Source: Paramacrobiotus metropolitanus (taxonomy: Eukaryota > Tardigrada > Eutardigrada > Parachela > Macrobiotidae). Taken from it: 64,000 nucleotides of DNA. The translations under genes were made by a program, and so were the position numbers. Numbering within the stretch: the stretch's first letter is position 1; each line of letters begins with the position of its first letter. The stretch lies in contig NW_026570347.1 of NCBI RefSeq assembly GCF_019649055.1, positions 124,001 to 188,000 on the forward strand. The letters are read 5' to 3'. Of the stretch, positions 1-64,000 are shown piece by piece. The notes under the pieces are model-generated. The model made no database searches and had not been told where the DNA came from. It was given only the letters and a program-made list of their open reading frames with translations.

Positions 1-1435
1 GAAAACGGAAACATTATCGTTATGGCTGTTACTGTGAAAATTTAGCTAAGGATATGGACAAGGTTTACAGTTTGCCGCAACCACGGTTTTATGGCATGAT
101 CAACAAGGCTACAAGCACACATAGCGGCAATTGAATGCACGTAAAAAATGTAGAGGGGATAAGAAATGCTTAGCATATAATAAGGTAAAATATGGGTTTT
201 TTGCTCTGCTTTGTTTCTTCAGACGTGACTAACAAATACACCGGCTGCGTTTGAAAATTAAATAATCCGCTAGACATTTTCCGAGGATGCAGCCACCCCT
301 CAAACCATAATTGGAGGTTAATACTGCATAAAAAAATACTCGAAACAATTGGAATATTATAGAAATTTTTAATTAATATTGTCGAATCATGCATATTTAG
401 GCATAAAAATAATACTTTAAGACGAATAGTCTGGAAAACTGGCGTGCTCTGTTTTATAACTTTCTACAGAAGTGCAGTGGCCGTGCATCCGGGCCTCCGG
501 CTCACATGCGGTTAGGTGAATTTAATTTTTGGTATTTTCTACTTTTTTTATTTTTTAATTTTTTTACTTTCTTTCTGTACTTGTTTGTACTTTGTAACTC
601 ACTTCATCATAAATTTTAAAGGCATTCTATATACATTTTAAGAAATACTGCGCGCCAAATGATTTGTAGTAGCAAAACACATTTATTCTCGAGGAAAATC
701 AAAAGGATAATGGCGCATAGTCGCAATAAATTCCTGCTGCAACCCTTATAGCATTGAAGCGGCAAATATGTATGCAATAAAGCATTATCTAATAACGAGA
801 TCACAACTATATAGTGAGTGACCTATAACTACTTCGAAAGATCTACAAGGTACAATGCGGTTGCTGTCAACGATTATTATAAGCCTGCCAGTTCTAGATA
901 TTCCTGCATATTCGAAGGAAATTTCTGAGTCCTAGAAGCTATCGAACTTTGTAATTATGACTATTTAAAACTGCACCATGACTTGCACATCCGGCTATGT
1001 ACGTCTTCAGAAAATCGGGGCAATAATAACATACCACTGAAGTTACTGAACAGTTACAATAATTGGCTAAATATCTGGATTTACCACCCCCAATGTGTTC
1101 TAGAGAGTTCGCGGCTTACCATGCTGTCCGTTTTTCTAACAAAACATAAACACATGACAGAAACATTCCTTGAAAACACTTGATCAGACGGTAATAACCT
1201 GCTGCCTGTAAACAAGTTTTTTGCTAATATGAAACATAAGGAAGAATTAGTCGACACATTTCCACACGACAAACGGATATAGTACCGAAGTATATAACAA
1301 AAATTCGCTATTTTCTTTTTTTAGCAGTTGCATGCCTTTCCATGAGGACAGCTTGAATACGCAAAGATCGATTAAGTGACCATAAGAGATTTTTATCACA
1401 AGTTTTAAACAGTGAGCTTTACTTATTCAAAAAAG
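1..1435. other. Intergenic, no gene seen
   Basis: AT-rich sequence with stop codons in all frames and only short chance reading frames. A T-rich stretch lies around 525-580. I see no exon with both a plausible splice context and protein-like composition. Confidence 0.6.
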
Positions 1436-1999
1436 ATGAAGTTTACGACTTGCTTATCTGTGCTGTTGTTCATAGCACTCTTCGCCGGTAAGTACTACGA
1501 GTAGAAGTTGAGGTGTCCGCAGTGCTTTGGTTGCTTTTAGCCGGTTTATAAAAAACATTCAACTGCAGCACGGTCCACAATTTTAAAAATAACTATGCCT
1601 TCTGTTTAACTTCAATCCTGGAGTCAAACTTCCAAAATCTGATGTGACAGGGGATAATAACGCTCCCTGTCACATGCATCATTTGTGTAGAGCATCTAAG
1701 CGTACGTGGAGTAAACAAAATGTTTTTGCTGATAAATTTGGTTATCGACAAAAAATTTAACTGCAGTCAGAAAATTACATGTACAAGTAATAGGATGCCC
1801 TGGGTCTGTATAATTCTAAAACCGCATAATTTTAGCGATTTCGGTGGATGCCCGATGGTGGCGTCATCATCGCCATTGGTGGCCAGGATCGTATTATGGC
1901 GGATACTATTCATACCCTGTTTATTCCTATCCGGTCTCTGTGGGATATCCTTATTACGGCGGTGGATATTATTCGTCGTGGGGATTCGGTCGCCGATAA
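1436..1999 (+). CDS. Small secreted Tyr/Gly-rich peptide precursor (two exons)
   Basis: Exon 1 is 1436-1487 and exon 2 is 1836-1999, joined in phase 1 across a GTAAGT/TTTAG intron of 348 bp, giving 71 residues. Residues 1-17 (MKFTTCLSVLLFIALFA) plus the next few form a typical signal peptide; cleavage after VDA is likely. The mature part of about 47 residues starts with a Trp/His/Arg cluster (RWWRHHRHWW) and continues as Tyr, Gly, Pro and Ser repeats (YYGGYYSYPVYSYPV). It contains no cysteine and ends in GFGRR, which resembles a C-terminal amidation and dibasic processing signal. Composition recalls cuticle or antimicrobial Gly/Tyr-rich peptides such as nematode nlp-type peptides, but no family can be assigned. 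The signal peptide, the clean splice and the stop make this a credible gene despite its size. Confidence 0.72.
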
Positions 2000-3621
2000 C
2001 CACTACCGGTGACCTTTCGGGATGATGCCTCATGGTAACCGTACGTGCTTCGCGCATCCAGTGTACATGATAACCTCTCCCATTCTCAATGTCGAGGATG
2101 ATTCCGTGCACCGTTTCGGTGACTTCCTAAGCAACTTCAGCCAATTTCAATCCGACGTCATTTAACCACACATCCCACTGTCTGTCATTTGCTGTCAGCT
2201 GCATGATTTGAAAATCATGTAACTGACTTCCGCTTTGTGCAATGTAAATTGGTGTAAACAAATGTTTGAGAAATTTGCCATTCCCGGTAACAAATTGTCT
2301 CTACTCGTCCTTAATTATTTGTTATTTGTTGCAACCACGCGCATAAAGTGTGAAGTGACTTCAGAACTGTTCTACCATTAGATTTCGATTTCTTTGCTAT
2401 GCGTCAGCGTTCAGTGCATAAACATTAGCGCCATACCTATGGGCCAAACAAAAACTATACCGTTTGTTACTGGCCATTTTGGCGACTTTTAAATAATTAT
2501 AATGATAATATTGTTTTTTTATACCTCGTCACCCATATTTCTGCGAACCTTTAAGAAATGTGTACGAGTACTGTAACATATGTACATAGTTTTGTACTCG
2601 TTCGTTTGGCATTTAATGAACTATTCGCAATGCGGCATAAAATAATATTAACTTATTTCAACCAGCATAAACGCTCCATATAGTGTACTTACAATATACA
2701 AGCCCGTTTTCCAACCTGTAGACCGCTGTAAGCGCGACGCAGTGAATAGCGCACAATAAGGCTAGATTTTATCTACTCTACACTGCATGCATTGAATGCA
2801 TTGGCTCAAGCTGTCGTTTCTTTAATATCCCGCTTATAGCAGGATAGAAACAGGGTCTACAGGTTAGAAAACGGGCTTGTATATACAGACCAAGTATATA
2901 CACTGTATAATACACTAAATAAGTTCATAATGCTGTTACAGTACATTTTACAATTACTTAACACTTCGCGGCGGTGCTGCATCGCCTTTGCGTGCATGTC
3001 GGAGAAAATAAGAAAACAGTGTTTGCCAATAAGATGCAAACCATATCCTTGAATTCAGACACAATTAAAATTCTGAATACGTGTTTTATGCAAATGCTGC
3101 ACCGCATCATATTCACTTCTAACTGACACATAATGCACTTTATTTGCAGGCTTGTTGGTCTAAAAGAGTAAAACAACAAAAACCATTGCTTAAATAAAAG
3201 CCCAAAGAAGGAGTAAACATAAAAAATTTCACGCCGAACTACAGTGTATAGTTGAGTCTCTGTTCTATGTATTTAAAATCACTTTCTTTGCGGCAGAAAC
3301 TTTGTCATGAAAGCAATACTCGGAGGAAGTTGGTTACAAATATCGCGGGCGGCCACCTGCAACATGCGGTTCTTAAAAAAAGCCTCCGCATTGCTACAGA
3401 AAAGCGTTGAACTACGTGCAACAAGCAGTAACGAAAAAGATAAAAACGATATTCCAACTCAACTGCAACAAGCGGCGCGGTAAAGGCGAGCAAATCAAAG
3501 CTACCCGTTTCGCCCACAGGAACTCGACTTTGAAGATCGCAGATCCATCAATTTAGGCTGATCGCTCACAAGGTCTCCGCCGCCGCAATAGGTCATTCTA
3601 CGCAGCACAACAGGTGTTAGC
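2000..3621. other. Intergenic, holds one MITE
   Basis: No convincing exon. Apart from the inverted-repeat element at 2695-2883 I see AT-rich unique-looking sequence. Confidence 0.55.
2695..2883. mobile_element. MITE-like element with terminal inverted repeats
   Basis: The left end (2695-2724, beginning TATACAAGCCCG) is repeated as its reverse complement at the right end (2854-2883, ending CGGGCTTGTATA) with one mismatch in about 30 bp. The inverted similarity continues inward (GCTGTAAGCG against CGCTTATAGC). The unit is about 189 bp with no coding potential. TATA or TA at both edges may be the target duplication, which would suit a Tc1/mariner-type origin, but the superfamily is not certain. 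Confidence 0.75.
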
Positions 3622-3627
3622 TTTATT
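3622..3627 (-). terminator. Poly(A) signal of the lipase gene
   Basis: TTTATT on the plus strand reads AATAAA on the minus strand, about 32 nt after the lipase stop codon at 3659-3661. Position and match are canonical for a cleavage and polyadenylation signal. Confidence 0.6.
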
Positions 3628-3658
3628 AAAAATTTGCGAAACGAAGTCAAAAGAAACC

Positions 3659-6496
3659 TTACACAACGTCATTGTTCACATTCGCGACGGTCACGGCAGA
3701 GAGATTAATGGTGTCGGCGTTGCATACATTCGAATTGCAAAGGCGCTGGAAAGTCACTTTGATCTGCTTAATACTTGATGGAGGAACTGCCGAGCGAACT
3801 AAAAGAAAGGCCTGCTTTCCCGAAGGAACACGACCGTCTTGTCTGCAATGCAATATCGAAACAGTCATTTTCAGAATAGGTGTAAATTGTCCAAGTTGTA
3901 CACAAGTTTGGAAATCAACTCTTATAAAGCTGGAAATCACAACATTTTTGTACAAAATATAACAAAACAAGTTATTTCGCAATAATCTTACGCGATAACA
4001 AAAGGCGTAGATTCCGCTCCCTTGTCGTCGATAAACGATATTATGAAATTGCCCCGCGTTGCACGGGATTGTTTAACCGACTGGATGCTGATTTTTACAT
4101 GGTTTTCTGAAAAACAAATAATATAATCAGCTCAACAATTTTAGATGCAAGCTAAATTGTAAACACGATATACATACGACAGGATGTCTGCCTAACAGCA
4201 CCGTCCACTGTGCTGAAAAACATGGGCCGAGCAGAGGGTTGGTTAGTGGCGAAAAAGCCCATGGGCTGATCTGGATCGTTCGCTTTCGCCGAACACTGCC
4301 CATTGGAAATATGGTTGAAGATATCGCACGGCGTGGCCATGTACTGGCACTGCGGATCAAAGGACTGCAGAATATACATCCAGTTGCGATCATGGTTGCA
4401 GCGCATGGCTTCCGGTATGCCCTTGACTGTAACATGAAACCTCAACAAATCGAAATCCGAACGAAAGTTGTACATACATGAAGTTACAATTTCGCCGTTA
4501 CAGGCATACGTTGCGCAAAGCACTAAGAGTTATGGATACCGATAAGCGCACAAAAACGTACGCACAATTAAGATGTAAGAGCTGGTTAACGGTTGCCGAC
4601 ACCATGTTTCCACATCCTGGTTGTTCCCTTCAAACAGCAATAAAACCAAACTGTATTTTCAGGCCCACGTTTTCCAAGTGCTCGTGGTTTCTTACTTTCC
4701 GCCGTTCGCATAAACTATAAAAAAATAAGAAAACTTTATGATGTGCCTGACAATAAACCATATCGTGGAACCAACGGCCTCTGCACACTTGCAGTTACAA
4801 CACGCAGAGATCAGTGTGGAGTCACTTACAGTCAACATCACCAATTTGCTGCCAAATCCCCAATCCGCCGTTCTTTAATCCATCGGCACTACCATGCTCC
4901 GCCACCACCAATACGGCATCCCCTTTGCTTAAACGTCCACCTGGATCGGCTTTCTACCATTTTTCCAGGTTGTTAAGTGAAAAAATTTTTTTACGACATG
5001 TACGCAAAAATATTACACCTCAAACATCGGTCCTGCAGGGTCAATTCCTGCAAAAAATCACCCCTGTCACGCACTCCTTCGCGAAGCTGTTGGTCAACAC
5101 TAACCGTAAGACACACACTGTACATTAGTTTGCACGAGTGCCTTGCAACGAAATATTACTAGTATCTACCGAAAATTCTTTGAACTTTCCCCAAATGAGC
5201 CAGTCTGCAAAGAGGAAAAATCGTGCGTCAAATCTCTGTGAAAAGGGATAAGGGCATTCTTCGCTACCGTTTTCCGGCAAACCCCGATGCGTGAGAGCCG
5301 AGAGAAAATCCCATCAAGGAGAACTGGCTCAGTGGGGCTTGTTTAATTTGACTAAAAAATGCAAAACAAAGTAACCGTCACTGCGTGTAAACGCAGTACA
5401 GCTTTTACGAATACTTACCTCAGCAACTCAATAATTTTGGCTAACTGAGCCCCCACTAACTGTGTATTAGCGGCCGCAAACCAATAGTCTGGAGCCTGTG
5501 CTCCATTGGACCAATCCACAACAATGTAGTTACCTTGGCCAAGCTGTGAATACCGATGCTTAAACGATGTGTTTTGTAAATAAACAAACAGGTCTGCTTA
5601 CGCGGCGAAAAAGAGCATCAACGAACAGCATAACCCATTGCAGTCCCGCTTGACCCTTGGACGTTTTGAAGCCATGCGTAATGACCACCGTGGGTAGACC
5701 GGCACGGAAGCTGCACTGTTGAATTGTTGCTGGATTAGTGTAATCCAGCTGTTCCGGCTGCAACTGATTCTGCTGAGTGTAAAGCAGAAATTTCGTGCCC
5801 ATCTGTTTGGGATCCATCGGCAGTTTGTTCAGATTGGAAAGGGTGCCATTTCGGTAAAACCATCCTGAAATTTTTAAAAGTTTACTGAAGTTTTTTTTAG
5901 AAAAAATCATTACGAGTACTAACACTGTTTGTGCAGTTAGTAGTATAATTAATTTTCAATATAGTAATATAATAAAATGTATAGACCTATAATAATATCA
6001 ACATATGGATAATTTAAAAGTATGATGTAATTGTATAACTGTATGCGATGTCTGATTTAAAAAATGGATGACGATGCATATGGATATTATTATGTTACTA
6101 CATACTGTAGTACATGCCTAATCCTTCGTAGAATACTGAAGTTGGACGTTTATCGTTGGCCGCATCCTTTTTCACAGCTTCGTATTCCATCACCGATTTA
6201 ATCGCCCCGGCCACCATCTTCGGGAAATCGTCGCCGCGGGGCTCCGTGGGATTCGCTTTGGGATCGCTATCGTCGTCGCCCGCGTCCTGTACGGTCATTT
6301 CGCTGTTAGCATTGCCGCTGGTGGGTGAGGATGGAGCTTTGGAATTCTTGTTGCCACTTTGCGCCATTTCACTGATGAAGCTAAAGAAACCTGCCCGAGC
6401 ATTCTGGATGCACAGGCAACTGATCAGAATGTGCACGACGATCCCAACTACAAAAATGTGTGAACGTGGTATACGTGTAACGTAGCAGCTTAACAT
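3659..6496 (-). CDS. Secreted triacylglycerol lipase, pancreatic lipase family
   Basis: Twelve exons on the minus strand: 6106-6496, 5602-5864, 5419-5543, 5268-5351, 5170-5204, 5019-5047, 4830-4953, 4696-4714, 4566-4627, 4178-4426, 3992-4106, 3659-3929; phases agree throughout, giving 588 residues. The start ATG opens a signal sequence (hydrophobic core FVVGIVVHILISCLCI), followed by about 90 residues of Ser/Asp/Asn-rich linker. The alpha/beta hydrolase domain shows the nucleophile Ser in GFSLGSHASGFAGK, the Asp in GIDPAGPMFE and the His in MRCNHDRN, matching the pancreatic lipase triad. A full-length lid is bracketed by Cys in EQPGCGN and CNH, which fits a true lipase rather than a short-lid phospholipase. 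The last two exons give a PLAT-like domain (VKISIQSVKQSR). It should release fatty acids from acylglycerols outside the cell. Several exons are tiny (19, 29, 35 nt). The long acidic N-terminal linker is unusual for the family. Confidence 0.92.
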
Positions 6497-7909
6497 ACCG
6501 CCAGACAACTTGGTTAAAACGTTTAAGTATAAATTAATTTCTGGTCTTACTGGTACATAATCGCAGGCCGGAACGCGCCATGGTATCAGCTCCCTTTACT
6601 TCATCAGCTGGTTCCAAATGGAGAAAAATAAATGCAGCTTCAAATGGTTGGAACTACAAATTTCCAGCGGAGAGTAGCAACAGCAGCCGAATGGAAGCTG
6701 ACAGACTCAATAAGGATGTCTCCGAATCCAAAGTACAGTGGAACAAAGCGTGTAAACACTGGACTTCCGATTTCCACCCGCAGCTATTATGCACAGATGT
6801 TTTTGACAAACATTAAAACAACCTGCCCGTCTCTATAAAGCAGTTTCCAGCGCACCAGGCATTCGCGGAAGGAAATCGCCGATTCAAATTTTACAACCGT
6901 GTATATTGTATCGTATAACAAATACCTGTACGTCTCCGCGGCTGGGTCGGACTGACGCAGTGTGAATGCTTGCAACCACTGATGATGATGCAGTTTGGCA
7001 AGGACATCAGTAATTACTCATGTACGTGCAACACCTGTTAACGTCCGCTCTTCACTATGAATCGTTTTGATGATGCTTTATTCGGATTAGCTCGGTAGTT
7101 TTTTCGAGGAAACAGCCAGTATGTACGAGTACTAAATCTAAATGTCCCACACGGTCTGTTAACATAGAATGGAGGATTCTGATCTATAAAATCCACTCTA
7201 CTGTCATGAACTTTATACAGTTTTAATTAAAGCACGCATGTTTTATACAATACTATGGTATACTGTACTCGTACCGATCATATGCTTGATCGAAGCAATA
7301 TACAATATTATCATTCGTGCTATGATATTATATACCGCTTAATTCCCTGTCAAATGTACCGGCGCACCAGACTTTTTGGTAAACAATTTCTAAAATGTCT
7401 ACGAACTTTCAGACGGTCTACAAGCTTTGCTTGACTTCGCTGCATAAATTCTGCTGCTTTTTAACTTCAAGTGATTAGGAGTTTTGACTACCGTTAAACT
7501 ATTGTACATTACTATAATTATTTTGTTTGGTGGAAACCGCAATTAGCTTAAATTTGTGAAGTATCTATATAACACGTACCTAGGATAAACGTAAGTATAA
7601 TAAGTAATCTACCCGATAATTGATAAGGTAGGCAGTCTGCTGAAACAACTACATAAAACTAAGCGTTTTTAGTTTTGCAGTTTACCTATTACCTTCTTGT
7701 AACGTTGGTAAGGAAGCTGCAGCTCCTTAATAAATACCATTACATAAAAATAAAGTATGAGAAAACTGATGCTGCTTGTTTTGCTGTGCACACACTATAA
7801 ACAGCCTTGGTAATTACTGAAGGCAGAAGAATTGCATAAATGGAAAAGTCCAGGTATCGGGCACAACAACAATCAGACCGGAGTTTAGAAACCAAACATT
7901 TGATTAGCG
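6497..7909. other. Intergenic between lipase and SOD
   Basis: No supported gene. A few open stretches near 6580-6980 lack splice context or recognisable similarity; part may be lipase 5' leader. Confidence 0.5.
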
Positions 7910-8841
7910 TTACGATCCGGATCCTTTCCGGTATCCAATCACTCCACATGCCGGCCTGGCCCCTGCATTTCCCGTTTTCAGGCTTTCAGCGTTTCCACCT
8001 TTGCCCAAATCATCCACCTTTTCATGCACCACAATGCCACGACCGATGATCGATGTCAGTCCGGGATAGAGAGAAATTAGCCGGTCGCGGATGTTTATGA
8101 TTGCTTGACCATCTGTTAATAAATTTTACAGAAATCACTTGGTAAACTGTAGACTGGGAACCGTTGGGTACTCCAAAAATTCTTTGTATGGTAACTGAAC
8201 GTAAATAAGTACTAACCCTTGGATTCGATGTTGCCCAGATCGCCCACATGCCGGTGCTGTCCATCGCTGGGAGCACCGTGGTCTTCTTTGCCTGGATTGA
8301 AATGAGATCCCATGCTAGTGCAACCATCCGAAAGGTCACCGAATTCGTGAACCTGTATTTTAGCGAATTGAACTTGAAACAACTCTTGTATAACGGATTA
8401 TGTGTATTTTGCTGAATAGTTCTGCTAGTACGCGGTACTGTTATTAGGCTCTTGATCATGGTTTCAGGCTTACATGAAAGCCATGTTTTCCTGCAAAAGG
8501 TATCGTGATATTACATACACGGTAATTACATTTGGATGATATGTTGATATCAACCTGCTAAAGTTTTGCGTACCATCTGGGAGACCGGAAATGTTGCCTT
8601 GTATGACGACCATTTGGTCAGCCAGCTGATCAAAGGTGATCGTGCCAGACACTTTGCTGTCTTTGCTCGGCACCAGCACCGCTATGGCCTTTAGCTTGCT
8701 GCCACTCATTGTACTGGGATGCCGGGGGTTCAAATTCTGATTTCCCGTGACGAGTGATATACGACCGGTGTTGTTGTCTCCATTAATCCCATGATGCACG
8801 CATAGGAACACGACGCCGGCAATAAAAAGCTGTTGTTTCAT
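7910..8841 (-). CDS. Extracellular Cu/Zn superoxide dismutase
   Basis: Four exons: 8574-8841, 8474-8490, 8217-8352, 7910-8112, in phase, 207 residues. The first ATG starts a signal peptide ([21 protein letters not shown]), so the enzyme is secreted. All metal ligands can be matched to human SOD1: His in HGFHVH (two), SHFNP, EDHGAP, HRHVGD with its Asp, and IVVHEK. The active-site Arg (NAGARPACG) and both disulfide cysteines (DGCTS, PACGV) are present. It should convert superoxide to oxygen and peroxide in the extracellular space. A 17-nt microexon encodes KHGFH, so a copper ligand sits on one of the smallest exons in the window. A TATA box lies about 117 bp upstream of the ATG. Confidence 0.95.
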
Positions 8842-8957
8842 TTTACTGGACACACTGTAGATTGCAAAAGTATTAAATACACTCGCACTATGTATTACAA
8901 AAAGAGAACCGAATCAACCGAACCGAACCGATTTATTTGCCGAACCAACAACACTTG

Positions 8958-8966
8958 CTTTATATA
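8958..8966 (-). promoter_or_regulatory. TATA box of the SOD gene
   Basis: The minus strand reads TATATAAAG about 117 bp before the SOD start codon, a good core-promoter match. Transcription start would be expected near 8930. Confidence 0.6.
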
Positions 8967-10247
8967 CGGCCACAAAGAATTATAGAATTTTTTTCACCTT
9001 ATCTAATTTATTGCGCCGTATAATATAGCTCAGAATAGGTAATAATTTGAAAGTCACTTTTCGCTGTAATAGTATCAGACCGGCTAGACCAATAGTTCTG
9101 AACACAGGTTAAGGCCTGAAATTTATTTTTCTCGTTGGACACGCTTAGCTAAGCATGTCAGACTAAAACGCGCAAAAACAAACATAAATCCAAGGTACAG
9201 TTAAGTAATCAAAAGTTGTTAAGTCACATAAATGCCGTCGGGATGTCCAACACATCTACAAAGGTTGGAAGCTGGATCATCTCTCCTTATGGTGAAAACA
9301 ACGCAAAATCTGCATGCACATGCAGTTTCATTTCCCAACCAGTGATATCATTTCAAGTTTTAAAATGCATAATGTTGTGCAACTTGCAAACCCATGCGTG
9401 TCAAAAGACGAAGTTTTACAAGTAACTGACAACAAAATTAATTGTTTTTATGGTTATTTAGGTTACTAATGTACTATACTTAGCAAAAGCAATAAGTTAT
9501 GAATGCCTGTAATACGCTTACGCAATCAAGTAAAACAAAGAAATGCAATTATCTTGCACGGCTGTCTATAAATTAGCAAGTACTTATGTTTTTGCATTGT
9601 AATAGCATAAGTGCATCATAAAATATCGCCTTTATAACTCCATGAATTACTAAAGGCTTCAGACGCTCCCCCAGCAGTATGAAATCATCTAATACATTCT
9701 CTCATACTTTTTTTTACGTTTAAAGTATCTGTCCTATGCAAATCATATTCGGTTACACTATTATTATTATGGCGGTATATGTGTTTATATTTCTTATGCC
9801 AGTTCGTTGGATTGACATTTGACTGATGTTGAGCATTACTGAAAGCGGATAAATTCGATTAGAGTAAAAGTCCAACATTTACAAATTAATAATCACATCT
9901 CCTTGTGCTGCCACATAATACGTGTGTAGTTGTACATATATCGGCGCGATTATGCGTAGGTCATTCGCACACTGGAACACAATGAGTTATCTCGAAAGCA
10001 ATTTTCTCTTTCCGTATGAATTCAGAGGTTGCACTTATGCAGCTAGTAAGTTGTGGTTTTTAATGACATACACCTGTTAATTTTAAGAGAACTTTAGCAG
10101 GCCTAATGCATGTATATAAATATACATGTGTTAGTACACCGCTCTGTAAATTAAACTATAACTCCTTACAATTTTATCGTTCAACTCGCCGGCTGAATGG
10201 AGATGCAAACTTCTCGCAGTCTTTAAATAAAACATTACCATATTACA
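8967..10247. other. Intergenic, no gene seen
   Basis: AT-rich spacer between two divergently transcribed genes (SOD on minus, the four-helix protein on plus). No coding exon or repeat recognised. Confidence 0.55.
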
Positions 10248-11064
10248 ATGCACCATACAGAGCGGTTATTAGAAAACCCCCATGGAAAGCAGTTGTCCTT
10301 ACAGGCCGTTTTGACTTGTACAAAAATTGCATCCGTTTTAGGAGTATTGATAGTGCTTTGTCAAATTCCAGGTAAGCTAACACGTAAGCAAATAAAAGGC
10401 AGTACATATATTCATTTTTTTATATGATAATAATTATTATCACGTTCACGATTTAGTGTCGGCGCTAACATTCTATGGGCAGTTCCACGAAGGAAGCGAT
10501 GTCTGCCGATCAGCTGTGCAAAATACATCGGATATTGAGCCGGCAGCAATAATATTGTGGTCGAATTCCTTTGTATTGGATTCCTGGTTTCCAGGAGTAT
10601 TACTGGGTGCCGTTATCGTCATCTCATCAAAATGGTCTGCCCGAAATGTGATCCAAGCCACCGAGGAAATTACCACCGCACAAAATCAACGAATGTACGG
10701 CGAATACATCAGCTGGACAGGTTTGGCCAAACCACCGGTACGGACCTTATCCATCATGCTGATGTCGTCACTCTCAGCGTTTGCGCAGCTCATCGTTAGC
10801 GCCCTCGGTTTCGGGATGATTCAGGAAGAAACAGGATTTAATGGTGGATGTTGGATTCGTGTATTTCTTTTAATTTTGCACATTATTATGTTGGTATTAA
10901 GCGTACCGGCATACATTCTGACACTGTACTGTACGACATCGGTTTGCGTTATCAGCAATAACTGCTCGTCTTGTGGTTATCCGTACCCAGTATACTTAAA
11001 CTTTTCTCGTCAGTCGCGTGCATTCATTCTGCCCGGTCCCAGAAAGAAAACCAATGAAATCTAA
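10248..11064 (+). CDS. Four-helix integral membrane protein, family unknown
   Basis: Exon 1 is 10248-10371 and exon 2 is 10457-11064, joined in phase 1 (intron 85 bp), 243 residues. Four hydrophobic spans are seen at about residues 22-40 (KIASVLGVLIVLCQIPVSA), 80-98 (WFPGVLLGAVIVISS), 130-152 (LMSSLSAFAQLIVSALGFGM) and 165-190 (VFLLILHIIMLVLSVPAYIL). The loop after helix 1 has a Cys and an NTS glycosylation sequon, suggesting it is outside; the short C-terminal tail is basic (PGPRKK). The layout resembles MS4A or similar tetraspan proteins, but no signature settles this. A longer reading frame from 10106 is in another frame and is not used. Confidence 0.75.
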
Positions 11065-11397
11065 CTATTCCTTTTGTAAGTTATATTTTTCTTCATCGTC
11101 ATCCTTTTTATTGTTGATATAAGCTTATTAGCGTGGTTTAGTTTATTACGTACTTAGCCGATAACAAGCACGCACACGTACGAGCAATGCTTACATAAAT
11201 AAGAACAGCAGTTCAAGGACATCAGCTGACGTTATCATGTGCAACACTTATCAAGATTTTGGCAATATTGGGCGATAAGTAATTGCCACTGGAAGGTAAC
11301 CGCAAATGTTGATTAAGACCTTACTCATTATTTGCTGACCAATAACTTGTAAGTTCTGCGCATACGGCAGGCATCAGAATGATTGCACAATCCCGAT

Positions 11398-12760
11398 TTA
11401 TTTCTTTTTAACGTTGGGTTTTTTATTCGTCTTTGTGCCTTTCTTTTTCCGACCGAATCTCTCTTTCTTCCATCTCTGCCAGCGCCACCATCGCTGTATT
11501 TTAATAACAGCATTCCACAAGCGTGCTAATTCCATTTTCTCTTCCAGCTCATCTGCACGTTCTTTTTTCCACACACCAATTGCCGTCTGCATGGCACTGG
11601 TTCGTTCCTGTGATTTCACGATTTCACTCTGAACCAAACGCCAGTTCTTCTTTGTGCTTCTTGATCTGCGCTCTGAGGTGCTCCTCCATATGACGAAATT
11701 CCGTCTCCATCACGTACTTCCGGTCCTCCATATCCTTGACGACACAATCGAACAATCTTCCCGCTTCTTGGTACATGTTGTCCGTAGTGCACTGTACGGC
11801 AACACTATACGCTTCCTTGTCCAGTGCGGCGCGTTCCGCTTGTTCGGACTTCCACAACTGTAAATCACAAGCCACGCGGCCACTTTCATCGATGTACTCT
11901 TTCTCCACCGCCACCCGCGCTTCCAGGTCGTTCAACTCCGATTCCGAGAAGGCTTCCTCGCGTTTAACACTGCTCACTACGGATTCAATATGTTCCATCT
12001 GGTCCTTGATATAGTTAGCGGTTATGTCATATTCGTCTTGCACCGGATTCTGCTGTGTTTTCATGAAGTGTTCAGCTTGATCAATTTTCCATGTAGCACT
12101 TCCCATTCGTTTAGATACTTTGCTATGCAGCTTAGACTTTTTTCAGGCGCATCGGGAAGATGATCCAGGACTTCCGCAAATAAATTGAGAAGTCCGGTTC
12201 TGAAATGCCGAACTACGTTGCAATTAGCTATAATTATATACGTGTGCGTTTGTGTTATGACAACTGCACTGCCCAAGTTCTGCTGTTTCTTCGTCGGTCT
12301 CCAGTGCAACATTTTCTAAAAATAATTTTTCTAATGCCGTCTTGACCACCGCTTCGTCTTTACTTAACGTCGATGGTCCGGCACTGGAATTCATAAATCG
12401 GTATTCTTGCAATAAAATATCCCTTAGTGCGCCGGAATCCAATTGTTTCTCTTCTGCCACGGAATTCTAGCAAATATTTACAATGTAATTATATAATAAA
12501 GATAATTTGCACGATTTTTAAACCATCAGATTGTTTTAAACAAGACGACCTTTGTTCGGATATAAAACTGTTTAGGAACAGATTAAAATCACTGTCTTTC
12601 TACAGGTTACCTGTCTCTTCCGTTCCATGGCCTGTTGTACAATGTCCGCTGGGAGAAGTAACCGTAGTTTATTAATGGCTTCCGAAAAAATAAATCTAGC
12701 AATAATCATTTCGGCGGCTTCTAGTTTTGTCCTCACATCTCCAGACAGAGCACTTGATGG
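11398..12760 (-). CDS. IQCD: Dynein regulatory complex subunit 10-like (IQ motif) protein, frame disrupted
   Basis: Minus-strand pieces at 12611-about 12760, 12270-12466, 12100-12199, 11624-12052 and 11398-11637 together resemble DRC10/IQCD: an N-terminal helical block (TKLEAAEMIIARFIF), a middle region (GLLNLFAEVLDHLPDAPEKS), a long coiled coil and a C-terminal IQ motif (AVIKIQRWWRWQRWKK) followed by a Lys-rich tail. DRC10 is part of the nexin-dynein regulatory complex in motile cilia and sperm flagella. Two joins are irregular. At 12053-12099 either a 47-nt intron or a 1-nt indel is needed. Near 11625 the frame shifts by one base inside a TTT run, and no intron fits. The first exon's start codon is not resolved. 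The gene could be functional with assembly errors or a decaying copy. DRC9 (IQCG) is the main alternative name. Confidence 0.68.
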
Positions 12761-13210
12761 ATCGCTTTTTTCGATCCATGGGCAGCAACGATGTATCTGT
12801 CGTTGGAAGGGTCAACGGTTGTGCAGACTTTCCCTTCGTCTTACCTTCCAGCAAGAACACAATGCTCTAAATAAATATTATTAATAAAGCATTGTTAAAA
12901 ATATGTTTTTAATATTTTACTGGAAACGATTTTCCGTTTTGTTTCGCAGTACGAAATCAAACTGAATCTCAAAGCGTCTAAATCCTTATAGTGCCAATCA
13001 ACAGCCGGCGAATGCTTTTTAAAATGCGCTGGCAATGACGAAAGTGACCACTGGCTAAAGGTCACATGACATGAAAATTACTATGGAGACCGACCACACT
13101 TGCCTCGACTTTATTCAACAAAAAAGACAACAACAAAGTTGAAAAGACCATTAAGTTTTTTGTAATCTTACCCCACATTGATAACAAGTAAAACTGAAAA
13201 GCCAAATAGG

Positions 13211-16200
13211 TCATCTCGTTTTATCGACAAACCGTAATACTCTCATTTGTCGACCGTAATCACAGATCAAATCTGAGTTTGGTAATTTAAGGATTTTTCC
13301 TGGAATGGCTATATAATCGGCAACGTTTCCTTCCAGAGAAATAGTTCGAACCACCTCCAAAGTGCGACAATCAAGTACCGCTAATTCTCCAACCGACCCC
13401 AAGAATAAATACTCATTTCTGTAGATAAACGTCGCCAGTCGTCCCATCCCCTTCAAAATGAAAGAAGTTATAATCTGCATCATAAATTCAGTGCATGCTG
13501 AACCAGTAAGAGATACACGCTACTGATAGTAAGAATGGTAAACGGAACATAAAATTTAACACAAAAAAGGCAACCATTCGACTGGACTCAGAATGCTTTA
13601 GACTGGACCTGGATAACTACCATTAAGTCAAAATCTTTCTCTGTGATAAACCTTAAAAAGCAACGTCAAATAAACTGGCGTACCAAAGTGACGTTCTGCA
13701 CGACCATTGCATCGGTTCGGTTCCAGCTGCATATGTTACCGCCATCATACAAGGCGAAAACTGCTGTATCCGAGAATCCAACACACTTCACTGCTTCAGC
13801 ACATTTTGAGCCATACTCTCGTACGAGCAGCCCTGATTCCAAATTCCATAAGCGCACTTTACCATCAGAGTAACCCGAACATGCCCCCAACGGGAACATC
13901 TCCAGATGAAACGAGGTAATAGACCCGGAAGGAACCCAAAGCGAGTGTACACATATCCAGTCAGGAAGTCGCATAACCTACACCAACCAGGAAGTGATAA
14001 TTCAGCAACCAAAACTGCATAAGACTTGCTACTGATAATCAAAACAATTTCGAAACACTACGAAAGGCTTTACCAATCCAAATGCAACTACAACACCAAA
14101 ATAATCCCCAAATATTCACCGTATTCAAAAAGTATTACCTTGATAACGTTGTCGTATCCAACCGTAACAACACGTTCATCCACCACAGTGACTCGGCCAA
14201 CTGCTGCCAAGTGTAACCGAGAAGTGTATCGTTCCAACAACTGTAGTCGATTAAGTTCGATCAGATCCACTACACCGTTGTCCCTCCCAGCGATCACCTC
14301 CAAACCGGTGAACCCTAACGCACTGATACCATTCTCGGTTGTTTTGTATGACGTAACACATAATCCCGTTTCCACTTCGTACACTTCGATCATACCATCC
14401 GCACAACCCGCCACAACAATTCCTTTTCGCATTGCCAGCGACCATATCTGTCTCTTTGGATCAATGCATAAATCTTTCGGCGAAATTCTCCTCAAAGCGT
14501 TTCCTCGCGGTGTTGTGTATGGCGTAATAACCCGCTTGAACGCTCGGCAAATTTTCAACTAAACCATAAGCAATTTTGTAATCCCAAGCATGAGATGAAG
14601 AAACTTAATACTCACCGCATTCCAGTTCCACACTCGCAACTGACCGCCGCAGCAACTAGTAGCCACGAGATCTTCATGCACAATCATATTTGTTATGGCC
14701 AGCGGATGTTCCAGTAGACAGTAAACATGCACATCCGCCTTGAACGGCCGGGACGGAATCGCGTTGCGGTCTTTGTTTCTTGATGGAAACATCAAGTGAA
14801 TGGGCCACAAAGAACGGAGTGCATACATAAACAATCCCAAGACCATACAGCCGGTGGATGCACCCAAAATAAACAGCACCCAAAGATCTTGTTCCGCTAG
14901 TTTTCCCTGCATTTCAAAAATGACTGAATTAGACAAAATGTGAATCTATAAAGTTTTTTTGTCGAATCTCCTTCTAATTCATCTTCAATATAAACAATGC
15001 ATTGCAAGTTGCAAGTCAAAATTATAAGTGAACCAAGTCACAGTAAACGAATGTTTCGAGACTTCTGCTTTTTAGAAACCAACAAAACTTCCAAAAAATA
15101 AGGTGCTGCAGTTCAAGTAATTGAATATTATATTTATTTAATTGAATATTATATATATATCTTTGTAAAACATTCAGACCGCTGCGACAATTTGGAAGAA
15201 ATCTATGCATTAACTACTACATACGGAAATAACAGACTGTATGCAAGTGCATCTGTCTGATACAGTACCTGGAGGTATTCCTGTTGTCTTGCCATGAATT
15301 CCTCATCTTTCCAAGGCGCTTTTTTATGATCCAACGGATGTCGACTAGCCACAGCCACCTCAGGAGCAATGCTAATATCTACCCTTATCGGCGGCAGGAT
15401 GCTGATATATTTGCCCGACAGACTAACATTATAGTAGCCGAATAATGTGGGCCAATGACGGTACGATAATTTGTGCATATTATCCAAAATCACACTATCC
15501 ACTTTCTGATAATTTCCAAGATCGCGCACCCATAAACGTCCTGACTGCACAGCATCCATGAAACCTAGCTGGTACACCAAGACAGCAGTCCAAACTAGGA
15601 TAAAACCCATGAAGGCACGCTGCATAATGCGACGGCTTAAGAGAAACCACAGTAGTCGCACACGTCTGGCAGTGTGAACGTCCGGTATTTCTGCTTGTGG
15701 GTCCACTGGATTCATCTGCTTAGATTCAGATTTAGTCGCAGCGACAACAAATTTCCCTGACGGACCACTTGTTCGATTCAACCAGTTCAAAACCGGGCAA
15801 CGGACCTCTGGGATATCAAAACCTATCTCCTTATAGGATTTTTCTGAAGCAGTTGTCCCCGCACGGTGGTTAAGATGATCGGAAAGGTCCATGCGGCCAA
15901 TGTCAATTGATAAAACAGCACAGAAGAAAAAAATTTGTAGATATACATCCACCACCAACCCAACAAATGCCATCATGCAGAATTCCTAAACGCAAAAAAA
16001 TCAGCTAGCATTCAGTAACTTATTCCCCAAACGTAATCCCGTCCGTAATGGAAGGTTAAAAGTTTACATACCTGAAATGCTGGTATATAAGTCATATAGC
16101 CAATGGATGCAATGGCTAGGCCGGAAAGAAAATATTTAAGTATTCCCCATGCTTCTCTGCTAAATCCTGTTTCAAAAACGCAGCAAAGATAACATTTCAC

Positions 16201-18650
16201 CATACTCCAGCATGCCTCAATAACAAAAAACATTCCATTTATGTCAAAATAAACGTACGCTAGCATCCAAAATCGCTCATAAATTAAAAATGCAATAATG
16301 ACAAGCGAAACACTATTAAGTGAAATATCATTATGCAAGATTTTATTAAGTCAGTTTTCACAGATACAATGTAGGTGTAAGGCCAATCGACATAAAACAT
16401 ACCTTGAGCAATGCGATATTTAACGTCCAAATGCACCGGCGTTGAGACAACTGATTTTGTAATCACAATAACATTCTCGAGGCCAATCATTACAACCAGA
16501 TATGGAAAAATTTCCCTAAAGATTAGGGCCACTTGAAACGCTGCAAATTCACTTAATCCTAGTCGACGGAGTCAGACATACCCTCCATTCACAGTAAAAT
16601 TCAATCCGAAGAAGGAACATAATCCGGATGACATAGCCAAAGAGCAAAATATGGTAGCAACTGCACTAATGGCCAAGCCAATTTTTGATTTAACCATTTC
16701 CAGTTTTCCTGTACCAAACAAATTAAAATTTAACTTATATCGATGATAGGAAATGGATGCTAACTTTGCTAAGCAATTTTACTAATAAGATAAATATGTG
16801 AGATACAAAGCAGGAAATTTGTCACTCACTGACGGAAAAGTATAAGTACAAGAGGACAATAATGTAAGTCATGATCAAAGGCAGAAACTGCACCAATTCC
16901 GGAAACGCCAGAAAGCTGATATGGACGATGTGGTCGACCGGGGGTTCGACAGTGCTTTCAGAAACATTAAAGAAGTCTTTTATGGCCGACGATAAGGCAC
17001 TCAGAAATCTGCAAATCGAAAATCGTTTTCGGCTCAGACTGAAACACAAGCACGTCAAATTTTGGTAGTAACACCACTATGCAAACAAAAAATGTAAGGA
17101 AACTGAGTAAAACGAATATTTCATGGAATAATCACCATATATTACTTCTATAATCTATAGAAATACATATCAGCTTACTGAGGATCATATACACGAAGGA
17201 TCACAGTAATGGCGAATCCAACACTTCGCTTTCGCAATCCAAATATTTGTGGCCGGATACCAGTATCTGACCATGGAACTCCAAACGCCAGATCTGTAAT
17301 TATGTCAGAATTATAATTTTAAAAAACTGTAATGCCTGGATCGAATCGCACAAATTGTACAGTTTGTGTACAGTTCCGTACGTACCTTTAAATCCGGGAG
17401 CCGAATCTATGGTAGTGCGCTTTTCATGAGCAAAAATGGTTCCGAGAATATCGGAGTCGGTATCATACCTGCAATTCGAACAAACAGATGCAAAGAAAAC
17501 TGATGCAGCTGCTTTAAAAAAGCCCCAGAAAATAAAGAAACCGTTGTTCTGCTTGGCCCGGTGCTTCACCGAGAGTGGCGAAATCACACCACACAAATTA
17601 TAAAAGCATCGGAACTCCAGAACTCCTATAGCACCATCACAATTTCTTTTGTGCGAAATAACTGCGCAAGCATTCCTTACTTTGTCCTATCCAAATCCCA
17701 GATATTAGCTGGGGAAATAATTAGACATTCACTTTCCGGAAGAAATCCGTATCTTCGATATTTCCAAGCCACGTTGCCAGCAACATAGCACTGGTCACGT
17801 AAAGCTTGTCCATTCCCTGATGTCGTCATGTTGAACGCCTGAAGGAACTGCAGTATGTCGAACACTTTCCCCAGTGGCGTTCGGACCGCATCGATCGGTA
17901 TCAAATCATTAGTCCAATGTGAGATCTGAGCGGTTGTAATAATCTGCTGGACATACGCTTCCGGAATTCGTCCCTGCCCGAGCTATTAAAAGCCGCCGTC
18001 AAATATAGTGAAATATTTCATATCACCCTACCACTTTATTTTTAAAAAAAGTCGACAATGTTTTACAGCAAAACTAAATTCTGCACGCACATCTAAAACA
18101 AGCAATAAAAAAATCAAAACACCGACATAAACAAACAAGAACAACAAGCACGGTTGACATTAAATATGCAGACAGTCGACAGGCTGCAGACAAGACTACT
18201 AGTACTTCTACCGCATTACTTTAACGATACCAATAAATAATAGAATGTTATTTATTAATAAATTATTATTAACAGTACCCATTCGGGAAGATCAGATAAC
18301 GACGTCCTGCCGTCGATGCGAACCGCAAACTCCTTGATGGGTGTGACGAATTCGATTGGCGCATAACCCGGGAGTGGTTGCTTCGTAAGGGGTAAGCTGA
18401 AAGCAGAAAAAAACTGCGAATAGCGGGATACGAGAAATAGCAAGTGCCAGCGATTCCCTGATCTGAGCATTTACGTCGCCGTTCAGAATCGCGCCTACTT
18501 GACTTACCAACACAATACCAAGGTACATATCGACAGGAAGATGATGGAATAAGGATGTCCTGCACAGAAGCGTCCGTGCACGTATGCCCATTTTTCAACG
18601 CGGACGCGCATGTTCCGGAGATAAAGATCGTAGAGTTCTTTCCAGTCCAT
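13211..18650 (-). CDS. SCAP: SREBP cleavage-activating protein (SCAP)
   Basis: Fourteen exons, all in phase: 18508-18650, 18279-18396, 17681-17982, 17386-17468, 17179-17293, 16830-17038, 16582-16708, 16403-16515, 16072-16166, 15269-15985, 14616-14906, 14139-14558, 13684-13977, 13211-13450; 1088 residues. The N-terminus (MDWKELYDL...) runs into a membrane span and the lumenal motif [19 protein letters not shown]. The sterol-sensing domain is clear: [20 protein letters not shown] then [16 protein letters not shown], and [13 protein letters not shown], which matches the COPII-binding MELADL region of mammalian SCAP. The lumenal loop 7 signature [17 protein letters not shown] is present, followed by WD40 repeats. 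SCAP escorts SREBP from ER to Golgi and retains it when sterol is high. The protein is shorter than human SCAP mainly by loss of low-complexity linkers. No frame damage. Confidence 0.96.
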
Positions 18651-19331
18651 GGTTCCACGGTCTCGTGTGTGCCAAACATTATACACTCAACAGCGTATCA
18701 AAATCCAAGTGCTATAATTATAAATATGAGATCCATGCTCAGATAGTACACACAGTATGCAGAGCCAGTATGACGACATAGAAACATCCTACGGTCACTC
18801 GTGAAACTCCTAATAATACTGAAATCGTAAAGGAAAACAACACAGCAAAAACTAAAAAAATTTGGAAAGCGAGATCAAATCAACCGCGAAACGCAAAATT
18901 TGCAAAACAGATCATGAGCAAAGGGAAAGTCTGCAAAAGAAATCAGCTTTGGGGGTGCAGCGAGCCGAGCTTGTGAAAGGAATGCGTGCTCCAACCCCTG
19001 GTAACGTGCGGGGGGTTACAAATTTTTGAAAAACAGCCGCTTGCGTTACGCAGCTAGCACAAGTTTCGTTTTTCGTATTGTAGCAAAGCTCCGTTACTAC
19101 ACACATACAAATGATACAATAATTCTATAGCGAGAAAGGTAGTTACCCAGAATCACGCGAGCATTAGGTAATAAATTCGCCTGAAGCTACCGATAAAAAC
19201 GAAAACAGATATTGCTGATAATGCTATCGGCACCGTCTTCAACATATGCAGCTGCATGCAGCAGTTTGAAAAATTTCAACTTTGCCCTGTTATGTACACT
19301 ACCCGCTCCGTTCGCTTGCGCCATCAGTGCA
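18651..19331. other. Shared divergent promoter region of SCAP and aldo-keto reductase A
   Basis: The two genes are head to head with about 680 bp between chosen start codons. No TATA box or other clear element was recognised. An in-frame ATG at 19221 could extend the reductase N-terminus by 37 residues. Confidence 0.45.
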
Positions 19332-22300
19332 ATGAGTAACAGTATCAGGCCTCCTCGATCTGAAAATGGGAATCCCTCGACTGACCATAAAAGCAGGTCA
19401 GGTTATGACGCTGTAGGATGAGTACCGTATTTCTATTGCTTTACAGAATTTTTCCATTTTAAAATAATGAAATACAGATATCCGGCAACGTTTCAAGACG
19501 GCTTCCACGATGCGGAGACCGTGCAAAAACTGCGCTACAACCGTCTGGGAAGCACTGAGCTCAGCATTTCCGGCTTAAGTATCGGTAAGCATCAGTCTCT
19601 CTTAAAAACTCATTCCGAAAAGTCGGTTGTGTGTTCACAAGCCCATGGTCAGTCTATTTGGTACGCAAAGGAATAGTATAAATATAGGGGGCGAAAGTAA
19701 ACGTGTTCCACCGTTCCCCTGTACTGCTGCCGTCACCCGACTGGAGTTTGACGTTGTGGCTGAACATGGCGCTTACGTACCGCGCCAGATTTAACCATAT
19801 GTACTGCCGTAACGTCACACTCCGGGCGGGTGACATACATTTTCGCCCCTATATGCATTCGTCTGCGTTTAAAATTTTAATTTGCATTAGAAACAAATGC
19901 ATACATCAGCCCGTTCAATTGTAAAACCTGCTGCAGTAAGAGTAACTCCATAAAACTGTACTTTCAGTTGTTAGAATAAATTAACAATAATAGTTATAAC
20001 AAAACGTTTGATATTATAAGTTAAATAATGTTAGATACTTATATTTACTACGGCTGATTGTATTTGCCTATATACCGTAATTACCGTATCGTTGCACAGT
20101 GCACTTGCAACCGTTTTGCGTCTTGCATTTTAAAGCGGTCTGTTCACCGGTCAGTGTAATCCTCTACCTACTTCTTTATTGTTCCAGGTGGTGGAGGTTT
20201 TGGCGGGTTTTATGAGTCTATAAACGAGAGCGAGGTAAGCAAAAACATTAGCTAGTTAAGCAAAAAATTCAACTGACTTTAACTTGCTCACGTATTTATG
20301 ATCTGCCCACTGTTTAACAATAATAAATATTGGACGCTGTAAGAGTGGAAATTTAAAGCGGAATGAGCGACGTATCACACGAGTTATTAATTTTTTAGGC
20401 TGTTAAAGCCATTCATTTGGGTTTAAAATTGGGATTGAATTACATCGATACTGCACCGTGGTATGGAAGTGGCAGGTCCGAAGCGATCTTTGGAAAGGTA
20501 ACTTTTTTACCACATTTTTGATGATATAACAAAACACTTGTTGTGTGGAAAACATATAAGGAGTCATATGGTTGTCTTAATCTTTTGCGGTGTTTTTATA
20601 GGCTTTGGCAACTGTGCCCAGGAATGCTTATTACATTTCCACCAAAGTAGGACGCTACGATCCAGAAGTGACCAAAATGTTTGATTTCCGAGCGGAAAGA
20701 GTTATTGCTAGTGTAGATGAAAGTCTACAACGACTTGCGCTTCCTTACGTGGATGTTATACAAGTAAACGGTTTTAATGGTACACAGCATTTTTTAGATT
20801 TGGTTAAGGAAACCAAAAAATGCCGAATATTTAAAAGTTAATGCATTTCTAAACGCTGTTTCCGTTTAGATACACGATCTGGAATTTGCTCCTAGTATGG
20901 ACATAATTTTAGATGAAACACTTCCAGCCTTAGAAAAAGTGCGACAATCAGGAAAAGCCAAGTTTATAGGCATCACCGGCTATCCCGTAAAAACCTTATT
21001 GTACGCGTTTTATTCCGGTACTATACTTAAAAATTTGTATAACAATTTTGATGAGCGTAAAAATCACGATAACACTAAACTTTTTCAAGTCTATGCTGGA
21101 TGTATAAGCACTGTTACTGATTTTATGTAGTGTTCTATACCGACCTGTGAGATGTTAGAAGTCTTCAAATTGCTGTGAAGTTGATTTCGTTGTAGAGAAG
21201 TGGTAAAACGAAGCCGAATCAAGATCGACACGGTATTATCGTATTGCCGTTATGGTCTTTTGAATAACGACTTGGCGGAAATAATCGCTGAATTGCAAGA
21301 GCGCGACATCGGAATACTGAATGCGGCACCGGTTTGTATGGGACTGTTGTCCGAGAGAGGCCGCCACAATGGCACGTTGCACAGGACTCCATTAAAGAAG
21401 TCTGTAGGGATGCTGTTAGGGACGCCAAAGTATGTAAAGCAAATTATTAAAATCTTGTTAAATACAAACTCACCGCAGATTTTCATGGCCTTAGAAGGTG
21501 GAAATATCTATATTTATATATGCGTCCATTTTATGTACTTGAATCGTAAACCGATACTTTGTTCCACCGTCCGCTTTGAACTGGAATATCATTCTAGAAT
21601 CGTGGTTTTGATCTGGGAACTCTTGCTCTCAAGAAATGCTATGCTTCCAAAGATGTGGCAACAACTTTGATCAGTATGGAAAGGTTAGTCATGCAGATTA
21701 TTTCCGTTTTACTTCAGTGTTAAAAGTATGTTTTAATTTGAACTGGTGTAACTGTTTATTAACAGTACTATAATGCAGCAACATCTAGACAAATACTTTG
21801 AGATATCAGTATTTTCGTCATTTTTTAAACGACTAACTTTTATGACAATATGCTATTATTAATACGAAGTATAAAATTGTTAAGTAATGGTTAGTATTTT
21901 AGTGATGCGTTGTTATAGCTGCGCAAACGAAATAAAAATAATAAATTTCTCAACGTTATTTGAAGGCATTAGGGATGTTGCCTGTACCACAGTCTCCATT
22001 TCAGTATTTGACAATGTTATGAACCGTTAATTTTACTTCAGGCCGGAAATTGTTTCTGCAAATGTTAAAGCAGTGACAGAACCATTTACAACGGAAGAAC
22101 AGAGTACAGCTGATTCTATTACGGAGAGGTTAGAAATGCAAACACAAAAATTATATGTGACATCAAGCCGGTTGTTTAGTTGCAATGTCTTCCAGTGTAC
22201 CATCGATTGCGTATTCGTTTTTAAAGCACTTTTGTTAAAGTATTGAAATCGGGGCGGTTTTCTAACAAATTTTCTTTGTGCAGGTATTTTTTGCCTTTGT

Positions 22301-22377
22301 CACAGACCCATTGGGAAGGTGTGGACGTAGACAAATACTGGCGGAAACTGAAAGAAAAGACGGTTGAAGCTACTTAG
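19332..22377 (+). CDS. Aldo-keto reductase, L-galactose dehydrogenase-like, copy A (one frameshift)
   Basis: Exons: 19332-19401, 19447-19584, 20188-20234, 20399-20497, 20602-20763, 20870-21000, 21196-21429, 21598-21683, 22042-22128, 22284-22377. The protein resembles plant L-galactose dehydrogenase-type AKRs: NADPH-barrel motifs NYIDTAPWYGSGRSEAIFGK, a central segment AERVIASVDESLQRLALPYV and IDTVLSYCRYGLLNNDL. The catalytic tetrad can be read as Asp and Tyr in IDTAPWYG, Lys in YYISTKVGRY and His in IHDLEF. In exon 7 the frame is broken near 21362: codons after SERG only continue the family sequence (PPQWHVAQDSIKEV) if one C is added in GGCCGCC, and with that base the exon also meets the next one in phase. 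This is either a 1-nt assembly error or a real lesion. The 5' exon and exact start are less sure. Substrate cannot be inferred. Confidence 0.85.
19685..19852. mobile_element. MITE-like palindromic element in intron 2 of reductase A
   Basis: ATATAGGGGGCGAAAG at the left edge reappears inverted as TTTCGCCCCTATAT at the right edge. Internally GTCACCCGACTGGAG is mirrored by CTCCGGGCGGGTGAC. The 168-bp unit has no coding potential, and TA or TATA at its edges may be the target duplication. Confidence 0.6.
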
Positions 22378-23594
22378 ATTACACCAACTTGATACTTCCC
22401 TAAATTTCGTGATTATAGCGGAGTGCCTGACCATAGGGCGTGGTGACAATACAATTGCAAAGTAATCTGCATAGTGCATACTAAACTTTGCGATGTTAGT
22501 CATACGAAAGGCTGTTTCGGCTAATATTTGCCTTCACATTGTCAGAACTGATTGAAACATGATATTGTACAAAACAGGCTTTTTTTTAAAGGCGACTTTT
22601 ATCATTAAAGACCAGTTAGTGGCGCCAGAATATTGTAATTGCTGTATTTTACTATTTCTATGCAGTGCGTAGCAGGAGAAGGAGGAGCAGGTCGACCAGA
22701 GTATTATTAGACTACTTATACTATGATAAAAGCGAAAAATGCTGCGCCCTAACATCAATGCTCGTCAACCCACCTATAATTATTTGACTTTCCGTACGCT
22801 CGCTAATTGCTAGATTGATAAAGTTATTGTTAAAGTCATAAAATATGCATTTTATTTGAATAAAATAATTATTACACTATTTCACGACTGGTAATGTAGG
22901 TTCGGAAAACGTATAAAACTGCACAGTATGTACTTGAAGTTGAATACTATTATTGTAAGAAAAATTAATAACATAGTATTAAGCATCTTGTTATGTGCGT
23001 TACCTATAAACCTACGGGAGGATAGAGGTTTTAGTTGATTTTTAATGCTTAAATTTTAACTGTGAGTAGTGTGCCTGCAATTTTGTAATTTTGATTTGTA
23101 ATTTTGATTTTGTACCGCTTGCAATTTTGTAATTTTGATGGCTGTTGCTTGTAATTGTAATTAAAGTATTAATTTTACTTAGTTATTTTACTTTTTATTT
23201 TACTTACTTAATTTTATTAATTTTACTTTAACAGTTTAACTGACTGCAGTTTGCTTTTGCGCTTGTACGTACATTAGCGACCGAAGTACAACTGGACCCA
23301 GCTAGATCGCTGACCGCTGAAGTAGTACTCGTACGGTACACGGATTTATTATGCACGCTAAGTGACGCTTGAAACAAAAACACGGATGCTACAGTTGCTT
23401 CTTTAATTCGTTTTTTAACTACAAACGTTGACGCACAAAAAAGTCCAAGTCAACGAATTCTGACAAGTTACAAACTGCCGACGATGGAGCATTTTGGACG
23501 GTGATTCTTGCACACTAGCTTCCTGAACATCCTTGCTTCCAAAGGGCTCAACGTTTTTTTTAAATTTTATTTCTCCAGTACCTCCAGACTGAAC
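22378..23594. other. Intergenic, repeat-like low-complexity stretch
   Basis: No exon seen. Between 23075 and 23235 there are tandem-like AATTTTGTAATTTTGAT units and TTTACTTA-rich sequence. A 46-bp dispersed repeat lies at 23018-23063. Confidence 0.5.
23018..23063. repeat. Dispersed repeat, copy 1
   Basis: About 46 bp closely matching 30261-30305 in the same orientation (shared cores TTTTAGTT, ATTTTTAATG and TTAAA) with a few mismatches and indels. Probably a fragment of a mobile element; no ends recognised. Confidence 0.5.
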
Positions 23595-25143
23595 ATGCGT
23601 GTCGTCATAACCCGTATCCTCAGCATTGTTGCTTTCCTGGGCCAAGCGATCATCCTGGACTATTACATCATCTCCAAGCTCTGTGACAAATGGATCGCGC
23701 TTATCGTGGCGGACATCATGACGGTGTCAGTAATGATCTTCTCTTTCATCTTTGCCCATCGATACTTTGCCCGGTTTGCCTCGCTGGAGCAGGACATCGA
23801 GAATCGCCGCAGCCGCCGTGTTGATGGCCGGCCCCGAGTTCCGGGGTTGCTGCCCTGCATTTTCCTGTCGTGGTTTGTGTACACCGCCTTCCTGGTCCTG
23901 AAGATTGTCGTCATCTTCAAAACATTCGGACCGGATCTGTCGGGCGAGGACGACTGGGGAACGAATCTGCTCGAGTTTGTCATAACGGGTAAGCTGCAAG
24001 AGCATGTGTGCAGGAGCAACAGGACTGTCGATTGCGTTCTCCGTGAGACAATGGCAGATTAAAGTTATCGTACCTTTAATCGGTAATTTATTCACATTTA
24101 AAACGCTTACACTGTATTCAAATATAAGGGTGGATGAAATATGATTACAGTATATGAGCCGCTGTTAATCAGGAGTCTTTCGGTATTTAAATTGTATTTA
24201 AGGACTATTTGTGGTTTTTGTAACTTTGAGGGGGGCTTTCGCGTGGTTGCTTTATTTGTACAGAATGTGGAACATAGTCGCATTACTGCATACACGATTT
24301 TAAAACAAGTTTATTATTTTTTATACTCTTATGAAAAGTTATCACTAGTCACCAAAAAGGCGTTCAATTACTTTCTGACAATTGTAAGTGACGTGTATCT
24401 GTAATTCTCTGCTATAGAAAGTTCCTAGAATCAAGCGCTCTGCCATACCTGTATGATGTATCTATGGGGCTATAAACAGTGCTTAAGCGTGAAAAGCGCG
24501 GGATCTTATAATATGTCGGGCTAGACTGTACAATGGAATGCCTATGTTGACCTTTTGCGGTTTCATCTGGAATTCCCCGAAAGAGCTTACATAACGTATA
24601 TTATTAGGTACTGTCGGGGTGTTTGCCTTCTTGATTGCCGGTCGTGAGCGTCATCCTACGCCTTCCCAGAAAACCTGCTTAAAATTCATGCAGTGCCATG
24701 TTCTGATTGAAATCATCGATTGTGTGGAATTCCTGACTATCCTTTTTACGGCGGAGCATAACCTCATGGTCCCGGTGTTTGTGACTGACCTGATCCTGGG
24801 CTTTTCCTGCGTCAATTTAATCCTGCCGACCATCGGCCTGTACCAGTTGAGCGCTCAGAACTTTAACCAGCCCAAACCACGAGAAAATTTTTATGTACTG
24901 CAGACGGTGTTGTCCACCGTGTTCGGCAATATTCCGTTTTTAATTATCCGTGTATTTCTCTGGACGGATCATCAGTTCACCAATGCCCTGTTCGTTATGA
25001 AGAATATTGTGGCCATCTGTCAAAATATCGTAGAGTTGGTGCATTATTTCACCCGAGACCAGAAGAAAGCCAAAGATGTTCATGCGTTGAAAAACGGCTC
25101 TTTTTCGGACGGAAACAATAGTCAGGCCAGTTTGAGTTTGTAA
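23595..25143 (+). CDS. TMEM26-like multipass membrane protein
   Basis: Exons 23595-23988 and 24608-25143 join in phase 1 (intron 619 bp), 309 residues. Hydrophobic spans include residues about 4-24, 33-55, 86-104 and several in exon 2. The second exon carries segments typical of TMEM26 proteins: IEIIDCVEFLTILFTAEHN, FGNIPFLIIRVFLWTDHQF and LFVMKNIVAICQNIVELVHY, spaced as in the vertebrate protein. TMEM26 is a poorly understood membrane protein with no defined activity. The start was placed at the ATG that opens the first hydrophobic span; a longer frame upstream has no such support. The C-terminal tail is polar (KNGSFSDGNNSQASL). Confidence 0.85.
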
Positions 25144-25676
25144 TCTTCCTATTTTTCTCGTGCTTCCTTCTTGGTTGTAAATTATTTTATTCCGGTGTGT
25201 GTGCAGTCGGTGTTGAGCATATATAGGTGTTCTGGTGGGAAATACGTTCTGTTCGATTCTTGCAAGTTTAAAGTGCTGTCATTTTTCTCCATCGTTGTGT
25301 ACCAAAGGAATAAGATTCGTCACTATAAAACTTGCATAAATTTAGGGAACGTTTGCTGCCTGTAGCACTGCTTTACTTAATTAAGAGTTTACCATCATGT
25401 CATCATACTTTTATTTTCCAATCGCCTGCCTTGAGATTACAAAATCCCGAAACTAGAAATGTTAGAAATAACCGTAAACATGTTGCTGAACTTAAATGTG
25501 TTAATATACAAATGAGCTGACATGTAAGCACAGTACTGACGATTTGAAATCCAGCTGAAAACTTTACATTAAAGATAAAACAACAGGCACTATTTGTAAA
25601 AAAATTAGAAGATTACCCTTTGGAATAGGGCATTTGTATCATAGAGCTACGATATAGAACCGGTTACTATCATTCT
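25144..25676. other. Tail-to-tail spacer
   Basis: Spacer between the 3' ends of the TMEM26-like gene and the guanylate cyclase. Only chance reading frames; no exon or poly(A) signal that I would defend. Confidence 0.5.
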
Positions 25677-28600
25677 TCACAATTTCATGGTAACCCTACT
25701 GGTTGCACTTTCCCTGCGAGTGATCTCAACATGATGATCCGCTTTCTGGCTGTCGTTGTCGTGTGCTTCGGCCTCCGCATCCCGCAGTTTCTGTAGTTCG
25801 CGTCCACGGATCACAAGCTTCTCATCAATGCTATAAAAACAATACGGTGAAAAGTCTTACGTCGGAATAGCATACGTAATCGATTTGTGTGAGCTTGTAG
25901 AAGGGTTGTTTAACTTGTTTTAATACGAATCCATTACGACTAAAGACTGCCTTTTCACCTTATTTTTAATAATACCTAATGCTGTATACAACGTAAAATC
26001 TTGCGTATATTTTGTAGTTCTGTTCTGATTTCTTCTTATCACTTAACAGCTGCATAGCTGTATCATCTGACTGATACAATATTTTACAAAATTTTTTGTT
26101 CGACGCGTATATTTTCAGTGATTTTTGCCTTCAAAAATGATAAAAAAGTATTTTTTCCCAGTAAATATTGCATGGGATGCACGAAACCGTAAAAGTAAGC
26201 CTGTATACGCCATAAAAATACCCATGATTTTCTCCTGTGTCCGGCGCCGGTTCAGGAAGAACTTTATCGTATCCATCTTTTCCATAAAGCCAGTAGGTAT
26301 TCATACCGCCTTTTCCTTTGATTTGCGTTACTCCCCGGAACTGCATTTGGTAACCACCAAGTTTTTCCAGCAAATTATGAGCTGTATCACTTAGATGAAT
26401 ACGGTAAGCGCGACTGGTAGATTCCATTCTAGATGCAGTGTTTACGGTATCCCCAAATCTAAAAAGCGTACAATAAATAATAAAGCAGTTTGTTTTGTAA
26501 TTAATGCTGTGCACGAAATGATACGCTCGCAAGAGCTAAAAACAATGATACAGCCAGTTTATATGGTATGATTTCGCCTACAGTATAGTACAGTTCGCCT
26601 ATTTATATAGAGTAGTACAAGTACTTCAGTATTGCAAATGCATACAAACTTACAAACAGTATCGAGGCATGGTTAATCCAACAACTCCAGCCGCACAAGA
26701 ACCTATGGTAAAAAATTAATTTAAATACGTACCTCACTTGTCAGTAGATACTGTTGTTTTCAAAAGCGGTTTGATAAGCATCTTCACGTATGATTACAAA
26801 ATAAATATCTAAAATTAATTCTTGTACCTGCACAGTTACTGACTTTCTCGTCCTTATTTAACTTGCTTATAAGTCTTTCCTGTGCTATACTCAGTATAGC
26901 ACTGTTTGTATATGAGAAATTAGAGAAAATGAGAAAACAGTTACGCGGTATTCATTACATAACCATACCAGTATGTACGCCTATCCGTAAGAAAAGTGGC
27001 ACTTCAAATAAATGGCGAATTTTAAATCTTCCGCACTGATGAAGTAATTCCAGTGCAACCGTCGCAATTTCTCCCGCATGTTTGTCTCCATTGGTGACCG
27101 GAAGTCCACTTACTACCATGTAGGCATCACCGATAGTTTCCACCTGTGTCACCACAAAAAGGCTTAATCACTGCTTAACAGGCTAATGAACTTCCGGTGT
27201 TTGTCCGCCATAAGGCGACATGAAAAGCCGGTATTCTCCAGACATACCAAAGGGAGCGCTCACAATTAGGAATATAATTAGTACGTGTATATTCTGCACG
27301 ATTTCATGCACATCGCACACAGGTATGCGGTAATAATTCGCAGCATACCTTGTAAACATCGTAGAATGACAACGTCGTGTCAAATAACGAATAGAGATCA
27401 TTTAGCAGGTTGACAATCTCCATTGGTGTGCTGTAGGCTGAGATGGTTGTGAAGCCGACGATGTCGCTGAAGTAAATGGTAACTTCAGCAAATGTTTCCG
27501 GTTCAACAGGCTGTCCGGTTTTCAGCTTTTCTGCTACCGTTCTAGATGCAAACGAAATGCGCTTTCAGAGACCAAATATCGATCGCTACTCGAAAATAAC
27601 TAGCAGTGGTATATACATATCCCGGTAATCAACGAGGGGGATGTATCCCGCGTATTAATTATCCGGTGTATAAGGCTGCAGCACCAAAAGGTCATTTGTG
27701 ATAGTTGCATAGTTGCTCTTACTGTGGCATCATGCGATAAAGTAGTTGCTCCGTTTTCTTTTTCTCTTCGTTTAATTCCTCTGTACGCTCATGGATCAGT
27801 TCTTCGAGATTATTACTGTACTTTTCCAGCATTGCAAACATGGAATCCACAATATTTGTTTTGCTGAAATGTAATCATCATTATTTTAATATTACTCACG
27901 TACGCACACAGATCGGCAAATTCCCACAGTTAGCAAGTACTTGTACTTGCCAGGGTAAAATGTGTTTTCGTAATGAAAACGTGGGATTTGAAATTTCGAG
28001 GTCTTTGTATACTAACAAAAACAAATTCAGCAAGCAGTTTTCCGCGTAAATGTCGCCATTCTTTACCTATTTTTGTAAATTAGTAGTCCACCATATATTT
28101 TTTATTCGGCAATAGCCGCTATCCATACAAACACTCCTGCGCGGATTTACACTACTCGTAATTAAAGTGATTAAACCAATAGTGTACGTGAAAACATGGC
28201 TTTCTTACAGCTGATAGCAATAAATAACATGCTGCGGAATTACATATAAACTTACCGTCCCTGGTTTAGTGCCTTGAATTTATTTATAATCTCATCGACT
28301 GATGGTCTCATTTCGGGATTTTCTGACCAGCATTCCTTCATGATCATAATTGCTTCTGGCTGTGCTGTTTGATTAGGCACATGTGGTCTGAGAAGTGGCG
28401 GTGGATGTCGGACCTTCTGTATCACTTCTACAAAACACGCTTGGTTGATAAATTACTCATTTTTCAGAAGTTTATCGTTAGTATTAATTAAGACTTTTGG
28501 TACGAGTATAAGTACACTAATCTGAATTGTTGGAGTGTACAAATACTGAGGCAAGCATCGAATAAAGAAGTAATTCCATGACCTTTACCGGAGGCGGTCA

Positions 28601-31600
28601 ATTCCGACGTGCAAAACGGCCGCCCACGGAGTATGAGCTCCTGCATGATAATGGCAAAACTGTAGATATCACCCTTCGGCGTGCCTTCCCGCATTAGCAT
28701 ATCATTGCGCAGCATTTCCGGTGACGTCCAGTACAAATGCTCATCCGCCATAAAAATGCCCGTTTTTTCGTTATTTTGCAAATACTCTAGCCGATTAATG
28801 GCGTAATCGGTAATTTTCAGGGTCCATCGCGTGTCTATGACACATTTTCGCGAGGTTAATCGGCCATGAAACCTAACTGAGCTATTATGGATACTCTTGA
28901 GACCACGGACAATATCACTGAGGAAGGATACTTTGAACGACCAATCCAGCTTAATTTCTTCCTTATCAATCAGATCCATCAAACTTCCCCTTGAGCAATA
29001 TTCAAACACTACCGCTGGCGGCCGGAACGACGGTGTGTGGCAACCAACGAAAAACGCCAAAAATCCGTTAATATTATCACCGCGTAAATCGCGCATATTG
29101 CTGATTAACTGTTTGACCGTGCCCCTCAACTGGAGGTTTTTCGTACGGATGTACCGCAAGAATACCACGTCTCCCTGGAAAAAACCCAAATTAACAACGC
29201 GTATAAATTAGATACATATGTTCCACAAAATTTAATATTAATATAAGTACATTAAGTTTGGCATAATTATCTCCGCTGGCTAAGCCAAGCTCAGTAGCCA
29301 GATCACTGTCAGCCGTTTTCAATGATGCAAACGATTTTCCTCCTTCGTGACCAAAATACCCGTTGGCCTGCCGGGAATTGGTAGCGGAACTGACGGAGAG
29401 CGTTGTGTTGGAGCGCTTATTAATCGGCGTCAGATCTTCGTTGTCAATGTAGAATTTGACCTTTTCTTTAGCTATCCGCTTCTTAATTAAACTCCTTCTG
29501 CAATGTAATTACGAGAATCATAACTCAATCAACACATCACGGTAAAATTATTATGGTCAGGATATGTACGCTCGCGTATCTATTCTGTATTATGCCGATG
29601 CGTAATCATATTGCAGTGTAAATATATATTCCACGTACCGCAATAAGGCCGTAACCAGCAGGATCATGATGACAAGCACAAATGCTCCAACACCAATCGG
29701 TAAGTAGATTTCCATTAAAGTATTATCATCTGATGATTCTTTCGAACTGCGATTTCTGATAACTTTAAAATTTATACCCTGGGCAATATTAAAACAGCTG
29801 GGCAAGTTGCAGTTCTCTTCCGCAGATGACTCCACGATGACATCCTTTTTAGTATCCAAAAAAATGGAGCTGTCGTTGTTGAGTTTCACAGCGGCCAAAA
29901 TCCAATTTGGAAGTTTGACGTGTATTGAATTTATGTAGAAGATGTTACTTCCGTTCGGCAAACTTTGGCTCAAAATTGTGGAATTTTCCAAAGATTTCTT
30001 CAAAAATTCCCTGTCAGCGGATAAAACTTCCAAAAGATGCAGGGACAAAGATTTACTCTCTGATATCTCCAACGCCTAGCAAATGCAGATCGTGCATTAT
30101 GCAAAATCGGTTGCTTAATTAAGGCATATATATCACAGCAGATATTAACTTAAAGTTCAATATACAGTTCACACATACATTCTGTATCTATTGTTCGTAA
30201 AAGTCATTGTTTTCACTACAGAAGTCTGTTTTATTTTCATTATGGAAGTTTTCACTACTCGAGGGCATAGAGATTTTAGTTTATTTTTAATGTTTAAATT
30301 TTTACTACAAAAAATGGACACCGGTACCATTACTGTGTAGCATAGCTTCTTTGATATTGAACCTCGGTTTGATATTTTGAATTCCGATATAATATTCGAT
30401 CAGCTGGCGATACTCAAAGAAATAAAATATCAAATTATTTCCCGCAATTTTTAATGGTTGATATGTCCTGAATAAAATTATTATGCTGCAGATGATTCAA
30501 AACGGGAATTCAGATGTCTCAAAACTGCAGATGATTTAAAATCATCCACATTTTAGATACCTCTGTGCTAGAGCACTCCAAGATGAACACAAATCTGTTT
30601 CGTTTTGCGGCAAATGCAAAACAAAAATGAAATAATCGTAGTAAGCGATTTTAATGTGAATTCTAGACTGATTTGTTTATGCGCGCTTTATAATTTTGTA
30701 AATTATAATCATTATATCAAAAGTTTTGTACACTCTAGGAACATTATGTCTTCAGCTCTAAACACTTCAGTAGAAGTAGGATGATATACCGCGATAGAGG
30801 TGTCCTGCGATCTACGTCGGCACGCATAAACATTTCGTAATTTATGTCTTTCAATTTCTGCAATGCGCAGGTCTAAGCATGCAATGGGCGGATGGGCAGT
30901 CCGCTGCAGCCATCTGTCAGCGGACGTCCCACGCGTGGTACCGATCCACTCCCAAGGGCATTCTTTTGCATAGTGGTTTATTTGAAAATTATCTTGCACA
31001 CAAAAGGTTACACGCTAGAAAAGCGGCGCTCTCCTGTTGTAACCTGTGCTGTATTACGCATTATGGCCCAATATATAATTTAATGATTATTACACGAATC
31101 TGGCCGCAATGCTGTCTGTAGGGATTTGTTCTTCAAAACGATACTGTCTAGGAGTGTAAACGGAAACCGCATCCTCAATATGAAGTTGTATAGGCATTCG
31201 ACCTACATGGATATCGGAATCCGTATGGTTGGCATTGTTATCGTAAGCCGCTACAAAGACACTGCCGCCAGACATGGCTCTAATCGTCTTTTTAAGATTA
31301 ACAGCACTCTCCAGGACGCCTTCCAGATCGAATTTCCCCACTATACCCTTAATAAATAACGTTATACTCCTTTTTTGGTTCATCACAGGCAGATCACATA
31401 TTGTTTTACTACCAAGGCATCCGAATACACCTGAAATTTAATCCGTGGTATTAGTGTCAAAGATGGAAAACGTCGACTCATGTACACCATGTACAGAGTC
31501 GCAGCGGTGTTGTGTGTTATGTAAGAGTATAATTACGGTTAGAATTTATTGAGAAATCCTGGGCAGCTCCTTTGCGGGGCAGTTCCACAAATTCATGAAA

Positions 31601-34309
31601 CAAATTAGCAAAATAACGCCATAGTGAAAAGGTCGTCCTGTCACATTCGCCGTTGGCGGTTACGTAGGCCACCGATGAGGTTTTTGGTGTGGATGCCAAG
31701 TATTCCAAGATTTTGGCTGGATACCATGATGGAGGCGTCATCTGGATCAGGGTGGTACTAGACGACAGTTTGTCCGCATCCCCTGAATTGTAATTAGATA
31801 TCTGCAAACATTTGCCAGTAACTTTTAATGTATTTCCGTGTGACAAACTTGTAATATTAACTGAGAAGACGCCCGGGTACATTACGTCTAATACGCATAC
31901 TCATTATTTTTACCGCAACAAATGAAACAGTTCTACAAGAGTCGTAAACTGCGGAATTAGTTATATTTGCTGAGATTGCATGGGAAACGTTGTCGGCACC
32001 ATTCAAAGTACATACAAGTACATGTACTGTAATTATTGCGAAGTTGTGTGTTTTACCATTACAGAGACATTAAAGAAGGATACGCTCCAAAACTGCAGAT
32101 ATCGGGTTAGGGGTTACTAAATAGCTTGCACAACGCACAAAGAACAAGATGTCCAGGCATTCGCCAGGGTCCTGCACGCGCTGAGTGTTTGTAGAACGAT
32201 TAGCGTATTTGGGAAGGACCAACGTTTGAAAATTCTTTGTTAACTGATTACATAGATTAAAGTTTAACTTTTTTGTTTTTTGTCCAAGTTTAATTCGGTG
32301 CACTTCACTTTACGATATTTTGTGCTGCATGCCCTGACAAAACATATTTCCTCTCATTCCCTTTACACTAAAAACAAATGTGCACTACTACTGAGAAATA
32401 CGAAGCTGGCAGAACGGTATATAAACCAACGTTTAAACATAGTAGTAAAACGCTTCCGATGTAAAACAAGTCCTGAATTTGCTTAAGTAGAATATCATGT
32501 GTACGTACAGAGGTGGAAGAAAATAAGAAAGGTGGAATTCATCTACCAGTATAAGAAAGAAAGGTGGAATTCATCTGCCATTTAGCATGTTTTATAAAAA
32601 GCCGATTCGATAATACAGAGTATCCTTTTACTGCTGACTTGAAAACCAGTGTCAACCAACAATTGTAAGTTTGCCTTATAATTACTGGAAATACTTTATG
32701 TGCAATACAGATAATTTCAAATTGCATCATGAGTATACAGAGAATAAAAAAATATTTGTAATATATGCGTGCTAATAATATATGCCGACATCGTCTAAGC
32801 AAGACAAAAAAACAAGCATTGTAAATAATCACAGTAAACAATCATGGTGGAGTTAAATGTAATAAATCTGGAATCTGGATATACAGTAGTTATGCTAACC
32901 CTGCTTGAACCTAGTCGGTGTGGATCTTGCTACTGAAAACACCTCTTTAATTGCCACTCATGCGCAATAATTACCATCAGAACGATTACTATGAAGTGGA
33001 AAGGAGCGGCGAGTGTGCGTTGTTCATCACGCGAATTAGACGCTGTTGTTTGCACATGAAACAACAAGCGTAATAATCTTGCTGCGGGGAATCGGATTTA
33101 GATATAAGCCTGTGCAGGCAGGTTAGCCAATACAATTGACGGCTTGAATTTTCAAATTAATCGAGATACTCTCATTGCAAACAGTGCAAATAATAAAAAT
33201 TTAAACTATTTAATTATTAAATCAAATCTAATGTATCAAATTGATTACTTTAATTAGCGGCCTACTCCCATTCATAAAATTATGGATTTTCTTACCATTT
33301 CGGTTGTCTGCAAACAAATTAGGCGCAATAATATTACAAATTATACTACAGCACTTTGGGATCAAAAGAAGTGCACTTAGAGAACATAAATTTCAAAATG
33401 ACAAGTACAGAGAATTACAAAGTGATTAAAAAGAGTAAGAACCACGCTGCTTCGGAATACGCCTAGAAAAAGCAGATTTCAGTCACGTAAATCCAATAGA
33501 AAATCTATAACTGCCGTAATTTCCAGCTCCAGTTTTTATTCATTTGTTAAGTTGAACCAGATCATAGACACGTCATAGATCGAAGGAAATCGGTAATACC
33601 AGGTATTTCTAACCATAAGAATGTAACGGGCAGACTATCCTAAAGGTTACGATTAATTTAGCCATTCGCTTTAAAATAAACTAATTGTACGGCATTTTTC
33701 TATGCTCAATGTGTAGTGACCGCACCGTCTTCTTGAGCAACCTCATTTGTATGTCTAAATGTTTAATTTTTATTATAACAATTATTTTTACTTTGTATTT
33801 CGTGATCAACCTTGCGCACCATCGAAAAGCTGTAACTCGAACCACAAGAGTAAGTATACATAGATGCGCTGCAGCAAAATCAGTGTTTCGTTGTCCGCGG
33901 CCGTAAAGAGTGAGACACCGGAATGCTTACGTACCTGGTCACATCCAACAACAAACATAATAGCTGGCAACAGTCTTTTTTGTCGAACTATGGTTACAGC
34001 ACGACAGTTAACCGGGAAGTTAATAATTATCACAAACACGCGATATTCTGTCTGATTCATTTGTACAACACTAGTGTACTCTGCAACTTCATCGCAGGGC
34101 GAATCAGGTAAATATCGATAAAAATAACGGTGATCCAATTTGTTGAAGGGTAACTCTTCCGGCAGCGTATTATTTTTACCACAATTAGCTGCATAAAGCA
34201 AAACTTTTTCGCCGGAAAAACAATGAATCTTGGCAATAATAAAAAGCATTATGAAAATTGTTCTGGAAGACAGTATATGGTATCCGAAAGATATCCATAA
34301 ATTAGTCAT
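25677..34309 (-). CDS. Receptor (membrane) guanylate cyclase
   Basis: Fourteen exons, in phase: 33935-34309, 32084-32243, 31537-31782, 31096-31430, 29639-30075, 29251-29497, 28589-29174, 28256-28427, 27723-27863, 27349-27541, 26969-27143, 26654-26702, 26222-26458, 25677-25830; 1168 residues. Order: hydrophobic signal sequence, about 480-residue ectodomain with cysteines and NxS/T sequons, one membrane span ([20 protein letters not shown]), kinase-homology domain and cyclase domain, then a short tail. The kinase region has [12 protein letters not shown] in place of HRD, so it is a pseudokinase as in all receptor cyclases. The cyclase shows metal-binding Asp in [10 protein letters not shown] and GDAYMVVSG, guanine-selecting Glu and Cys in VETIGD and PRYCLFGD, and the NTASRMES motif, so it should make cGMP. 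The ectodomain shows no ANF-receptor motif that I recognise. Exons 1-4 are supported by phase and composition but are less certain than the rest. Confidence 0.9.
30261..30305. repeat. Dispersed repeat, copy 2
   Basis: Matches 23018-23063 in direct orientation over about 45 bp; lies in the intron before the membrane-span exon of the guanylate cyclase. Confidence 0.5.
32525..32580. repeat. Two-copy tandem repeat, period 32 bp
   Basis: AAGAAAGGTGGAATTCATCT occurs at 32525 and again at 32557, with matching bases after it (one substitution). Lies in intron 1 of the guanylate cyclase. Confidence 0.7.
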
Positions 34310-37184
34310 CGCCAACACCGACAACGCCCATGTAGTCCGTTGGCTAGCCTGTGCATAGGTGTGGGATGGTCAAATGCCGGATAGCGTTCGGTGTATATTC
34401 CAGTGTTCGATATCGGCATTGTCTGTAGTGGTACATCCGCATGCTGTTAATCCTGCCCCGTGTGCGAAGGCCAGCTGTACATTTCATTAATGAATTCTGT
34501 CATGTATACAGGAATGGGATCATGAGAATGAGGGAAACGCGGAAGGTTTGTCTTCCCGCAGTGCCGCGCGGCGGTGTCAGTGTTGCTGCTGCTATCGTGA
34601 TCAAGGTGAAAGAGTACTCCTTCTGCGCGCCGCAGCAGCAGCTATAAGGGCAATACATCCGGCTAACCGGAAGGCTAGACTCAGGTGCATGCTCGTTGCA
34701 AGCTGACTAATCGGATCTTAGGTGTTAGTAATCAACTATTACCTGCCTGCCTTTCCATCATATTTTCCCGTTTCCCACGTTATTACCCGCGTGCAGGACT
34801 TATTTCGTTCTCACTGCTTGTTGTCTGAACCGATACCGTTAACACTGTACTTTCGAGAAACTGGATCGGATCATGTACCGCGACTTCGCCAACAGAAAAC
34901 TAGGAATGCTTATTAAGAGATTCCTATAGACTTTTTACATATTATTATGATGTCCGGGAGTTTCTTTCTATTGCAGTAGCAGCTGAATGGTGAAATATCA
35001 CATTACCGGTATCCGTTGTTATATCTATAATATTATGGCATCTGCTTTCGCTATCAACTATGTACACATTAGAGGTTATAACAAGTTACGCAAAGTTTAG
35101 CTAGACTGACTCACAAACTTCAAGGTGAAAAGTCAAAACTATACAATCACAAAAAAAACTAATCTGAAAAGATCTTTCATGATTTGCAATCACTGTACCA
35201 CTTAGCGATTTTGTTGCTTAATGCCTACCGAAAACTTTTAATGATACAATTACAAAGTTTACAGCCTGAACGGATGCGTTAATTTTTTGGTGGTTTACGT
35301 TGTGTTGCTTTTTTGTGTAAATAACGTATATTAATCATATTTCCGTTGCAATCCTGCCACCTGCACAGTTCCAGACTACCTTTGCAAATTCCGTACATAT
35401 AAATATAAAATTATAAATGGGACAGTAAATATAAGGTTCACTGCAAAAAAAAACGCGCAATGCAAATTGTGCAGCATAATTGATAGCGTACCACCTAGCT
35501 GCATGATGCCATTCGTTTCGGCCCAAATGCATCGGCGTATGTGAATGATTAGGCAATCAGAAAAACTCGATCGATAAATTCTATAACTACTTAAAAACTA
35601 GATTTTCATGTTCCAAGTAAAAAAGCAATTCTTGTAGGCATATATTCGCTGAAATTTGACGTTTTTGTGGGTTTGCGCCACGTAGTTGCAGCATAATCCT
35701 TAAATTAATATCGTATCGATTTCGATGCACTAAGTATATGATTACTGTGAATTGGGCTTGTGTACATACATTTTGTGGCTGGTAGAAACTCCAAAGACCT
35801 TCCATTATGCTTCTATAACGTTGAACATATATGCTTCATTGCCGAACTGATTGTGAGTATTTGCGCTCTGGTTTAACCTTTTCACTTTATCCACAGGAAC
35901 AGCAATACTAAAAATGTAACTTAATCTTCTACCCGGTAATTAAAATTCCAAATTGAAATATGTAAATTGCTTATAATTCAAATGCGCGCATTTGTGCCAA
36001 AGACGGAGCAAAACGGATCCTATGAGCCAAGTAGTATTATTAAATACTCTATCATTTGTAAAATAATTATTTATGTACGCACTGTTATGCGTACTAGCGG
36101 ACGTTTTAAACAGCAGTTTGAGGATGCGCTTCGATACTTAAACAAGCAGCTACATGTATATTACTGTTATAGTACGGCGAAGGAGGAACAGGGCATGTAA
36201 GCACTTGTACATAATTCACTTGCTGCTCCCACATTAATTTTAGATTAACTACAAAATTATCATACAATTCACGAAATCATCCGAGGCTCGGAAGTGAATT
36301 AAAGAAGAGTGAAGTATTTTGTGTAAACTTCCCTTACTCACTTTGTGTTCTTGCTACATTACACTAATTTGATATACGGGTACCATGTTGTTTTCGTAAT
36401 ATATGCAGATCGACACACGCTAGTAATATCGTATTAGGCATTGCATTTTTTATACCTACAGTAATTATGTGAAGTGTTAAAGCATTTCATAAATATCCAA
36501 CACATGTACATATATAAATATTTCTATGTTTTGTTTTTTTACTGAATGTACATACGGTACATTGCTCATTACTCAAGATATGGATAAGACAAAATAACGA
36601 CATTTACCTACAATACAAGCATACTTTCCCTGAGCACAGAATTCTATACTTTTTCACGACTTGTACGTCAAGGATAATATATCTATAGATATTCCGATTC
36701 GACAACAGCACCTGCGAGTAAACGACGGTAAGTACCTGATGTGGAACGTCTGGGTACGCTGTTAAAAGTTACTAACCGCCTTTCACGATCTGCCACGCAC
36801 GGTCATGGCATAATCGGCTGTTTTTCTAAGACCAGCAGGAAGTGATGCCGAAGGGCTTAAATAATAATAATTCGCATTAACACATAAGCTTATGGTCGCA
36901 TTTTGCACAGCGCAGTACTGTTGCCGTTAAGTTCGTTTTATTTTCGTACATAGTGCTTCACTAACAGGATTTTCCCAACACCGCGTTTACTGGGGGCTTC
37001 ATTACCGTAGATACAATATTTTACCGGTTGGTAGCTAATATTGCGGAAACCAGGAATACACAATACACAGTAGCTAAGCAGTCTTTGGATAAGCTCCGTA
37101 GCATTCTTATTCGAATCGTTCTTTGATAGTTTCCGATCTTATTTTATTCATTTTGTTTTTTTACTTCATTTTGACCAAATATAT
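34310..37184. other. Intergenic, 2.9 kb, no confident gene
   Basis: Head-to-head spacer between the guanylate cyclase and the small membrane-protein gene. A short open stretch at 36088-36198 and a possible donor-flanked segment near 36690-36730 look mildly exon-like but cannot be joined into a gene. The rest is AT-rich. Confidence 0.45.
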
Positions 37185-38175
37185 ATGGTAGCAATGTCAG
37201 CTTCACGTGGTGTGGGTTATGGATCCGCTGTGCTTAATTTTGCGGTGGTGCTACCGGTGCTGACCGTGACCGTTGCTGCGTTTGGATCTCAAAAATTTAT
37301 GGATGACGTTCAAAATCAGATACAGCAGTCACTGGACACAAATCTCAAAGCCGCTCAGAAGAACTTTGCTACCCATCAGGATAAAATTGGTAAAACAAAG
37401 CTCCTAATTATGTATTTTCCGTTACAACAGATATTTTATGAGTTACATTTGCATTGTGCGAATCCAGTCAGTCGCATTTCGGTATAATGATAAAAAGTAT
37501 AGATACTGTTGTAATTAGTAGGGAAGTACTACTGTATGGACTTTGCCATTAGCTGTGTTTATTTATGTTTTTCAGACAAACTACACGAATCGATATCGAA
37601 AATGAGCGATACGTCCTCATACGGCACCGCACAGCCCAGCAGTGTTTATGTTGACAACGATGGTTATAGCCAACGAGTCTTTGTTTCCGGATCAGCCTCA
37701 GTGGCATCCGATGGTCAAGAAAGTTTCGTAAAAGCAACAGGTATTGCCCATTTATCCACAAAAGAAACTTCTTCCATTAACAATAAAAAACGAATGCAGA
37801 TAGGTAACATCTAACGTGGTACGGTCGCAACACGCAGTTACATATTTCTACCATGCTTTAAAAATCGAAGCATCATTCGTATTTTATTACCGGTCGATGC
37901 CATCTGTGAGCGTATGATTTACGGAATAAGAATTTTCCATTTGGGCGTACAAACATTTTTACTTTAAGAAACTGTCATTATGATTATGGTTTCTCTATTT
38001 ACGTCGATTTATACAAGTTTTACTTATGCTGTCATACTTTATTTCGAACTTGTACTGTTGTTTTCTAGGGTATTCATCTCGCGGACCTTGTACAGTTACG
38101 AAAAAAGAATCAGGCGGCTCAACTTCTGCTGAAGTACACTGCAAAGGAGCATCAAACGTAAAATCAGAATTATAA
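37185..38175 (+). CDS. Small secreted or membrane-anchored protein, unknown
   Basis: Exons 37185-37389, 37576-37740 and 38069-38175 join in phase (1, then 1), 158 residues. A hydrophobic stretch at residues about 16-34 (AVLNFAVVLPVLTVTVAAFG) is a signal sequence or anchor. It is followed by an amphipathic helical stretch (MDDVQNQIQQSLDTNLKAAQ) and then a Ser/Gly/Val-rich domain with two cysteines (GPCTVTK, EVHCKGASN) near the end. No family recognised. The splice sites (GTAAAA/TTCAG, GTATTG/TTCTAG) and the frame change between exons argue that it is a real spliced gene rather than a chance frame. Confidence 0.65.
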
Positions 38176-39093
38176 TTACTGCTTTTGTTCAGTATTCTTT
38201 TACAATTTTAATTGTAAAACTATTTTTTAAACCAAAAACAAAACTTGTAGTTTTAAAAGTCGAGTTGTTGCTTTTATGCATGGATTGCATTGCTTGTGTG
38301 GTTTCGATATTTTCTTTACTTAATGTAGAAATGTTGTATTATGGAGGATTTTAATGTAGACTAAAATTTAAGCTTGTGGATCTGACTGTGAGTGGATATT
38401 ATTATTAGTACTACTTTCTGTCCATTTAGGTGTTAAATTTCTTACTCTTCTAATTCCGGTCAAAAAATAAAAACTTACATTATCTATCTAATAGGGAGTA
38501 AGTGTTGACGCGCGGGTGAAGAATTAATTTTTTATTACGTTAAAATTACGAAAGACATCTTATCTACGAGTATAGGTTTTATAGTAGCTATGCGAATTAT
38601 TCCGAATTTTCAATACGTAATGCACCACCGTAGCTAGAGGAGCTACGCTTACTTAGTTCGTACTATTTAGTTCTTGCACATCTTCATAAAATGATTTGTG
38701 CTAGTACAGAAATACTGCATGAATAAGAATGGAAGGTGTCGCTCACGAATTTTGGAGAAATTATTATACTCGCCGCGGATTCCGAATGCCACTTGTAATA
38801 AAGATAAACTGGCGGGATTATATTGGAGTTCCGGCAATTACTCCGTTTTGTCTTATCTATTTCTGATTACTTAGCAGCGCGTCTTCTATAAGTTGTCCTT
38901 ATTCGGCGCACGACACGTTCTACACGGCGTTCGTATAATCGTCTTCTTGGTTTGCAAACATGTACAGAAATTCGATATTTTGGCAGTAGGAAACAGTCAG
39001 AAAACAGATATTTGAAAGGTCACATGTCATGCTTAAAAGTAATCGATATACACAAAGACGGTTTTACTGAATTTTGTGCACAGCGCCAGGATA
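38176..39093. other. Intergenic, no gene seen
   Basis: AT-rich spacer between two plus-strand genes. AATAAA at 38467 could be a late poly(A) signal of the upstream gene but is almost 300 bp from its stop. Confidence 0.45.
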
Positions 39094-41766
39094 ATGGAGC
39101 ACGCGAACGTCTGGACTGGATCACAGAGAAAAACTTCCACAAGTCGAAAAACGTCTTCTACGGATTCTAGTGCAGCGCACCAGGCAGCGGACAGTGGAGC
39201 CGATAATGTTTTTTTACGGAAATTTTCTTTTGCTAACTATGCACGTCCGGATATACCGGAAGATCACGGAACAGGCATACAGTGAGGACGCATACTTTAC
39301 AATATAATGCCTCTATGGCAGTTTTACTGAGGGAAGAGCAATAATTATCGCCATCTTTAGATTGCCATCCACATTCTCACCGGATTTTCATGACCGCAGT
39401 GCAGTGTTGAAATTGCGATTTAATTATGTGGGCAATACCGGGATGCACTTCTCGGCGCTAGGACTAGGTGAGTTCACTGGGCACATACCGGTAGTGATTT
39501 CCTTTAATACTTATTTAACTGTCGTAACTAAATGTTTTATCAATGTAGGATTGAAAAATTTTTGAATTATACAAAAAATATTGTATCATTCTTACAGACG
39601 GTGAGCTTTTCTGTAAAACTAACAGCAGCATTTAACATAAAAAAATCCATTTAATTGCTACGCGTACTTGACATAGAACGTCGACTTTCGGAAATTTATC
39701 CGATTCAGACGAGCTGAAAGCTATCGACACTGTACATACGGCTTTGAAGTGCGGTATTAATTATATTGCCACTTCACCGTCATACGGAAACGGGGCGGCG
39801 GAAATATTATTAGGAAAAGTAAGTGATAAATTATTTATTAAGTACGTTTTACAAATTACTGTATGTAAATTACTTAAATGACTCAATCCAAAACAACCTT
39901 CGCAGCACACTATACGTGTATAACCAATTGCGACAGGAACAATAATGTTACCAATTTTTTCTCTTTTCCTCGAGTTCAGGCTTTATCTTCCGTTCCGCGC
40001 AAAACGTTTTATATTGGAACAACAGTGGGACGGTACCAAGAGGACATCAGTAAACGATACGATTTCAGTGCAGAGACGGTTTTGCGAAGCGTAGATGAAA
40101 GTTTAGCACGACTTCGTTTGCCCCATGTTGATATCATTCAGGTTGGCATTCATAATCAGCAGTCAAATACTTTGTAATTAGAAGCGTTTGTGTTACGAGA
40201 TTGGTTCTGTAAACGGTATCCTGCGTATTTGTTGGTTGTGTATGCAGAATCAATGAAATAACAACAATAACAAGAAATATACGGTAATTCTATTTCAGAT
40301 ACAGGATGCCGAATTTGCTCCCAATCTCGAAGTGCTATTGAGCGAAACCCTGCCAGCTTTGGAAAAAGTGGTGAACGCGGGAAAAGCAAAATTCATCGGT
40401 AATGTGATTTATTGTTAATATCTACTTACCGCCTTTTTACCTGCACAGCGAATTTGCTTACACATAAGCAATTTTGCTGCATTATCGCTTACAAATCATT
40501 GCATCGTCTTCGGCAGGAATTTCTGGATATCCGGTAAATTTTCTTCAGTAAGTCGTACCCACATGTATTGATTGCCGGATTTGGATGTATAAGTTGATGC
40601 ATGAACTTCTGGCTTAGCTGCAGTTTGGTTACCGTGGTTCACGTTTTTGTCAAGACTACAACACAAATTATATGAAGTTTATACCCTATATGAAGTCGGC
40701 ACTTAACTGGCTTGTTGCAGTTTGCATACACCTTTACAAATTAACGCTTAGCTCATTTGCCAGGGATGTGATATCGCGAAGTAGCGTTCCGCTGGATACA
40801 GTTTTGTCGTACGGCCGGTACGGGCTGTTCAATCGGGATTTGAAAGACATCATCCCGTATTTGAAGGAAGGCGGTGTGGGCATAATAAATTCGGCACCAC
40901 TGGGCATGGGTTTACTGTCTGCCAATGGTCCCGCAAGCTCCCATCCGGCTCCAGAATCGCTGAAAAGGTCAGCGAGGGAAGCTGTTGCTTTTGCCAAGGT
41001 ACATTTCACATAAAGCGGTGCTTTATCGAGAATCCTGGATAACCAACGATTTTCTAATTACTTAAATAGAATTTCTGAGATGTTTTAAATGCCTTTTGTG
41101 ATTGTGGGTAGGAACGCGGCGAAGATCTGGCTAAAATTGCTATGCGATACTGCTACCGAGTCCCGGATGTCTGCACAACTGTGGTCAATATGGACAGGTA
41201 AAATGCCTACGTACAGGGTACATATGTAGTTAGCTTACTGTATTGTTAAATACATTGAATGCACAACGCACGTCTATGATAAAACATTAATTTTCTTTTA
41301 AAAATTGTTGGTATTCCAAATTCTAAATACAGTTATGATAAGTGAAGACTCAGTGGCACAGCAGAACCACAAATACAGTATTCTAAAGTTTGGCATTACA
41401 GACCGGAAACTGTAAGAGAAACCTACGAAACCTGTATACAACCGATGACGGAAAACGAAAATTCTGTGATGCATGAAGTCGTGAAAAGGTAAGTAACAGA
41501 ACTTTGCAAGTAATTAGAGAATACAAGTACGACAGAGTTCATTTTATTCAGTACCTAAACGCAAAGGTATCGCCGAAACACAAAGCCATTCAAAGATCAG
41601 ACTTAAATTTACTATAAATTTTAGATTTTTTCTTCCTTTGGGAAGAACGCACTGGGAAAACATCGAAGTGACAAAATACTGGGAAGCTATGGAGAATGCC
41701 GGGCTGGTGCAACCACGACCTTTATCCGAATCCGAACACGAATTTCACATCCCAGAAACTAATTAA
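39094..41766 (+). CDS. Aldo-keto reductase, L-galactose dehydrogenase-like, copy B (catalytic residues lost)
   Basis: Exons: 39094-39281, 39361-39467, 39677-39818, 39980-40141, 40299-40398, 40517-40547, 40752-40998, 41112-41197, 41402-41488, 41625-41766. It is a paralogue of the copy at 19.3 kb: several exons have the same length and phase (162, 86 and 87 nt), and family segments such as DTVLSYGRYGLFNRD, EFAPNLEVLLSETLPALEKV and FFLPLGRTHWEN are plain. Yet three of four catalytic tetrad positions differ: the Asp of the IDTAPWYG motif is Ala (IATSPSYG), the Lys is Thr (IGTTVGRY) and the His is Gln (IQDAEF); only Tyr stays. Exons 3 and 4 of copy A are fused here, while exon 6 of A is split. The exon 2 to exon 3 join as I place it is off by one base, so that boundary or a base there is wrong. 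Likely a non-enzymatic relative or a slowly decaying gene. Confidence 0.85.
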
Positions 41767-42020
41767 TTTTAATTTACATACCTCAAAACAAATCCACACC
41801 AGTATATCTATGTGTATGTGCTTAATTAGAAGCGCAGCTACAAAATGTTGCGTACAAAGGTAAATACTGTATCAAATAACGGATCAACTGGTTCAAAAAA
41901 GTAACAAGGATAAAAGAAGTAAAAAACGATTTGGCATTAAATAGTATATCACACTCAGAAACAAAGCCGCACCCACTTTGGAAAAGAATGAAATAACAAC
42001 GCTTATGCCCAAAATCTTTT

Positions 42021-45000
42021 CTACGCCTCAGTAGTGTAGTTCAGGGTGGGATGCCAGACGTAGCACATCCAGGAGCGCGGAATGACTTTATCCCAAAAGT
42101 TATCCGTAGTTGGAGGACAATTCAGACGGGCATAGTACTCGGAACCATACAATGTCATCAGAACGCCTTGGCCCAAAAAGATCGACAACCACATTACGAC
42201 ATTCCAAGCATGGGAAGACTTGGTCTTTGTAACAAATACCATCCACACTAAAAATAAACAATAATAATCAGTCATATTTTCTAGATAATTCAATGATTAA
42301 TCTCCTCGTCCTGCGCTTTAGATGTCATACCCCCTGCAAATTTCGTGTAAATACTATCCAGTGTCAGACATTTTTTTCAGTCCCGAACACGGTCTACACA
42401 TTACACTTAACTGCTGTATTTCATGAACTTACCGCCGAAAACAGCAAATAATACAAAGATGACAGGATAGAACATCCTTAGCAGGCAACACATCAAATAT
42501 TCATGAACAACGGCGGACAGAAGGAATGTCACCAACATGGCAGTCGTTCGGTAGGATTGACCGAGGAGCTAATTCCAACAAATACAGCTCAGAAGCAAGA
42601 AAAATAGTAATAAAGAAAAAAAGACTTACGTTGACAATGTCGACATATACGTAACTGTATAACCAGTCGTGTACCACGATATTCCAAGTGCGATAGTAAT
42701 TGGAAAAAGTAGTGCTATTCCACCAGTCTACACACACGAGTATGTGGTGAGAATGTGAACAACAGATAACAGACAAGGTAAATTTTTAAATGAAGTTTAC
42801 CTCGATAAAACAGGCGATCCTAAAAATAGACAATGGCTGATAAGAAATCCACACAATGTATTAAATTAGCTTAGTCAGCTTCGATAAACTGCCTATTTCA
42901 AGAAACTCGGCACATAATTTTTCTGAAATGCTGAAGCCAATTTGTAACTTACCACTGATAATACAAAATTGTTACTTACTAGTTCCCTAAAAGAGTGCTA
43001 AACCGTCACCTTATTTAGGTGCACGAATATGAAACGTTTAGTGGAACCATATTAGTTCTTTTGGTACCATCAACAGGTATTTACCGCAAATCGCAGCATT
43101 TCTCCAAAAGCGTTCATCCATGCATGAAGGAATGCGTAAAAGATCACCATAAAATGCAAAGAGCCCGGTAAAATGGCATCGAAAATGGCCTTCAGAAAAA
43201 CACCCACACTGACATGTTCCTGAAAAGAGAATAACCGCTACGATATCAGAAGGCAACGAATATTCTCAGTAATGCTGTCTTACGCGATTAAAGTTACGAA
43301 ATGCAGGAATGCAAAATCGTATATACACATAGTTGCAGTATAGCACTCCACCCAAAAACTGAGCGAAGTTCTTCAAAACCAAGTTCCATCGGACCGCCTT
43401 AATCCTAAACAAATTACAAATGTAGTCAAAGTCAGAAACTGTTAGCATAATCTGTGTAAAGGGAATAATTTTACACAGATGTTAGCATAATCTGTGTAAA
43501 GGGAATACAGTCAGCAATCATTTTTTAAATGCTACCTTGGATAATTGTCGCGATACACCAGTGTAGGAATATACTGGAAGTACAGGTACCGATGAAAATC
43601 TGGAGCGGGATCAGGATGTTGCGCCACGGTCAGTTTGATCACGTCCGGTATTTTCTCCCGCACAAATGCATGAGTTTTCATCAACATGCGTACCTGTTTC
43701 CCAAACAGCGTTAAAAGTAAGTTAAGAATTCGGCTAATCGGTAGCCATTAGCCAATGCGTACCTGTTCGCCAACAACAATGCCTGCCGACCCGGGTGGAA
43801 GTTCAAAATGCATAATAAACCAGGCGGGTACAACCAAAAATATAAGCAAGTATCCCGTGTAGATTAGCAGCCAAAATTTATCGAACAGATCTGACAAAGT
43901 AAAAAAAAACATTTGCCCGTTGGTTCTAACATTTCATCTTTCAACGTTACAGTTACACTGATTCGGAAATGAACATGGACAGCCTATGCGTACCAATTTG
44001 TTCCGATTTTTGTCGATTTTTCGCCCAAAATGTTATCCCCCAGTATACTACAAAAAGGGTGCTAGCTTGCATAGCTAGCCAAAACATTACTACCGACGGC
44101 AGCTGGGCAAACGCATGAAGCCAGACTTTGTAATCCACACCAATTCTGAAAGTCAGAAAATGAACAGTGAGTGAGCAGTTACAATAAAAATTCAAGTTAC
44201 AACTAATTAAACATAACTGCAGAAGTATATCGTTCGGAAATGAACATGGACAGCCTTTTTCTGACAGTGGAGACACATTTTTGTCGTTAGTGCATCCTTA
44301 GAAATATTATGAATACCCGGTATACCCGAAAGAGCCAAAACAATGATACTTTTCTGTAAGTTTTACTGTACTACTTCGTTTCACGATTCAATTAAGAATG
44401 CTCACTAGAACATCTCTAACGGTCTAAACTTACACCTCGATTACGCCATTCTACATGACAGACACCGATAATCTGAAAAGAACTATCACAAAAGTCCGCA
44501 ACAATCTGGTATCTCAGAAAAGCGATGACCTGACGGTCTGGTCAAAATTTGCAGATTAGCATTTTATCGCTTCTTATCAATACTAAAGGTTACGGCCGTA
44601 GAACCAGGGTACTATACTATTCTTTCACCAGCAAATGCACAAAGAATGTCACATCGTCAAAAATATGCCAAACCAAATTATCACTTACGTTCCATGATCG
44701 AAAATATCGCTGATGATGGTGTTCGCGGCAAAAATGATCAATACGGCGATGAAAATTGACTGGATCGTATTGATGTGTGGAATTTCAAACAGATCTCTGC
44801 AATAAAAATTAAGAGATACACAGCTAGCGTCAAAATGCTTGATAACATACAAACCAACAAAAATCGGTTGGAATTTAAGCCACTTTAAAATTTCCCGTCA
44901 GTTCTCGTTACCGGCCTACGGTCTACCATTACAACAGACAATAAACACAGTGTATTATGTACGATAGCTACTAGTATTAGAATTTCTGTTTCGTATAAAC

Positions 45001-45960
45001 GTGAAACTTCCTATTATTTATTTTTCTACAAAAGCCTGCGTTTCCAGTTTTTTTTAGAAAATATGGTCAACATACGTTAAATACGAGTTTCGCGCTACGA
45101 ATTCCTTGCGCAGCAGTTCCCCGCTTTTATCGCCGCGCCGCATGCCTGGAGAAGCCGTTCCAGTGTAGGCCACATGGTGCACGGCCAGTTCGCTTTTGGG
45201 CACGGCTTCCGAGACAAACTTGTTTATTAGCGTATCCAGCTCTTTATCCACACATTCCAGATATTCCGCCTTCAAGGTCTGCGAGAAAACAATTCAAAAA
45301 ATATTAGCAGGGATTTCCTCTATTTTTAGGAAGTTGAAAAACCAATTCACAACTAACCTCTGCTTTGGCAGTAAGCGTCTGGATCTGGAGATCGCGCACC
45401 ATGTCGTAATTACCAGGCTTTACAGCTACAAAAACATAAACGTAATTTTAGTGCGTATAACGCCTATTTGGACTAAACGAATCTGCTTCAGCTTTAATTC
45501 CCAACGAAAATTTTTGGTAAATAAGCTTGAAATTACTCTCTGTGTCCGAAAAAGCGGAACATTATCTATTCGCCAAATCGTGAGCTCTTGCTGCAGTTCT
45601 AACTAAATTCTGAATTCCATCGAATTTTTTACGACATATAGTTTTTAGCTTTAGAAAGGATCAGACCATTATAAATCAACATCTCCCAGGTTAAAAACCT
45701 GAAACCTGGAGATATAAGATGCACTTACAAAGCACGCCACTGTGGCTTGGTGGATTCGGGCCGACACGAGCGTGCAAATTATCGTCGGAGACCTTGGAAC
45801 CCACGGAGAATTTGATCCCGAACGAATCGGGACTGTGCGACGCATTTTCGGTGACAGGACTGAGTGGAACGTGTTCGGAATCCACCGCATGTCCGTTCAG
45901 CGCTTCATCGGACTCAGGCCGATTGATATTCAAAATGCGCCTTCGTAAATCATCGGCCAT
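42021..45960 (-). CDS. SOAT: Sterol O-acyltransferase, copy 1
   Basis: Thirteen exons in phase: 45729-45960, 45358-45425, 45076-45278, 44689-44796, 43994-44145, 43763-43890, 43536-43693, 43284-43404, 43085-43219, 42801-42819, 42630-42727, 42433-42568, 42021-42247; 594 residues. A polar N-terminal tail ([10 protein letters not shown]) precedes a multi-span MBOAT membrane core. The SOAT subfamily is shown by [19 protein letters not shown] with the next segment [11 protein letters not shown], by the catalytic His in SAVVHEYLM, and by the C-terminus [12 protein letters not shown] then RSWMCYVW. The enzyme esterifies sterol with acyl-CoA at the ER for storage. The FYxDWWN motif begins on a 19-nt microexon. 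DGAT1 is excluded by the YARxxCP and PRSW motifs. It lies tail to tail with reductase B, 254 bp apart. Confidence 0.95.
43441..43507. repeat. Tandem duplication, period 40 bp, with hairpin
   Basis: A 27-bp unit starting GTTAGCATAATCTGTGTAAA is present at 43441-43467 and exactly again at 43481-43507. Between them TTTACACAGAT is the inverse of ATCTGTGTAAA in each unit, so a hairpin can form. Located in intron 7 of SOAT copy 1. Confidence 0.85.
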
Positions 45961-46786
45961 TGTTTTTTCGGGATGTAGATGCGCAGCATCAACCAGTTAC
46001 AGAAAAACGGTTCTTGCAGGCGGTTTAATAATACAAATACTTTTAAGCGAATCAAAGTCAGTAACGCAACAGAGCTCGAAGTTAAATATGTAGATCATAG
46101 AATTTATATTTAGACGGCCAACAAAATTTTCCTAACTGAAAAAATTGAAATTCTGTTTATTGACTGCCGTACGTATGAACATCGCTACTTATCGAAAACA
46201 CGAACAGCTGACGCCCAGTGCACCGAATGCACTTTGGGACCAAAATACGGGCTACCGGGTTGAGCGCACCGGCCTTACCCCCACAATCGAAGTCAGTCAA
46301 GCAGTTGTAATGAGTCATGGTCTCACTTACTGCATTGTATTAATTTTTGTTACGTATTGGTATTTGAAAACTAGAATAATATTCTGTGCTCATGATAATT
46401 TGATAATCTGGTTAGAAAGCTGTGTACTCGTACGGCCATACAGTTACGAAACACTAATATTGTAGATTAATATAAGCGTTCAGGTTCTGCAAGTGTCCAA
46501 ATTCCAACTAATTTCGAAATTAATAATAGTAAGGAATACTTCTCAGTTCTCAGACTAATTTCTTGCTAAAAATAAGACGAACAATAAACAAGCCTACAAA
46601 AGTAAGTCTATACGAACGCATTTACCGCAAATATGGACAAGTTCCCGTAACACTTAGCGCGAAAGCATTTAGCGTGTTTCAGATTTAGGGTTACTGTACA
46701 CTCATCCTCAGATTGTGAAACAGGAAGCCGGTGATTTCTTTTTGTTAATAAAGTACTTGTAATATACTCGTATCCAGCTTTTTTTA
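45961..46786. other. Upstream region of SOAT copy 1, no gene
   Basis: No exon recognised. A plus-strand frame at 46145-46465 has no splice or similarity support. Confidence 0.5.
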
Positions 46787-46794
46787 CCATTTTG

Positions 46795-47404
46795 TAGTGT
46801 TGTGCTACTAAATAAAATTAAATAACGGCCATTTACTTAGTAAAAGTCCGCCTAATATTAAAAGTCTAGTAAATAGTAAGGTTTTGGAAACAAAGTTAGT
46901 AAAAGTAAGCAAATGTGTTGCCGGAATAGTAGAAAGTAAGTAAATATTAAGGTTCAGTGCTGAATAAATGAAGATCTTTACTAAATTATTTACTAATCTG
47001 TTTTATCAGCGTTACGGAAAATTGGCGTGTCAGCCGCCGCCACTCGCAGGTAAAGTGGGTGTGCGCAGTAGTCGGCTGCCAGCCTGCCGCCCTCAAAAGC
47101 AGCAGTATTTACTTTCAGTATGCACCTGTATAGCTCGATTAATGCATAAGAAATTTATCTGCAATTTTCAGCCGTCTTTTGCGCTTTGAAACTAAAAGCA
47201 ATTCGAAACTTTCAATGCTAAATTACATTTATTTAGTAAATTTACTTTAATTTAGTAAGTAAATGTCCTTGGGAAAATTGAAATAAAAAGTAAAAGTAAG
47301 TAAAAGTCCCGAAAAATTTTGAATAGTAAGTAAAAATAAGTAAACTTTCAAAAGCCGATAGTAAAAATAAGTATACTGGCAAGGACTTTTACTACCCAAC
47401 ACTA
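46795..47404. mobile_element. Non-autonomous hAT-type element, 610 bp
   Basis: The left end begins TAGTGTTGTGCTACTAAA and the right end, read in reverse complement, begins TAGTGTTGGGTAGTAAAA. Both ends are flanked by the identical 8-bp direct repeat CCATTTTG (46787-46794 and 47405-47412), the duplication length made by hAT transposases. The inside has no transposase; it is filled with AGTAA/TTACT-rich repeats (for example AGTAAAAGTAAGTAAAAGT near 47288-47308) on both arms plus a GC-richer core near 47020-47100. Confidence 0.85.
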
Positions 47405-47412
47405 CCATTTTG

Positions 47413-47794
47413 GCACATACATTTGGCGTGCAATGATCAAAACACTTATGGCCAAATGATGGCATGCACTCACAATTCAGACGGACAAATACATACGATT
47501 TGGTACCAAGAGTTCTAGTCTAGCCAAAAAAAGTGCACCTATACAGAATAAAGGAATAATACCTTAGAAAAATACCAACAAAAACAATCCAGCTACAATC
47601 TAAGCAAAGTAAATTCAAATACCTAATCATGCATTGACCACCGACACGATTTACGAAAACAACTATTCCATCCGGATATGACCAATCCTTACTATCTTAT
47701 ACGAATAAAAAAATGAAACTTCAGCAGGGCAGTAGACATTTCCACTAGATGGATGACCAAGACGGATGACATGTCCATGCTTTTGGATCAGCCT
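47413..47794. other. 3' flank of the lamin gene
   Basis: Probably holds the lamin 3' untranslated region; no AATAAA found close to the stop. No other gene. Confidence 0.4.
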
Positions 47795-50734
47795 TTACAT
47801 CAGAATGCAATTTTTCTGCAAGGACAAGCAAATTTAACTACCATACCCATATATGCCCTATTGCGAATGGCTTCGTAATTTCGGCTATCGGCAAGCCGAG
47901 AATAATACCTCCGCTCCGTCAGCATCTCCCGCTTCCACGGCGCGTGTCGAAATTCGAGCCCGTTTGCGTACGCCGGAACCATCCACAACGGAAGTTTCAT
48001 GGGAAGCTCGTACCATCTCGCGTCGTGCCACCTCTTCCCCATTGTTGTTGGCTAAAGCAACAAAAGTGCTCTGACCCACCAGCCAACGGCCTTCCATTAC
48101 TACGTCCGACGGCGGATCATGCGTAACGTTCGTATTAGCTGACCAAATCTGAAAAACACATTTTCTGCATACATTCCGAAGAGCATAATTAAGTATTCTA
48201 ATATTTTATGACACCAATTACACATACTATTTCGAAGTACACATCACACCAGGTAACATTATCCGCTGTTTGTAGAACAAAATGCATAAGTACCTATTTT
48301 CAAAACTAAACTGATCGCAAACAACAAAATTAGCTTACGGTCATTGTGGAATGTCCCTTCAGAGTCGTATGCCCATGGATTTTATAGATCGTTTCATTAT
48401 CGGCCTCATTGTCCGAGCGCATATGCAACGTCCATCCACCAATAACGATATCCTACAAGAATCAACAGCAAATCGCGATACGTCCAGCTGACTTAAAAAC
48501 ATGGACTCACCTCTCCAGATTTATTTTCCAGCCGTACAAATTGGCCATCGGCATCGATTTCCACAATGTGAATGTCACCAGTAGCCGTGGCTTCATTTCG
48601 GTAATGGGTACGAGTTATCTGATCAGTAGCGCGTTTTCGGCCTCGGCGAGCGCTACCTTCTGGTGTCGAGGGGAATGGAGGTGAAGTAAGCTTCAATCTA
48701 AGAGTTCAGAAATCAGCCCATTTAGTGCCAAGAGATACGCAAAAGAAAGTTTTGTTCAGTATGTACGAATGCAAAAATTTTTAAAACTTGAAAATAAAAA
48801 CATAAAATCTACAAACGAAATGCTAATGCGAGATTTACCGGTCTTCTTCAGCCTTCAACATTGCATGGTAGGCCGCCAACTCGGCATCCAGTCTGATTTT
48901 ATCCCCATACATTTCCTGGTACTTTTCCATGAGCACGGATAAATCAGAATGGCTGCGCTGCAATTCTACTTGTCGATCAGCCAGCAGATCTTGCAGTCTC
49001 TGGATATCAACATCCTTGGAACGCAAATCGTTTTCCAAACGGCTAATGAGATTACGATACTCTTGGTTCTGTTTATCGCCTTTGGACTGCACTTCCTTCA
49101 AGCGAGACTGAATCGTCCTTGTTTCTTCCTGCAAGTGACGATAATCTGCGCTGTTGCGGTCCACCATCGTACGATAGTCTTCCAGCTGCTGAATATAAGT
49201 ACGCTCGAGTTCATCTTGCGCCTCTCGAGCGACCATTTCCATATCCTCGCGCAATACATCCAACTGCTCAGCGACTTTAGATTTATAGTCATCTCGCAAA
49301 CGCGTTTCCACTTCCGTTACTTCCACCACGCGTTGGCTTCTGAGTGTGGACATTTGCTGCAAACGAAAACTTTAATACAACATCCATAAAATCACCAAAA
49401 ATTACAAGAGCGCATTATAACACATAAAAAAATTCATTAAATGCACAAAAATTACGTAGTAACACGTAATTGTAACCCTTAACTTTGTTACAGCTATGAA
49501 ACAGTTCAACTGCGCATAAATCACAAATAAGTGCGCAGTTGCGCATAAATCACAATCTTGCAGTTGCTACTAACCTCTTCATGCAACGTCTTCTGGAATC
49601 GGAGATCTTCCTGTGCCGATAGAAGTCGGTTTTGGGCGTCAACTCGTTTAACGGTTTCATCCGCCAGTTCTTTCTTCAGTTGATCAATCTGTGATTGGAG
49701 GTCTTTAATCTTGCCTTGTGCGGTCTGGAAAGAAACTAATAACAATAATATTTTTCGTTACAAGTATAAGTATTTTATTGTGTCATATTTACTGCATTTC
49801 GCCCGTACTGTCTAAAAAAGAAGTTATCAAATACAGTACTCTAAATTAAAACTGGCGTTTTTTTAACGAGGCTCAATATTATGCCAACAAAATAGTGTAA
49901 ACAAATGACCAGTGATGTGAACAGTGTTTCACAGCATAGCTCACGTACGTTGATCTGTTCTTCGTGATCCTTCATCCTTTCCTTCAAATCGGATAACTGA
50001 GCGCGAACATCCTTCAAAAGAGCCTCAGCTTCCTTCAGTTTTTTAGCCAAAGCCTTTTTCTCATTCTCGAGAGCGGAATTTCTATCGCAAATTTAAAACC
50101 GATTAATTTTAATATTTCAATGGTACTTTGTGAAAAACTAAGAATAAAAGACGCACCTGTTAGCGTAATCATTATTCTGAACCCGCAGTTCATCGCGTTC
50201 CGTTGTGGCTTCGGCGAGATCTCGGCTGACCGTGTCCAAGGCATGTCGCAAATTATTGATTTCTTTACCATACTGATCGCCCAACTTTTTGGCTTCGTGA
50301 GCTTCCGATGAATTGATGGTTTCCACGCGTTTCTAAAAATACCATATTTCTTTAATGCTGGAGTCATAATTCAGAAGTTCGAGTACACAGAATTCGAGTA
50401 AAGCTGGTGATCTTACTCGTAAATGCACAATTTCATCATCTTGTTGGCGGATAGTGTCGATGTAAGTGGCAAGCCGGTTGTTCAGCACTTTAAATTCATC
50501 TTTTTCTTGCTGCCGCGACAATGGCGAACCCGCCAGTCCAGAAGAGGTTGAAGAGTTGTTCAGATCCGGTGTGGATGCATTGGCAACAGGTGAGCGGCGC
50601 GTGCGTGTTTCCAGCTCCTGTCGTTCGTAAACCGTCTGGCTGGTCGTCGTTTCGGAGCGCGTCGAGGAGGAAGACGGGGTGTTCTTAGGCAGGCTCGAAC
50701 CTTTCTCCTTTTTCCGTGTCTGCATTTGCGACAT
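47795..50734 (-). CDS. Nuclear lamin
   Basis: Nine exons in phase: 50417-50734, 50157-50332, 49949-50081, 49575-49724, 48839-49356, 48511-48697, 48339-48452, 47909-48148, 47795-47815; 618 residues. Ser/Thr-rich head with SPLSRQQEKDEFKVLNNRLA at the rod start, a long alpha-helical rod (coil segments to residue about 426), and the rod end LDAELAAYHAMLKAEEDRLK. The tail has a nuclear localisation signal (ARRGRKRA), an Ig-like lamin tail domain (FVRLENKSGEDIVIGGWTL, then DVVMEGRWLVGQSTF) and a last exon of only 21 nt coding KNCILM and stop. CILM is a CaaX box ending in Met, predicted to be farnesylated. These mark a nuclear lamin rather than a cytoplasmic intermediate filament. It should form the lamina under the inner nuclear membrane. 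Confidence 0.95.
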
Positions 50735-52630
50735 GGCTCCGCTGCAACCACAGGTATTCGAATCGGTGCTTTTATCATTTATGACGGAGAATTCAAGCAC
50801 ACCAGAAAAAGTCAAAGAACGAATAATTAAAAAATTGAAAACCAAGTGGCTTTAAATGATGAATTTTAGTTTTCTCTATCGCTAGCTTATAGTAGGAATC
50901 AGGAAATAAGTAGCCCGTTGTATTGTTTACAAATAACTTAATATTAAACTTTAAACACTTACAATGCGATCATCCGCACATAAAAATTATTTTACGCGCG
51001 CGAACATTTGATTTGAAAAGCAAATGGCGGCGTCGCGACAGAAAGAACCCTTTGTCCAGAACATAAACCTTCAGTTTTAGAACTCGATCCCGATCCCATG
51101 GTACTCCGTGAATCAGCCGTTTTATATTCTATCCAATTTTCTTACAAATCATAGCAGACTTACATCGGAAGAGTACACGTTCAAACTTCAAAAACAAGCT
51201 GGTAAGATCGGAAGGCGCTTTCACGTCATGGAACCATAAAACAACAGATGTAGAGATTACGGTTCGTGCCAGGCGAAGAAGTTGCAAGACGTAAACTTGC
51301 GTTAACGTCTGGTTAAGAACTTAAGATGATTAAAAGGCTTTCAGCTGAACTTCAACGGCAGATATGCATAACGAAGCCGCAGTGCAGTTTTTATAAGGTT
51401 CACACCAGCCAAAAGGCATCCAAATTAAAAGATTGTTTTCACTTTTCTTGCCTTTTAAAGTTTTAATAGTTTTCACTTTCCACAATCTTGTCTATTAACA
51501 ACTGTACTGTACGCCGTGTACGGCAGTGACGGCACTTTGATGAATAATTTTAGAAAATGACAGCCGCAAACTGCAGACTTAATTCATGGTTCACGAACAA
51601 TTCGATGTTCATCATAAATGGTAGTTGGGTGGCTCATGGACTATGGAGCATGCCGCCATGCCATGATTGCTTAACGTAACACAACGAAGTGCAGCCAATT
51701 AGGGGCTGTAAAGTACTCTATCTGTATGTAAGGATTGCCTTATTTTGATAATTTTGTTGAAATATTTTTGGTTTTGACCGCTGACGCGCAGTACTACTTA
51801 TTTTTTTATCAAAAATTTAAATTTGTAAAGAAAACAATCACACAATCGTGTTTAAAATTCCAACAAGGTTGAAGGCGAAGCAATAATGAACATAATACAG
51901 TATACGAGTAAATATGTGTCAAATACTGATATAATATAATATATTGTAATAATTATCACCCTAACCATATTAACTGCACCAAAGTTACCGGTAACTTAAA
52001 TTTTCATGGTGAAGTTTATAAGGACGTGGACGCCGCTGGACACTGGACAGTGGATACAAATTTAAGTACTGTAAGCTGTACGACTACGTACAGTAATTGT
52101 AGTACGTACTTAAACTCAAAGCTTCGAACGTACGTAGCACTTTAATACCATTTGTACAAGTGCAGTACTTACTACGTGTTGGATTTCGAAATATAGAATG
52201 ATAGGATTATTATTTATTATCAATACTTTATATTTATTTTACTGTTCGTACACTGTAGTGCGTCAAGTACGTATTGTAGTCTTAGTGTAGAACATTAACA
52301 AGTAAGTACGTACTGTATTGTATACCAGTACAAAGATCTCCCGCACCGTGTTTCTTGCTGTTAGCGCCTTTAGTTCTACCGTTCTACGGTAAGTTTCGAT
52401 GACTGACTGGTGAGACGAGGAGTTATCTTCCTTTCATTTGTCTTGTCGAGAAAGGCTTGAATCGGGTGTGTTCCTGCTCTTGCAGACCTGCAGTTATTAT
52501 CTGGAGATGCTTTGACCTGTCGGTGGTATTTTAATTTTTTTGCAGTTGCATAAAAATACATAGCGTGATATAGTCTGATAGACGTGCTTCTCACTAATTC
52601 TTAAATTTGTTTGGCTGAACTTCCACCAAA
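50735..52630. other. Divergent spacer with a GTAC-rich patch
   Basis: Head-to-head region between lamin and the secreted Thr/Pro-rich protein gene; lamin 5' leader exons may lie near 50750-51010. From about 52070 to 52335 the tetramer GTAC is strongly over-represented. No coding exon seen. Confidence 0.45.
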
Positions 52631-53275
52631 ATGTCGCCGTCAATGCGTGTGGTAGCAGTGACCTTTTTGATTTTGCCTCTGATGCCGTTCATCCTTTGTC
52701 AAGACACTGGGCCTTCGGAAGCTGCTGAAACAACAAGCGCATCCACTACCCAGCCAAGCGTGACCATGATCACTTCCCCAGTAGCAGTCATAGAACCATT
52801 GCCAACCACGCTTCCGCCATTCACCACAGTATCTCCGGCAGGATTCCCGTCGCAGCCCCAATTCCCCGATCCGGACAATACACTGATGGGAGGCACTTAC
52901 ACTCCAACGTGCCATATCGTCTGCGAGTATGTGGAACCCGCCGCCACTACCGGAAACCAGCAGATCACCGAGGCCATCAGAACCGTTAACCGATTCCGAA
53001 ATCAGTTCGGCAACCGATTCAATAGCCCTTACGGATTCTACGGAAATTTCCACAGACGCTTCCCGTACTCAGGTGGACCTTTTCCTTACCAGGGATTTCC
53101 ATTGTTCGACGAAGACACGGTCGATGACCCAGCTGAAGTCGACGATATGCCTGTATTCGTCAAGACAGCTGTCAAACAAGGAAGTCGCCGACCTCAATCG
53201 ACTTTAGCTACCACCAAATACACAACCCTGGGAACAACCGAGAAATTTTATAAGTGTAAGAAGGTCTGTTCGTAA
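52631..53275 (+). CDS. Secreted Thr/Pro-rich protein, unknown
   Basis: A single open exon of 214 residues from ATG to TAA, unusual here because nearly all other genes are split. Residues 1-23 (MSPSMRVVAVTFLILPLMPF...) are a signal peptide. Then follow a Thr/Ser/Pro-rich stretch to about residue 85, a CxxxC pair (TPTCHIVCEY), an Asn/Phe/Arg/Gly-rich middle (RFRNQFGNRFNSPYGFYGNF), an acidic patch (FDEDTVDDPAEVDD) and a second CxxxC pair at the very end (YKCKKVCS). The two matching cysteine pairs suggest a folded or cross-linked extracellular or cuticular protein. No family recognised. Confidence 0.8.
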   Translation: MSPSMRVVAVTFLILPLMPFILCQDTGPSEAAETTSASTTQPSVTMITSPVAVIEPLPTTLPPFTTVSPAGFPSQPQFPDPDNTLMGGTYTPTCHIVCEYVEPAATTGNQQITEAIRTVNRFRNQFGNRFNSPYGFYGNFHRRFPYSGGPFPYQGFPLFDEDTVDDPAEVDDMPVFVKTAVKQGSRRPQSTLATTKYTTLGTTEKFYKCKKVCS

Positions 53276-54053
53276 AACCAGTGTCCTTTGTTTTCCTTGT
53301 ATTCGCGGGGCAATAATTTGTGCAGTATTTGGATGACCCCAAACTTTGATTTTTTAGCCTTTTTATTTTCTTAGTAGTAAGCATTTTCCAGTCGGATTTA
53401 TGCCTTTGCATCCGACTGATGTTTTCAGTGATCTTATGGGTTTTTACGATGTGTACCGTACCGATGTTGTGAATCTCATACAGGTGTACGAAGAAAATAT
53501 ACAAAATTAACAATATTATGATCACATCAGTCCCAGCAGTTAGAAATCTGAAGAAAATGTATGGTCGAATAAAAGCGACGCCTGATAATTCGTCAACTGA
53601 CCGTAGTGTACAAGTACAAGCACTAGTTCTCTTCCAAACTTCAACATTCGCAGAGGTGTGTTTGATCACCCTTGGAAACATTGATGTTTTACGAAGGCAG
53701 AAATTTGTACACAGTTTTTATATAAACACTGCTCTTAAGTCGGCAACTTTCTACACCAACTTGTACTACAAGTACTCTGAAGTAAAAAGCACACGAAAGC
53801 CTCAAAAGGTCAATATCAATATTACCACAATTCGCACCCATATGCGGCGTGACTACAACAGAAAATAATTTAAACCTAAGAAACCATAAAAACTTACAAC
53901 TCAAATTTAAAATATCACTGCCATGAGTGCCATCCGCTAAACACCCATTATAGCTGCTGCGCATAAAGCTGCTCCTTTGTTCATAAATTCATGCATGGAA
54001 AGCTGCCATAAATTCATCCATAACGGGATTAAATAATTATTTCTTTAAAAATA
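53276..54053. other. Tail-to-tail spacer
   Basis: Between the secreted protein gene and SOAT copy 2. A 116-codon plus-strand frame at 53518-53868 has no signal, family or splice support and is treated as chance. Confidence 0.45.
53568..53573 (+). terminator. Possible poly(A) signal of the secreted Thr/Pro-rich protein gene
   Basis: AATAAA about 290 bp after the stop codon; nothing closer was found. Confidence 0.3.
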
Positions 54054-57000
54054 TCACGAACGGGAAAGCGTAGAATTGATAACCGGTTGAATAACGTAGC
54101 AATTCCAAGATCGCGGAATGATATAATCCAGGAAGCCATCAGTGGTCGGGGGACAGTTATACCTGGCATAGTATTCACAGCTGTACAAGCACAAAAAGAT
54201 TCCCTGTCCAACGAACAGTCCGAACCATAACAGAACATTCCACGGTCGAGACTGTCGTCCATACGATGCAAAAAACATCCACACTACAACCACAACCATA
54301 GTTTTCAGGATGCAAACAAAGTCGATAATTAAGTACACATACCACCAAATCCACCGAACATGACGAACATCACCGGGTAAAATATCCTTAACAAACAGCA
54401 GATAATATACTCATGAACCAAGGCAGAGAGCACAAAGGTGACAAACAAGGCCAGGTTTCGGTAAGCCGGACCGCCTAGCTACAAAACATTTCTTCGTATT
54501 ATTTTTCTAAAACCACAACAGTGAGTTATAATGTCGAAACTGCAACTTATACGTATATTGAACTATATTCGCATAACTTTTTCTCGTAGAACGAAAATTC
54601 TGAATTGCACCAGTGTTCAGACTTCATCGAACCAAAATTACAGTAGTGCCGCAGTTTCAGTTTTGCAAACCACTAAAGTTTCTGACTACGTCAAACAAAT
54701 TATGAGATTCCTACCCTGTATATGTCCGAATAAACATACGTATACAGCCAATCGTGAACTACACCATTCCAAGTACGATAATAGCTGGCAAAAGAGGTGC
54801 AATTCCACCAGTCTATAAAGTAATAAAAATGCAATAACGGTACAGCAAGTACTGCAAATACAGGATGGCGTCTGAGGATGGCCCGCCACTTGCACTTACC
54901 CTTGTAAAACAGGCGGTCCTAAACGATCAAAACATAAAATCTATTACAATCACCGTATTCGAACTGCCGAAAAAGGCATCAAAGGTTGCAAAGTAAATTC
55001 AAGTCGTTAATAGTTACTCGTTAGTGACTGCTGATTAATAAACTCACCGCAAATCGCAGCATTTCAGCCCATGCATTCATCCATGCATGTAGGAATCCAT
55101 AAAACACAACCAACAAATTCAAACTTCCCGGGAGAATGCAGTCAAAAATCGACCGCATAAAGGTTTTGAAATTAACATGTTCCTAAAGGGGTAAGAAGGG
55201 GGAGTTATCACAGCATGCATGGAACCACAATCTGAGAGATTTTACGTTAGACAGATAATCATCCTATTACAAAATGCAGATTAAACAACCTGCTGTAATG
55301 AAAATGAGCAAACTTACGTGATTAAAATTCCGGAACACCGGCACACAAAATCTAACAAACACGTAATAACAATATGCTATTCCCCCGATAACATGGGCAA
55401 AGTTCAAAAAAACAAAGTTCCACCGAATTTCTTTGGTTCTGCAAAACAGAATTGCTCATAAAATAAAAACGTATTGATTGTCGCTAGTCTTTACCGTGGA
55501 TAATTATCCCTGTATACCAAAGTCGGAACAAACTGGAAATACACATAGTTGCCCAAATTTGGATAAGGATCCACATCCTTCTGCACTGTGGCCTTGGTGA
55601 TATCTGGGATCTTTTCCCTCACAAATGCATGGGATTTCATCATAAATCGAACCTGAAGAAGAAGAATACCGTATACACGTTATGTAAGAAAATAAATCGC
55701 CAAGTCACTCGTACATAGCGTATTATTATTCGTATTACTGTAGTGAAGAAATTTAGTAGCGCGCTTAAAACAATTTACAAGTATTTATGTTTGGCATTAT
55801 CTATCGAGCATTATTAATTACAGAATTACGTATGAATGCAATGTTTTCAAGGCGTTTTAAACAAGTGAAGCAGTCATCTTCTTAACGCTTACTTGTTCGG
55901 CAACAACGATGCTAGCGGAAGCAGGTGGCAGTTCCCAGTGGTTCACTACATACAGCGGAATCGCCGCGAATACCAGCTGGTAGCAAACATAACACGCCAA
56001 AAATACATAATCCACTATATCTAAAATGAGACACAACGATTCATCTGGTTGATTTAATGAAGTATAATGTTCTGTGCATCGTACTTCGGTTAGGTGAAGA
56101 CCCACGGTAAGTTGCCCAACAGCACAAGGCAAGATAAACCCCAAGCAAAGCAACTCCCTGCATGGTACACCAAGTGGTCACTACGTAAGGGAATTTCCCA
56201 AAGGCCCACACCCAGATATGCAAATCTACTCCGATCCTACAACAAAGAGAGACGATTCTATAACAAATTCTACAACGTTGCCATCTCTTACGGTACTTTT
56301 ATGCAGAATGCAATACAGGATCAAAATATGTTAAACCCAAAAATGCGTAAAAACTTACGTGCCGTAATCAAAAATGTCATTCATAATCGTATGAATTCCA
56401 AATATTATCAGAACAGCAATGAAAACATATTGTATGGTCTGGATGTGGGGAATTTCGAACAAATCTCTGCAAGAAAAAATAAGAATGAAAATCAGCTACT
56501 CCTTCTACTTACTATCCACTATCCAGATATTTTCCTGTGCGAGGCTCACGTAAGCATAGAATTTCTGGGAACAAATTCTTTTCTAGTCAATTGACCCCGT
56601 TCTCCGTGTGTTTTCTTCCCAGACTGAATATTGCTAAAAGATGTGTTGTGTGGGAGAGGTTCCGTTTTTTTGGACGCTTCCAAAATGAAACTCTCAAACA
56701 CCTTAGCAAGCTCCTTGTCCATAGAATCCACATATCTGTTTCGTAAATCCTAAACGCCAGAATTAAAAAAATAATTCTTAAAAATCTCTCAAACGAAAAT
56801 TATACATGATTGTGAAATTATGCATCCAACACTTACTACAGCTTTAAGTTGCAACGTTTCAGCAAAAACATTCTTTACAATACGTTCATCCAACGATTTC
56901 CGCCGCTGATCTGCAAACAATTTTCCGTTCAAGAGGAATTGTCTGTACGATTTCGCTCTATGTAACCAATTAGCTAAGGGTACAAAACGCAAGAAACTTT

Positions 57001-58607
57001 GTGACAGCGGCATGTTCATTATATGCGGCAATTCCGAAAAATTATTTTCAGTAGAAGCACAATTTGGTCTTACAGTACAGTATTTCTTTCCAAACTGACC
57101 AGGTCAGATGAAGACAGAAACACTTTAGTGCGTCAATTATTTTAAGGTGAAAATGCATGATAAAATTAATCATAAACATCACTCCGCTTGCTGGCAAGAT
57201 ATCAATTAATTTTTCAACTGCAAATCGCATCCGGCGTGCTACGCCACCATAACAGTGTCAATTATAATTAACAGCCTCTAAGGCATCGGTAACTTTAAAA
57301 ATTGCACAATCAAATCATAACAATCGACATTAAAATTAGCTCGCGGCAGTTTTTGTCTCTTACTACCTTTAGTACAACACGTACAATGTATAAAGTGTAA
57401 AACTTTAATTTGTCATGCAAATACAGATAGGAAACCGTGTATACTGGCAAATTGAAGAAGTACTTCTATAATATTTTTCTTCTTCTATACTTCCATTCTA
57501 CATTCTTCTTCGGATTCTTCTCGTATCGGGGTCAATTGACTAGAAAGCCTCTAAACATGCCACGAGACTACAAACAAATAAAAAATTACGTACAATCGCA
57601 TTGTGAACTTTTCTGCCCGTACATCGTACAAAAACTAAGCCTTTGCTAAAATAAAATAATTTTCAAGCCGATTGGTGCCAGCCAGACCAGTATCGCTCAT
57701 TATCAGCTTATCAATTCATTCTGACGGCCACGACCACGAAACTAAATTCCAGGCTATAAATATTAGATAGGAAATTATGAAATACCTATCAGTTATCTCT
57801 AGTCTCACACCACAGCTTTAAGCGAGACGACAGGTTAAGGAATGTTTTACTTATTGTTAGATGTGGTGCATCAAGTGCATTCCGTACGAAATAGTAAGTA
57901 CTTTCAGTGCATTACGAAAGCACTTTCTAGTGAAAAATTTTTACTAGTAACAGTTTTACAAGAGTACCACTACGACTACTTTGGTAAAGTTTTTAAAAAA
58001 CCAAAAAATAGTACAGTCCAGTCCAAACAATAAAATATGGCAAATACGTCAAAAAGAAAAAATGCCTTTATAAGCTTAATCGAATTCGAAAAGCAGTATG
58101 AGGACGGAAGAGTTCAAAATGCGTTTTAGCTAACCTGGTAAGAGTGACAAAACACGTAAACCATCATCTATATCTAAGAAACAGAAAACCGTCTGCAGAT
58201 TTTGTATAACTATTTAACCTAGCAAATTATTGTATTAAATTACAGTAGAAAGCATCCAAAAGTGAAAATAATTAATTTCGTTGCAGTAAAGTGGGAAAAC
58301 TAATGATTTAAAAGTCAGGCGAGTAGCGTTCCTTTTGGCAACTTGCATTATCGAAAAATTCATAAATCAAAAGTGTTTAAAAATGCGCCCAACATGCTCA
58401 ATTTCGACTTTTTCTTTTTGTGCTATTTACGTTCAGTGTTTACGATTTACCTGTGTCAGATCCCATCAACAACTTTTCAAGCGGCTCTGTATTTGGATCT
58501 CCGGTGTCCGATCCCGATTCTGTACCACATTCCTGATTTACTGGAACTGTACGTGATGAGATCCCGCTGCCCAGGATGCGCCTCCGCAATTCGTCCACAT
58601 TTGCCAT
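54054..58607 (-). CDS. SOAT: Sterol O-acyltransferase, copy 2
   Basis: Thirteen exons in phase: 58451-58607, 56837-56910, 56550-56749, 56359-56466, 56085-56236, 55893-56020, 55495-55652, 55318-55438, 55048-55182, 54900-54918, 54715-54812, 54343-54478, 54054-54283; 571 residues. Exon 1 ([12 protein letters not shown]) is far upstream, past a 1.5-kb intron, and resembles copy 1's start. Key motifs: [30 protein letters not shown], catalytic His in SALVHEYII, and the C-terminal [12 protein letters not shown] and RSWNCYVI. Nine of the thirteen exons (4-12) have exactly the same length as in copy 1, including the 19-nt one, so this is a duplicated gene rather than a retrocopy. Sequence divergence is considerable, so the duplication is old. 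Substrate choice between the two copies cannot be told from sequence. Confidence 0.95.
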
Positions 58608-59045
58608 CGTATTTATATTCCCAATTTCCCATACGATTATCCAAATGTAAACAGTTTTCTCTGTTCAAGATCGATGTGCTCCCTCGTCCTTGTGTCTCCC
58701 ACTTCTGCACCCACAGAACCCCACAACTATAATGAAAGAACTAAAAGCTATGCTGTTAAAAAAAGTGCAATAACCATTCGTTCGCAAGTCGTCCTTCGTA
58801 CACTTACAGTACTGTTGGCAGCGTTCGGTATAATATTAATATTCAGAACTGCTGGTGCCGACTGAGATTTGGGTACAAGTTCCCATTTTGGCAAGAACAC
58901 TTAGATCTCACAGCGTTGTTCCGAACAACCGAAACTACAACACCCACAGCCACTCCTGCTTTTTTGCTTGATCATTTTCGGGTACAACTTATCGTTACGA
59001 CTTTTTAGTAATTTTGTACAGTATGATCAAACCGTACATTACTAT
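58608..59045. other. Upstream region of SOAT copy 2
   Basis: Putative promoter region between SOAT copy 2 and the transposon; no defined element or gene recognised. Confidence 0.4.
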
Positions 59046-59053
59046 GTTCGCAG
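59046..59053. repeat. Target-site duplication of outer hAT element (left)
   Basis: GTTCGCAG directly before the element end TAAGGAACGACC; the same eight bases follow the other end at 63841-63848. Confidence 0.85.
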
Positions 59054-59742
59054 TAAGGAACGACCGTCCACGGAAAATGGAATTCCACGGATGGAATCCA
59101 ATTTCCAAATCCGCGCTCCATGCGAGCGGCTCGGATTTGGAAAATGGAAAATAGGAAATCCGTGGAAATCCAATTTTTGCTTGGAATTCCAAATTCCCTG
59201 TATTTGGAATTCCAAACGCGTAGGAATGTCGAACAAAAAATTAAAAACTGAACATTTTTCAACGAGTAGCTACAAATTTATTATTTAAAAAATGGCCGTC
59301 TCTATTTTGACACTGCCCGGTAAAGAAAAAACGCGCCAGAGATATCGAAAAACGTCAGATCGGAACATGAGTACGCATGCATGACTCGTACAGTAACAGA
59401 GACAAGTTACCGGTGTCCTTTTAACCGCACTACATCAATGATATAGGAGTACTAGTATTTGTAGATGTTAGTATAGTTTTGTTTTGCTGTTTTAAAACTA
59501 AGGAGAAAACATACATGCATATCGAAATTTAATAACTTCATACGTGGTTTTAGCGCAGCAGCCAAAACTACCCTTTTCATGTATTTCTTTTTCGTGGAAT
59601 AAGTCAAGAAGTCGTCTTGATCTGTGTGACAGTCTGGCAGACGACAATACATGTACGTACTTTTCAAAAAGATTATTTCATTACATTGTCCCCTGAACAT
59701 AATAATGAAAATATCCAGTGTCCGCGTTCAGTAGCTACAGCT

Positions 59743-59899
59743 TAGGACAAAACGGTCGCATACCCAACATCCCCACATTCAGTACGAATGCAGCGCAGTG
59801 CACTGTACGACTGAGTTCAAAATATCCGTTTCGTACAAGTGCACTGCACCGCTTGCGTACAGAATGCTGGGTATGGGGCTATGCGACCATTTAGTCCTA
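59743..59899. mobile_element. MITE inside element X
   Basis: TAGGACAAAACGGTCGCATA at 59743-59762 is mirrored by TATGCGACCATTTAGTCCTA at 59880-59899 (three mismatches in 20), and the inverted similarity extends about 15 bp further inward. Length 157 bp, no coding. TA at both edges may be the target duplication, suggesting a Tc1/mariner-type source. Confidence 0.75.
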
Positions 59900-59900
59900 C

Positions 59901-59908
59901 ATTGTAAC
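59901..59908. repeat. Target-site duplication of inner hAT element (left)
   Basis: ATTGTAAC directly before TAAGGAGGAC; the same eight bases follow the other end at 63446-63453. Confidence 0.88.
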
Positions 59909-59987
59909 TAAGGAGGACATTTCCACGGGTTCGAGCCCGTGGAAAGGATTTGGAAAAGAAATTGCCACGGAATTCCAAGGATTCCGT

Positions 59988-60023
59988 GGATTTGCGGAAA
60001 TCCAAACGGATTTCCGCAAATCC
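59988..60023. repeat. Perfect 16-bp hairpin in the left end of element Y
   Basis: GGATTTGCGGAAATCC (59988-60003) pairs with GGATTTCCGCAAATCC (60008-60023) around the loop AAAC. A second hairpin, TCCACGGG with CCCGTGGA around a 6-nt loop, lies at 59922-59943. Confidence 0.85.
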
Positions 60024-60128
60024 AAGGATTTCACTATATGCCTTGGAAAATACCTTACGTAGCTATAATAATTAAGCGTAATTATTTTAAAAACGTCATT
60101 CCAGAAGACTACTGTTTATTGAATTAAA

Positions 60129-62861
60129 CTATCCACCGAACAGATCATCCAGACTGTAAAAGTCAGCATCATTAGAATTCAGAGTATTTTCTTCATCACA
60201 CGCATTGACCAGTTCACAATAAAAAGCGACCAAACTGTCGAAATCTGTGCTCTCCCCATCGTCTGGCCCGCCATCAGCATCCCCAGACACACCGAACACC
60301 GTTCCGCCGCTAGTGCCGACAATCTCCAGCTCCTCGTCTTCCATATCAAAAGCCGCTGCCAGCGTTTTCGCATCTACGATCGGAGTATAGCTATTGTACA
60401 ATAACAGAATGAGGATACGATATACGTACTACAGACTACTACTATAACTTATAAGCTATTATTTATTAAGTATTAACTATTTAGTTTTTTTGTGCTACTG
60501 CTGAAATATAAGATCGGTTTTTATTTTTATTATACAGTTAATTTCAAACGTATTTACACTTCTGCATTTCACGGCGGATGTTTAAGTTTTTTAATTTAAC
60601 GGTACAAAATTACAAATTTTACCTTTCTTTTCTCGCTTCTCTTTTTGCCGGCGGTCTCGTTTCGCATGATGCGCAATAAGCGCAGCGTTCATAACGCTGG
60701 CTGTCGTCAAACGGTTCCGAATATCAGTGTTGATATACGCGTACCGGCTCCAGTAGCGCTCAAGGTATGCCGAATGCACGCCGCCGGACAGGAGAAATAT
60801 GGCAAGGTCACGCAGTTCGGAGTGCTGATCATCGATGAGGCTCCAAAAGTAAAACGGATTATCAAACTGTTTCACTGTATCTTTAGCGAATGGTTGAATC
60901 CAGTTCTTGTACATCGTGAACGAGCGCAGCAATGATGTCGGCTTTCGTCCAAATACCTTCTCGTAGTATTTCGACGCAAGAAAGGCGACCGTTTGCCAAG
61001 TGAGGCGTTCGTCACGTGGTCGAAAGAATTCCAGTCGCTTGCTGTAGTCGAGAACAGCCGCAAGTACAAGCAGACTTGGTGTGAAAAACTTCATCCATCG
61101 ATTCTCCAGGGCCGCAGTCAGATTATCGCTCAGCGCACCATCATCGACAATTTTGAAACAGTGATATAATTCGTACATGGCTGTCATGACGTCCGACAAA
61201 GTGCACCCATCTTTTTCAAGTTGTCCTTGAGCGCTGACTACGGGCTTCAAAATATGCTCGACTTTCTTCAGGTTGCCCCAAAAAGTTATATCATCCAGAA
61301 TAGTGCAAACCATTTCATCGGGAATTTCTTTCGCAACCGCCATCACCTGTGAAGATGAACTGCTATAAATATCAAATCATTTTCAAATATTTACAGTACA
61401 ATGTTAAAAACAACAACTTATTGCTGCTTAAAAAAGCAATTAAGGTTTCAAAACTTTTTAACATTTTGTTAAACATCCGCTGCTCTATGTTAGATTTACC
61501 CGTAAACTTTTTTTGCTGTCCAGCAAAGCGCGGAAGCAGTTATAATAGGAGTACCATCGTGTGTCGGTTGGCTTCGAAATGGCAATTGTTTTTTCTCCGT
61601 TGCCAGTTGAGATTTACGCAGCCGCCCCAGGGAGACAATATTCTGATTAAAATGTGAGACGACTTTCAGGGCGCTTTTGCAGGTCGGCACGAACATCCCA
61701 AGCTGCAGCATATCTTTCACGACAAGATTGATTTGATGCGCCTTACATGATTCAAACAAAATTCGGGGAAACTTTAATGACAGAATGCGCCGTGCTTTGA
61801 CATTGTATGAGGCTGAGTCGCAAACACTGAATCCAAGGTCGGCGTTGTACTTGTTCGTGACCGTGTCTATCCACTTTGAGGCGTAAACAACGACATCATC
61901 CGCAGTGGATCCTTCCGTTGAAACATCATCCGCCGCAATAACGTAATTCTCAACTTGCCCGTCGGTTTCATCTCTCCAGGTAACCGCCGCACCTGTTTCA
62001 TATGCAAAAAACAAAATTTAATACGAGTACTATTTATTACGAGTATTAAATAAATGCAATTTATTACGATTACGATTACGAATTATTAATTTATTTTATG
62101 CAACTGGTGTATCTGACAACCAGATGATTGTGCAGTTGACAAATTTTATCCACATAAAATTCACTATTTTCTGAGCCACCAAAATCGAGTAGTATTACCT
62201 AGAATGTTTCTCTTTGAAACATTTTTGAAGCCATCAAACGTCAGTGTGAGAAATCGTTTTCCGTTCAGAGCTGCCTCCATAGCTTTCTGTGCCGTCTGGG
62301 CATGCTGCCGAATAATCCGACCGCGCAGGACGCGTTGTGTCGGGAACTGAATTCCCGGGCGCAACCACTTTAACCACTCCACTACTTCTGGGTTTTCAAT
62401 AGCTGCATAAGGGAGATTCGCTGAAGCAAATGCTCTGGCCATCAACTTTTCGTGTTCAACGATTTCAGCCTTGAATAATGCGCGGTCTACAAACGATGTA
62501 ATTTTGGAGGATTTCGCATCTCGAGCGTTTTCCTGAACGTCGGGCAGTTTCCGCTTCCTGGTGGATGCGCGCTGGGAGATGAGACGGTGGCACGGACGGC
62601 TGCAGGGACATGTCGACATTTCTGCAAGTGCTCCGTCATGTATTTTCTTTCTCCTCTAATGGCCACGCGAACTCCGTCAAAGCTGGAATGGGCTTCGCAA
62701 AATTTACAAAATGCTTCGCTCTGTGTACATGATTTGTACTTTCCCCCTCTATCAAAGTGTGTCCATAAATCGAGTCTCACACGGGATAGCGTAATCTCTG
62801 CAAGCATTTTCATATTTGTACAGAAAGAACTCGTACCGTACTCGTACTCGTACCTCACCAT
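60129..62861 (-). CDS. hAT-superfamily transposase (BED finger, RNase H-like core, dimerisation domain)
   Basis: Exons: BED part about 62560-62861, core 62199-about 62560, 61508-61992, 60623-61346 and 60129-60373. The last four are in phase across GT/AG introns. The N-terminal zinc finger shows C-x2-C (AFCKFCEA) and H-x4-C (MTEHLQKCRH). A basic stretch (TRKRKLPD), the hAT core (LTLTFDGFKNVSKRN for the first Asp, SVCDSASYN for the second, CKAHQINLVVKDML) and the C-terminal hATC dimerisation region (NPFYFWSLIDDQHSELRDLA, then RNRLTTASVMNAALI) follow. A separate last exon adds a very acidic tail. Between the BED region and the core the frame changes by one base with no room for an intron, so one indel (real or an error) separates them. 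Otherwise the gene looks recently active. Confidence 0.83.
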
Positions 62862-63445
62862 TCAATAAGAAATTTGTCGGTAAACGTCGACTATAAAGTT
62901 GTTGTGCTAAAAGTCAAAATAGGTGAAAGTAAACTGCGTACGCACCTTTCGCGCCAGCTTCTCCTGCATCCTCCTCATCCGACATTCTACACTGATGACA
63001 GTCCTAAAAGCGCGCGCGAAATTCTGACGAAGGCGTTATCAGAGTATCGAAATCGAAGCAATCCAACGCAATGAAGTTTAAAGAACGATAACTACTGCGT
63101 GAGCAGGGCAGATTATGAAAAGTATTGAAGGAGTAAATTGAATCAGTTCTTGTTGAACAGTCTTATACCGTTATACGCAAAGTTCCATGAAACAAAGTGC
63201 TAACTAGCAAACGAAGAAGTAAGTACCAGCTGGCGGGTGGCGGAAATGTTATTCCACAACAGAATTACAGTGCAAGAAGTGTGTTTCCGTTTGTAAACTG
63301 CTATTTCTGGAATTCCACTGAGCAAGTGGAATTCCACGGAATCCTTGAATTCCATTTTCCAAATCCGAGCAACCCGAGAGGAGCAAGGATTTGGAAATGG
63401 AATTTGATCCGTGGAATTCCATTTTCCTTGGACGGTCGTTCCTTA

Positions 63446-63453
63446 ATTGTAAC
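63446..63453. repeat. Target-site duplication of inner hAT element (right)
   Basis: ATTGTAAC, matching 59901-59908 exactly. Confidence 0.88.
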
Positions 63454-63725
63454 TATCTGCAGTTGCCGAATCTGCACTATACTGTATCTCTAATATCTGT
63501 ATACTGTAAACGGCATCTGTACTAGCTATGCTTTTATAACATAATACTACTGCCTCTGTTTATGAAAATCTGTGTACCTTTACTCTGTTTAGAACTTTGA
63601 ATGCATTTACAAGTGATGAATGCGCGGTAATTAAGCAGCGGGCGATAACTGTAATGGTGTTTTGTTAAAACTTATGTAAATAGATGGCTAATTAATGGTA
63701 TTCCAACGAAAAAAACAAAATCCTT

Positions 63726-63761
63726 GGATTTACGGAAATCCATTTGGATTTCCGTAAATCC
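63726..63761. repeat. Perfect 16-bp hairpin in the right end of element X
   Basis: GGATTTACGGAAATCC (63726-63741) pairs with GGATTTCCGTAAATCC (63746-63761) around ATTT. It corresponds, inverted, to the hairpin at 59988-60023 but with an A-T pair in place of a G-C pair. The companion hairpin TCCACGGG with CCCGTGGA is at 63806-63827. Confidence 0.85.
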
Positions 63762-63840
63762 ACGGATTCCATGGAATTCCATGGCAATTTCCTTTCCAAA
63801 TCCTTTCCACGGGCTAGCGCCCGTGGATTTGTCCTCCTTA

Positions 63841-63848
63841 GTTCGCAG
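63841..63848. repeat. Target-site duplication of outer hAT element (right)
   Basis: GTTCGCAG, matching 59046-59053 exactly. Confidence 0.85.
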
Positions 63849-64000
63849 TACACTCACTTACCGTCACTTACTTTACGTGATCCCAGACGATTTACAGTAT
63901 GCCATTTCCAAACCATAACAATCGATAAATCGCAGCACGCACCGGAAAACGATCGCAGTACGCTGTGGCTGCACGCTATGGCCATGCTGACGATGCTATC

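Follow-up and report, generated by a model that had tools for sequence, protein, structure and literature searches.

Among the hAT transposons described so far, Hermes, an Ac-group element of Musca domestica, is about 3 kb long, generates 8-bp target duplications and has dissimilar ends with subterminal repeats, which are read by the BED-type fingers of its transposase (PMC10368747). BuT2, a Tip-group element of Drosophila with associated MITEs, has a five-exon transposase gene; its full copies are few, and its many short copies have only the ends in common and carry their own 8-bp duplications (PMC3942097). The medaka hAT element Tol2 inserts with a weak palindromic preference for TNA(C/G)TTATAA(G/C)TNA (PMC2753552). 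Our search of the literature on nested hAT insertions returned nothing closer. In this work, we analyzed a nest of transposons in a 64,000-nucleotide window (the whole stretch of DNA under analysis, C127:124001-188000) and searched the 170-Mb assembly of 533 contigs for members of the same family with three queries: the type-2 end, the inner element in full and the left part of the outer one, as defined below. Wnt genes identify the assembly as that of an animal; the possibility of a photosynthetic source was checked as well, and no light-harvesting family turned up.

Two 8-bp direct repeats delimit two elements at this locus, one inside the other. The outer repeat, GTTCGCAG, occupies positions 59046-59053 and 63841-63848 and flanks an element at 59054-63840, placed on the minus strand so that its type-2 end comes first; the inner repeat, ATTGTAAC, occupies 59901-59908 and 63446-63453 and flanks a 3537-bp full-length element at 59909-63445, on the plus strand with its type-2 end on the left. 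Both pairs place the nested hAT elements proposed in the initial annotation exactly, to the base. The ends are of two kinds: type 1 reads TAAGGAACGACCGTCCA... and type 2 reads TAAGGAGGACA...TCCACGGG.... The type-1 ends of the outer (59054-59191, plus strand) and inner (63308-63445, minus strand) elements are about 81% identical over 138 bp, and the type-2 ends of the inner (59909-60048, plus strand) and outer (63718-63840, minus strand) elements are 90% identical over 123 bp. The two kinds of end follow each other in opposite order in the outer and inner elements, which shows the inner copy to be inverted, as had been claimed. The termini common to family members are TAAGGA...TCCTTA; the terminal inverted repeats are imperfect, with an identical TAAGGA followed, after a 7-bp break, by an interrupted match to TCCA(C/A)GG within 20 bp. 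The inner element is 99.2% identical to a second full-length copy, C97:543101-546639, and their lengths (3537 and 3539 bp) fall inside the 2.5-5 kb of autonomous hAT elements. Four related ends lying close together in inverted order could also be expected of a single composite or rearranged element, produced by an internal inversion or by recombination between two copies and not by two separate hAT insertions. However, an exact 8-bp duplication of its own flanks each pair of ends, the insertion point is uninterrupted in seven relatives of the outer element, and the inner element is found alone elsewhere, at C97. On the strength of these separate duplications and of the empty sites, we rejected the single composite element, which we consider extremely improbable.

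The outer element, when joined without the inner one, measures 1242 bp, which matches the approximately 1.24 kb first assigned to it, but the element proper is only about 1.07 kb long, because 169 of these bp correspond to a MITE and its TA duplication. This third layer was missing from the initial annotation and was found by aligning the joined outer element with its seven relatives (C32, C1b, C150, C76, C13, C92a and C92b), from all of which the MITE is absent. The MITE is 167 bp long (59738-59904, plus strand) and is flanked by its duplicated TA target at 59736-59737 and 59905-59906; its arms, at 59732-59804 and 59838-59910, show 74% complementarity, and its duplicated TA and inverted terminal repeats are those of a Tc1/mariner-type MITE. 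It belongs to a high-copy, very uniform family in this genome, with 352 candidate copies, of which the 40 that were scored were all 98-100% identical over the full query. At the point where the MITE and the inner element interrupt the outer one, the seven relatives (7/7) are continuous and read GCAGATAGT and then TAGCTACTGAAC, with one base different in C92b, and thus constitute a paralogous empty site. No allelic empty site was found for the outer element when the assembly was searched with its left flank, which is single copy. The inner duplication ATTGTAAC is composed of ATTG, the four terminal bases of the MITE, followed by the duplicated TA of its target and by AC from the outer element. 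Since this duplication straddles the end of the MITE, the order of insertion was outer element, MITE and inner element.

The genome-wide search yielded 33 members with both ends, including the two window copies, and 29 of them have a perfect 8-bp duplication at identical termini, with a 7/8 match in one more, so that the expectation of further copies with 8-bp duplications was borne out. All 30 duplication sequences (29 perfect and one 7/8) differ from each other. When matches were counted at shifted positions as a control, a perfect 8-mer match occurred in 27 of 69,696 trials (4e-4), and the window pairs sit exactly at the termini. Chance 8-mer repeats were ruled out by this control together with the about 30 further copies with duplications. 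The claim that this locus fixes exact family boundaries was open to contradiction by copies ending at other bases; we checked for these, and the claim held. The members without a clean duplication were C97, C69 and C32. Only two full-length copies were found (the inner element of the window and C97) versus 31 short ones, a composition that, together with the five exons described below, resembles the layout of BuT2. The short members measure 0.76 to 1.38 kb, except for a 2.29-kb copy on C99 with an extra insert, and their similarity to the full-length copy is confined to the ends, where the divergence amounts to about 8-22%. Two 917-bp copies (C36 and C4) come out as identical in the tree yet lie at different targets, indicating recent movement of the family. 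Two side observations were made among these copies: (i) the short member at C99:14874-17559 has about 1.35 kb more than the near-identical copy on C326 and shows a 5-bp overlap where the two part, the extra sequence being another nested insertion, and (ii) four further members (C117, C240, C463 and C19) have a single recognised end and are either truncated or longer than the stretch read.

The insertion sites of these copies revealed a target preference whose peak lies outside the duplicated 8 bp. A T three bases before and an A three bases after the duplication were present in 46/60 half-sites (P 4e-14), and within the duplication T at positions 2-3 and A at positions 6-7 were each present in 33/60 half-sites, resulting in the palindromic consensus TAn-nTTwwAAn-nTA. 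The nTnnnnAn preference of the Ac group was also present (33/60 half-sites, P 3e-5), but more weakly than the signal outside the duplication. These P values are indicative, as they assume independent half-sites and concern a pattern first seen in these very data. The Buster group prefers nnnTAnnn, and TA was found at positions 4-5 of the duplication in 7/30 sites. The window family shares with Tol2 the T and A at +/-3 outside the duplication, although its +/-3 signal is stronger (46/60 half-sites) and its second flank preference is at +/-2, whereas that of Tol2 is at +/-1.

The hAT identity of the family, which the initial annotation had assumed, is supported by the 8-bp duplications of about 30 copies and by a Hermes-like transposase with the DDE residues aligned. 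A profile built from this transposase and three paralogs matched Hermes (E 7.8e-12) over the core, where the acidic D, D and E of the RNase-H-like transposase were aligned, and over a second stretch corresponding to the hAT C-terminal dimerisation region; since the transposase is Hermes-like with aligned catalytic residues, we assign the element to the hAT superfamily. In the single-sequence comparison with Hermes, the match had an E value of 0.014 and overall similarity was low. The Pfam models DUF659 and Dimer_Tnp_hAT were detected in 3/4 and 2/4 of the aligned proteins, respectively; for the transposase of the window family alone, only DUF659 was detected, below the curated cut-off, and Dimer_Tnp_hAT was not. 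A finger of the form C-x2-C...H-x3-C (C44, C47, H70 and C74) is invariant in the 4/4 proteins and has no match to the Pfam BED model. As judged from sequence, the window family thus has the hAT superfamily features that we tested, with the BED finger counting neither way. Sister elements elsewhere in the genome, 2.4-3.1 kb long, have perfect TIRs of 12-19 bp (TAGGGTTGTTGATA..., TAGGGTTGAAAT... and TAAGGATGGTAATA...), and each is flanked by a perfect 8-bp duplication of its own, which lends independent support to the assignment of the window family. Their transposases are mostly 30-42% identical to that of the window family over the better-matching exons, with the same kind of C-terminal tail, and they share the 8-bp duplications; however, their perfect TIRs set them apart, and in the sister loci that were read we found no similarity to the ends of the window family. 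One sister hAT family, present in at least 4 copies, consists of elements of about 3.06-3.09 kb whose perfect TIRs measure 17 bp (TAGGGTTGTTGATACCA) and which have 8-bp duplications.

The transposase gene model was read on the C97 copy, with GT-AG introns, and then placed on the window copy. It comprises five exons on the minus strand: exon 1 (62946-62985), exon 2 (62199-62797), with the BED-like finger, exon 3 (61500-61992), with the region of the second catalytic D, exon 4 (60623-61346), with the catalytic E and the C-terminal dimerisation region, and exon 5 (60129-60373), with the stop codon. In C97 this model is open throughout and encodes 700 aa, making this copy a candidate for a complete transposase copy. 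The inner element of the window differs from C97 by 27 substitutions and two single-base deletions, one in exon 2 (at 62556-62559) and one in exon 3 (at 61588-61595), which break its reading frame. The claim that the inner copy carries the transposase is therefore correct as to the presence of the gene, but the copy may itself need help to move, and it is probably non-autonomous unless the deletions are assembly errors, which is possible for both, as each lies in a short single-base run. Substitutions between the two copies were rarer in coding (10 in 2103) than in non-coding positions (17 in 1436; P 0.03), and 7/10 of the coding ones were synonymous (P 0.002), which suggests that the transposase was under constraint until recently. 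C97 lacks a target duplication, its flanks being GGCAGCAC and GCCTCGCC, and a genome-wide search for its empty site found none, the bases adjoining the insertion being single copy on both sides.

Taken together, these results point towards three successive cut-and-paste insertions, the hAT elements probably being moved by a Hermes-like DDE transposase. The earliest was that of a non-autonomous hAT element, about 1.07 kb long, at GTTCGCAG; the 167-bp MITE followed, at a TA of this element; and finally, a full-length hAT element of 3.54 kb, from a related subfamily, inserted in inverted orientation at the junction between the MITE and its host element, duplicating ATTGTAAC. The transposase would recognise the ends of about 140 bp, probably by means of its BED-like finger and of the GGAA/AAATCC words repeated there, cut at TAAGGA and insert with an 8-bp stagger. 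We assign a probability of about 0.96 to this account, in which the boundaries, the duplications, the paralogous empty site, the order and the homology to hAT transposases are observed. Counting against it are the failure of the left-flank search to find an allelic empty site, the lack of a target duplication at C97, the nearest full-length relative, and the interruption of the inner transposase reading frame in the assembly. With respect to the ends, those of about 140 bp are dense in TGGAA, AAATCC and GAATTCCA words, which are rare in the interiors. Compared with Hermes, the core and the dimerisation region of the transposase match, the catalytic residues being aligned, and the 8-bp duplication, the element length and the dissimilar ends with subterminal repeats are similar, with a finger that is here BED-like; in contrast, the termini differ, and the subterminal words are GGAA/AAATCC instead of the AAGT/AAGC of Hermes. 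By analogy, the word-dense ends of the window family may be used in a way comparable to the subterminal repeats of Hermes.

That the outer copy is non-autonomous, as initially annotated, was upheld by our analysis, and the full-length enzyme might be what mobilises the short members. The divergence of about 8-22% between their ends and those of the full-length copy, and the finding of two full-length copies against 31 short ones, would also fit the movement of the short members, the outer element included, by a different and unseen transposase with closer ends than those of the inner element. Against this, similarity confined to the ends is what recognition sites would predict, and those related transposases of the genome that were examined belong to elements whose TIRs are different (TAGGGTTG... 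and TAAGGATGG...). We regard a separate enzyme as possible rather than probable. Returning to mobilisation by the full-length enzyme, it is tempting to speculate that the window family represents an undescribed TAAGGA hAT lineage, characterized by an unusually strong 14-bp palindromic target preference (TAn-nTTwwAAn-nTA) that peaks beyond the 8 bp of the duplication, and that its enzyme moves several diverged subfamilies of short elements within a single animal genome, a proposal that we hold tentatively and at somewhat less than even odds.

Altogether, the window family is a real, recently active and ordinary hAT family, and this locus is a well-resolved yet ordinary case of nested transposons that leaves the general view unaltered. 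It fixes the exact ends of the family, supplies about 30 natural target sites and, with C97, a candidate for a complete transposase copy, and allows a three-step order of insertion to be read at one locus from its scars. These results can be used for annotation and, perhaps, for a transposon tool in this animal group.
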